From a virus, in the IMG/VR virus record IMGVR_UViG_3300021963_000340, positions 1 to 36,738 of that record: a DNA stretch of 36,738 nucleotides; one strand, given 5' to 3'. The notes beneath the pieces are model-generated. The model was not told the DNA's origin and made no database searches. It worked only from the letters and a program-made list of their open reading frames with translations. This document shows, in pieces, positions 1-36,738 of the stretch (within the stretch, counting starts at the first letter, position 1; the number at the start of each line of letters is the position of its first letter). A program made the position numbers and the translations under genes.

Positions 1-126
1 AGCCAAGGCAATTACCAAGAACGGAACGACCGCACTCGTCGCTGGCGACATTGCGAGCGGGGCGATGGTCCAGGCGACCTACGATGGGACTCGCTTCATC
101 CTTGGAGTCATCAATACGAACACGGC
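1..126. repeat. Left copy of 126-bp terminal direct repeat
   Basis: Identical base for base to 36574-36699. From 127 the two sides remain alignable (both encode TAVLPLAGGN) but differ at many bases. Both copies lie in the same fibre reading frame, so the repeat is either the overlap that closes a circular map or a repeated fibre module. Confidence 0.95.
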
Positions 127-1081
127 TGTCCTTCCCCTCGCCGGTGGCAACCTGACCGGAGGGATCAACTCGGCTCGCGGGAACATCACGCAACACGCGA
201 CGACGATGGATTTCTTCGCCACGACCAGCCCTGACATCCTGGACGGGACGGGTTCGGCAGTCACGATCACGGCCTGCGTGAATGCCCCGCAAGCGGGCGC
301 GACGCGCAAGTTCTACCCTATCGTGGCGACGGTCCTGACGCATGGTGCCACGTTCGATATTGCGGGGAATGGCAACCTCACAGCCGCAGCGGGCGATTGC
401 TGGATCATCGAAGCCAAGACCGTTTCGACGTACCGAGTCTCGGCGGTGAAAGAGAACGGCACGGCAGTGGTGGCAACAGACGCCTCCTTAACGACCACCG
501 ATGTGACGACGAACGACGCCTCTACGGCGAAGCATGGATTCCTCAAGAAGCTCAGTAACGTATCCACTGAATTTATGAACGGCACAGGTGCCTGGTCAGC
601 ACCGGCTACGCCAGGCGCGACCCTTGGCACCCAGCAAGCCTCGACCAGCGGCACGGCGATTGACTTTACCGGCATTCCCGCAGGGACCAAGGAGATCAAG
701 GTCATGTTCGCGGGCGTCTCCACGAACGGCTCATCGAATTATCTCATTCAAATTGGAGACTCGGGCGGTATTGAAACCAATAGCTACCTCTCTGAAGCGG
801 CGAGAGAAAGCGGAGCGGTGGCGAACAGTACGGCGGGATTCATCATGTCGTCGAGCTTCGGATCTTCGCAAACGATGGGCGGCGTCATCACCCTGAGCCT
901 TGAGAATAGTGCCGCGTTTACCTGGTGCGCGACGGGGATGATGGGTACGGCGTCAGGCAGCGTCCAATATGGTGCAGGCAGCAAATCGCTCTCCGCGGAG
1001 CTGACGCAGCTCCGGATCACGATGGTCAACGGCACGGATGCGTTTAACGCGGGCGTCATCAACATCAGCTACAGGAGCTAA
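2..1081 (+). CDS. Tail fibre / receptor-binding protein, C-terminal part (5' end cut by window)
   Basis: The frame is open from base 2 with no start of its own; the first methionine at 65 is internal, because residues before it match the fibre gene at the right end of the window. Visible modules are the AKAITKNGTTALVAGDIASG beta segment, a VLPLAGGNLTGG repeat typical of phage fibres, a middle domain (about 35-150 from base 2), and a C-terminal beta-sandwich starting near IDFTGIPAGTKEIKVMF and ending in INISYRS, a head seen at the tip of many phage fibre and tail proteins. The protein would bind the host surface during adsorption. Joined to 36167-36573 it makes a 495-residue fibre. Function as fibre is secure from the modules; the receptor cannot be told. 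Confidence 0.85.
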   Translation, partial: AKAITKNGTTALVAGDIASGAMVQATYDGTRFILGVINTNTAVLPLAGGNLTGGINSARGNITQHATTMDFFATTSPDILDGTGSAVTITACVNAPQAGATRKFYPIVATVLTHGATFDIAGNGNLTAAAGDCWIIEAKTVSTYRVSAVKENGTAVVATDASLTTTDVTTNDASTAKHGFLKKLSNVSTEFMNGTGAWSAPATPGATLGTQQASTSGTAIDFTGIPAGTKEIKVMFAGVSTNGSSNYLIQIGDSGGIETNSYLSEAARESGAVANSTAGFIMSSSFGSSQTMGGVITLSLENSAAFTWCATGMMGTASGSVQYGAGSKSLSAELTQLRITMVNGTDAFNAGVINISYRS

Positions 1082-1085
1082 CCCT

Positions 1086-1442
1086 ATGTCTAGAACGGTT
1101 ATCAATGTCACGACGGGCGAGCAGACCACTGAGGAATGGACCGCCGAAGAACTGGCGGGATTCAAGATTCGCCAGGCGGAGGAAGATGCTCGGCCTAATT
1201 GGGACGGGTTCAGGTTGTACTGCCTGGGCGCGTTTGCCAAGAGCAACCCAGGTATTGGCAGACTCATCGACGCCTATACCTCGTTCGTGGTGGGTATCCA
1301 GTACCAGAATCTTGCCCTTGTTCACGAAGCGCTCAATAACGCACTGGCCGATCACACGCTCGACCCGACCAAGGGGATTCCGCAGGTGACGCATAGCGCG
1401 ATCCTGGACGCGATGGCGACGTATCATGTGGATCAGCCGTGA
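1086..1442 (+). CDS. Hypothetical protein after tail fibre
   Basis: 118 residues starting MSRTVINVTTGEQ. The start at 1086 is chosen because AGGAG lies about ten bases upstream, overlapping the end of the fibre gene; an upstream in-frame start would lie inside the fibre. The sequence has an acidic helical stretch (EEWTAEELAGFKIRQAEEDARP) and no motif I recognise. Its place directly behind the fibre would suit a fibre-assembly factor or small tail accessory protein, but nothing in the residues proves that. It ends in a TGA that overlaps the next gene's GTG. Confidence 0.7.
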   Translation: MSRTVINVTTGEQTTEEWTAEELAGFKIRQAEEDARPNWDGFRLYCLGAFAKSNPGIGRLIDAYTSFVVGIQYQNLALVHEALNNALADHTLDPTKGIPQVTHSAILDAMATYHVDQP

Positions 1443-1831
1443 AGCTCACTCGCACGGCTTGCAGACCGGACGGTATCCTCGGCATCCTCTCTGATGACGA
1501 CGGGGACCAGCTCGCCGTGACGCTCGAACATAGCTACGGCGGCGTCCCGAAGCTGCCTGCTGGCACGTATACCTGTCAGCGCGGCCCGCACCGGCTCAAG
1601 GGCATGACGGAGAGCTTCCAGACCTACGAAGTGATGGGGGTGCCAGGACATGCGGGTATCTTGTTCCATGCAGGGAACTACAACGCGGATAGTCAGGGGT
1701 GCATCCTGCTCGGTCGCGTGAGCTGCGAGAGCCCCAAAGGGTGCATGGTGACGAGCAGCCGATCCACGTTTGCACGGTGGATGCTCGGTCTAGGCGATAC
1801 TCAATCTTTTACGTTAGTGGTGGAGGGGTAG
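1439..1831 (+). CDS. DUF5675 family protein, candidate lysis enzyme
   Basis: 130 residues, GTG start sharing bases with the previous stop (GTGA), so probably translationally coupled. The residues match the DUF5675 pattern: ERxLEN-like TLEHSYGG near 30, LPAGTYxC near 40, and HAGNYxxDSxGCILLG near 75-92. DUF5675 genes sit beside holins in many phages; their chemistry is not established. The His plus Ser-x-Gly-Cys arrangement resembles the YkuD L,D-transpeptidase signature, which would fit a cell-wall enzyme. No other endolysin is visible in the window, which strengthens this reading, but it stays an inference. Confidence 0.75.
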   Translation: MKLTRTACRPDGILGILSDDDGDQLAVTLEHSYGGVPKLPAGTYTCQRGPHRLKGMTESFQTYEVMGVPGHAGILFHAGNYNADSQGCILLGRVSCESPKGCMVTSSRSTFARWMLGLGDTQSFTLVVEG

Positions 1832-1832
1832 C

Positions 1833-2141
1833 ATGGCCAGTGAACAGAACGGAACAGTCACCTATAAAGTCCTCGCCTCTGCGAGTGGGATCGTCCTCTG
1901 GGGCATCCTCGCCTATCTCGCGGTGGAAACGCGGGCCGATGTGAACGCCATGCGTACCAGCCTCGCCAATCAGAATACCCTGCTAGAAGTCACGCGGCAA
2001 CGAGTCGAAATTAACTCGGCCAGCATCGTGGTCTTGGACAGCGAGCATCGCACCATCTCCCGCGACGTGACCGGCATTCAGGATCAGATCAAATACTGGC
2101 AGCAAACCTACGGGTGGAGCGGACAGAAGGGAGCGCATTAG
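1833..2141 (+). CDS. Membrane-anchored coiled-coil protein (spanin-like)
   Basis: 102 residues; GGAGGGG precedes the ATG by five bases. One N-terminal membrane segment (residues 12-30, YKVLASASGIVLWGILAYLA) is followed by a charged helical coiled coil (NTLLEVTRQRVEINSASIVVLDSEHRTIS). This N-in, coiled-coil-out layout is that of inner-membrane spanins and of small lysis accessory proteins. It lies between the DUF5675 gene and the holin-like gene, so a role in lysis is likely. I see no lipoprotein o-spanin partner with a clear lipobox nearby. Confidence 0.65.
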   Translation: MASEQNGTVTYKVLASASGIVLWGILAYLAVETRADVNAMRTSLANQNTLLEVTRQRVEINSASIVVLDSEHRTISRDVTGIQDQIKYWQQTYGWSGQKGAH

Positions 2142-2142
2142 C

Positions 2143-2571
2143 ATGTGGGACAAATTAACGGCGATGCTAGGCGGCAACCTGTTCACCGGCGTGACCGATC
2201 TCGTCAAGGTGTTCAAACTCCCCCCTGAACAGCAGCTCCAATTCGAGCAGAAGATATTGGAACTCGAAGCCGCCACGAAAACCTCACTGGAACAGATCGC
2301 CGCCAACGACCGCAACAGCGCGAGACAGCGGGAGATGGCTGTGAAGGACCACACCCCTGCCATCCTCGCCTACATCATCACGGCGGGATTCTTCGGCATC
2401 CTGGCCTTCATGCTCCTCAAACCCATCCCCGAAACGGGCCACGATGCGCTGATGATCCTGCTAGGCAGTCTAGGGACCGCATGGATTGCCGTGGTCAGCT
2501 ACTACTACGGCAGCACCTCTAGCTCGCAGACCAAAACGCACCTGTTAGCCAACTCGACTCCGGTACCGTAG
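2143..2571 (+). CDS. Putative holin (3TM GTA-type holin-like)
   Basis: 142 residues. The first 60 residues are an amphipathic charged helix (PPEQQLQFEQKILELEAATK), then two clear hydrophobic spans at about 70-90 (AILAYIITAGFFGILAFMLL) and 102-120 (LMILLGSLGTAWIAVVSYYY), ending SYYYGSTSSSQTK. The motif DHTPAxLAY...SYYYGSS is that of the gene-transfer-agent/phage holin family of three membrane segments. It would form holes in the inner membrane that release the lysin. It starts one base after the previous stop, inside the lysis block. Confidence 0.75.
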   Translation: MWDKLTAMLGGNLFTGVTDLVKVFKLPPEQQLQFEQKILELEAATKTSLEQIAANDRNSARQREMAVKDHTPAILAYIITAGFFGILAFMLLKPIPETGHDALMILLGSLGTAWIAVVSYYYGSTSSSQTKTHLLANSTPVP

Positions 2572-2586
2572 CCGCTAGGAGGGAGT

Positions 2587-2811
2587 ATGTCCACGGCACT
2601 CTTGATCGTCATCATGTATCTAGGTGCCGCCGCACAACCGATGGTCCATATTACGCAGGAGGCCGATATGAATACCTGCCACGACAGCCGACAGGAACAG
2701 GTGCAGCGAATGGAGACCTACAACCTCTCCCATGCTGAGGCACCGCTGAATCATTGGTTGGTCCTCTGCCTCGACATCAGTGTGCTGGTGCAGCCGAGGT
2801 TCAAGATATGA
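2587..2811 (+). CDS. Small exported or membrane protein
   Basis: 74 residues with an AGGAGGG ribosome site seven bases before ATG. The N-terminus is a signal-peptide-like hydrophobic stretch (MSTALLIVIMYLGAAAQ) followed by a soluble part with two cysteines and a second short hydrophobic stretch near the end (HWLVLCLDISVLVQ). No lipobox is seen, so it is not a clear o-spanin. Its TGA overlaps the ATG of the next gene. Function unknown; lysis-block position only. Confidence 0.6.
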   Translation: MSTALLIVIMYLGAAAQPMVHITQEADMNTCHDSRQEQVQRMETYNLSHAEAPLNHWLVLCLDISVLVQPRFKI

Positions 2812-3071
2812 GGGTACTACGTATCCCGCAGCAAGTGACACTCCCCTTTGGCTACATCATTAAGATCATCCAGCTCCACGACACAGACTACAACGAGGAG
2901 GGAGGATCCGATTCCTACGCCTGCTGGTTCAGTGATACGCAAACGATCTACCTACGCAAGAACAGACCCATCCGTAAGCGTCGCGCCGACCTCGCGCACG
3001 AATTTCTCCATGCCTGTGCCGACTGGCAAGTCTGGCTCCTCGCCAGTAACCAGGCGAATGTCAAAGATTAA
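2808..3071 (+). CDS. Small zinc metallopeptidase (HEXXH; ImmA/IrrE-like)
   Basis: 87 residues, starting at the ATG of an ATGA overlap with the preceding gene. The key motif is AHEFLHACADW near residue 64, a canonical HEXXH zinc-protease signature, preceded by RKRRADLAHE as in short phage ImmA/IrrE-like metallopeptidases. A beta segment TIYLRKNRPI comes before it, as in that fold. Phage proteins of this type are mostly uncharacterised; cleavage of a repressor or of a virion or wall component are options. The protein is far shorter than minigluzincin peptidases fused to regulators, so it is a bare catalytic domain. Confidence 0.65.
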   Translation: MRVLRIPQQVTLPFGYIIKIIQLHDTDYNEEGGSDSYACWFSDTQTIYLRKNRPIRKRRADLAHEFLHACADWQVWLLASNQANVKD

Positions 3072-3803
3072 ATGAAAACCATCCTCTTTATCCCCGACAC
3101 GCATTGCCCCTACCACGATGTCCGTGCCTTCGCGCTTCTGGCGAAGGTCGCCAAGAAGATTCGCCCGCACACGATTGTGGTAGGCGGCGACTTCGCGGAT
3201 TTCTACGCGGTGTCGAGCCATGTGAAAGACCCCGCTCGACGCATGACGTTTGAAGATGAGGTCGTCATGACTCGCAAGCTCCTCCGTCAAGTGGAGTCCT
3301 GGGGGGCCACGCGCACGCTCTACATCATGGGCAACCATGAGGACCGGCTCGCTCGGTACATCGCGGAGCAAGCGGAGGAGATGCACGGGATCGTGACCGT
3401 AAACAGCCTATTTGGGTTGACAGACCACGGATGGGAGATCACCCCCTACAAGGATCATGCGGTGATCGGCAAGCTGTACATCACGCACGATCTCGGCAAG
3501 GCGGGACCGAGCGCGGTGAAGGATGCGCTCGCGTCGTACCAGGACAACGTGGTGATTAACCATGTCCACCGGATGCAGTATCTCATTGAAGGCAACGCCA
3601 AGGGGAAGCCCCATGTCGGCGCGGCGTTTGGCTGGCTCGGAGACCGCACGAAGGTGGACTACATGCACAAGATTCGGGCGAATCGGGACTGGGCCTTGGG
3701 CTTCGGGGTGGGCTATCTTGATGAGTCGGGGGTGGTGCATCTGCAACCCGTCCCCCTCGTCGGCTATAAGTGCGTGGTGCAGGGCCAGCTCTTCGTCGGC
3801 TAA
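3072..3803 (+). CDS. Calcineurin-like metallophosphoesterase
   Basis: 243 residues, ATG directly after the previous TAA. All metal-binding blocks of the metallophosphoesterase fold are present: PDTHCPYHD (block 1), VGGDFADF (block 2), GNHEDR (block 3), ITHD and NHVHR (late histidines). It should hydrolyse a phosphomonoester or phosphodiester with two metals. Phage members have been linked to nucleic-acid or nucleotide processing, but the substrate cannot be read here. It is the last gene of the rightward unit and its stop overlaps the stop of the convergent early gene by four bases. Confidence 0.85.
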   Translation: MKTILFIPDTHCPYHDVRAFALLAKVAKKIRPHTIVVGGDFADFYAVSSHVKDPARRMTFEDEVVMTRKLLRQVESWGATRTLYIMGNHEDRLARYIAEQAEEMHGIVTVNSLFGLTDHGWEITPYKDHAVIGKLYITHDLGKAGPSAVKDALASYQDNVVINHVHRMQYLIEGNAKGKPHVGAAFGWLGDRTKVDYMHKIRANRDWALGFGVGYLDESGVVHLQPVPLVGYKCVVQGQLFVG

Positions 3804-4225
3804 TCCGCTGTCACGTTTTTGTGCAACAAAACCTGACGTTGCGCGTCGTATTCAGCGAGTAGCCCCTGCATGACGGAGAACCGCCTGGTCAGGAGATCGA
3901 CGAGGACGTTCAGTTCGTCCCGCTCCTTCGTCATGGCGGCGAGTTTGGCGTGGTACTCCTTTTCGAGGGTCCGTACATATTTCGTAAGTTCTGTGCTAGG
4001 GTCAAGCCCTCCATAATCATCTGAAAGTGGAATGCCCAACGCTTCGATTGCCCGCTCCACCTCGCAGGAATCATGGATCATCTCATCAAGTTGTTGCTGC
4101 TTGTCCTGAGCGGCCTGTGCGAGGGCTAGGCTGATAGCCTCAACTGATTGCCCGCTCGTAAGGGGCAGTCTATCGTCGATCAGTCGTTGCCAGAGCCGCG
4201 TCGCCTGTTCTGTGTAGTCGGTCAT
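3800..4225 (-). CDS. Hypothetical coiled-coil early protein
   Basis: 141 residues. The C-terminal half (KYVRTLEKEYHAKLAAMTKERDELNVLVDLL) is a predicted coiled coil; the N-terminal half has small early-protein features (LAQAAQDKQQQLDEMI). It is the last gene of the leftward unit, overlapping the stop of the phosphoesterase gene tail to tail, so no terminator separates the two units. Its ATG overlaps a TGA that ends a remnant reading frame (see repeat at 4222-4364). Function unknown. Confidence 0.65.
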   Translation of the reverse strand: MTDYTEQATRLWQRLIDDRLPLTSGQSVEAISLALAQAAQDKQQQLDEMIHDSCEVERAIEALGIPLSDDYGGLDPSTELTKYVRTLEKEYHAKLAAMTKERDELNVLVDLLTRRFSVMQGLLAEYDAQRQVLLHKNVTAD

Positions 4226-4364
4226 CGTGTTCTCCCTAGTTCCTCAATCTTGCCACATAGCGGCCTGAACACATAGTCAATCTGGGTCCAATCTTGCGAC
4301 TGCGTCGGTCGATACATCCAGCACGGCACTCGGTAGCGGTACGTTCCCGTGGTGCGCGGGGTCA
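4222..4364 (-). pseudogene. Remnant copy of the 3' end of the gene at 4804-5157
   Basis: Read on the minus strand this segment gives TPRTTGTYRYRVPCWMYRPT, then a diverged stretch, and ends GRTR followed by TGA. The same tail, TPRNTGTYRYRVPCWMYRPT...WRTR, ends the gene at 4804-5157. The frame is closed by TAG just upstream and has no good start, so it looks like a broken duplicate. A 55-base core (4310-4364 versus 4892-4946) differs at one base. Part of it is now read in another frame as the C-terminus of the gene at 4277-4594. Confidence 0.7.
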
Positions 4365-4594
4365 GGGAACCCCTCGGCTAACGCACTGAGCCTGTCCAGC
4401 AGCGCGTCCACATCAGCGGCGAGGTAGTAGTTGTACTCCTTACCACGGTATAGGCCATCCCTTGAAAACATCCCCGCAAAGGCCGATCCGTTCAGGCAGG
4501 GCGTATAGTGTACCAACCCCGTTGCGGGCGGCGGTGGCGAGCAATCGCACGTCACGTCCAGCCTCAAATGCTTCTCGCACTTGTTCCACTCCAT
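4277..4594 (-). CDS. Hypothetical early protein with overprinted C-terminus
   Basis: 105 residues, preceded by a GAGGGGGTG ribosome site. The N-terminus has a Cys/His cluster (CEKHLRLDVTCDC) that could bind a metal, then a VDALLDRLSALAEGF helix. The last 30 or so residues are encoded by the duplicated segment 4310-4364 in a different frame from the related gene at 4804, so this C-terminus is a new reading of copied DNA. No known family recognised. Confidence 0.6.
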   Translation of the reverse strand: MEWNKCEKHLRLDVTCDCSPPPPATGLVHYTPCLNGSAFAGMFSRDGLYRGKEYNYYLAADVDALLDRLSALAEGFPDPAHHGNVPLPSAVLDVSTDAVARLDPD

Positions 4595-4598
4595 GGCT

Positions 4599-4676
4599 TC
4601 ACCCCCTCAATAGTTTAATCGCCGCAGCAATGCCCGTAGCAATGCCCGTAGCCACGCTCATCATCATTATCAGCAT
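4599..4676 (-). CDS. Possible nested hydrophobic micro-protein
   Basis: A 25-residue frame, MLIMMMSVATGIATGIAAAIKLLRG, lies inside the gene at 4615-4740 in another frame. It is one hydrophobic helix with a GIATGIA repeat arising from a duplicated 12-base unit (GCAATGCCCGTA on the plus strand). A weak GGG precedes it. It ends just before the ribosome site of the next gene. It may be fortuitous. Confidence 0.25.
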   Translation of the reverse strand: MLIMMMSVATGIATGIAAAIKLLRG

Positions 4677-4740
4677 TCCCTAGCCAAAGCCAGAAGGCCA
4701 AGAATGTGAACTGCACCACGGCCACAGTAATGTCCATCAT
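4615..4740 (-). CDS. Small membrane protein with Cys-rich tail
   Basis: 41 residues starting MMDITVAVVQFTFLAFWLW; a single membrane helix (residues 4-20) followed by an acidic loop and a GYGHCYGHCCGD tail. A strong AAGGAG lies six bases before the ATG. The 26 bases that carry this ribosome site and start are identical to those starting the gene at 5907, so its initiation signal is a copied junction. The Gly/His/Cys tail could bind metal. No family known to me. Confidence 0.5.
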   Translation of the reverse strand: MMDITVAVVQFTFLAFWLWLGNADNDDERGYGHCYGHCCGD

Positions 4741-4762
4741 CCCTTCTCCTTCTTCCCCGCCA
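4737..4762 (-). repeat. 26-base junction repeat, copy 1
   Basis: Identical to 5904-5929. It carries AAGGAG and the ATGA start on the minus strand, and codes MAGKKEKG in the frame matching the end of the 5904 gene, so it is a fragment of that gene's 3' end reused as a ribosome site. Confidence 0.85.
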
Positions 4763-4803
4763 TTTCCCTGCTCGTTGCAGCCGTTCCCGTTCAGGCTTTG
4801 CGC

Positions 4804-5157
4804 TCATCGTGTCCTCCATTGTTCCTCGACCTGCCGCATCGCGGCCTGGTTCGTGTAGTCAATCTTGCGCTGCGTCCAATACCTCGTTGGCCGATACATC
4901 CAGCACGGCACTCGGTAGCGGTACGTTCCCGTGTTGCGCGGGGTCATTGCATTGATGCCGCCGAGAATGAATCGAGTCCCGTCGTAGGTCGCCTGGACCA
5001 TCGCCCCGCTCGGAATGTCGCCAGCCACGAGCGCGGTCGTGCCGTTCTTGGTGATTACCTTAGCTGCGAGGCCACTCATCGTCCTGAGGGGAGCCGCTGT
5101 TGCGGCGTAACTCCCATGCCGTAGCTGCACCCAATCTCCCACTTCAGGTTGTTTCAT
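4804..5157 (-). CDS. Chimeric early protein containing a tail-fibre module
   Basis: 117 residues in three parts: a unique N-terminus (MKQPEVGDWVQLRHGSY), a central 42-residue block GLAAKVITKNG...YDGTRFILGGIN that is the fibre module found at both window ends, and a C-terminus (TGTYRYRVPCWMYRPT to WRTR) shared with the remnant at 4222-4364. The module is about 88 percent identical in DNA to the fibre copy and most differences are at third codon positions, so it was under protein selection before or after capture. The start overlaps the previous stop (ATGA) and has GAGGGGGAG just upstream. Function unknown; the fibre block suggests a captured or donor segment. Confidence 0.6.
   Translation of the reverse strand: MKQPEVGDWVQLRHGSYAATAAPLRTMSGLAAKVITKNGTTALVAGDIPSGAMVQATYDGTRFILGGINAMTPRNTGTYRYRVPCWMYRPTRYWTQRKIDYTNQAAMRQVEEQWRTR
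4949..5077 (-). repeat. Inverted, diverged copy of the tail-fibre module
   Basis: Read on the minus strand this matches about 126 bases of the fibre at roughly 36563-36690 with about 14 or 15 differences. Three differences change residues (Ala to Val, Ala to Pro, Val to Gly); the rest are silent. It lies in frame inside the gene at 4804-5157. Confidence 0.85.
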
Positions 5158-5390
5158 TTCTCCCCCTCACCCTGGCCGCGAATGGCCTGAGTTTTCGCCA
5201 TCGTCAATTCCTGTACTCCATCCCGCCTCCCTCGCTCATACGCCTCGGTGAGGGCGGCGGCGATTGCGGTAACGACTCGGTCCCATTCCTCGTTCGTAAA
5301 CCCGACACTGGTACTATCCGGATGTCCACTTTCCGTAGAACTAAACCAATCGTCGAGTAACTTTTCCGCCTGTGCCTCGGTCTGGTTCAT
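5154..5390 (-). CDS. Hypothetical small early protein
   Basis: 78 residues, acidic N-terminus (NQTEAQAEKLLDDWFSS) and a helix AAALTEAYERGRRDGVQE of a type seen in many short phage orphans. It overlaps both neighbours by four bases (ATGA junctions), so it is part of a translationally coupled chain. No function can be assigned. Confidence 0.6.
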   Translation of the reverse strand: MNQTEAQAEKLLDDWFSSTESGHPDSTSVGFTNEEWDRVVTAIAAALTEAYERGRRDGVQELTMAKTQAIRGQGEGEK

Positions 5391-5632
5391 GGCTGCGCCT
5401 CCTGTTCAAGTTGGGCGAGTAATTCTTTGCCGTTACAGGTCTTGCAATCGAATAATTCTATATTATGATAGCATTCGTGCCGATCAACCAATGCCTTCAA
5501 CGCCTCAACCAGCGCGGGGCCGTGGGTGAATAATAATTCTTCGGCAATATCTCTACAATAACTGTCAGGATAATAACTGTCAGGCCTGCGCTTCGCCTTA
5601 TACATCAACGCGTCGAGATGTGGCGTGTTCAT
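5387..5632 (-). CDS. Hypothetical early protein with internal duplication
   Basis: 81 residues. A 15-base tandem duplication (unit AATAACTGTCAGGAT, plus strand, 5557-5584) gives the repeat PDSYY/PDSYC in the protein. A later HECYHNIELFDCKTCNGKELL block has Cys and His spacing that could bind zinc. The gene overlaps its neighbours by four bases each side. No family recognised. Confidence 0.6.
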   Translation of the reverse strand: MNTPHLDALMYKAKRRPDSYYPDSYCRDIAEELLFTHGPALVEALKALVDRHECYHNIELFDCKTCNGKELLAQLEQEAQP

Positions 5633-5907
5633 GGCTTCTCCTTCTCTGCCTTCTTCCCCGCCAGCCGGTCCAGCATGGCGAGAATGTCATCAGCCATTTG
5701 CAACTTGCCTTCCTGTATGGTAGATCGCCCTGAACGCCAAGCGGTCAACCGTAGCTTCTTCACCTCCCGCCGTATCCGGTTGTGGTGATCGCGCAGGAGC
5801 TTCTCGGCACTTCGCGGACGCACAGCATACAGGTCAGAGCTGCCCATCGTTGAGGTGGTTACGGTCCATACCTGCTCCTCAAACGTCTTGATTCGTCGTG
5901 TGGTCAT
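5629..5907 (-). CDS. Early protein of the MTTRR-KTFEEQV pair (copy 1)
   Basis: 92 residues. It shares with the next upstream gene the N-terminus MTTRRxKTFEEQV, the middle LLRxHHNRIRREVKK and the C-terminus AMLDRLAGKK, with a diverged linker. The two are clear tandem paralogues; a 33-base block at the 3' ends (5650-5682 and 5916-5948) is identical, so exchange between them is recent or continuing. The HHNRIRREVKK helix is basic and could touch nucleic acid. Good AAGGAG ribosome site. Confidence 0.65.
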   Translation of the reverse strand: MTTRRIKTFEEQVWTVTTSTMGSSDLYAVRPRSAEKLLRDHHNRIRREVKKLRLTAWRSGRSTIQEGKLQMADDILAMLDRLAGKKAEKEKP

Positions 5908-5929
5908 CCCTTCTCCTTCTTCCCCGCCA
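5904..5929 (-). repeat. 26-base junction repeat, copy 2
   Basis: The 3' end of the gene at 5904-6161 plus the start of the gene at 5629-5907. Identical to 4737-4762. Confidence 0.85.
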
Positions 5930-6161
5930 GCCGGTCCAGCATGGCGAGCATGGCCTCGCAGGCTATACGATACCCCACGCAGTCACCCGAATTGGTATGA
6001 GTCCCCTTAGGCCTGCAAACATCAGCCATCTTCTTTATCTCCCGCCGTATCCGGTTGTGGTGGGCGCGGAGGAGCTGCACGGCCTCGCTGTCCCATATGA
6101 GAGCTTCAGCAGAAATCTCCCCAACCTGCTCCTCAAATGTCTTGCCGCGTCGTGTGGTCAT
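5904..6161 (-). CDS. Early protein of the MTTRR-KTFEEQV pair (copy 2)
   Basis: 85 residues, tandem paralogue of the gene at 5629-5907. It has MTTRRGKTFEEQVGEISAEA, LLRAHHNRIRREIKKM, a middle part with two cysteines (DVCRPKG, GDCVGY) missing from copy 1, and AMLAMLDRLAGKKEKG. Such Ala/Cys-containing helices occur in small phage proteins of unknown role. AAGGAG lies five bases before the start, and the ATG overlaps the TGA of the TSCPD gene. Confidence 0.65.
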   Translation of the reverse strand: MTTRRGKTFEEQVGEISAEALIWDSEAVQLLRAHHNRIRREIKKMADVCRPKGTHTNSGDCVGYRIACEAMLAMLDRLAGKKEKG

Positions 6162-6541
6162 ACGTTCTCCTTCTTAATATGGGCGAGATCCTCACGCCCG
6201 TTGTAGTAGACCCCTAGATAACGACCGACGTAATCCAGGATCGACGAGCAATACTTGATGCGCGCATCCCCTTGCACTGGCCCTGACGGTGAGCCTTTGC
6301 TGCCCGTCCACCCGTCGATGACCTCCTCTAGCGGCGCACCCCATTGCAACAGCTTACTGTTCGATCTGGCGGCCTCGTCGTAGAGCCAGCGTCGCTCGCT
6401 GCCCGTCTGCTCCACGGCGAGAAATAGCTCACCGACCCGTCCGTCGGGATAGAAGCCTGTGTCAAGATAGACACGCACCCCGCCGATCTTGACCCCTTGG
6501 CGCACGACCTGCCGCCGATTCGGTAGAGGCTCAAAGCTCAT
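6158..6541 (-). CDS. Stand-alone TSCPD domain protein
   Basis: 127 residues. From residue 20 on it matches the TSCPD domain (PF12637) found at the C-terminus of B12-dependent ribonucleotide reductases: GELFLAVEQTG, SKLLQWGAPLEEVIDGW, GSPSGPV and IKYCSSILDYVGRYLG. The large catalytic reductase part is absent here and nowhere in the window, so this domain works alone, maybe by acting on the host enzyme; that is inference. An in-frame GTG at 6547 exists, but the ATG at 6541 has GAAGGG eight bases upstream and is preferred. Confidence 0.75.
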   Translation of the reverse strand: MSFEPLPNRRQVVRQGVKIGGVRVYLDTGFYPDGRVGELFLAVEQTGSERRWLYDEAARSNSKLLQWGAPLEEVIDGWTGSKGSPSGPVQGDARIKYCSSILDYVGRYLGVYYNGREDLAHIKKENV

Positions 6542-6559
6542 ATCCACATCCCTTCAAGT

Positions 6560-6751
6560 TTACCACCACCACAACTCGATCCTGCCATAGATATACAGGG
6601 CAATCGCCGTGAGAATCAAGATCGCCCCGTAGATCGCGTGGACCGTCATGGCCCGATCTTCAGGCCGAGACAGCTCCCGCCCTTGCTGTAGCCAGGGGGC
6701 CACATCGAGCTGGATCAGACTTCTCCGCTGATTGGGCCGTGGATCGCTCAT
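6560..6751 (-). CDS. Small single-span membrane protein
   Basis: 63 residues. A charged N-terminal half (DPRPNQRRSLIQ) is followed by one membrane helix at about 38-56 (VHAIYGAILILTAIALYIYG) and a tryptophan-rich end (RIELWWW). The start overlaps the stop of the preceding gene (ATGA). No family recognised; a membrane anchor or membrane-acting early protein is possible. Confidence 0.55.
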   Translation of the reverse strand: MSDPRPNQRRSLIQLDVAPWLQQGRELSRPEDRAMTVHAIYGAILILTAIALYIYGRIELWWW

Positions 6752-7275
6752 AACGTCACCAGGACAGGGTAACGCTCGACGAGCGCATCAATCTCCTGCT
6801 CCCCTAGCGTCAGCATCTTCTGGGTCAATTCTGTGCGTTTTGCGGCCTGTCGTGCGGTGAAGTCTTGGATCGCCGCTGGACGGTCCTTCAAGACTGCCGT
6901 ATTGATCTGGTCTTGCAAGCCTAGCACTTCACCGACCATGAAGATCGTCTCGTAGAGTCCCCGTCCGAACTCATCGACATCAATGTGACCGGACTGGTCG
7001 CAGGTGATCTTCGCTGGCTGTGGTGACAGGAGCTTAATCGTGTTCCTGAGTGCGTCGATGCTCGGCCAATACTCGCCTTGCGCGGCCTGTTGACAGGCTT
7101 GCATCCAGATCGGGTACGTGGTCTGGGTGAAGGCGCGATAATAGAACTCCGACTGCACATCCGCAGGGACAGGTTCACCCAATGGCGTCATCGCGGTCGT
7201 TGGGCGATACGTCTTCCCCCACGGCTGTGCTGTCAGAAAGAGCCAACCTTTCAGGAAATCTGGTCGTGTCAGCAT
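6748..7275 (-). CDS. Hypothetical protein next to replication gene
   Basis: 175 residues beginning MLTRPDFLKGWLFLTAQPWG, with a conserved-looking FLKGW..L..QPWG...Y and a WPSIDALRNTI segment that I have seen in proteins adjoining phage replication genes, but without an assigned role. AGGAG lies about nine bases before the ATG. The start lies 101 bases inside the preceding gene, an unusually long overlap. The rest is helical (DFTARQAAKRTELTQKML). Confidence 0.65.
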   Translation of the reverse strand: MLTRPDFLKGWLFLTAQPWGKTYRPTTAMTPLGEPVPADVQSEFYYRAFTQTTYPIWMQACQQAAQGEYWPSIDALRNTIKLLSPQPAKITCDQSGHIDVDEFGRGLYETIFMVGEVLGLQDQINTAVLKDRPAAIQDFTARQAAKRTELTQKMLTLGEQEIDALVERYPVLVTL

Positions 7276-7729
7276 GGTGTTGTTCTCCTCGTGCTAGAAA
7301 TGAATCGAATGTATTCATAGGCTTCGCGGCTTCTTGGTCCATCCATCGGCCTTGATTGAGCCAGGTCGCAGGGAGGGGGATGAACTGCCCCCCGTCTTTC
7401 AGCCATTGCTCGCTCCGCTTCGCCGCATCGACCGCGAGCAGAATCGTCTCGATGGTCGGCTTGTCAAACGCCCCGCCCCACGCCTTGAATGCGGCTTTTT
7501 TGCCTGTCTTTTTCGGGTAGCAGAGCCAAAACCGCTCGAAATCGCCTAGCTCTAGCGCGACGGTCGGCTTCTTGACTGCAACCGGCACCGCTCGCCATTC
7601 TAGGCACCATTCGTCGTCGTCTACCGATGGGAAGCCATTTGCCTCAGGTGCGCGAAGGCGACACTCCCCTGAAACCCCCATCTCCATATAGCTAGCGTAT
7701 GCGTGGCATGTCCGACAATGTTTGTCCAT
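7175..7729 (-). CDS. Replication-initiator-like protein with N-terminal Cys cluster
   Basis: 184 residues from the ATG at 7729, chosen for CGGAGT six bases upstream. The N-terminus (MDKHCRTCHAY...GECRL...DEWCLEW) has four or five cysteines like a small zinc site. The C-terminal part FERFWLCYPKKTGKKAAFKAW...GGQFIPLPATWLNQGRWMD is the domain that ends many phage replication-initiation (O-like or DnaT-like) proteins. I infer a role in starting phage DNA replication with host machinery. The usual N-terminal winged helix is missing, replaced by the Cys cluster. Its 3' end overlaps the next gene by 101 bases. Confidence 0.65.
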   Translation of the reverse strand: MDKHCRTCHAYASYMEMGVSGECRLRAPEANGFPSVDDDEWCLEWRAVPVAVKKPTVALELGDFERFWLCYPKKTGKKAAFKAWGGAFDKPTIETILLAVDAAKRSEQWLKDGGQFIPLPATWLNQGRWMDQEAAKPMNTFDSFLARGEQHHADTTRFPERLALSDSTAVGEDVSPNDRDDAIG

Positions 7730-8008
7730 CTCTACTCCGTTCAATGTAATTTTCAGACAAGACTCGGACTTTCTTCTTCCCAACTGGTATCTCTAGAGAG
7801 AGAATGACCTGGTTGGTTCGCGGTCGCTCCATAGTGGGCTCAGCCAGTATGGGCGCGGAGGGGAGAAAGGCCGCTGACGGACTAAACACAGCGTTGAAAA
7901 GCCCCTGGACCCGCGTAGCACGTACCGACCTATCTGGGTCGGCGCAGTCATCGGTTTTTTCTTTGTGGGCCGTGGAGAGGGAATCGGTTAACCACCACGA
8001 AACGAAGG

Positions 8009-8058
8009 CAAAAAGAGAGGCCCGTTGAATCCAGTTCACGGCTGGACTCATTGGGCCT
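8009..8058 (-). terminator. Rho-independent terminator in early unit
   Basis: On the minus strand AGGCCC pairs with GGGCCT around an inner stem GAGTCCAG/CTGGATTC (one G-U pair) with loop CCGTGAA; the hairpin is followed by CTCTTTTTG. It would end transcripts before the replication gene or finish the small RNA. Confidence 0.6.
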
Positions 8059-8128
8059 CGTGGGGAGCGGGCTGGTAGCCCAGGGAACGATGGCGACAAT
8101 GTGAAGTGCCGTGAACACTCCTTCGTCT
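8009..8128 (-). ncRNA. Candidate small structured RNA
   Basis: A minus-strand transcript from the promoter-like element at 8135-8164 would begin near 8128 and end at the T-run at 8010-8014. It contains hairpin GGGCT/AGCCC (8069-8081) and a long terminator hairpin (8018-8058). The sequence GTTCACGG (8116-8109) is complementary to CCGTGAAC in the terminator loop (8041-8034), which would give a pseudoknot or compete with the hairpin. One stem position is G-U on the minus strand but A-C on the plus, favouring a minus-strand RNA. No known RNA family recognised. Confidence 0.45.
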
Positions 8129-8134
8129 GCATGG

Positions 8135-8164
8135 TTTCTACTCCACTTCGCATCGTGGTGTCAA
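8135..8164 (-). promoter_or_regulatory. Promoter-like element, leftward
   Basis: TTGACA at 8164-8159 on the minus strand is followed after 18 bases by TAGAAA (8140-8135). The -35 lies within a 12-mer, TGGTGTCAAGAC (plus strand), that recurs at 12641-12652 in the control region upstream of the early unit. The -10 match is only four of six. Confidence 0.35.
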
Positions 8165-8217
8165 GACTTTTCTGAAGTGTAATTTAAGCTCGCCAACAAG
8201 ATTTCTGTAATTACACA

Positions 8218-8520
8218 TTATTCGACCCATCGCCAGATTTTCAGTTCCCTGCCGTGATTCGTGGCAATCCCTGACTTTTTGTACCCGATGATGTACCAGC
8301 CATCCCCTCGAAAGATGCACCCCCAACTGTTCTGGCTATGCGGTTCAATGCCTCGTGCGCTCGCCCAGGCCCGTAGCTCGTCCGTTGAGACCTGCCCTGC
8401 GTCTGCGCTGATCTTCCTGGCCCGTTCCCGCATCATCTGAATAAACTCCGCATCGACGGACTGCTCAAGTCGATCCTGTCCCGCCTTCTTTCTTGCGAGT
8501 CCGAGTGCTAGTTGTGTCAT
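8218..8520 (-). CDS. Hypothetical phage early protein (wHTH-like)
   Basis: 100 residues. The pattern FIQMMRERARKISADAGQVSTDELRAWASARGIEPHSQNSWGCIFRGDGW...ELKIWRW is shared by a common family of short phage proteins near replication genes; the Val-Ser-Thr-Asp-Glu-Leu-Arg-x-Trp-Ala block looks like a winged-helix start. Its role is not known to me; DNA binding or replisome contact is possible. It is the gene directly upstream of the structured gap and its ATG is near the stop of the next gene. Confidence 0.65.
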   Translation of the reverse strand: MTQLALGLARKKAGQDRLEQSVDAEFIQMMRERARKISADAGQVSTDELRAWASARGIEPHSQNSWGCIFRGDGWYIIGYKKSGIATNHGRELKIWRWVE

Positions 8521-8873
8521 AATTCCTCCTGTAGTTCGCCACCGTCTTGCAGCTCGGCCAATCTGTTTTTAATCGCGTCGTCGCTCATATCAACTCGCAT
8601 AGTCAGATCGAATCGTTCGCACAGGCACCGCTGTAAGCATGATTCGAGTGTCGCCAGCGAATTATTATCTAGATAATCTAGCGTGATCTCCCCTGTGTCT
8701 TCGCTAGGACAAAGTGAGTCGTGATGTAGTCGCATGACCAGTGGGAGCGGCATCGCCTCTATACAGGAAGCTGTAAGTATCGGGATAATCATTTCGTGCG
8801 TGAGTCCAGGCATAAACACTTCAGGGTAATGATTTTCGTTCACGAAGTATGGTTCAGCGTTCATCTGTCTCAT
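8517..8873 (-). CDS. Hypothetical early protein
   Basis: 118 residues, acidic, with four cysteines (TASCIEAM, DSLCPSED, ESCLQRCLCERF) but no regular zinc-ribbon spacing. AGGAG stands eight bases before the ATG at 8873, which overlaps the stop of the RusA-like gene. The C-terminus is acidic (LAELQDGGELQEEL). No family recognised. Confidence 0.6.
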   Translation of the reverse strand: MRQMNAEPYFVNENHYPEVFMPGLTHEMIIPILTASCIEAMPLPLVMRLHHDSLCPSEDTGEITLDYLDNNSLATLESCLQRCLCERFDLTMRVDMSDDAIKNRLAELQDGGELQEEL

Positions 8874-9250
8874 GCGTGTTCTCCTGCGTATTCGGTTAAG
8901 GTGATGATCGCCCCAGGTGCGTCCTTCTTCATGGGGCGGCGTAGCCAGTGAACGTCCCAGATGAGTCCGTCATCGTCGATAGTCCCTGCTTTGGCGAGGA
9001 CATGGAAGATCGCGTCCAGAATCCCGCTCACATCGCGTACCCGTCGGTCTCCTGGCGTATATTCGACCCGTAGCACCACCGGCATCGCAGCGGTCGGCTT
9101 CGTGCCGCGCTGGGCAACGATTTGGTTCAAGACATCCTCCCGCCAGAGGATGAATCGCGCATCAGGGTACTTATGGATCTTCCCTCCTCTCACGCAGAGC
9201 TTGATCTGATTCTTCCCGCTCGGCAGTTGCCCTTTGAGTACTAGGATCAT
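8870..9250 (-). CDS. rusA: RusA-like Holliday-junction resolvase
   Basis: 126 residues, the usual length for RusA (about 120). It has the LPSGKNQIK N-terminal block, RRVRDVSGILDAIFHVLAKAGTIDDDGLIW and a final beta strand GAIITL. The aspartates at about 73, 79 and 92-94 are the metal-binding residues of this fold (PF05866). The enzyme would cut four-way junctions made by recombination or replication, in the cytoplasm. It sits two genes from the ERF annealing protein, a common phage recombination pair. Confidence 0.85.
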   Translation of the reverse strand: MILVLKGQLPSGKNQIKLCVRGGKIHKYPDARFILWREDVLNQIVAQRGTKPTAAMPVVLRVEYTPGDRRVRDVSGILDAIFHVLAKAGTIDDDGLIWDVHWLRRPMKKDAPGAIITLTEYAGEHA

Positions 9251-9558
9251 GCTAGTTCCTCCTTCATGCGGTGATCGGCGGGCGGGGCTTTTGTGAGTCT
9301 CGCCTTACGGACGAGGGCGGCGAGACTCTCCACCTTGAGCGGCTTCGCCCCTGCGCCTCTGGAGAGTTCGCCCCAGAGGTTCTCCGGTTCATTGACCCTG
9401 ACTAGCAGGAAATCGAGCGCATCAGCCTGTTCGCACTCAGGGTCTTTCCTCCCCAGGTCTGCAATGGCCCCCCAGATCACATGCAGAGCCAGGCGCACGT
9501 AGAGTTCGTGGTCTTGGTGGGCGTAGTCGATGACCCACTTCTGGCGCGGCTCGCTCAT
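9247..9558 (-). CDS. Hypothetical early protein between ERF and RusA genes
   Basis: 103 residues, helical, starting MSEPRQKWVIDYAHQDHE and ending KAPPADHRMKEELA. It overlaps both the ERF gene and the RusA-like gene by four bases, so it is co-translated with recombination genes and may help them, but no motif shows this. Confidence 0.6.
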   Translation of the reverse strand: MSEPRQKWVIDYAHQDHELYVRLALHVIWGAIADLGRKDPECEQADALDFLLVRVNEPENLWGELSRGAGAKPLKVESLAALVRKARLTKAPPADHRMKEELA

Positions 9559-10313
9559 GCTGGCTCCTGTGTCGGATCAGGGAAGCGAGCGAGCTGCTCG
9601 GCGCGAATCGCCATCAGGCAGGATTCCCACTCCTCGGCATAGCGGCTTGAGGCATTCTTCGGGTCTTGCATCTTGCCGATGTAGTATTGCGCGAGCCAAT
9701 CCACATCCGCGTCACAAAGTGCCGTAATCGCCTGGCCCTTGTTCTTGCCGAACGGGACGATGAAGGGGGCCAGGTCCACGCTATCGCCCTGTGGCGGGGC
9801 AGCAGGGGCCACTCTAGGGGCTGGTCTAGGTGCGTAGGTTGGGGCAGGATGGGCAGCGGCGACCTCATGCGTCACCTCGTCGGCGTCATGGTCCCCCTCG
9901 GTGGGGATGCAAAACGTGAGCAAAACCGCGTACTTATAGGCCGCGCTCATGGCTTTATTCGTGGCCTTGTCTGCGCTGTCCATCGCCTCGCCGTACAGCA
10001 CGGCATCATGGCGGCTCCCGTCCAGACTAGAGACAAACGAGAATTGGACTTTGACCGTGACGTAGAACAACGCCCCGCCTGATTTCGTAGCACGTTCGAT
10101 CACCTCGCGCTCTAGGACGGCCGGCACGATCACGAGGTTATGCGCTGGCAGTAACGCCCCTAGCGCGTTGAGACAATCATCAATCCCTCGGAACTTGTAG
10201 CCCTGTTGCTGGTTGGAGCGGTCCTTGGCGATGCCCTCCTTGGCAAGCTCGGCAGAGACATTCTGAATCGACGTATACACATACGGGACGGCTGCGGGTT
10301 GTTCATTTTGCAT
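9555..10313 (-). CDS. erf: ERF-family single-strand annealing protein
   Basis: 252 residues from the ATG at 10313, chosen because AAGGAG lies about eight bases upstream; a longer frame to 10460 overlaps the zinc-finger gene. The ERF core runs from about 12 to 160: YKFRGIDDCLNALGALL, an LFYVTVKVQFSFV sheet, and GEAMDSADKATNKAMSAAYKYAVLLTFCIPTEG. A Pro/Ala-rich linker leads to a C-terminal VPFGKNKGQAITAL...DVDWLAQYY domain of the type seen on exonuclease X-like and recombination proteins. It would anneal complementary strands, circularise or recombine phage DNA, and fits a genome with terminal redundancy. Confidence 0.9.
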   Translation of the reverse strand: MQNEQPAAVPYVYTSIQNVSAELAKEGIAKDRSNQQQGYKFRGIDDCLNALGALLPAHNLVIVPAVLEREVIERATKSGGALFYVTVKVQFSFVSSLDGSRHDAVLYGEAMDSADKATNKAMSAAYKYAVLLTFCIPTEGDHDADEVTHEVAAAHPAPTYAPRPAPRVAPAAPPQGDSVDLAPFIVPFGKNKGQAITALCDADVDWLAQYYIGKMQDPKNASSRYAEEWESCLMAIRAEQLARFPDPTQEPA

Positions 10314-10476
10314 GGAGTAACTCCTTCTTGGTGGTGGTAACGGTTGACTCTCTATAACAGGCCTGACAGAGTTGTGTCGCCCGATATTCGCGCCCGTAGG
10401 CGCAGGGTGCGTAGCAGGTCGCACAGGTAGGCCTTCTGCCGTTTTCGGCTTGTGCGGCACTGTAGCTAGTCCTCAT
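10303..10476 (-). CDS. Small zinc-finger protein
   Basis: 57 residues from the ATG at 10476 with GGAGGT upstream. Two CxxC knuckles are visible, CATCYAPC near 18-24 and CQACY near 40, with a basic tail. This is a treble-clef or zinc-ribbon size. It overlaps the start of the ERF gene by eleven bases and the end of the gene at 10466. Role unknown; nucleic-acid binding is plausible. Confidence 0.6.
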   Translation of the reverse strand: MRTSYSAAQAENGRRPTCATCYAPCAYGREYRATQLCQACYRESTVTTTKKELLHAK

Positions 10477-10747
10477 ATGACCTCCGTTCTTCTCGTCGCG
10501 CCTTGCGCCAGTCGTCATCCGCTTGGCATTGCCGCTCGTAGTTGATCGCCTGGCGATGCCGTGTGCGGAGTCGCCCCACCTCCTCCTCTGCGAGGATCTC
10601 CACCCCGCACCACTGGCAGGTGTCACCTAGATTGCCCTTGTGGTCCGTGTCGATCTCGTGCGGCTCCTTGTTGTCACACGAGGGGCAGTAATCTAGGTAG
10701 TCGCTGTCATACGGCTGCTCACAGTGTCCACAGCGTACAATAGACAT
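10466..10747 (-). CDS. Zinc-ribbon early protein
   Basis: 93 residues from the ATG at 10747, where AAGGAGG gives a strong ribosome site. It has CGHCEQPYDSDYLDYCPSC, a classic CxxC...CxxC ribbon, then CQWC with a charged helical C-terminus (RQAINYERQCQADDDWRKARREERR). Proteins like this usually bind nucleic acid or RNA polymerase; no closer family is recognised. Confidence 0.65.
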   Translation of the reverse strand: MSIVRCGHCEQPYDSDYLDYCPSCDNKEPHEIDTDHKGNLGDTCQWCGVEILAEEEVGRLRTRHRQAINYERQCQADDDWRKARREERRSYED

Positions 10748-10748
10748 C

Positions 10749-10928
10749 TCATGCCTCCTTATAGTCTCGTGCATCCTTGCCGTCCTGATATTGCTGATCG
10801 GCCCAATGGTCCCGCCGTGACTCGTCGCACACCTGGCAGGCGCAGCTCGTATAGTCACCTGTGCATGCAGGGTAGATGCGCTCTACGTGTTGCCGCGTGA
10901 TCTGTTTCATTAGTGCTAAATAGTCCAT
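10749..10928 (-). CDS. Short Cys-containing early protein
   Basis: 59 residues, MDYLALMKQITRQHVERIYP to DYKEA. AAGGAG lies five bases before the ATG. The centre has CTGDYTSCACQVCDE, a likely metal site, followed by a charged helix RRDHWADQQYQD. The TGA ends two bases before the next gene's ATG. It resembles a truncated relative of the next gene's Cys/charged-helix plan. Function unknown. Confidence 0.6.
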   Translation of the reverse strand: MDYLALMKQITRQHVERIYPACTGDYTSCACQVCDESRRDHWADQQYQDGKDARDYKEA

Positions 10929-10939
10929 GATGCTCCTTA

Positions 10940-11131
10940 TTATGGCTTGTAGAGTTTGTGGTAGAGTCCATACCGATGCTCGACCATCACGATATACGGC
11001 TCCAATGCTAGCTCTATATGCGAGGACTGACTAGAGCGCGGAACGGTCTCGACCAACCGCTTAAGTCGCGCTTTCAAGTCCTTGCTGATGTAGCACTGTA
11101 TTTTCGCCGTAGTTCGTCGATTGACTGCCAT
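10940..11131 (-). CDS. Ribbon-helix-helix-like DNA-binding protein
   Basis: 63 residues from the ATG at 11131 (AGGAGGG six bases upstream); a longer frame to 11158 has no ribosome site. AKIQCYISKDLKARLKRLVET fits the beta strand and first helix of a ribbon-helix-helix fold, and SQSSHIELALEPYIVMVE the second helix. It is the only regulator-like gene in the early unit. It could act as an early repressor on the nearby control region; this is inference. Confidence 0.6.
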   Translation of the reverse strand: MAVNRRTTAKIQCYISKDLKARLKRLVETVPRSSQSSHIELALEPYIVMVEHRYGLYHKLYKP

Positions 11132-11154
11132 GTGAAGCCCTCCTGGTGAATGAT

Positions 11155-11454
11155 TCACTGATGATTACAAATTGACTCTATGAAAGTCAACAGATTTTTT
11201 TGCTCGTGTAGCAAGCAAGCCACGGCGAGCGGCTCCACGACTAGCTCCCCAATCGCTTGCCTGGCCTTCGCATCCCTGAGCGCGGCGAAGTGTATCGCTT
11301 GTAGCTCTGGCCTGTACGGTACGGCTCGCCCTGCGCGGCCTGTGGCGACCAGTTCATGCGCGTATAGCTCGACCTCTAGTTTCAGTCTTTCGCTTTCGTC
11401 CGGTTCGGCGTGTATCAGTCTAATGAGCGTATCCTGTGCCTCTTGTAGTGTCAT
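11155..11454 (-). CDS. Hypothetical early protein
   Basis: 99 residues, helical throughout (TLQEAQDTLIRLIHAEPDESERLKLEVELYAHELV), with two cysteines near the C-terminus. A GGGGGA stretch precedes the ATG. The stop TGA lies in the region just upstream of the ribbon-helix-helix gene's ribosome site. No family recognised. Confidence 0.6.
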   Translation of the reverse strand: MTLQEAQDTLIRLIHAEPDESERLKLEVELYAHELVATGRAGRAVPYRPELQAIHFAALRDAKARQAIGELVVEPLAVACLLHEQKNLLTFIESICNHQ

Positions 11455-11462
11455 ACATCCCC

Positions 11463-11537
11463 CTAGAGCATAATTAGAACCGTGAAGATATAGCCAAGCG
11501 CAAGCAAGGCCGCAAACTGTAAGACTTGCAGGAGCAT
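11463..11537 (-). CDS. Possible 24-residue membrane peptide
   Basis: MLLQVLQFAALLALGYIFTVLIML is entirely hydrophobic. The ATG comes one base after the stop of the gene at 11539 and the TAG lies directly before the ribosome site of the next gene, so it fills a gap in the coupled chain exactly. GGAGG stands eleven bases upstream, a long spacing. A short hydrophobic peptide can arise by chance, hence low confidence. Confidence 0.4.
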   Translation of the reverse strand: MLLQVLQFAALLALGYIFTVLIML

Positions 11538-11538
11538 G

Positions 11539-11748
11539 TTATCTCTGGCCTCCCTTCCGTTGCAGTCGTTGCAGGTAGGCGAAGAAGTAGCGGCCTCGTG
11601 AGCCGTTCGCCTGTTTCGGCTTGCGGTACTTCACGAAGTTTGCTAGGTCTATGACGCGCTGGACTTCAGCCGTGGATAGGGTCAAGTAGTCCTTGCTCAG
11701 ATCAATTCCTGAAGTGGCGGCAAGCTCTACGTAGATTGCATTCTTCAT
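11539..11748 (-). CDS. Hypothetical early protein
   Basis: 69 residues: MKNAIYVELAATSGIDLSKD, a TAEVQRVIDLANFVKYRKPK helix and a basic C-terminus GRYFFAYLQRLQRKGGQR. GGGAGGG lies seven bases before the start. The basic end suggests nucleic-acid contact but no family is recognised. Confidence 0.6.
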   Translation of the reverse strand: MKNAIYVELAATSGIDLSKDYLTLSTAEVQRVIDLANFVKYRKPKQANGSRGRYFFAYLQRLQRKGGQR

Positions 11749-11763
11749 GGTATACCCTCCCTT

Positions 11764-12195
11764 TTAGTAAATGGCGGTCCCGCGTGAATAAATCGAGTCA
11801 ATCTGGTCGATGCTCCCCCCGTTCCATGTCACTTGCTCCGCTGTGAGGAGGTACAGGGCCGCGCCTCGTGGGTCGGTTTGTATGTAGGCGTGGAGCGTAG
11901 GGTATTTGGAGAGAATCAGGGCCAGGCGTTTCCGTGCGCCTGTTTCACGGTCTGGTATCTGGTAGCGTCGTGGCTCGGCCTCCGCATGTGCATGGCGTAC
12001 CATGTAGGGCTTGCCTGTAGTCTCGTCCCGCTCGATGCTCCAGCTTGCGTATTCGTTACCGTCCCCACATTCCAGCTCGAACCACCGGCGGAGTGTCATG
12101 CTGATATGGCGGAGCTTTTGTGCATCGTCATAGCCGATGCCTAAGCGGTTCAGGCGGTCTGTTACTTCGTATCGTTCTTTCCGTGTCGTTCTCAT
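11764..12195 (-). CDS. Hypothetical conserved-type early protein
   Basis: 143 residues. The sequence KERYEVTDRLNRLGIGYDDAQKLRHISMTLRRWFELECGDGN, with GKPYMVRHA and an ALILSKYPTLHAYIQTDPRGAALYLL block, has the look of a family common in early regions of environmental phages, for which I know no function. GGAGAG precedes the ATG, which overlaps the stop of the first gene of the unit. Confidence 0.65.
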   Translation of the reverse strand: MRTTRKERYEVTDRLNRLGIGYDDAQKLRHISMTLRRWFELECGDGNEYASWSIERDETTGKPYMVRHAHAEAEPRRYQIPDRETGARKRLALILSKYPTLHAYIQTDPRGAALYLLTAEQVTWNGGSIDQIDSIYSRGTAIY

Positions 12196-12425
12196 GGTCT
12201 CTCCGTTCTGCCAGCTACAAGGCGGCTGGACCGCTCTAGGTTATACGGTCGCGGCAATGATAGCCCCTTGCCGGCATTAGAGACCGCCACGTCGCAATAG
12301 GCCCAATGATAGTCATTGATCCCGTAGTTATCGTCAGCCCACTGCTCGCATGCGTCATTATCAGCCCCCGTATGGTGCGCGACTTGCTGGCCCGTCTCAT
12401 TGCTGTAGACGTAGATGGTCGTCAT
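12192..12425 (-). CDS. First gene of leftward early unit, hypothetical
   Basis: 77 residues starting MTTIYVYSNETGQQVAHHTG. AGGAGGG lies eight bases before the ATG, the best ribosome site in the unit. Two beta strands and an acidic DNDACEQWADDNYGIND stretch are visible; the C-terminus is basic. It is expected to be the earliest protein made if the promoter lies in 12426-12720. No family recognised. Confidence 0.65.
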   Translation of the reverse strand: MTTIYVYSNETGQQVAHHTGADNDACEQWADDNYGINDYHWAYCDVAVSNAGKGLSLPRPYNLERSSRLVAGRTERP

Positions 12426-12505
12426 GTTCGGTCCCTCCTAGTTCCGGTAGCGTGATTGCCACCGATGCTAGGATGTATTGCAAGGGCCATGCTAGATTGC
12501 AGGAA

Positions 12506-12636
12506 ACGTAAGTCATTGAAAGTAATTGAAATATCAGGAAAGGCCGCAAGGCCACGACAAGACAAGTGGGGCAGTCTGGTACGGCAAATACGCAAGTCAT
12601 TGATTTTACTAGTGGGGCGAAAAGGCAGGGTGGGGC
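12506..12636. repeat. Iteron-like short repeats (AAGTCATTGA and GTGGGGC)
   Basis: AAGTCATTGA occurs at 12510-12519 and 12594-12603 (within ACGYAAGTCATTGA), with a tandem variant AAGTAATTGA at 12520-12529. GTGGGGC occurs at 12566-12572, 12612-12618 and 12630-12636. The spacing lies just upstream of the early unit. Confidence 0.6.
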
Positions 12637-12643
12637 GAAATGG

Positions 12644-12698
12644 TGTCAAGACTCGAAACAGGCAAAAAACTGAATAATATCAACCGACCAACATTATA
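12644..12698 (-). promoter_or_regulatory. Candidate early leftward promoter elements
   Basis: A perfect TATAAT lies at 12698-12693 on the minus strand but has no good -35 upstream. A TTGACA at 12649-12644 sits in the 12-mer shared with 8156-8167 but has a poor -10 (GCCTTT). Either could serve the early unit with a phage or host activator. Confidence 0.3.
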
Positions 12699-12723
12699 AA
12701 CGCTCTAATGTTCAGAATGTATG

Positions 12724-13015
12724 CTAGTCTCTCTCCTATCTCAGCCGGAGCCGTAAGGTGTAGGCTGAACCCAAGGCAAGACTAGGCGAACAAGAGCGCG
12801 ACGCTCAGCCTAGGCTGCCGCACTAGCAAGCCAGTCATAACATCATATAGCGAGATAGCCAGTCAGCGTATTCTAGCGGGCAAGCTGCAAGCTCTAGCCT
12901 CTAGCCTAGCCTGTAGCCTGTAGCCCGCATGCTAGCGTACTACCACCCGACCGACCTGCTAGATGCTAGCCTAGCCATGCTAGCTTGCTAGCTTGCAAGC
13001 TGTTGATCTTGCTAG
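12724..13015. repeat. CTAG-dense low-complexity tract
   Basis: Fifteen CTAG sites lie between 12724 and 13015, ten of them within 12894-13015, several as GCTAGC palindromes (12931, 12965, 12979, 12987, 13011). CTGTAGC is tandemly repeated near 12911-12925 and CAAGCTGGCAAGC-type repeats follow at 13023-13047. The tract ends about 180 bases before the first late gene. Confidence 0.85.
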
Positions 13016-13201
13016 CATTTCTGCAAGCTGGCAAGCAGGCAAGCTGGCGGGGGTCAAGCCGGATCGCATGCAAGCAAGAAGGGAACCCGACTTTGGTACA
13101 GCCATCCAGTCCACGCGAGCTGAGCAGGCAGGTAGCACAGGTAGCGGCAAACTGGGGGAAGCAAGACAGACAGGCGAGGCGAGCCATGAGAGGAGGACGC
13201 G

Positions 13202-13696
13202 ATGGGACACGAGCAGGTGGTGACGTTAACGTGGTATGAGGTGAGACTAGGGGCGGCGGTGGGGTTGGAGCGACGGATACGGGCGATGCAGGCGGGCTAT
13301 CCAGACCGGAACTTCCAGACGGACTCGAACCGCTGGAACGACCATGTGGAAGGGGCATTGGCGGAGCTGGCGGTGGCGAAGCTCCTGGGGGAGTTCTGGA
13401 GTGGGAGTATCGACACCTATCGGGACGGGGGGGATGTGGGGGCGTACCAGGTGAGGAGTTCTCCGAGTATCCACGACATGGTGGTGCGGGACCGCGATAA
13501 GGACGGGGAGATCTTCGTGAAGGTGTTCGGTCGCGCCCCTACCTTCACGGTCTACGGATGGATCACCGGCGCGGAGGCCAAGCGAGACGAGTGGAGGGGA
13601 GACCGAGGCAATGGAGGCCCACCCGCGTTCTGGGTGCCGAGGGACCGCTTGCACCCCTTGTCGGAGCTGACACGGGAAGGCGGGCACAGGGCTTGA
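13202..13696 (+). CDS. PD-(D/E)XK-nuclease-like protein, first late gene
   Basis: 164 residues; AGGAGG five bases before the ATG. The block EGALAELAVAKLLGEFWSG (50-68) followed by GGDVGAYQVRSS (77-87) matches the layout of PD-(D/E)XK folds: helix with acidic residue, then Asp and Gln-x-Arg on a hairpin, although Gln-x-Arg replaces the usual Glu-x-Lys. This family recurs in environmental tailed phages. YGWITGAEAKRDEWR and AFWVPRDRLHPLSEL follow. It may process DNA before packaging, which is inference; catalysis is uncertain because the lysine is missing. Confidence 0.6.
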   Translation: MGHEQVVTLTWYEVRLGAAVGLERRIRAMQAGYPDRNFQTDSNRWNDHVEGALAELAVAKLLGEFWSGSIDTYRDGGDVGAYQVRSSPSIHDMVVRDRDKDGEIFVKVFGRAPTFTVYGWITGAEAKRDEWRGDRGNGGPPAFWVPRDRLHPLSELTREGGHRA

Positions 13697-13740
13697 CAGG
13701 CGGGGGTCTTTCTGTGCAGGTAGGGACAGGATGAAGTGAA

Positions 13741-13767
13741 CCCCCGTACCTGGGGGGAGGGGGACGG
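13741..13767 (+). promoter_or_regulatory. Hairpin overlapping ribosome site of TerS-like gene
   Basis: CCCCC (13741-13745) can pair with GGGGGG (13752-13757) or with the later AGGGGG that serves as the ribosome site nine or so bases before the ATG at 13768. The alternatives could open or close translation. No thermodynamic value was computed. Confidence 0.3.
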
Positions 13768-14091
13768 ATGAGTGAGTACTTCAAAGAGAGTGCCAAGAGT
13801 CGAGCGATCCATATTGCGAGGACGGGCCGACCGGCGGGATCGAAGAACAAGGACCATGCCACGGTGCGGTGGGGACTGGTGGAGGCGTACCGACAGTTGG
13901 GTGGTGTGGACGGTCTGGTGGCGTGGGGGCGGGAGAACCCGAACCTGTTCTACCCGCTGTTGGGGAAGTTGATTCCTGCGGAGATGCAAGACACGAAGGT
14001 CCCCGACCAGATTCGCGTGTTGGTGTACGGCCCGCAGGGGGAGACAGTCGAGGCGCGTGGGGGAGTTGTGGAAATCGCGCAGAAGGAGTAG
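13768..14091 (+). CDS. Putative small terminase subunit / packaging protein
   Basis: 107 residues. The motif ARTGRPAGSKNKDHATVRWGLVEAYRQLGG...WGRENPNLFYPLLGKLIPAEM is found in short proteins encoded upstream of large terminases in many phages. The GRPxGSKNK start resembles terminase small-subunit DNA-binding N-termini. It would recognise phage DNA and load the large subunit. It lies nine genes ahead of the large terminase, farther than usual, so the assignment is moderate. A G-rich ribosome site lies within a possible hairpin. Confidence 0.55.
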   Translation: MSEYFKESAKSRAIHIARTGRPAGSKNKDHATVRWGLVEAYRQLGGVDGLVAWGRENPNLFYPLLGKLIPAEMQDTKVPDQIRVLVYGPQGETVEARGGVVEIAQKE

Positions 14092-14135
14092 ACTGCGGTT
14101 CGCAGTCGGAACGATATACACATAAGGAGTCCATC

Positions 14136-14360
14136 ATGGCCGCCAATACACAAACTGCTGCAACGATTCAAGCGGAGTTAGGGACCAAGGCGATGAGTCC
14201 ACGGATTATGCGAGAACTCCCGCCCTACGGTGCGGCCACGCAGTACTGGTCCGTGGTCGGGGGACCGCAGACGGGTGGACGGACACGGAACGTGACGACC
14301 ACCGCCAGTGACAACGCGGCCACACAAGCCGCCGCGATCTTGACGGCACTCCGAGCCTAG
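14136..14360 (+). CDS. Hypothetical small protein
   Basis: 74 residues, MAANTQTAATIQAELGTKAM onward, Ala/Thr-rich. AAGGAG seven bases before the ATG fixes the start at 14136; a longer frame runs back into the previous gene. GPQTGGRTRNVTTTASDNAATQAAAI suggests an unstructured, virion-type protein. Function unknown. Confidence 0.6.
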   Translation: MAANTQTAATIQAELGTKAMSPRIMRELPPYGAATQYWSVVGGPQTGGRTRNVTTTASDNAATQAAAILTALRA

Positions 14361-14361
14361 A

Positions 14362-14724
14362 ATGACGGAGTTAGAGTCCTACGGGAAGCCATGCAGTGAT
14401 CTGGTTGAGCTAGTGTATCGGGTCCAGGACGCGATAGACCGGCAAGCGAGAGACCAGAACGCGCAAGCCTGTGCCGTCGTACCAGACCGTTGGGTCGAGC
14501 GACTGCGAGAGCGTCCCACCTGGGGTCGGAACCAGGCGATCTTTGCCGAACGCACAGCAGGCGCGACGTATCAACGCATCGGGCAGCGATACGGGTTGAC
14601 AAAGGAACGGATACGACAGTTGGTGCAGCAGGTCAATCGAGTGCGTCTGTGGGAGTGGCGGCATCCTGAACCCTGTCCGGTGATTCGAGGACGGACGATG
14701 CTCGACGACGAGGACGGACGATGA
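14362..14724 (+). CDS. Sigma-70 region-4-like helix-turn-helix protein
   Basis: 120 residues. RTAGATYQRIGQRYGLTKERIRQLVQQVNR (about 64-93) fits sigma-70 region 4: ERxxGxTxxxIGxxxGLTxERIRQ. The N-terminal half is not a sigma region 2, so this is a small DNA-binding factor, perhaps a late-gene activator or a packaging-site binder. The end holds a 15-base direct repeat (14688-14702 and 14709-14723), the second carrying the ribosome site of the next gene, which overlaps by four bases. Confidence 0.65.
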   Translation: MTELESYGKPCSDLVELVYRVQDAIDRQARDQNAQACAVVPDRWVERLRERPTWGRNQAIFAERTAGATYQRIGQRYGLTKERIRQLVQQVNRVRLWEWRHPEPCPVIRGRTMLDDEDGR

Positions 14725-15179
14725 CCGAGCTGACACAGGCACAGAAGGTGGAGCGAGCAATCTTTGAACGTGAGATGGGCGACTCGCCGTGGGCGAAGGA
14801 ATATCAGGCACGGTTTGGCGAACCGCCTAATCTCTACGCACCAGAATACGACATGCTCAACGCCTGGCGTCATCAGGTACAGCCGCAACGTGATCCTTAC
14901 GACAACAATAGCCTCCACTGGCCGTCACGCCTCCCTGACGGAACATGGCTCAAGTCTCAAGACCATCCGACGGCATGGAAAGAGCAAGCGATGAACGCCA
15001 CCGGCGTCAATCCTGATGCAGCGGGACTCACCAAGGACGCATGGGCAGAGGCCGCACAAGCAGAAGCCATGCCGAACCCTGCATTCCAGACGGGTATCCA
15101 GCCGACCGCGCTGCAAGCGCAGATCGACAAGCAGATGAATCAGAAGCGCGTGCTCGATCCCCTGATAGGACGCAAGTAA
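14721..15179 (+). CDS. Hypothetical structural-region protein
   Basis: 152 residues. The layout TELTQAQKVERAIFEREMGDSPWAKEYQARFGEPPNLYAPEYDMLNAWRHQVQPQRDPYDNNSLHWPSRLPDGTWLKSQDHPTAWKEQ is a known phage pattern with no assigned role; the SxHWPS...DGxWLKSxxHPTxWKE block is its clear signature in many podovirus-like genomes. It ends GRK, and its stop forms one of three identical 15-base junctions (AGGACGCAAGTAATG). Confidence 0.65.
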   Translation: MTELTQAQKVERAIFEREMGDSPWAKEYQARFGEPPNLYAPEYDMLNAWRHQVQPQRDPYDNNSLHWPSRLPDGTWLKSQDHPTAWKEQAMNATGVNPDAAGLTKDAWAEAAQAEAMPNPAFQTGIQPTALQAQIDKQMNQKRVLDPLIGRK

Positions 15180-15181
15180 TG
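15167..15181 (+). repeat. Gene-junction cassette AGGACGCAAGTAATG, copy 1
   Basis: These 15 bases hold the last codons GRK, the TAA stop, the overlapping ATG of the next gene and an AGGA ribosome site eight bases before that ATG. Identical copies are at 16159-16173 and 16813-16827. Confidence 0.85.
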
Positions 15182-15334
15182 ACGGAGACTGCGGAATGGG
15201 TGCAGCGGGTGCGAGTGGCGATTGGGCCACTCATCCCGAAGGCGTTTGTCGGTACCATCGAGGTGCATTGCTTCCTCGGTGGGATTGCGAACGTGGTGGT
15301 CAAACAATCATTCAAAGAGGAGAACGCCAAATGA
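15179..15334 (+). CDS. Short hypothetical protein
   Basis: 51 residues, MTETAEWVQRVRVAIGPLIP onward, with a small beta-type core (AFVGTIEVHCFLGGIANVVVKQSFKEENAK) as found in short Mu Com- or Gam-like strand-pairing stubs, but no firm family. ATG overlaps the previous TAA. Its TGA overlaps the next ATG. Confidence 0.55.
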   Translation: MTETAEWVQRVRVAIGPLIPKAFVGTIEVHCFLGGIANVVVKQSFKEENAK

Positions 15335-15606
15335 GCGTACCGAGCATTCAGAAGAAATCTGAGACGATGGCGAAGAGCGAAGAGGCGAAGTGTATTGCCC
15401 ACTTTGAGAAGGGCATTACCAAGTGCGGGGAATTGTCGAAGGGGATGAGCCTCTTGATGGCAGACCTCCTCACGGAGCGCGTGAGTACGACCGTCGCCAA
15501 CGCCGTGTGTAATAGCGCAGGGAAGATGTTGAAAGCGGTCGAGATGCAGCAGCGATATGGCAAGACCGGCACCGGAGGCGAAAAAGAACTGGGCTTGTTG
15601 AGTTAA
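15331..15606 (+). CDS. Hypothetical helical protein
   Basis: 91 residues from the ATGA overlap at 15331. Largely helical (SVPSIQKKSETMAKSEEAKCIAHFEKGITKCGE...ADLLTERVSTTVANAVCNSAGKMLKAVEMQQRYGK). The SKGMSLLMADLLTERVSTTVANAVCNSAGKMLK pattern recurs in small phage proteins encoded before terminase. Role unknown. Confidence 0.6.
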   Translation: MSVPSIQKKSETMAKSEEAKCIAHFEKGITKCGELSKGMSLLMADLLTERVSTTVANAVCNSAGKMLKAVEMQQRYGKTGTGGEKELGLLS

Positions 15607-15610
15607 GCCA

Positions 15611-16171
15611 ATGCCAGCACGAGGACCAGGCACACCTGAAGAACGGGCGGCACGGAAGAAACTCTATATGGCGGAGTACTCCAAGCGGTATCAGGCCGCC
15701 AACCGACTGCGATTGAATCACTATTTACGTGCGTACTACGCCGCCCATCGTGACCACTTAAATCTGTTGAGTGGCAGGTCGAGACAGCGGAGACGCGCAG
15801 CAGAAACGCCAGAGGCAAAGGCACAACGGCTCGCCAGGAGGCGGGTGTCTCGTGCCCGTGATCGTCAACTCCGTGGCGATATTCTTCGCGCACAGGAACG
15901 CGCTGCACGGGTGAGAAGTGGGGACAAATACCGTGCAAGATTGAGGCAATACAGGAAGGACCATCCTGAATTGAAGCGCAAAGCTGACTTAGCCTATCGA
16001 ACGAAGTATCGTGAGGCGATACGAGTCAAGAAACATGCGGCACACATGCGATTAGACGCATGGATTGTGGCGAAAAGAATGGGTCGCCGTGTCCGCGATA
16101 TACACCCTGAGATGATTGATGCGAAACGGGCCATTCTCCAGGTGAAGCGGTATATCGGAGGACGCAAGTAA
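15611..16171 (+). CDS. Highly basic hypothetical protein
   Basis: 186 residues with an extreme content of Arg and Lys, in repeated YRAxxRDH-like helices (EERAARKKLYMAEYSKRYQAANR, KYRARLRQYRKDHPELKRK). The C-terminus HPEMIDAKRAILQVKRYIGGRK is like the tail of short phage proteins that occur with HNH or packaging genes. Strong charge suggests nucleic-acid binding. The end is the second AGGACGCAAGTAATG junction. No catalytic HNH residues are seen. Confidence 0.6.
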   Translation: MPARGPGTPEERAARKKLYMAEYSKRYQAANRLRLNHYLRAYYAAHRDHLNLLSGRSRQRRRAAETPEAKAQRLARRRVSRARDRQLRGDILRAQERAARVRSGDKYRARLRQYRKDHPELKRKADLAYRTKYREAIRVKKHAAHMRLDAWIVAKRMGRRVRDIHPEMIDAKRAILQVKRYIGGRK

Positions 16172-16173
16172 TG
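16159..16173 (+). repeat. Gene-junction cassette AGGACGCAAGTAATG, copy 2
   Basis: Identical to copies at 15167-15181 and 16813-16827, again spanning GRK, TAA and the overlapping ATG of the next gene. Confidence 0.85.
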
Positions 16174-16332
16174 CTCACACTCGTCCCACCACAGGAGCGC
16201 GTCTCGACCGAAGCCTGTACCTGCTGCGGCGTCTACCCGCCTGAACTGAATTGGTCTCATGCGCGGCAGTTGATGACCTGCCTGCGGTGCCACCTCAAAC
16301 AAGGACTGTGTTGCAAGGAGCAGAATGGCTGA
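16171..16332 (+). CDS. 53-residue zinc-knuckle protein
   Basis: MLTLVPPQERVSTEACTCCG then VYPPELNW, CLRCHLKQGLCCKEQNG. CxxC at about 17-20 and CLRC at 37-40 form a small zinc ribbon. ATG overlaps the previous TAA with the junction cassette's AGGA as ribosome site. It overlaps the next gene's start by eight bases. It may be a DNA-contact partner of packaging; function unknown. Confidence 0.6.
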   Translation: MLTLVPPQERVSTEACTCCGVYPPELNWSHARQLMTCLRCHLKQGLCCKEQNG

Positions 16333-16825
16333 TCCACGGATCGTACAGGAATTGCTCGATCAGTCAAACACGCAGGCAGGCCAGGTCTGGCCTCGACTCA
16401 CAGCCTATGCGCCGAACGTGGGACAGGAAACGCTCTCCCATCGCCCTGATTTCGCAGGCCGATTCGATCCAGAGACACGCTCCGTTCTCCTCAATAACGC
16501 TCGCACGACGCCGCTGACGCCACCACAAGCCACAGGGCTTGTCGGACTCGAACGCACGAGAGGCCACCTCGCCTCACCAGTCGGGCGGCAATGGACGGAT
16601 GCCATGCCACTCCCAGAGGATCAACGCCAATACTGGGATGCCATGTACCTACCGCAAGGCGTTGATGCGCCAACGGACCAAGCGGCACGAGACAGAATTT
16701 TGAAATCCACCATCATGTCTCGAATGTTGGTGGGGGACTCTATGCCTGAAGGCGCACCGGCATTGACACCAGAACAAGAAGGCATGGGCGCACTATATTC
16801 GTCCTATGCACGAGGACGCAAGTAA
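16325..16825 (+). CDS. Hypothetical protein before large terminase
   Basis: 166 residues; AAGGAG five bases upstream. Proline-rich and polar (HRPDFAGRFDPETRSVLLNNARTTPLTPPQATGLVGLERTRGHL), with no membrane segment. Its end ARGRK again sits in the junction cassette, linking it to the terminase start. Likely a virion or packaging accessory; no family recognised. Confidence 0.6.
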   Translation: MADPRIVQELLDQSNTQAGQVWPRLTAYAPNVGQETLSHRPDFAGRFDPETRSVLLNNARTTPLTPPQATGLVGLERTRGHLASPVGRQWTDAMPLPEDQRQYWDAMYLPQGVDAPTDQAARDRILKSTIMSRMLVGDSMPEGAPALTPEQEGMGALYSSYARGRK

Positions 16826-16827
16826 TG
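16813..16827 (+). repeat. Gene-junction cassette AGGACGCAAGTAATG, copy 3
   Basis: Third identical copy, placed at the start of the large terminase gene. The AGGA, TAA and ATG positions equal those of the other two copies. Confidence 0.85.
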
Positions 16828-18246
16828 GCAGACATCACGTTACCCTACAACTGGACCCCTCGCCCCTACCAACAGACCCTCTGGGACTACCTCCGCAACG
16901 GCGGCAAGCGAGCCGTGGCCTGCTGGCATCGACGCTCAGGCAAGGACGATCTGGGCTTGCATCATGTGGCGTGTGCGGCGCATCAGCGGGTGGGCAACTA
17001 CTGGTACATGCTACCGCAGTACGGACAGGCGCGGAAATCCATGTGGGACGCGATCAACCCCCATACCGGACAGCGACGCATCGACGAAGCCTTTCCAGTT
17101 GCACTCAGAAAGACCACCCGCGAGCAGGAAATGCTCATCGTCTTTCTCAACGGCAGCACGTTTCAGCTCGTCGGCAGCGATAACTTCAACTCCCTCGTCG
17201 GCTCACCCCCGATTGGACTCGTGTTTTCAGAATACGCACTGAGCAACCCCTCAGCCTGGGGCTATCTCAGACCGATTCTACTCGAAAACGGCGGCTGGGC
17301 GGTGTTTAACAGCACACCGAGAGGCCGCAACCATTTTCACTCGCTGCTCGAATTTGCCGAACAGGAGCCTGGCTGGTTTGGCTCACGACTAGGGGCCGAT
17401 CAGACGCAATGCTTCACGCAAGCGCAGCTCACGGCAGAACTGCGTGAGATCCAGGCTGAACACGGCATCGACTACGGCTACGCCCTCTGGCTGCAAGAGT
17501 ACTTCTGCTCCTTCGATGCGGCGATCCCTGGCTCGATTTGGGGGGACTGCGTGAAGAAAGCCGAGGACACAGGCCGGATCACCGACTTTGCCATTGATCG
17601 AGCGGTCCCCGTCTACACAGCGTGGGACTTGGGGCGCACCGACGATACTGCGATCTTCTTCTACCAGTTTCGTGCGGGGCAGATCGACATTTTCGATCAC
17701 CACAGCTCGTCACTCAAGGATATGCCGTTCTATCTCGACCTGCTCGACCAGAAGCGCGCCGAACACGGCATCCAGTACGCGATCCATCATTTGCCGCACG
17801 ATGCCCGACCACGGACCCTCGCGGCAGGCGGTAAATCCATCCTGCAACAGTGCCAGGACGCCGCCACGGTCAACCCGCTGCTCGGCAAATTCCAGATCGG
17901 GAAACGGCTCGACTTGCAGGAAGGCATCCAGGCCGCAAGAAAGACCTTCCCTCATTGCAGGTTTCATGCTACAAGATGTGCGAAGGGGATCAATAGCTTA
18001 CGGCAGTATCATCGGGAATGGGATGCGGAGAAGAAGATATTTTGCGATACGCCCGCACACGATTGGTCATCGCATGACAGTGACGCCTTCCGGTACTTGT
18101 CACTCAGTTGGAAGGAACAACGCAAGACCAAGGCTCCGGTGCCTGACGACATCCTGAAGGGCAACCCTGTGACGCAGACACTCACGCACATACGGGACGC
18201 CCACTTCAAGCGACGGAAGCACGAGCGGGCCTGGCAGATTCGATAA
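16825..18246 (+). CDS. terL: Terminase large subunit
   Basis: 473 residues, the normal length. The ATPase has Walker A CWHRRSGKDD (33-42), Walker B IGLVFSEYAL (130-139, catalytic Glu at 136) and the coupling motif STPRG (163-167). The RNase H-like nuclease has AWDLGRTDDTAIF (first Asp near 268) and HDSDAFRYL near the end. It pumps DNA into proheads and cuts genome ends. Walker A is the non-classical HRRSGKD form seen in podovirus-like and headful terminases. Start by the junction cassette, ATG overlapping the previous stop. Confidence 0.95.
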   Translation: MADITLPYNWTPRPYQQTLWDYLRNGGKRAVACWHRRSGKDDLGLHHVACAAHQRVGNYWYMLPQYGQARKSMWDAINPHTGQRRIDEAFPVALRKTTREQEMLIVFLNGSTFQLVGSDNFNSLVGSPPIGLVFSEYALSNPSAWGYLRPILLENGGWAVFNSTPRGRNHFHSLLEFAEQEPGWFGSRLGADQTQCFTQAQLTAELREIQAEHGIDYGYALWLQEYFCSFDAAIPGSIWGDCVKKAEDTGRITDFAIDRAVPVYTAWDLGRTDDTAIFFYQFRAGQIDIFDHHSSSLKDMPFYLDLLDQKRAEHGIQYAIHHLPHDARPRTLAAGGKSILQQCQDAATVNPLLGKFQIGKRLDLQEGIQAARKTFPHCRFHATRCAKGINSLRQYHREWDAEKKIFCDTPAHDWSSHDSDAFRYLSLSWKEQRKTKAPVPDDILKGNPVTQTLTHIRDAHFKRRKHERAWQIR

Positions 18247-18261
18247 CCAAGGAGAGTGACC

Positions 18262-18717
18262 ATGCTGACGTATATGTGGGCCTCACAAGAAAAATGCTTT
18301 AAGACGGCGACCGCCGTGATGGTGAATGCTGATGTGAAATTCACGATTACCGGCGGCCCGATCCAAATTCTGGAACTGCTGTCGGTCTGTGTAGTCGCCA
18401 ATGACGGCACGGCATCAACCTTGCAATGGCAATCCGTTCCCACGGTTGGGACCGCCACCACCATCACAGGTGCGTCAGGCTCACTCGCCAGTGCGACCGC
18501 CGGTACCACCGTCCTCGTCCAGCCCACCGCGCTGTCCACGGCTCCGGTGATTGTCGCGGCCTCTGCTGGTGGCTTGCACCTGGGACTCGTCGCACAGAAT
18601 CACATTATCGTGAAAGAAGGCACACTCAAGACGGTCATCGGCGTCGGCTCCACGACCGGCACCTGGTACCATTGCTTGCGCTATAAACCCTTGACGCCTG
18701 ATTCCTTGGTGAACTAA
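18262..18717 (+). CDS. Hypothetical beta-rich protein between terminase and portal
   Basis: 151 residues from ATG 18262; AAGGAG stands seven bases upstream, while an in-frame GTG at 18256 is too close to it. The sequence is beta-rich with Gly/Thr/Ala loops (FTITGGPIQILELLSVCVVAND, ASGSLASATAGTTVLVQP), as in small decoration or tail-tip proteins. It ends YKPLTPDSLVN. Its stop overlaps the portal start. Virion component by context. Confidence 0.6.
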   Translation: MLTYMWASQEKCFKTATAVMVNADVKFTITGGPIQILELLSVCVVANDGTASTLQWQSVPTVGTATTITGASGSLASATAGTTVLVQPTALSTAPVIVAASAGGLHLGLVAQNHIIVKEGTLKTVIGVGSTTGTWYHCLRYKPLTPDSLVN

Positions 18718-21149
18718 TGGCACGATCTAAGGATGCTCTCGACCGTCCGACTGAGCCTGACGCGATTGTCGCGTTTTGGCTGACCGAAATCAAAGATGCG
18801 CGGAAGCGTGAGAAGGACTTTCGCAAAGACGGCGAGAAGATCCTGAAGATCTACGACGGCACGAACCAAGCCTCGATCCCCTTCAATATCCTCTTTTCCA
18901 ATACGGAAACGCTCCTGCCTGCCATTTACTCGGCGGTCCCTCGTCCCGTTGTCTCTCGTCGCTTCAAGGATGAGGACCCGATTGGCAAACACGCCTCGAC
19001 CGCAGGGACGCGGATGTTGGAGTTTCTTCTCGATACGAACCTCAACGACTACGACTCGTTCGATACGGTCATGCGCCACACCACCCTCGATGCGCTCTTG
19101 CCTGGTCGTGGGATGGCCTGTGTCAAATATCATGCCACGGTCACCGAGTCTGAGCAGGGGGACGCCGAGGAGTCTGATGGCGAGCCTGTCGAAGTCACAA
19201 ACGAAATGGTCTGCCTGGAAACGCAGGGCTGGTCGCGGGTCTATATCGGCTATGCGAAGAAGTGGTCGAAAGTGCCGTGGGTGGCCTTTGAGGAATACGT
19301 CGATAAGAAGGAAGCCACGCGGTTGTTCGGCCAGGAGATTGCCGAGAAGATTACCTACACGAAAGACGAACCGCAAGACGGGGAAGATAAGCGGTCGAAT
19401 CGCAAGGAGAACTCGCCGCAAGGGGCCACCAAGACCGCCTGCATCTACCAGATTTGGGACCGGCAAGGTGGCAACCGCGTCAAGTATCTGTCGCCGCAGT
19501 ATCCCGACGGGCTGCTCAAGGACGAAGAAGATCCCCTCGAACTGAGCGGATTCTTTCCCTGTCCAAAGCCCTTGCAATTCCTCGAAAAAACACACTCGTT
19601 GGTGCCGACCGCGCTCTACAAGATCTACGAGAACCAAGCCACAGAACTGAATAATATCCAACTGCGCTTGAATGAACTCGTGAGAGCCTGTAAAGCGCGA
19701 GGCATCTACGATACTGGATTAGGGCCAGAGATCCAGAGGCTCATGGAGGCTGACGACAACGAACTCGTGCCAGCAGAATCAGCCTCGTCACTCGCCGCCG
19801 ACAAAGGGCTAGGAAACGCGGTGTGGTTCTGGCCGCTTGAAGTGATTCAGGCTGCTATGCAATCGCTGTACCAGGCGCGGGAGTCGTGCAAACAGGTCAT
19901 CTACGAGATCACCGGCATTTCTGACATTATCCGTGGGGCGTCGCAAGCGAGCGAAACCGCGACCGCACAGAATATCAAGAATCAATGGGGGACGCTGCGG
20001 CTGAAACGCTTGCAGAAGGCCGTCTCGGTCTATGCGCGAGATGTCCTCCGCTTGATGCTGGAACTCGCCGCCACCAAGATCGGTGAGGAGACCTGGGCCA
20101 AGATGACGGGCTTGCCGTATCTGACGCAGGCGCAAGTCCAGCAGCTCTCCTCGCTCCTGCAAGCCGCGCAGATGCAGCTTCAGCAAGTGCAGATGATGAT
20201 GCCGCCGCCCATGCCGCTACAGCCAGGGATGCCCCCACAGGCTCCCCCGCAGATGCCGCCGCAGGTGCAGCAGCTTCAGCAGCAGGTGCAACAGTACCAA
20301 CAGCAGTTGCAAACCCCACAGTGGGCGCAGGTGTTGGGCGCACTGAAGGACGACATTAGCCGCGCCTACAAGATCGACATTGAAACGAATAGCACGGTAG
20401 AAACCGATGCCACAGAAGATCAAGCGAACATCACGAAGATGATGACCGCGATGGGGCAGTACCTCAACGGAGTCAGCCCACTCGTCGCCAACGGGTCGAT
20501 GCCCTTTGAAGTGGCGAAGAACATGCTAATCGTGATTGCGCGACGCTTCCAGTTTGGCGAAGAAGTCGAGGACGACCTCAAGCAGATGACGCAGCCGAAG
20601 CCACCGGACGACGGATCAGCCAAAGCCCAGGCGCAGGCGCAGCAAGCCGAGCAGATGAAGATGCAGCTCGAACAGCAACGGATGCAGTTGCAGGATCAGC
20701 AGTTCAAGATGAAGCTGCAAGCGGATCAGGCGACGCAGCAAGCGGAATTGCAGCAGTCCTTGCAGTCTGAAGCGCGGGCGCATGAACTGGCCCTCGCGCA
20801 GATCCAGTCGAGCAAGGAACTCATGGTGATGAAGGTTGAGGCCGAGCGGCAGGCACAGCTCGCAGAACTGAACTCGCAGCGGGCGACCGCGCAGATGCAA
20901 GCCAAGATGACACAAGACACTGACCTTAAAAAGGCGAGCCTTCAAGCGGCCACGCAGCTCGAACTCGCCGCACTCACGCAGCACACCGAGACGGGAGAGA
21001 CGGCCACCCATGAGGCGGTCGAGTCCTCACAGCTCATGGCGCAGATCCTGGAGCGGCAAGAGGCCATGATGCACACGATGATGGCTCCCAAGGTCATTGA
21101 GCGAGACGCCGCCGGACGGGTGATGCGGCTCGTACACGGAGAGATGTAA
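18717..21149 (+). CDS. Portal protein (P22-type)
   Basis: 810 residues, longer than P22 gp1 (725). The N-terminal half has the family pattern: AFWLTEIKDARKREKDFRKDGEKILKIYDG, FNILFSNTETLLPAIYSAVPRPVVSRRF, TLDALLPGRGMACVKYHA, and YEITGISDIIRGASQASETATAQNIKNQWGTLRLKRLQ. After about 475 come a Gln/Pro/Met-rich insert and a long Gln-rich coiled coil (640-760), which would form the extended barrel inside the head. It is the dodecameric DNA gate joined to terminase, neck and scaffold. Low-complexity Gln runs may mark variable length. Confidence 0.9.
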   Translation: MARSKDALDRPTEPDAIVAFWLTEIKDARKREKDFRKDGEKILKIYDGTNQASIPFNILFSNTETLLPAIYSAVPRPVVSRRFKDEDPIGKHASTAGTRMLEFLLDTNLNDYDSFDTVMRHTTLDALLPGRGMACVKYHATVTESEQGDAEESDGEPVEVTNEMVCLETQGWSRVYIGYAKKWSKVPWVAFEEYVDKKEATRLFGQEIAEKITYTKDEPQDGEDKRSNRKENSPQGATKTACIYQIWDRQGGNRVKYLSPQYPDGLLKDEEDPLELSGFFPCPKPLQFLEKTHSLVPTALYKIYENQATELNNIQLRLNELVRACKARGIYDTGLGPEIQRLMEADDNELVPAESASSLAADKGLGNAVWFWPLEVIQAAMQSLYQARESCKQVIYEITGISDIIRGASQASETATAQNIKNQWGTLRLKRLQKAVSVYARDVLRLMLELAATKIGEETWAKMTGLPYLTQAQVQQLSSLLQAAQMQLQQVQMMMPPPMPLQPGMPPQAPPQMPPQVQQLQQQVQQYQQQLQTPQWAQVLGALKDDISRAYKIDIETNSTVETDATEDQANITKMMTAMGQYLNGVSPLVANGSMPFEVAKNMLIVIARRFQFGEEVEDDLKQMTQPKPPDDGSAKAQAQAQQAEQMKMQLEQQRMQLQDQQFKMKLQADQATQQAELQQSLQSEARAHELALAQIQSSKELMVMKVEAERQAQLAELNSQRATAQMQAKMTQDTDLKKASLQAATQLELAALTQHTETGETATHEAVESSQLMAQILERQEAMMHTMMAPKVIERDAAGRVMRLVHGEM

Positions 21150-21152
21150 CCG

Positions 21153-21524
21153 ATGGCTGATAACACCGTCCCTATAGGGGGCAGCGGGCATCCCGATCAA
21201 CACAAGACAGGGCCAAGGGAATACCGACAGGGGCATCCAAGAAAGAAGCGGAGGACGATCCATGATATTCAGCACGATATGGAGCGAACAATTCAACGAC
21301 TGCTTCACCAAGATGAGCGCATCGTGGAGGCGGATGTTCGCATCGACGACATCCAGCTCGACATCGAGCAAGCCAATCAGTTCATCCAAGAAGCCGCGCA
21401 GTATCACGCTCTCGAAAGCCGTGCGGCAGACGCTCAGAGACAGCTTGACGCGCTCCTCGCGCACTGGCGCGAAGCCGAAGCCGCGCAAGACGAAGAAGAT
21501 GTCCTGATGCTGGTGCTAATCTAA
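21153..21524 (+). CDS. Hypothetical coiled-coil protein after portal
   Basis: 123 residues, a basic start (GHPDQHKTGPREYRQGHPRKKRR) then a long acidic coiled coil (HDMERTIQRLLHQDERIVEADVRIDDIQLDIEQANQFIQEAAQ...) to the end. Position between portal and scaffold suits an assembly factor. The stop TAA overlaps the ATG of the next gene. Confidence 0.6.
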   Translation: MADNTVPIGGSGHPDQHKTGPREYRQGHPRKKRRTIHDIQHDMERTIQRLLHQDERIVEADVRIDDIQLDIEQANQFIQEAAQYHALESRAADAQRQLDALLAHWREAEAAQDEEDVLMLVLI

Positions 21525-21967
21525 TGCCATTATACACACTTGAATGCCCACGCAGGCATCGCACAGAACAATTCTTGACGGTTCAGGAATTTACTCGCCT
21601 CCAACAGTCTCGGCAGATGAGATGTACGTGCGGACTGGTAGGAGAAGTGGTCATTTTTGCTCCGCTCCTTGTGAAGGTCGCTGCAGATGTGTGCTACGAC
21701 AGTCCGATTGATGGACGTGCCGTGACCTCCTGGGACGCCCATCGAGAGGATCTCAAGCGCAACGGGTGTATCCCGTATGACCCTGAGATGAAAACCGATG
21801 TCGCAAACCGTATCAAGCGAGAAGATCGTGACATGGATCAGTCCGTTCAGAAACACGCCGAGGAACTATGCGAAAAGATGCCGACGGCGAAGCGGGCGAA
21901 GCTGTGGAGCGAAATGACAGAGCAGGGCGTGTCAGCCGAGTGTGTACGGTCAACGCCGACGATTTAG
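21524..21967 (+). CDS. FmdB-like zinc-ribbon protein
   Basis: 147 residues. The N-terminus MPLYTLECPRRHRTEQF with MRCTCG at 34-39 is the short zinc ribbon of the FmdB type (MPxYxYxCxxxHxxE...CPxCG), with one CxC in place of CxxC. A C-terminal part (IPYDPEMKTDVANRIKREDRDMDQSVQKHAEELCEKMP) occurs in phage genes near portals. Ribosome-site overlap with the previous gene. Role unknown; structural zinc protein or assembly factor likely. Confidence 0.65.
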   Translation: MPLYTLECPRRHRTEQFLTVQEFTRLQQSRQMRCTCGLVGEVVIFAPLLVKVAADVCYDSPIDGRAVTSWDAHREDLKRNGCIPYDPEMKTDVANRIKREDRDMDQSVQKHAEELCEKMPTAKRAKLWSEMTEQGVSAECVRSTPTI

Positions 21968-22003
21968 ACGCTAGACGTTGGCACTATCTACAAGGGGGAT
22001 CTC

Positions 22004-22990
22004 ATGGTTGATGAACAAGCTAGCGACACTAGCACGGTCGTAGAAACGGGGACTGAGGACGCGGAGCCATCCTTTGACATGGAGGCGGCGTCAGACCGGA
22101 TCGCAGACCAGTTGTTCCCAGGGCGCGAGAAGGACGAGGCCGTAGACGAGGTAGAGCCAGACGCACCACTAGAGGCCGTGGCCCCTGTCGCGCCTGCGCT
22201 GGACGTACCGAAGTCGTGGCCCACCGAGATGCGTGACCAGTGGGGAAAGACCCCGCGTGAAGTGCAGGACTACTGGGGCAAGCGCGAGAAGCAGATGCTC
22301 GACGGGCTGGAACAGTACAAGAGCGATGCGACACTCTCCCGCACGTTCAAAGAAGTGGTCGCCCCGTTTTCTCAGATCTTGCAAGCACAGGGACTCGATG
22401 CACCCCAGGCGGTCCACTACTTGCTGAACGCCCACAGTCGGCTCACGCAAGGCACGATGGAATCACGAGCCGCCGCGTATCACGAACTAGGGCAGAGTCT
22501 AGGCTTGTCGCAGCAGCAGCAACAACAGCCAGAGATGCAGCCCATCGACCGTAATATGATGGTCCTCCAACAGGAGATGGCGTCGATCAAGCAAGATCTG
22601 ATGGCACGGCAGAACGCCGACTACCAGACGGCCTACACAAAGATTAGTCACGATGTTGACGCATTCGCGTCCGATAAGTCTCACCCGCACTTTAACGACG
22701 TAGCCGATGACATCGTGCTGCTGTTAAAGACGGGGCTTCCATTGCAAGAAGCCTACGATAAAGCGGTGTGGGCGAACCCGTTGACGCGAGAGAAAGAGGT
22801 GCAAGCACGGTTTCTGACAGAGACCGGCAAACGCCAAGAGACAGCGCGGCTGAACGCTCTCCCAAAAGCGCGAGCCGCCAGAGCGAACGTGCGAGGAGTT
22901 AATTCTTCACGCTCACCCAAGGACTCCCTGGGGAGCATGGAGGACACGATTAAATCCACGCTGTCAGATATTCGGCAGCGTATTCATTGA
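22004..22990 (+). CDS. Scaffolding protein
   Basis: 328 residues directly upstream of the coat gene. It has an acidic disordered N-terminus (DEQASDTSTVVETGTEDAEPSFDMEAA), a middle of helices (VPKSWPTEMRDQWGKTPREVQDYWGKREKQMLDGLEQYK), a Gln run at 168-175 and a basic C-terminus (KALPKARAARANVRG...STLSDIRQRIH), as scaffolds do: acidic body and basic coat-binding tail. AAGGGGG precedes ATG. It would direct prohead assembly and leave the head afterwards. Confidence 0.75.
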   Translation: MVDEQASDTSTVVETGTEDAEPSFDMEAASDRIADQLFPGREKDEAVDEVEPDAPLEAVAPVAPALDVPKSWPTEMRDQWGKTPREVQDYWGKREKQMLDGLEQYKSDATLSRTFKEVVAPFSQILQAQGLDAPQAVHYLLNAHSRLTQGTMESRAAAYHELGQSLGLSQQQQQQPEMQPIDRNMMVLQQEMASIKQDLMARQNADYQTAYTKISHDVDAFASDKSHPHFNDVADDIVLLLKTGLPLQEAYDKAVWANPLTREKEVQARFLTETGKRQETARLNALPKARAARANVRGVNSSRSPKDSLGSMEDTIKSTLSDIRQRIH

Positions 22991-23005
22991 TGAGAGGGTA
23001 CTATT

Positions 23006-23983
23006 ATGGCAAGCCCAGGCGCATTTACTGGCTCGACGTTCACTGAGTTAGTGACGACGACCTTCCGTAAGCATCGTGGTCCGATCAAGGACAACTTGAG
23101 CAATCGCAACGCCTTGCTCAAATATATCGAAAAGCGCGGCAATACCAAGCAGATTGACGGTGGACTGTCCATCGTGCAACCGCTGGATTACGCGGCGAAC
23201 GGCACCTATCAGCGGTATTCAGACTGGGACCTTCTGGACGTTTCCGCGTCCGATGTCATCTCGGCGGCTGAATATCAGTGGAGGCAGATTGCGATTAACG
23301 TCGTCGCCTCTGGCCGTGAAATCCGCGTGAACAGCGGGGAATCCCGCATCGCGGATCTGGTCGCGTCCCGCATGAAGAATGCGATTCGGACCTTCCAGAA
23401 CAACTTCTCGTCCGACCTGTACTCCGATGGGACGACCGCGAATCAGATCAACGGTCTGACCGCGATTATCCCTGATACCGTGACTTCTGGAACGGTCGGC
23501 GGCATTAACTGCGCGACCTTCTCGTTCTGGCAGCCGCAGCAGTCTGATGCGTCTACCTTGTCGGTGACGACCAGTGCCACGACCATCGAGAACGGCTTGA
23601 TGCTCCCGTTGTGGCTCTTGCTGGATCGTGGTCCTGACGATCAGCCTGACCTCATCGTGATGGCGAACAACTACTACACCTTCTTTGAATCGTCCCAGGT
23701 GTCGTTGAAACGCTACACGGATGAATCCAAGGCCAATGCAGGATTCTCGACCCTCAAGTACAAGTCGGCTGATGTCATTTTCGATGGCAACAGCGGCATT
23801 GCGACCAGCCATGCGTTCTTCATCAACACCAACTACTTGCAGTTGGTCACGCACCAGGATGCGGATATGGAAGTCATGGACGATATGCGTCCGGTGAACC
23901 AGGATGGCAGCGTCACCCCGATCCTCTGGATGGGGAACTTGACCTGTAGCAACAGAAAATTGCAGGGCAACATCATTGAGTAG
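23006..23983 (+). CDS. Major capsid protein
   Basis: 325 residues, MASPGAFTGSTFTELVTTTFRKHRGPIKDNLSNRNALLKYIEKRG. The N-arm, the E-loop-like WDLLDVSASDVISAAEYQWRQIAINVVASGREI, the long spine helix SRIADLVASRMKNAIRTFQNNFSSDLYSDGT and the domain DLIVMANNYYTFFESSQVSLKRYT are those of an HK97-fold coat family with the order of F-like heads. It forms the capsid shell. Context (scaffold before, decoration after) agrees. No cleavage protease gene is near. Confidence 0.85.
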   Translation: MASPGAFTGSTFTELVTTTFRKHRGPIKDNLSNRNALLKYIEKRGNTKQIDGGLSIVQPLDYAANGTYQRYSDWDLLDVSASDVISAAEYQWRQIAINVVASGREIRVNSGESRIADLVASRMKNAIRTFQNNFSSDLYSDGTTANQINGLTAIIPDTVTSGTVGGINCATFSFWQPQQSDASTLSVTTSATTIENGLMLPLWLLLDRGPDDQPDLIVMANNYYTFFESSQVSLKRYTDESKANAGFSTLKYKSADVIFDGNSGIATSHAFFINTNYLQLVTHQDADMEVMDDMRPVNQDGSVTPILWMGNLTCSNRKLQGNIIE

Positions 23984-24022
23984 TTGTTGTTCATGTTACG
24001 ACAATAAATAAAGGAGACGACT

Positions 24023-24526
24023 ATGGCGTACACGAATCAATTCCCAGGTGGACAGGCGATTGCCACCACCTCGACGGAACAGAAGCATCCCCTTGGCACG
24101 ATCACCAAGGGAGTCGATCCGACGCTGGGCGAGGGGGAGTTTATCTATCTCCTCGGCGTCGCTAGCACGGTGGTGGGCTTGGCGGTGTCGTGGAATGCGA
24201 CAACCTACCAGACCACGCTGCTCCCCAGCACGGCCAACTTGTCTACGCCCGTCGCCTGGGCCATGTCGATCAATGTGGCATCCTCCTACGGGTGGTACCA
24301 GATTGGTGGCCTGGTCAAGGCATTGAAGTCTGCGGTCAAGTCCGATCCTGCGGTGAACGCGAATCGCGTCTACATCTCAGGGACGACTGGCCGCGTGATG
24401 CAGACTTCTGCGGCTGGCAAGTGCCTCATGGGTGCGACACGGGCGAACCTGACGACTGTGACCTCAACGACATCGTTGACCACTCTGTCAGTGAATCGTC
24501 CCCACGTTCAGGGCCCGATTACATAG
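24023..24526 (+). CDS. Putative head decoration/stabilising protein
   Basis: 167 residues, AAGGAG six or seven bases upstream. Beta-rich, with TEQKHPLGTITKGVDPTLGEGEFIYLLGVASTVVGLAVSWN and GGLVKALKSAVKSDPAVNANRVYISGTTGRVMQTS. DUF2190-like or gpD-like decoration proteins share this character and position after the coat gene. It would clamp coat subunits on the head surface. Assigned by context and composition. Confidence 0.65.
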   Translation: MAYTNQFPGGQAIATTSTEQKHPLGTITKGVDPTLGEGEFIYLLGVASTVVGLAVSWNATTYQTTLLPSTANLSTPVAWAMSINVASSYGWYQIGGLVKALKSAVKSDPAVNANRVYISGTTGRVMQTSAAGKCLMGATRANLTTVTSTTSLTTLSVNRPHVQGPIT

Positions 24527-24551
24527 AGGTAACTCTAGGGGCCTAGTTTTC

Positions 24552-24581
24552 GGGAGCGGTTCTCGCACGAGGGCCGCTCCC
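24552..24581. terminator. Stem-loop after decoration gene
   Basis: GGGAGCGG (24552-24559) and CCGCTCCC (24574-24581) are perfect arms around a 14-base loop that itself can form CTCG/CGAG. There is no T-run on the plus side, so it could be a weak terminator or a processing or mRNA-stability element ahead of the enzyme gene. Confidence 0.4.
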
Positions 24582-24601
24582 TCCCATAACCACGGAGTCT
24601 T

Positions 24602-26599
24602 ATGCTGCATATTGTGACCATCAACGCTGGCAATTACCTTGGGCGAGGCGTCGAGTACACGAATATCCTCTACGACAGCGTGAACCGAAACCTCCCGCCT
24701 GATACCCAAGCTGAGTTCGTCGTGTTCACGGATTCCCCTGGTGCCTACCACCCCAACATCGTCGTGCGGCCCTTGCCTGGCACGAACGTGCGAGGATGGT
24801 GGCATAAGCTGGCACTGTTCCAGCAAGATCTATTCCCTTTTGGCGACCGCCTCCTCTATTTCGACCTGTCCTGCGTGATTACAGGGAGACTCGACGCCTT
24901 GGCGACCTACGAAGGACCGTTCGCCGCGCTGCGAGACTTCTACTATCCGACAGGGCTGCAATCCTCCGTCATGGCTTGGCGGCAAGGATGCTATACCGAC
25001 ATCTGGACGCAATTTGTGGCACAAGGCTACCCGCAGCACGACCTGGGCGGCGATCAAGTCTTTATCGAGTCCATACTAGGCAGGACGGCGATTCGGCTCC
25101 AAGACCAATTCCCTGATCTCTTTGTCTCGTACAAGCTGCATCCTGGCTTACCCACGAAGGCGTCAGTGGTGGTCTGTCATGGCTCACCGAAGCCGCACGA
25201 ATGCACAGGATGGGTTCCGTCAGTCTGGAAGGTGGGAGGACTGAAGCAAGCCGACCTTGAGGCCGTCTGCAATACACAGCAGGCGACGCTGCTGCGGAAT
25301 ATCGCCCACGCGATGACGCTCCCGTTCCCCTGGTTCGATTTTCAGCCCACGCCTCATACCAGACCCATCAACATCATCGGCGGTAGCCCCTCGCTTGCCC
25401 AGGCGATTCCCGCACTCCATCGCGCTCAGGGCCAGTCAGAGATTTGGGCCACGAACGGGGCATTCAATTTCTTGCGAGCGCACAATCTTCTCGCGGATGT
25501 GCATGTCATCCTCGATGCCAGGCCAGAGAATGCGGCGTTTGTCAGGAACCCTAGCTCGTCCACCCGCTACTACATTGCCTCGCATTGCGATCCGTCTGTC
25601 TTTCAGGCGTTACGGGGGCAGAACGTGACCATCTTCCATTGTCACATAGAGGGGGTCTACGAGCTGGTCAAAGACGAGAAGCTCCGTCCCACGCATCTCC
25701 TCGGTGGCTATACGACCGTGGGCATGAAGGCGGCGCAGCTCGCAGAACTCCTTGGGGCGACGCAGATCAATTTCTATGGGATGGACTCCTGCTATCTCGA
25801 CCAGGTTCACCATGCCTACTCGCAGCCGCAAAACGACGCCGAGGTGGTGCTAGATGTGTTGTATGACGGGCGTGTGTTTCGGGCGGCTCCGTGGATGGTC
25901 GGGCAAGCGCACGACTTTCAGCAGTTCGTCCAGTCCTTTCTAGGGACCGTCGCGGTCGATGGTCATGGGATGCTCGCCCATATCGCGGCCTCTGGCGTTG
26001 AGATGTCTACGTCAGAAATACGAGCCACGGCGATCCTGAGTCGATTGCCTGCCGAGACGGGCCTGCCGATTCACGGCGTCGAGGTTGGCGTGTTTGCTGG
26101 CGATCTCTCTCGACGGTTGCTCGCCCGTCCCGACCTCCATCTCACGATGGTCGATTCCTGGCGTGGAGAGGGAGCGGATTACCACGGAGACTCAGGCGAC
26201 TTCCATGCCACGCTGACGCAACAGGAGCAAGACAACTATTACGAACTGACGCGCACGGTGACGGCATTTGCGGGAGAACGCGGCAAGATTCTTCGCGCCA
26301 GCTCGCAGGATGCCGTGCTGCAAGTGCCTGATGAATCGCTGGATTTTGTCTTTATTGATGCCGACCACAGCTACGAGGGAGCCGCTAGGGACATTGCCGC
26401 CTGGTCGCGCAAGGTCAAGATTGGGGGATTGCTCGCAGGCCATGACTACGAGAATGAGGGCTTCCCAAAGTTTGGGGTCACGCGAGCGGTGAACGAGTGG
26501 TCGGATCGGTCTAGAGCGGCCCTAGAGTTAGGGGATAATTTCACCTGGTTTATGCGTAAAACGGAGGAGATGCCATGCAAGATTCAGTCAGCTCACTGA
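24602..26599 (+). CDS. Three-domain glycosyltransferase-like / DUF115 / methyltransferase fusion
   Basis: 665 residues. Domain 1 (1-240) looks like a GT8/GT-A glycosyltransferase: VTINAGNYLGRGVEYTNILYDSV, GWWHKLALFQQDLFPFGDRLLYFDLSCVITG and GGDQVFIE; the second Asp of the DxD site is Ser (88-90 DLS). Domain 2 (255-460) is DUF115/MptE-like, as in flagellin Maf proteins: INIIGGSPSL, IWATNGAFNFLRAHNLLADVHVILDARPE and LGGYTTVGMKAAQLAELLGATQINFYGMD. Domain 3 (485-655) is a class I methyltransferase (EVGVFAGDLSRRLL, FIDADHSYEGAARDI, GGLLAGHDY). It should build and cap a glycan on a virion or host surface protein. It overlaps the next gene by 25 bases. Confidence 0.75.
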   Translation: MLHIVTINAGNYLGRGVEYTNILYDSVNRNLPPDTQAEFVVFTDSPGAYHPNIVVRPLPGTNVRGWWHKLALFQQDLFPFGDRLLYFDLSCVITGRLDALATYEGPFAALRDFYYPTGLQSSVMAWRQGCYTDIWTQFVAQGYPQHDLGGDQVFIESILGRTAIRLQDQFPDLFVSYKLHPGLPTKASVVVCHGSPKPHECTGWVPSVWKVGGLKQADLEAVCNTQQATLLRNIAHAMTLPFPWFDFQPTPHTRPINIIGGSPSLAQAIPALHRAQGQSEIWATNGAFNFLRAHNLLADVHVILDARPENAAFVRNPSSSTRYYIASHCDPSVFQALRGQNVTIFHCHIEGVYELVKDEKLRPTHLLGGYTTVGMKAAQLAELLGATQINFYGMDSCYLDQVHHAYSQPQNDAEVVLDVLYDGRVFRAAPWMVGQAHDFQQFVQSFLGTVAVDGHGMLAHIAASGVEMSTSEIRATAILSRLPAETGLPIHGVEVGVFAGDLSRRLLARPDLHLTMVDSWRGEGADYHGDSGDFHATLTQQEQDNYYELTRTVTAFAGERGKILRASSQDAVLQVPDESLDFVFIDADHSYEGAARDIAAWSRKVKIGGLLAGHDYENEGFPKFGVTRAVNEWSDRSRAALELGDNFTWFMRKTEEMPCKIQSAH

Positions 26600-27249
26600 T
26601 GGAGAGGAAGTCGATTGCCCCGTTGGTCCGATTTGAGCGACAGACCGTTGAGGACAAAGCTGCCAGCCTTCAGGCAGGGCGAGCCGTCTGCAAAGATGTG
26701 GACTATGCGATTGTGACCCCGCCGTACTCACGAGATGAAGTGTTCAAAAAGGCGACGACGTTCATTCAGGATGTCGAAGCGAAGGGGAAGTTGGGTATTT
26801 ACTCTCCGCAACAGGTCGATCTGATCGTCCGTCAGTACCAAGCCTGGAAGAATGGGCATGAGATGCCTCTCGTCGGCACCCCGATTAAGGGATGGCCGGT
26901 GTTGACCCCTGCCCAGCAAGAGAACTTGATTCGCGTCAATATCCCGACTGTCGAGTATCTGGCCGAGGCCAATGACGAAGGGTTGCGAAACATCGGCATG
27001 GGCGCACTCGACATGAAGCGCAAGGCGATTGCCTGGCTCGCGCAAGCCACCGATAAGGGGCCGCTGACGCAGCAGATGGCGGCGATTCAAGCGGAGAACG
27101 ATGGCTTGAAGATCAGCATTGACACGCTCACGCGGCAAGTCGAAGCCCTGCATAAGGAACCGCTCATGAGTCAGCCTGCTAGCCAAGGGATAGGCATTCA
27201 TGATATTCTCGACGCGCCTGAGCCTCCGGCACGACGCCAGAAACGATAG
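26575..27249 (+). CDS. Hypothetical neck-region protein
   Basis: 224 residues; GGAGGAG before ATG. The block GTPIKGWPVLTPAQQENLIRVNIPTVEYLAEANDEGLRNIGMGALDMKRKAIAWLAQA is a helical motif of a phage family found near capsid and neck genes; it resembles a helix-hairpin-helix (L..xxI.TVEDLA..D...L..IG). The C-terminus is a coiled coil (AAIQAENDGLKISIDTLTRQVEAL). Virion structural role by position. Confidence 0.65.
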   Translation: MQDSVSSLMERKSIAPLVRFERQTVEDKAASLQAGRAVCKDVDYAIVTPPYSRDEVFKKATTFIQDVEAKGKLGIYSPQQVDLIVRQYQAWKNGHEMPLVGTPIKGWPVLTPAQQENLIRVNIPTVEYLAEANDEGLRNIGMGALDMKRKAIAWLAQATDKGPLTQQMAAIQAENDGLKISIDTLTRQVEALHKEPLMSQPASQGIGIHDILDAPEPPARRQKR

Positions 27250-27258
27250 GGAGCGATT

Positions 27259-27972
27259 ATGTCATTATTGTCGATTATCATAGATGTCTGTGGTCGGACC
27301 AACATCCCTGTCCCGACGAATGTGATGGGGTCAATCTCCGACACGCAACTCCTGCAACTCGTGGAGCTGCTAGAAGAAGAAGGCCATGACCTCGCTCGGC
27401 GTGGGCCGTGGCAAGGCATTACCAGCGAGGCCACCTGGTCTACCACCGCCGCCGAAGATCAAGGCGCACTCACCACGCTCGCCACGAACGGGTTTAACTA
27501 CATCAAGAACGGGACATTTTGGGACCGGACAGGGAAGCTGCCGGTACTAGGACCGTTAAGCGACGCCGAGTGGTCGGCCCTCAAGGGACTGGCTACGACG
27601 GGATCACGCTACGCCTACCGCATTCGAGGCGGGAAGCTGCTTATTAACCCCACCCCCACGGCGAGCCTGACCTTCGCCTTTGAGTATGCCAGCAGGAACT
27701 TCATCCTGGGAGTCGATGGCACGACCTATAAATCGGCCTTTACGCTTGATACCGATACCCTGCTCCTGCCAGAGGAACTGATGACGCTTGGACTTCGTTG
27801 GCGGTGGAAGCGTGAAAAAGGCTTGGATTATTCAGAGGATATGCGTACCTACGAAACGCAGGTCAAGGACGCACTCGCCCGCGATGGCGGCAAGCGCACC
27901 CTGTCGATGTCTGAGGGCGGGCGTCCGTCACGGCCAGGGATCTTTGTGCCTGAAAGGAATTGGCCGATATGA
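27259..27972 (+). CDS. Head-to-tail connector / tail accessory protein (gp4-like)
   Basis: 237 residues. LSIIIDVCGRTNIPVPTNVMGSISDTQLLQLVELLEEEGHDLARRGPWQGITSEATWSTTA, a central TFEYASRNFI-like beta region and LMTLGLRWRWKREKGLDYSEDMRTYETQVKDALARDGG are the pattern of P22 gp4 / T7 gp11 tail accessory factors. It would sit under the portal to lock DNA in. Its TGA overlaps the ATG of the nozzle gene. Confidence 0.75.
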   Translation: MSLLSIIIDVCGRTNIPVPTNVMGSISDTQLLQLVELLEEEGHDLARRGPWQGITSEATWSTTAAEDQGALTTLATNGFNYIKNGTFWDRTGKLPVLGPLSDAEWSALKGLATTGSRYAYRIRGGKLLINPTPTASLTFAFEYASRNFILGVDGTTYKSAFTLDTDTLLLPEELMTLGLRWRWKREKGLDYSEDMRTYETQVKDALARDGGKRTLSMSEGGRPSRPGIFVPERNWPI

Positions 27973-29534
27973 GGCAGGCACTACGCGGCAAGGGCGCAGC
28001 ACGGTCCCAGACTAGCTCGATTGACTCGTATGCGGCCCCAGTTGGGGGCTGGAACGCCCGCGATGCGCTCGCCAACATGAAGCATACTGACGCGATTACG
28101 CTACAGAATTGGTTTCCACGGAGCAGCTACGTCGAGTTTCGTGGGGGCTACGAGAGCCACGCGACGGGCATGACGGGGATCGCCAAAACGCTTGCCGCGT
28201 ACAACTCCCTCACTGGCACTCGCAAGATGTTCGCCTTTACCGATTCAGGCACCTACGATGTCAGCTCGGCGGGGGCCGTCGGAGCCTCAGTCTTGTCCCG
28301 TACCAATAGCAAGCACCAGACGAACCTGTTTGGGGATGGCACCTACAACTATCTGATCGCCTGTAACGGCGTAGACAAGCCCGCCTACTACAACGGCACG
28401 ACCTGGACGGCGGTGGACGGCGCGAGCAGCCCTGCGCTGACGGGTGTGACCACCACGACCATCGTGTACTCCATGACCTTTAAGGGCCGGTTGATCTTTC
28501 TCGTCAATGATAGCATGTCCTTTTGGTATCTCGCCGCAGGCGCAGCGGGTGGAGCCTTAACCGCGTTCGACCTCTCAGGGCAGTTTACACGAGGCGGCTA
28601 CCTCATGGCCTGTGCGACCTGGACCCGCGATTCAGGCGCAGGCGTGGACGACTATGCGGTGTTTATTACCTCAGAAGGCGAAGCAGCCGTCTACCAAGGC
28701 ACGAACCCTAGCAGCGCGAACACCTGGGCCAAGGTGGGGAGCTACTCGATTGGCAGGCCGCTCGGGCGTCGCTGCGTGACGCAGTATGGGGCCGATTGCG
28801 TGATTATCACGGAAAACGGCGTGTTCCCCTTGTCGGCCCTGCTTGCGAACGGCGACGAAGAACGGAGCAAGTTTGCCTTGTCCTACAAGATTGAGTCGGC
28901 CATGAGTACAGCCGCGAGAGTCTACGGGTCGGTGTTTGGCTGGAAGGTTGTCGTCTTTCCCAAGCAAGACGCCATGCTCGTGAACATCCCTGTGATCGCA
29001 GAGCTTGAGCAGAAGCAGTATGTGATGAATACCGTCACGAAGGCGTGGTGCAACTTCACGAACTGGAACGCCGAAGATTTCGTCGTGTTTGCTGGCGAAT
29101 TATACTTTTCAAGCGGCACGGCGGTGTATAAAGCGTGGACAGGGACCGCCGACGCGGGGGCGAATATCAGCTTCTACGGCAAGCAAGCGTTTAGCGACTT
29201 TGGTACCCCCAAAACCAAGCAATGTAAGATGTTTATGCCGATCCTGGCCGTGACGGGCGATGTGACCTACCTCGCTGACATCGACGTAGATTTCGAGGAT
29301 GGCGACATTGCGACGACCGCCTCCTACACCGTGCTGGCCGGTGCGACCTACGATTCCGCGCTCTACGACGTTGCCTACTGGGCGTATAATACCAAGATTG
29401 TCAAGCGGTGGCATTCGCCGTCTGACTGGACAGGCCGGTTTATTGCTGGCAAGGTCAAGATTAACTCCAACATCTTGACAGGGCAATGGGTCGGATCGAC
29501 GATGATGTACGAAGTTGTGGATTCTATCGGTTGA
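27969..29534 (+). CDS. Tail nozzle / tail stabilisation protein (gp10-like)
   Basis: 521 residues from ATG 27969, within ATGA overlap; an AAAGGAA is about ten bases upstream. YAAPVGGWNARDALANMKHTDAITLQNWFPRSSYVEFRGGYESHATGM is a hallmark of nozzle proteins of P22 gp10 / T7 gp12 type, followed by a beta-propeller-like repetition (GTRKMFAFTDSGTYDVSS, DGTYNYLIACNGVDKPAYYNG). It forms the tail tube distal to the connector. Its stop codon overlaps a TTGACA. Confidence 0.8.
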   Translation: MRQALRGKGAARSQTSSIDSYAAPVGGWNARDALANMKHTDAITLQNWFPRSSYVEFRGGYESHATGMTGIAKTLAAYNSLTGTRKMFAFTDSGTYDVSSAGAVGASVLSRTNSKHQTNLFGDGTYNYLIACNGVDKPAYYNGTTWTAVDGASSPALTGVTTTTIVYSMTFKGRLIFLVNDSMSFWYLAAGAAGGALTAFDLSGQFTRGGYLMACATWTRDSGAGVDDYAVFITSEGEAAVYQGTNPSSANTWAKVGSYSIGRPLGRRCVTQYGADCVIITENGVFPLSALLANGDEERSKFALSYKIESAMSTAARVYGSVFGWKVVVFPKQDAMLVNIPVIAELEQKQYVMNTVTKAWCNFTNWNAEDFVVFAGELYFSSGTAVYKAWTGTADAGANISFYGKQAFSDFGTPKTKQCKMFMPILAVTGDVTYLADIDVDFEDGDIATTASYTVLAGATYDSALYDVAYWAYNTKIVKRWHSPSDWTGRFIAGKVKINSNILTGQWVGSTMMYEVVDSIG

Positions 29535-29557
29535 CAAGTCTAGGCGTCTAGTATAGA
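29531..29557 (+). promoter_or_regulatory. Candidate promoter upstream of the GNAT gene
   Basis: TTGACA (29531-29536, containing the nozzle gene's TGA) is followed after 15 bases by TATAGA (29552-29557). The short spacer is non-ideal. The 83-bp gap behind it is one of few in the late unit and leads into an accessory gene, as morons do. Confidence 0.35.
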
Positions 29558-29617
29558 CTCGCCATCGACTTCCCTTTCGCACAATTCGCTGACAGCGAGT
29601 ATAACCACGAGGCCTGT

Positions 29618-30061
29618 ATGCTGTTAGCTGAATCTTGCACTACTAAAATCATTGACAAAGACCATGCCAGGGTCGGACATTGGCTTGAGCAGCAACGGGC
29701 CTGCCGGTATACCGACGCCTCGGTGTGCATTGGCTTGGAGCGCAACGGCGAGCTAGTCGCGGGCATCCAGTACGATCAGTACAACGGAGCCTCGATGGTG
29801 GCGAGCATCGCGGTCACAGGCCGCCTGACCCCTGCCTTCCTGCACTATATCTTCGAGTACCCCTACATCGAGTGCGGCATTCAAGTCGGGCTACTCTACG
29901 TGGGGAGCGGGAATCTCAAGTCTCAACGATTCGTCGAGAAGCTAGGGTTCGTCCGTATCGCCTCCATTGAGGACGCTCACCCAGACGGGAAGCTCCTACT
30001 CTATCAACTCAGAAAAGAAGACTGTCGTTTTCTTGCAAGGAGATCCCGCTATGGGTGGTAG
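29618..30061 (+). CDS. GNAT-family N-acetyltransferase
   Basis: 147 residues. The central strand VCIGLERNGELVAGIQYDQYNGASMVASIAVTGRL, LHYIFEYPYIECGIQVGLLYVGSGNLKSQRFVEKLGFVRIASIEDAHPDGKLLLYQL fit the GNAT fold; GSGNLKSQRFVEKLGF is the acetyl-CoA-binding helix and strand. It transfers an acetyl group from acetyl-CoA; similar genes occur among virion genes of podovirus-like phages with unknown substrate. It overlaps the next gene by eleven bases. Confidence 0.75.
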   Translation: MLLAESCTTKIIDKDHARVGHWLEQQRACRYTDASVCIGLERNGELVAGIQYDQYNGASMVASIAVTGRLTPAFLHYIFEYPYIECGIQVGLLYVGSGNLKSQRFVEKLGFVRIASIEDAHPDGKLLLYQLRKEDCRFLARRSRYGW

Positions 30062-30911
30062 TCCAGATCCGCCTCCGCCGCCAGACTATAAAGGTGCAGC
30101 CGCCGAGCAGGGTGCCGAAAATGTCGAGACAGCTCGCATTCAAGGCAAGATGAATAATCCTAACGTCAACAACCCGTTAGGGACGCAAGTGGTCACATGG
30201 GACGGCGATCAGCCGACCATGACGCAGACCTACTCGCCTGCACAGCAAGAGATTTTCGACCAATCGAACCAGTCCAAGCTCGCGCTGGGGCGGCTCAATC
30301 TCCAAGGGGCGAATGCGCTGGAAGGCGTGGTCGGCAAGAAAGTCTCGTTTGACGGGATGCCTGCGGCTCCTGGGAATTATGATGCCCTTCGCAAGCGAGT
30401 CATTGACGCACAGATGGGCCGAGTCAATGAGGACTACGACATCTCGAAGGACAACGCGAATAGCAGCATGATTGCGGCAGGCATCCAGCCTGGCAACAAA
30501 GCCTACAACGATAAGATGCAGCTCTTGCAGCGAGGACTGAACGATGCGAGACAGCAGGCCGAGGGGAGTGCGACAGGGCAGATTCAGGCCGCGTATGGCA
30601 TGGACACGCAAGCCAGGAAAGATGCGATTGCTGAAATGTTGGCGCAGCGACAAGTTCAGCTCAATGAAATCACGGCTCTGACCTCAGGCTCGCAGGTCAG
30701 CAACCCGTTTGCCGTACCGAGCTACGCACAGAACACGAGCATTGCGCCGCCACCGATCTTCTCTGCAACGCAACTGGGCGCACAAGATGCGATGGATCGG
30801 TACAATGCACAGGCTGCCTCCGCAGATGCGTTCAATAGTGGGCTATTCAGTCTTGGCGGAGCTGGACTTGGTGCTGGTGCAAGTGTGGCGGGTATGGCAG
30901 CGATTGCATAA
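30051..30911 (+). CDS. Putative internal virion / DNA-injection protein 1
   Basis: 286 residues from ATG 30051 (AAGGAG nine bases upstream). MGGSPDPPPPPDYKGAAAEQ, then PNVNNPLGTQVVTWDGDQPTMTQTYSPAQQEIFDQ, long Gln-rich helices and a Gly/Ala hydrophobic C-terminus (LFSLGGAGLGAGASVAGMAAIA). The PPPPDY start and NPxGxQxVTWDGD pattern recur in podovirus-type virion proteins placed before ejection proteins. The apolar tail may insert into membrane during injection; inference. Confidence 0.65.
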   Translation: MGGSPDPPPPPDYKGAAAEQGAENVETARIQGKMNNPNVNNPLGTQVVTWDGDQPTMTQTYSPAQQEIFDQSNQSKLALGRLNLQGANALEGVVGKKVSFDGMPAAPGNYDALRKRVIDAQMGRVNEDYDISKDNANSSMIAAGIQPGNKAYNDKMQLLQRGLNDARQQAEGSATGQIQAAYGMDTQARKDAIAEMLAQRQVQLNEITALTSGSQVSNPFAVPSYAQNTSIAPPPIFSATQLGAQDAMDRYNAQAASADAFNSGLFSLGGAGLGAGASVAGMAAIA

Positions 30912-31552
30912 TGAATCTCGCATTAGTTGAACAGGCAACAGAAATCGCGCTAAGGAGTGGGTATCGCTCCCTGCAAGTACATTCCTTTGCGCCCACGCAG
31001 CGCGAACACAATGCGCGACTCGTGCAATGGGCAGAATTTGAGCCTGGATCGCGTGTCGTAGATATGGGAAGTGGGGTAGGAGAATTTGCGCGAGCCGCAC
31101 GACTTGCGATGCCGTCGCTAGACTTCTACCTTGTGAACCTAAGTCAGTACCAGCTAGACCAATCTCCTGAATTTGAATCCCATTGCGGTAGTTACCTTGC
31201 GGTTCCTCTACCAGATGGATCATGCGATGCGATCACGTTTCTCTTTTCGATAGGCCATGAAGATCAGGCAGCGGCGTTCAATGAATCGTTTAGACTCCTG
31301 CGCCGTGGCGGAATACTATTCGTCTACGATATGGTGCGAGTGCATGGATCAAATGAGAGCATGGCTTCTGTCCAGTACACTGTACATCCACGGTCGTACA
31401 TGGAACGGCTCGCGCAGGAATCTGGGTTTAAGCTCGATGTCTACATCGAACCGCACGACGATGGATCGTACGGTCGGTTCCTATTCGGGAAAGAATTTGA
31501 TGCGGTCTTTGACGGAACGCAAGCTGCAATATGGAGGTGGGTGAAGCCATGA
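30911..31552 (+). CDS. Class I SAM methyltransferase
   Basis: 213 residues, ATG overlapping the previous TAA. Motif I is SRVVDMGSGVGEFARAAR (47-64); motif II SLDFYLVNLSQYQL; motif IV DGSCDAITFLFSIGHED (the Asp and post-Asp core) and motif V/VI FRLLRRGGILFVYDMVR. It belongs to the Methyltransf_11/25 type acting on small molecules, lipids or sugars rather than on DNA, as no target-recognition domain or DPPY is present. It shares a stop/start overlap with the PAPS-reductase-like gene, so the two act together. Confidence 0.75.
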   Translation: MNLALVEQATEIALRSGYRSLQVHSFAPTQREHNARLVQWAEFEPGSRVVDMGSGVGEFARAARLAMPSLDFYLVNLSQYQLDQSPEFESHCGSYLAVPLPDGSCDAITFLFSIGHEDQAAAFNESFRLLRRGGILFVYDMVRVHGSNESMASVQYTVHPRSYMERLAQESGFKLDVYIEPHDDGSYGRFLFGKEFDAVFDGTQAAIWRWVKP

Positions 31553-32220
31553 AAGCCCTGGCATTCTCAGGCGGAAAGGATTCGATGGCCTGCCTGCATC
31601 TCCTGCGTGACGAACTTGCCTTCGGTATCTTCGTGGATACGGGTGTGACCTACCCTGAGACATTGGACATGGTACATTACGCGGAGACGTTGCTCCCGAT
31701 CCATATTGTCACGTCAGATCGTATTGGCCAGAATGCGCTTGAAGGCATCCCGTCAGATGTCGTGCCGGTCAACTGGACTAGAATAGGTCAGGCGATGACC
31801 TCACCAAAGCCAACACTAATCCAGTCGTACCTCCAATGCTGCTTTCAGAATCTCGCGGTCCCCTTGACGAAGAAAGCCATAGAACTTGGCGTGACTGAAC
31901 TCGTCTATGGACAGCGATCTAGCGAATCGCACCGCTCTACGGCATCGAACAATGCACTTCTTATGGGTATAACGCGACTCCATCCAATAGAGGACTGGAC
32001 CGCAGAGCGTGTCTTGAGCTATCTCGCAAGCAAGATGACGGTCCCTGCACATTACGCGATCAACCATTCTTCGCTCGATTGTTATGACTGCACCGCGTAC
32101 AGGAGCGACTCGCTCGATAGAATAGAATGGACGAAGCAGAAGTATCCCGCATTCCATCAGGCGTTTGAGGCGCGAGAGCATCTTCTCGTATCGAGCTTGC
32201 AAGAATCGTTACGTGCATAA
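31549..32220 (+). CDS. PAPS reductase-like PP-loop enzyme
   Basis: 223 residues from ATG 31549, where GGAGGTG lies upstream and the ATGA overlaps the methyltransferase stop. The PP-loop AFSGGKDSMACLHLL (5-19) and IFVDTGVTYPETLDMV, VTSDRI, YGQRSSESHRSTASNN, HPIEDWTAERVLSYL fit the PAPS/adenylyl-sulfate reductase family (CysH). The catalytic ECGLH end is missing; instead there is LDCYDCTAYRSDSL with paired cysteines, as in phage PAPS-reductase-like proteins. It may activate or transfer sulfur or adenylate; substrate unknown. Confidence 0.75.
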   Translation: MKALAFSGGKDSMACLHLLRDELAFGIFVDTGVTYPETLDMVHYAETLLPIHIVTSDRIGQNALEGIPSDVVPVNWTRIGQAMTSPKPTLIQSYLQCCFQNLAVPLTKKAIELGVTELVYGQRSSESHRSTASNNALLMGITRLHPIEDWTAERVLSYLASKMTVPAHYAINHSSLDCYDCTAYRSDSLDRIEWTKQKYPAFHQAFEAREHLLVSSLQESLRA

Positions 32221-32238
32221 CAGAGGGAGTCTATAATC

Positions 32239-32565
32239 ATGGACCAGGTAGCGGCATTAGGGGCTGACAGTGTAGCACCAGGTGCAGATGAAGCAACGAA
32301 CATGATGAAGAAAATCATCATGCAGCAAATGATGGGCGGAGGGCAACAGGCCCCTGCGTACCAGCAAGCACCGATACGTGGTGCCATGCGAGGGCAAGGT
32401 TCAGGGCTTGGCGGATTACTCGGCAAAGGGGTTCAAACGATGGGCGGCCTTGCCGCACTCAACATGATGAAGCCGAGAACGCCAGAGCCAGGACAGCTTG
32501 CGACGCGACCGAGTATTCCTCAAAACGAGAACCTAGGGGCCGATGGAGTCTACAGGGGGGAATAG
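32239..32565 (+). CDS. Small Met/Gly/Gln-rich virion-like protein
   Basis: 108 residues. An acidic start, a MMKKIIMQQMMGGGQQ stretch and a GLGGLLGKGVQTMGGLAAL hydrophobic part, as in small internal virion proteins of podovirus-like phages that travel with ejection proteins. AGGGAG precedes the ATG. Composition rather than a family supports this. Confidence 0.6.
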   Translation: MDQVAALGADSVAPGADEATNMMKKIIMQQMMGGGQQAPAYQQAPIRGAMRGQGSGLGGLLGKGVQTMGGLAALNMMKPRTPEPGQLATRPSIPQNENLGADGVYRGE

Positions 32566-32567
32566 TC

Positions 32568-34232
32568 ATGCCACAACAACAGAACTCTAGTAGCCCATTC
32601 CTGATTAGCGATAGCGAACGTGGTTCTTACGACTACGCTGGCATGACTCCTGACGAAGCCCAGGCCCAGCGAAGCATCGCTCAGCGTCGGCAGATGGCGA
32701 AGTTGATGATGTCTCAGGGGATGCAGCAGGCTGGCAAGCGCGGCGGCATGGTCGGCAATATCTATGTCAAGTCGTCCCCGATGGAAGGGCTATCAGGAAT
32801 GGCCCAGGTCGGACTTGGTGGGCTTGCCGACTATCTCCTGGCGAAGGAAAGCGCAAATACTACAGCAGAACACAAGAAGCTCACTGAAGCTGCTATTAAG
32901 AAGTATATCGAGCAAACATCTGATGTACCAGAAGTGCCTGGAACACCTGCGAGCGCGGGGAGTGCTGCCACTCATACGGATAGTAATTTGCCTGATATTA
33001 TTGATGCGTCCCAACTAAAGGTAGCTATTGCCCCGTCCATGAGAGGAAGCGCGAGTACCGATAACAACGGGCGCGTCGCGGCAGCACTCTTTGATGGCAT
33101 GAAGAATAAGTATGTGCCGAATATGCGGTCAAATGTGCTTGAGCCACATCCTAGATTCTCTACGGATGAACTAAATGCACTGTCACAGGGGAAAGAAGAC
33201 GACAATAGCTACATGACTAGGATTGGGGAGATGGCTAACGAGAAAGATGCCCCAAGACTCAATGCGATGCCCTATCAGTCAGCCGTCGATACTCCTGCGG
33301 TACCTCCATCGCTTGGCACTCCTGGCACTCCTGGTGTTAAGCGAACACGAGAAGACATACGGAGAGCAGGGCTTGAAGCGTTTGCGCTAGGCAATCCACG
33401 CCTAAATCAAATTGTTGGACATCTAACGGATCTACGAGAAAAAGAAGAAGAAAATAGATTGAGGCGAGAGGATCGCATTGCGCGAGATACTCAGGCAAAT
33501 CTTGATCGTCAGGCACAAGCTGAAGCATTGGCGGGTTATAGGAGTTTACTTGAAAAACAGGTTCAGGGGGGACGAAAGGAACTCAAGGGAACGGTAAGTG
33601 GAGATACGACAGAAAAGGGCAAGCAGCAAGCCGAACATGATAAGGCAATCACGACATCGCAGGAGAATATCGCTGCCAATCGCAATACGGCGCAACTCAA
33701 GACCGTCGAGGCACGTAATAACGCAGCAAGAAATAAAGCTGAGGCTCTCAAGCCGCTACCGGCTCCAGCCATGAAAATCATGGCTAGCAATAGACTTGGC
33801 CTAGATAGCGTAAATACGGCCATAGCCAAAATAGGTGAATCAGAAAAGACAGACAAAGGACTTGGAGCAAAGAATTACTTGTCACACGCATTGATTGACA
33901 GAGTAGATCCAAAGGGGGCTGAAATTCGTGCGCTAGTGACATCAATCGGAGGCATGAAAATACATGACCTATCAGGATCAGCCGTAAGCGTAAAAGAGTT
34001 TAGCAGACTCGCTCCTTATGTTCCGCAAGTAACAGATAGAGCTGACATCGCTCTCGAAAAACTTCGCGTATTTAAAGAGCAATATGAGAAGATTCAGGAA
34101 GAATATGCGAAGACATATCGAGAGCAAGGCTTTAATGTACCTGAACGATCTGTAGATAGCTCTGTTGACCAGGCTAAGCTAAAGACTAGTGTTAATAAGC
34201 GATTTAATCCTACCACTGGCAAGTTAGAGTAG
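32568..34232 (+). CDS. Putative internal virion / DNA-injection protein 2
   Basis: 554 residues. The N-terminus has MTPDEAQAQRSIAQRRQMAKLMMSQGMQQAGKRGGMVGNIYVKSSPMEGLSGMAQVGLGGLADYLL, a pattern seen in ejection proteins of short-tailed phages, then disordered parts with a GTPGTP repeat near 245-250, and long helices (REKEEENRLRREDRIARDTQANLDRQAQAEALAG, AITTSQENIAANRNTAQLKTVEARNNAARNKAEAL). The DNA is visibly AT-richer than the head genes, so it may be of separate origin. It would enter the cell envelope with the genome. Confidence 0.65.
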   Translation: MPQQQNSSSPFLISDSERGSYDYAGMTPDEAQAQRSIAQRRQMAKLMMSQGMQQAGKRGGMVGNIYVKSSPMEGLSGMAQVGLGGLADYLLAKESANTTAEHKKLTEAAIKKYIEQTSDVPEVPGTPASAGSAATHTDSNLPDIIDASQLKVAIAPSMRGSASTDNNGRVAAALFDGMKNKYVPNMRSNVLEPHPRFSTDELNALSQGKEDDNSYMTRIGEMANEKDAPRLNAMPYQSAVDTPAVPPSLGTPGTPGVKRTREDIRRAGLEAFALGNPRLNQIVGHLTDLREKEEENRLRREDRIARDTQANLDRQAQAEALAGYRSLLEKQVQGGRKELKGTVSGDTTEKGKQQAEHDKAITTSQENIAANRNTAQLKTVEARNNAARNKAEALKPLPAPAMKIMASNRLGLDSVNTAIAKIGESEKTDKGLGAKNYLSHALIDRVDPKGAEIRALVTSIGGMKIHDLSGSAVSVKEFSRLAPYVPQVTDRADIALEKLRVFKEQYEKIQEEYAKTYREQGFNVPERSVDSSVDQAKLKTSVNKRFNPTTGKLE

Positions 34233-34236
34233 CCAA

Positions 34237-36165
34237 ATGGACTATAAGAGCATAGACATTCCCTCTATCGGTACGGTTGATTTTCCGTCCACAATGTCGG
34301 ACGACGAGATCACTCACGCGATCAAGACGAAAATCTTGCCCACGCAAGAACCATCATTGCTTGATAAGGTTATCGGAAGTGCGCCTGGCAGTCTTGCGCT
34401 TGGCGCATCAGACCTCGTGACGGGTCCTCTCGTGTTTGGGGCTAATGTCGGCTCGAAACTCATGGAAAAGCTGGACCCTGAGACTGCCAAGCGTTTCAAC
34501 CTGGGTGAATACGCCAACGAGAAGATGGCAGAGTTAAATGCGGCCAGCGAGCGTGGGCGAAAGTATCATGGCAATCGTGATGGATTTGATGCCATTAGGA
34601 TGCTGGGAGGACTTGGAACTGGCCTCGCTGGTACGGGGAAGCAAATTCTCAGCTTGCCAGCGGCGCAATCCTATGCAGGTAAGGCATTAGAAGGACTAGG
34701 ACTTGGTGCTGTATATGGCGCAACATCTGCACCAACAACATCAACGCCACAACCTGTCGATCAGTACCTTGATGAGCAAGCGACTAGAACTGGGGCCGGA
34801 GGACTAATCGGTCTTGGTATGCCTGCCGTAGTTTCCCCGCTTGCAAAGGGCATCTATAATCTAGCCGCTCCACATCTTGCAGGTGGAGCGGAGGCATCTG
34901 CCTCAAAAGCGATGCTAGCCGCAGCAGGAGACAGACTGAAAGACATCAAACGCGAACTGCTAGCAGGCGGCACACCAGAACATCTCACGGCTTCACAAGC
35001 GGCATCTAGGGCTGGAAGGGCTGAGTGGTCAGCATTAGGAGAGGTAGGACGCAGGATTGATCCGTCCAGCTATGATGATATTGCCAAAGGAGGCATTCAA
35101 GCTAATAAAGGACTGATCCAGAAGCATATCGCTGGATCAGAACAAGACTTGGCTGATGCACTCGCACACCGCGAGTCTGTCTCACGTGGACTGTACGGAG
35201 AAGCCTACAAGGGTGAGCCTATTCCCATTGACAAGGAGTTGAGCAAGATCCTTTCAAGACCATCCATGAAGACCGCCATATCGAATGCACAGAAACTCGC
35301 TGGCGAACAGTCTAAACCGTTCATCATCGGAGGATCGCCAGTTGCGGGGTCGCGTGAACCAATCGTAAGCAAGTCAGGGCAGATACTTGGCTCACGTGGT
35401 CCAAAGAGCGAGGAATCTGTTACACCAAGCAAGATTCCCGTTGAAAGCCTGCACTATATCAAGAAGGGACTTGATGACGTTCTAAGCAAGAAAATTGGCG
35501 AGGAAGGACTTGCACCAAATGTCAAGAGAGCGGTTGGTGAAACGAAGAAGGACTACCTAGCTTGGTTGCGCAGCAAGTCTGAACCGTATCGTGCTGCAGC
35601 TGAATCGCATGTAGAGCAGTCACTCCCAATCAATCAGATGAATTATGGACAGTATCTTGGACGAAAACTCAGGACGCCTGACGAGGTAGGCGAGAACGCG
35701 GAGGCATTCCTGAAGGCTCGCCAGAACCCGTCTGACTCTATTGAGACTGCGCTCGGTGGACCGTGGTACAAGAAGGAAAGCGAGTTCCTTGATCCTACTC
35801 AAATTGGTGCGCTTGATACTATTAGCGAACGTCTTACGCGACAAGCGATAGATAGAGATTTGGCAAGTAAAGGATCTAGCGCATTACGAAATATCGTTAG
35901 CGAATCACTGGACAGTACAGGTCATATTCCCAACCTGCTCTATAGACCTGTGGCATTGGCCCATTACGGGATAGACAGGCTCAGGGGAATCGCTGGTAAG
36001 CAGGCAGTCAAAGAGATAGCTGAGGCAATGAAGACCCCAGAGGGCGCACTTCGATTGCTCTCCTCAGATGCTCCTCAAATGCAGGAGATTAAAAAGGCGT
36101 TAATGGAACGCATGCTCACACGAACTGGCGCAATGGCCGCTCCACGACTTATGGGGGGAAACTAG
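34237..36165 (+). CDS. Putative internal virion / DNA-injection protein 3
   Basis: 642 residues. The N-terminus (SIDIPSIGTVDFPSTMSDDEITHAIKTKI) is a short domain found on several phage ejection proteins. Two Gly/Ala/Leu-rich segments (SAPGSLALGASDLVTGPLVFGANVG; LGGLGTGLAGTGKQILSLPAAQSYAG, LIGLGMPAVVSPLAKGIYNLA) may insert in membranes. The rest is helical and charged. It is the last gene before the fibre and probably the largest pilot protein. Weak ribosome site. Confidence 0.65.
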   Translation: MDYKSIDIPSIGTVDFPSTMSDDEITHAIKTKILPTQEPSLLDKVIGSAPGSLALGASDLVTGPLVFGANVGSKLMEKLDPETAKRFNLGEYANEKMAELNAASERGRKYHGNRDGFDAIRMLGGLGTGLAGTGKQILSLPAAQSYAGKALEGLGLGAVYGATSAPTTSTPQPVDQYLDEQATRTGAGGLIGLGMPAVVSPLAKGIYNLAAPHLAGGAEASASKAMLAAAGDRLKDIKRELLAGGTPEHLTASQAASRAGRAEWSALGEVGRRIDPSSYDDIAKGGIQANKGLIQKHIAGSEQDLADALAHRESVSRGLYGEAYKGEPIPIDKELSKILSRPSMKTAISNAQKLAGEQSKPFIIGGSPVAGSREPIVSKSGQILGSRGPKSEESVTPSKIPVESLHYIKKGLDDVLSKKIGEEGLAPNVKRAVGETKKDYLAWLRSKSEPYRAAAESHVEQSLPINQMNYGQYLGRKLRTPDEVGENAEAFLKARQNPSDSIETALGGPWYKKESEFLDPTQIGALDTISERLTRQAIDRDLASKGSSALRNIVSESLDSTGHIPNLLYRPVALAHYGIDRLRGIAGKQAVKEIAEAMKTPEGALRLLSSDAPQMQEIKKALMERMLTRTGAMAAPRLMGGN

Positions 36166-36166
36166 C

Positions 36167-36738
36167 ATGAGTTATAACGGATCAGGGGTATTCGTCATCA
36201 ACAGTACCGGCGAGCCTGCGGTCGCCAACACGCTCATTACCGCCGCGATTCACAATGCGCTGACAGCAGACCTGGCGACAGGGCTATCTACAGCAGTCAC
36301 CAAGGACGGGCAGACGACCCCGACGGCGAACATCCCGCTAGGGGGATTCAAGCTCACAGGCGTAGGGGCAGCCACGGCACGAACCGATGCTGCCTCGCTC
36401 GCGTCGATTCAGGACGGGACAGGAACCTACGTCGCTACGGTGGGTGGGACGGCTGACGCGATCACGCTCACGGCCTCACCTGCGATTACCGCGTATGTGG
36501 CAGGGCAGACGTTTCGCTGGATTGCGAGCGGGGCGAATACGACTGCTGTGACGGTGGCGGTCAGCGGCCTCGCAGCCAAGGCAATTACCAAGAACGGAAC
36601 GACCGCACTCGTCGCTGGCGACATTGCGAGCGGGGCGATGGTCCAGGCGACCTACGATGGGACTCGCTTCATCCTTGGAGTCATCAATACGAACACGGCG
36701 GTCCTCCCCCTCGCAGGTGGCAACATGGTCGGCGGCAG
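36167..36738 (+). CDS. Tail fibre, N-terminal part (3' end cut by window)
   Basis: Starts MSYNGSGVFVINSTGEPAVANTLITAAIHNALTADLATGLSTAVTKDGQTTPTANIPLGG, a typical phage fibre N-terminus that attaches to the tail, followed by TGVGAATARTDAASLASIQDGTGTYVATVGGTADAIT, a shaft repeat common in fibres. From 36574 it runs into the same module as at base 1. If the ends are joined at the 126-bp match, the frame continues and the complete fibre is 495 residues (136 plus 359). GGGGGG lies about ten bases before ATG. Confidence 0.85.
   Translation, partial: MSYNGSGVFVINSTGEPAVANTLITAAIHNALTADLATGLSTAVTKDGQTTPTANIPLGGFKLTGVGAATARTDAASLASIQDGTGTYVATVGGTADAITLTASPAITAYVAGQTFRWIASGANTTAVTVAVSGLAAKAITKNGTTALVAGDIASGAMVQATYDGTRFILGVINTNTAVLPLAGGNMVGG
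36574..36699. repeat. Right copy of 126-bp terminal direct repeat
   Basis: Identical to 1-126. The 39 bases after it (36700-36738) encode VLPLAGGNMVGG where the left end encodes VLPLAGGNLTGG, differing at many bases. Confidence 0.95.

What the first reader, a model, noticed from the sequence alone, without database searches (positions are those of the whole stretch)
24602..26599. Glycosyltransferase-like, DUF115 and methyltransferase domains fused in one virion-region gene
The protein joins three activities that would usually be separate: a GT-A-like sugar transferase, a Maf/MptE-type DUF115 domain known from flagellin glycosylation, and a class I methyltransferase. The DxD site is altered to DLS. 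It sits between head and neck genes, so it could glycosylate and methylate a virion protein, or alter host surface glycans or flagellin. I know of no described phage system with this exact fusion.
Basis: partly seen in the sequence, partly recalled or inferred. Interest (0 to 1): 0.75.

Follow-up and report, generated by a model that had tools for sequence, protein, structure and literature searches.

The report
Phage enzyme probably sugar-coating its capsid
A virus of bacteria carries one long enzyme made of two sugar-transferring parts and a methyl-adding part, next to the gene for a coat protein whose tail end changes whenever this enzyme is gained, lost or swapped, so the virus probably decorates its own shell with a methylated sugar.

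Summary
Window 24602-26599 encodes one 665-residue protein with three confidently modelled domains: a GT8-type GT-A glycosyltransferase (res 1-214), a DUF115 domain closest to Maf flagellin O-glycosyltransferases (226-464), and a class I O-methyltransferase (468-655). It is not an assembly fusion: GT-DUF115 fusions recur in dozens of environmental phage contigs, nearly all in the same slot downstream of the major capsid gene and a small virion gene, homologous to a major virion structural protein of Myxococcus phage Mx8. In this Mx8-like lineage the slot is a cargo site. A DUF115 gene was found in 34 of 86 loci, in several modular forms; the methyltransferase is swappable (Methyltransf_24, FkbM or none). 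The small virion protein co-switches with the cargo: matched phage pairs with different cargo have 32% identical virion proteins, versus 64% with the same cargo, while the genes on either side do not change. Fusion-type phages carry a Ser/Thr-rich C-terminal hairpin in that protein. Best reading: a one-polypeptide Maf-type glycosylation and methyl-capping enzyme acting on the phage's own capsid decoration protein. Enzyme class is well supported, acceptor inferred, sugar unknown. New variant of virion glycosylation.

The parts
24602..26599 (+). gene for the 665-aa GT8-like / DUF115 (Maf-like) / O-methyltransferase fusion
24602..25243 (+). GT-A glycosyltransferase domain, residues 1-214 (phrog_1962; LgtC/glycogenin/GlyE fold)
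   Evidence: E 3.7e-26; Z 17-18
24863..24871 (+). DxD position, here D88-L-S90; DLD in 49 of 54 aligned sequences
25178..25195 (+). H193-G-x-P-K/R-P motif of the GT domain; H193, G194 and P196 invariant in 54 of 54; resembles the metal-binding His motif at the end of GT8 enzymes (resemblance recalled, not tested in 3D)
25277..25993 (+). DUF115 / Maf-like glycosyltransferase domain, residues 226-464
   Evidence: E 5.6e-17; Z 22.8 to Maf 5mu5, 16.8 to M. jannaschii HPPK/MptE 8sd5
26003..26566 (+). class I O-methyltransferase domain, residues 468-655
   Evidence: E 1.5e-15; (MeT1, NovP, SafC and other O-methyltransferases)
24552..24581 (+). intergenic hairpin (13-bp stem, tetraloop, no U-run) between the virion protein gene and the fusion gene; also in L002 and L003, and hairpins of other sequence in L077 and L096
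24023..24526 (+). small virion protein (167 aa; phrog_29386; 44% identical to the Mx8 'major virion structural protein' encoded just after its capsid gene); proposed acceptor; Ser/Thr-rich C-terminal hairpin ANLTTVTSTTS at residues 141-151
23006..23983 (+). major capsid protein (phrog_9953), Mx8-like
26575..27249 (+). next gene, overlaps the fusion by 25 nt; phrog_20268; does not co-switch with the cassette (control)
27259..27972 (+). tail protein (phrog_6013), right flank of the slot

Best explanation
A phage-encoded, single-polypeptide glycan-attachment and capping enzyme for the phage's own virion. Most likely order: the Maf-like DUF115 domain (present in every form of the cassette) transfers a first sugar, perhaps a CMP-activated nonulosonic or Kdo-type sugar taken from the host, to Ser/Thr in the C-terminal hairpin of the adjacent capsid decoration protein (24023-24526). 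The GT8-like domain adds a second hexose (or the two act in the reverse order), and the methyltransferase O-methylates the outer sugar as a cap. Shown: the three folds and families, conservation of the fusion and of its position, purifying selection, swapping of the C-terminal methyltransferase, and co-switching of the decoration protein with the cassette. Inferred: that the protein is catalytically active, the order of steps, the decoration protein as acceptor, and the sugars.
For: Families and folds. DUF115 is present in 54 of 54 fusion homologues; the MT is Methyltransf_24 in 32 and FkbM Methyltransf_21 in 7, and 7 carry an extra N-terminal GT2-type domain. Position downstream of the decoration gene across phages whose capsid proteins fall below 30% identity to the window's. 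The decoration C-terminal half predicts cassette class in 62 of 64 loci, versus 56 for its N-terminal half and 49 for the capsid protein. Pairs with capsid identity 80-99.5%: decoration identity 32% when the cassette class differs and 64% when it is the same; flanks unaffected (47/48, 51/53, 62/63%). Disjoint sister pairs: 8 of 8 that differ in class have decoration identity 48% or less; of 11 in the same class 10 have 57% or more; p 0.0009. L042 vs L045: about 95% identical DNA up to 163 nt into the decoration gene, then a break, resuming at about 92% 8 nt before the next gene's matched start; the exchanged block is the rest of the decoration gene plus the DUF115-MT gene. Ser+Thr in the last 50 residues of the decoration protein: 29% in fusion phages, 20% with DUF115 but no GT, 16% without DUF115. 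Maf enzymes O-glycosylate Ser/Thr of surface loops and accept Neu5Ac and Kdo (PMC11339370). Mycobacteriophages glycosylate capsid and tail-tube proteins with their own GTs (PMC12363180 citing Freeman 2023).
Against: No biochemistry and no glycan detected. Physical linkage could carry the decoration 3' end and the cassette together without enzyme-substrate pairing, if the conserved capsid gene and the gene downstream are favoured recombination sites. The decoration type also changes among phages without DUF115, so it diversifies for other reasons too. L017-L019 (DUF115 alone) and L159 (reversed order) have a decoration C-terminus of the DUF115-free type. The DLS change may impair metal binding in the GT8 domain. 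No sugar-nucleotide synthesis gene was recognised in the window, although only part of it was annotated.
Confidence: 0.55

Rival explanations
1. The enzyme modifies host surface glycans or flagellin, for example to block superinfection or alter receptors, and sits in the virion gene cluster only for late expression.
For: DUF115/Maf and GT8 enzymes act on flagellin and LPS in bacteria (LgtC, Maf). Temperate phages often carry such genes (general knowledge).
Against: Co-switching with the virion protein next door but not with the outer neighbours is not expected. The slot is fixed over very divergent phages. No membrane anchor or flagellar gene was seen, although the window was only partly annotated.
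Confidence: 0.2
2. It glycosylates another virion protein (the major capsid or a tail protein), and the decoration gene co-switches only through linkage.
For: Capsid and tail-tube proteins are the known acceptors in mycobacteriophages. The decoration gene is the immediate upstream neighbour.
Against: The gene at the other end of the cassette shows no co-switching. The exchange point lies inside the decoration gene. Phages with near-identical capsid proteins carry different cassettes or none (L042/L045, 99%).
Confidence: 0.17
3. Mixed-activity protein: the GT8 domain is inactive (DLS) and serves as acceptor- or sugar-binding scaffold, while DUF115 and MT act on virion or host.
For: DLS in 5 of 54 sequences, 2 changes on the tree.
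Against: Strong purifying selection on the GT domain (dN/dS 0.03-0.07); D88, H193 and D151 invariant; other fusions retain DLD.
Confidence: 0.12
4. The DUF115 domain is an MptE-like pterin diphosphokinase, and the fusion acts in small-molecule metabolism.
For: Pfam names the family MptE-like; the M. jannaschii enzyme 8sd5 gives Z 16.8.
Against: Maf gives Z 22.8 over 222 residues; weak NCBIfam matches of relatives are to flagellin modification protein PseD; fused and neighbouring genes are glycosyltransferases and methyltransferases.
Confidence: 0.02

Closest known systems
Maf (motility-associated factor) flagellin O-glycosyltransferases, e.g. Magnetospirillum Maf 5mu5, Clostridium botulinum Maf, PseD
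   Same: Central PF01973 domain; best fold match of residues 226-464 (Z 22.8)
   Different: Maf flanking domains replaced by a GT8-like domain and a methyltransferase; neighbour is a phage virion gene, not flagellin; 16% identity
GT8 glycosyltransferases (LgtC, GlyE, glycogenin)
   Same: Fold of residues 1-214 (Z 17-18); D88 and H193 motifs conserved
   Different: DLS instead of DxD; fused to DUF115 and MT
P1 PmgQ / P7 HdmD and phrog_1962 phage glycosyltransferases
   Same: 28-30% identity to the GT domain, E about 1e-14
   Different: About 30-36% of the query covered; GT only, no DUF115 or MT in the match
Virion glycosylation by mycobacteriophages Che8, Corndog and Myrna (Freeman et al. 2023, cited in PMC12363180)
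   Same: Phage-encoded glycosyltransferases modifying the phage's own capsid and tail tube
   Different: No Maf-type DUF115 fusion is reported in the text read; there the activity is shown, here it is inferred
Sugar O-methyltransferases (MeT1 of M. hassiacum, NovP)
   Same: Among the best fold matches of residues 468-655
   Different: The top set also includes catechol-type O-methyltransferases (SafC), so sugar specificity is not shown
Myxococcus phages Mx8 and Mx9
   Same: Capsid and small virion protein homologues in the same order
   Different: The slot is empty in both

Membership tests
DUF115 / PF01973 family | Score above the Pfam gathering cut-off | tested here: met
   62.5 bits against cut-off 34.6
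Maf flagellin glycosyltransferase | Central Maf_flag10 (PF01973) domain with sialyltransferase-like fold | tested here: met
   Z 22.8, rmsd 3.0, 222 residues to 5mu5
Maf flagellin glycosyltransferase | Maf N-terminal degenerate Rossmann domain and C-terminal helical domain | tested here: not met
   Residues 1-214 are GT8-like and 468-655 an O-MT; only chain 244-503 of Maf aligns
Maf flagellin glycosyltransferase | Transfers nonulosonic acid to Ser/Thr | not testable with these tools
   needs an assay
GT8 glycosyltransferase | GT-A fold like LgtC and glycogenin | tested here: met
   Z 17-18 over about 200 residues
GT8 glycosyltransferase | DxD metal-binding motif | tested here: not met
   DLS in the window protein; DLD in 49 of 54 aligned sequences. 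Pfam Glyco_transf_8 is not matched by the window protein
Methyltransf_24 O-methyltransferases | Pfam cut-off and E-x-G-x-x-x-G type SAM motif | tested here: met
   58.4 bits against 26.3; EVGVFAG at 494-500
Methyltransf_24 O-methyltransferases | Sugar as methyl acceptor | not testable with these tools
   fold neighbours include both sugar and non-sugar O-MTs
Phage virion glycosylation systems | Glycan present on a virion protein | not testable with these tools
   needs virion glycoproteomics
MptE (6-hydroxymethylpterin diphosphokinase) | Closest fold relative is MptE/HPPK | tested here: not met
   8sd5 Z 16.8 against Maf Z 22.8

The most novel reading that the evidence does not exclude
Mx8-like phages carry interchangeable 'capsid coat' modules: a decoration-protein C-terminus matched to its own Maf-type enzyme (DUF115 alone, DUF115-MT, GT-DUF115, GT-DUF115-MT, GT2-GT-DUF115, or a multi-gene C-methyl sugar cluster). 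Exchange as a block would switch the glycan type of the capsid surface, a serotype-like switching of virions.
Probability: 0.42. Interest if true: 0.78.

Novelty: new variant of a known kind. Interest (0 to 1): 0.62.

Why it matters
If true, flagellin-type O-glycosylation has been recruited to viral capsids in a large uncultured podovirus group, packed with elongation and methyl capping into one polypeptide, and matched to a named acceptor protein. This gives a small two-gene system (enzyme plus 167-aa acceptor) in which Maf-type acceptor choice can be tested directly, and it suggests that phage capsid surfaces vary in a serotype-like way.

Tried and rejected
Structure prediction from the single sequence failed (pLDDT 37.5) and was replaced by the alignment-based model. 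Assembly fusion rejected. MptE function judged unlikely. A pattern read of the DxD motif suggested DLI, DLW and DLP in single loci; the alignment shows DLD for those included (L120, L138), and L164 was not in that alignment. tblastn of the DUF115 domain alone against isolate phages gave nothing, and a DUF115-MT relative matched only by its MT part. Literature searches for DUF115 or MptE-like domains in phages found no description of this fusion in the held library. In one search one same-class pair (L069/L076) has decoration identity of 6%, probably because L069 has an extra gene before its decoration gene and the wrong ORF was taken; it was left in. The solved-structure search with the decoration protein found nothing significant. 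Promoter and terminator scans gave no more than chance.

Full report
What is there. ORF 24602-26599 encodes 665 residues without interruption. Pfam gives DUF115/MptE-like and Methyltransf_24 above their cut-offs. PHROGs give a glycosyltransferase for residues 18-210. The alignment-based AlphaFold model (54 sequences) has pLDDT 91.8 and pTM 0.81. Against solved structures, residues 1-214 match GT8 enzymes (LgtC Z 18.2, glycogenin 18.0, GlyE 17.8), residues 226-464 match Maf of Magnetospirillum (Z 22.8, clearly above the pterin enzyme 8sd5 at 16.8), and the C-terminal part matches O-methyltransferases such as MeT1 (Z 17.7).

It is a real gene. L002 and L003, from two other metagenomes, carry it at 85% identity. 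The profile scan brought in 80 viral loci, most with the GT-DUF115 pair in one ORF and many with the MT as well. dN/dS is 0.03-0.07 for the GT, 0.07-0.08 for DUF115 and 0.10-0.14 for the MT; dS is high and partly saturated, so these values are rough. The DxD motif is DLS in 5 of 54 sequences and DLD in the rest, with two changes on the tree; D88, D151 and H193 never vary.

Setting. The phage is Mx8-like: its capsid protein relatives include Myxococcus Mx8 and Mx9, a Bradyrhizobium phage and Stenotrophomonas BUCT555. Mx8 belongs to the P22-type podovirus radiation (PMC10386132). Gene order: capsid, small virion protein, fusion, phrog_20268 gene, tail protein, long phrog_5107 gene. Mx8 and Mx9 have the same order without the fusion. 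The small virion protein is 44% identical to the Mx8 protein annotated 'major virion structural protein' that follows its capsid gene. I call it the decoration protein; that role is inferred from its position and annotation.

The slot is modular. Among 86 loci (mostly chosen by capsid protein, not by cassette), 34 have DUF115 in or near this slot (10 with the GT); a few contigs end before it and are counted as lacking it. Forms seen: GT-DUF115-MT, GT-DUF115, GT2-GT-DUF115, DUF115-MT without GT, and DUF115 followed by separate methyltransferase genes including C-methyltransferases (Methyltransf_13/23/14), with one FdtA sugar isomerase in the set. In a few loci DUF115 precedes the GT or the two are separate genes (L159, L161, L162, L164). 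Among 54 distinct fusions, 32 end in Methyltransf_24, 7 in FkbM methyltransferase, and 7 have a GT2-like N-terminus. This reads as an enzyme core with variable sugar-finishing parts.

The decoration protein follows the cassette. Its C-terminal half has three subtypes: with GT-DUF115, a Thr/Ser hairpin (ANLTTVTSTTSTVVVTINRP-like); with DUF115 but no GT, AVASATAGRTTV-like; without DUF115, AIDTPSTGLAEMEM-like. Ser+Thr make up 29, 20 and 16% of the last 50 residues. Longer (about 240 aa) and unrelated short (151-157 aa) forms never accompany DUF115 among the capsid-selected loci; among the more distant loci fetched by the GT-DUF115 profile a few decoration proteins are 216-265 aa, and one neighbour (L147) is 156 aa. 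Nearest-neighbour prediction of cassette class is right for 62 of 64 loci with the C-terminal half, 56 with the N-terminal half and 49 with the capsid protein; the sample over-represents fusion loci. On the capsid tree the class needs 22 changes, so it switches often. In pairs with capsid identity 80-99.5%, median decoration identity is 32% if the class differs (141 pairs) and 64% if it is the same (161 pairs), whereas the upstream gene (47 vs 48%), the gene just downstream of the cassette (51 vs 53%) and the tail gene (62 vs 63%) do not differ. Those pairs overlap in members; with disjoint pairs the result is 8 of 8 against 10 of 11, p 0.0009. In L042/L045 the exchanged block starts 163 nt inside the decoration gene and ends just before the next gene.

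Mechanism. Maf enzymes put nonulosonic acids on Ser/Thr of flagellin surface loops, with donor promiscuity (Neu5Ac, Kdo), and without a known sequon (PMC11339370). By analogy the DUF115 domain would start an O-glycan on the decoration hairpin, the GT8-like domain would extend it, and the MT would cap it. The order of the two transferases and the sugars are not known. The hairpin in the mRNA between the decoration gene and the enzyme gene could keep enzyme levels below those of the structural protein; this is a guess.

Limits. No activity or glycan has been measured. Linkage between neighbouring genes could produce part of the co-switching, although the gene on the other side of the cassette does not show it. 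Some loci are the same contig under two ids. The phage collection held no isolate with DUF115 in this slot, so experiments would start from synthetic genes or new isolates.

Novelty. Phage virion glycosylation is known, phage GTs like PmgQ are known, and Maf is known from flagella. The three-domain fusion, its placement at a decoration gene in a large uncultured phage group, and the co-exchange of cassette and virion protein were not found described in the library searched. I rate it a new variant of a known kind.

Noticed in passing
window 24552-24581: Strong 13-bp hairpin without a U-run between decoration and fusion genes, kept in L002 and L003; hairpins of a different sequence (UUCG loop) in the same gap of L077 and L096. 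Possible processing or attenuation site.
   Followed up: partly
window 29618-30061: GNAT-type acyltransferase (phrog_4470) in the tail region; GNAT or acyltransferase genes stand at a similar place in Mx9, Bradyrhizobium ppBjS10J-1, BUCT555 and ctMlz233. May be another virion-modifying enzyme.
   Followed up: no
L007, L026, L059, L066, L082 slot: Slot holds DUF115 followed by several further genes, among them methyltransferases and, in L007, L066 and L082, C-methyltransferases; a decoration protein of a different family (161-173 aa) precedes them. Looks like a deoxysugar C-methylation cluster.
   Followed up: partly
L059, about 6.7 kb upstream of its decoration gene: A second DUF115 match outside the slot.
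   Followed up: no
L042 4319 / L045 2072: Sharp exchange point inside the decoration gene between two phages that are about 92-95% identical on both sides.
   Followed up: yes
L020, L012, L061 and similar: DUF115-free phages carry a decoration protein longer by about 75 residues; the extra part is unidentified and might replace a glycan as surface feature.
   Followed up: no
window 3072-3803: Metallophosphoesterase-like gene (phrog_221).
   Followed up: no
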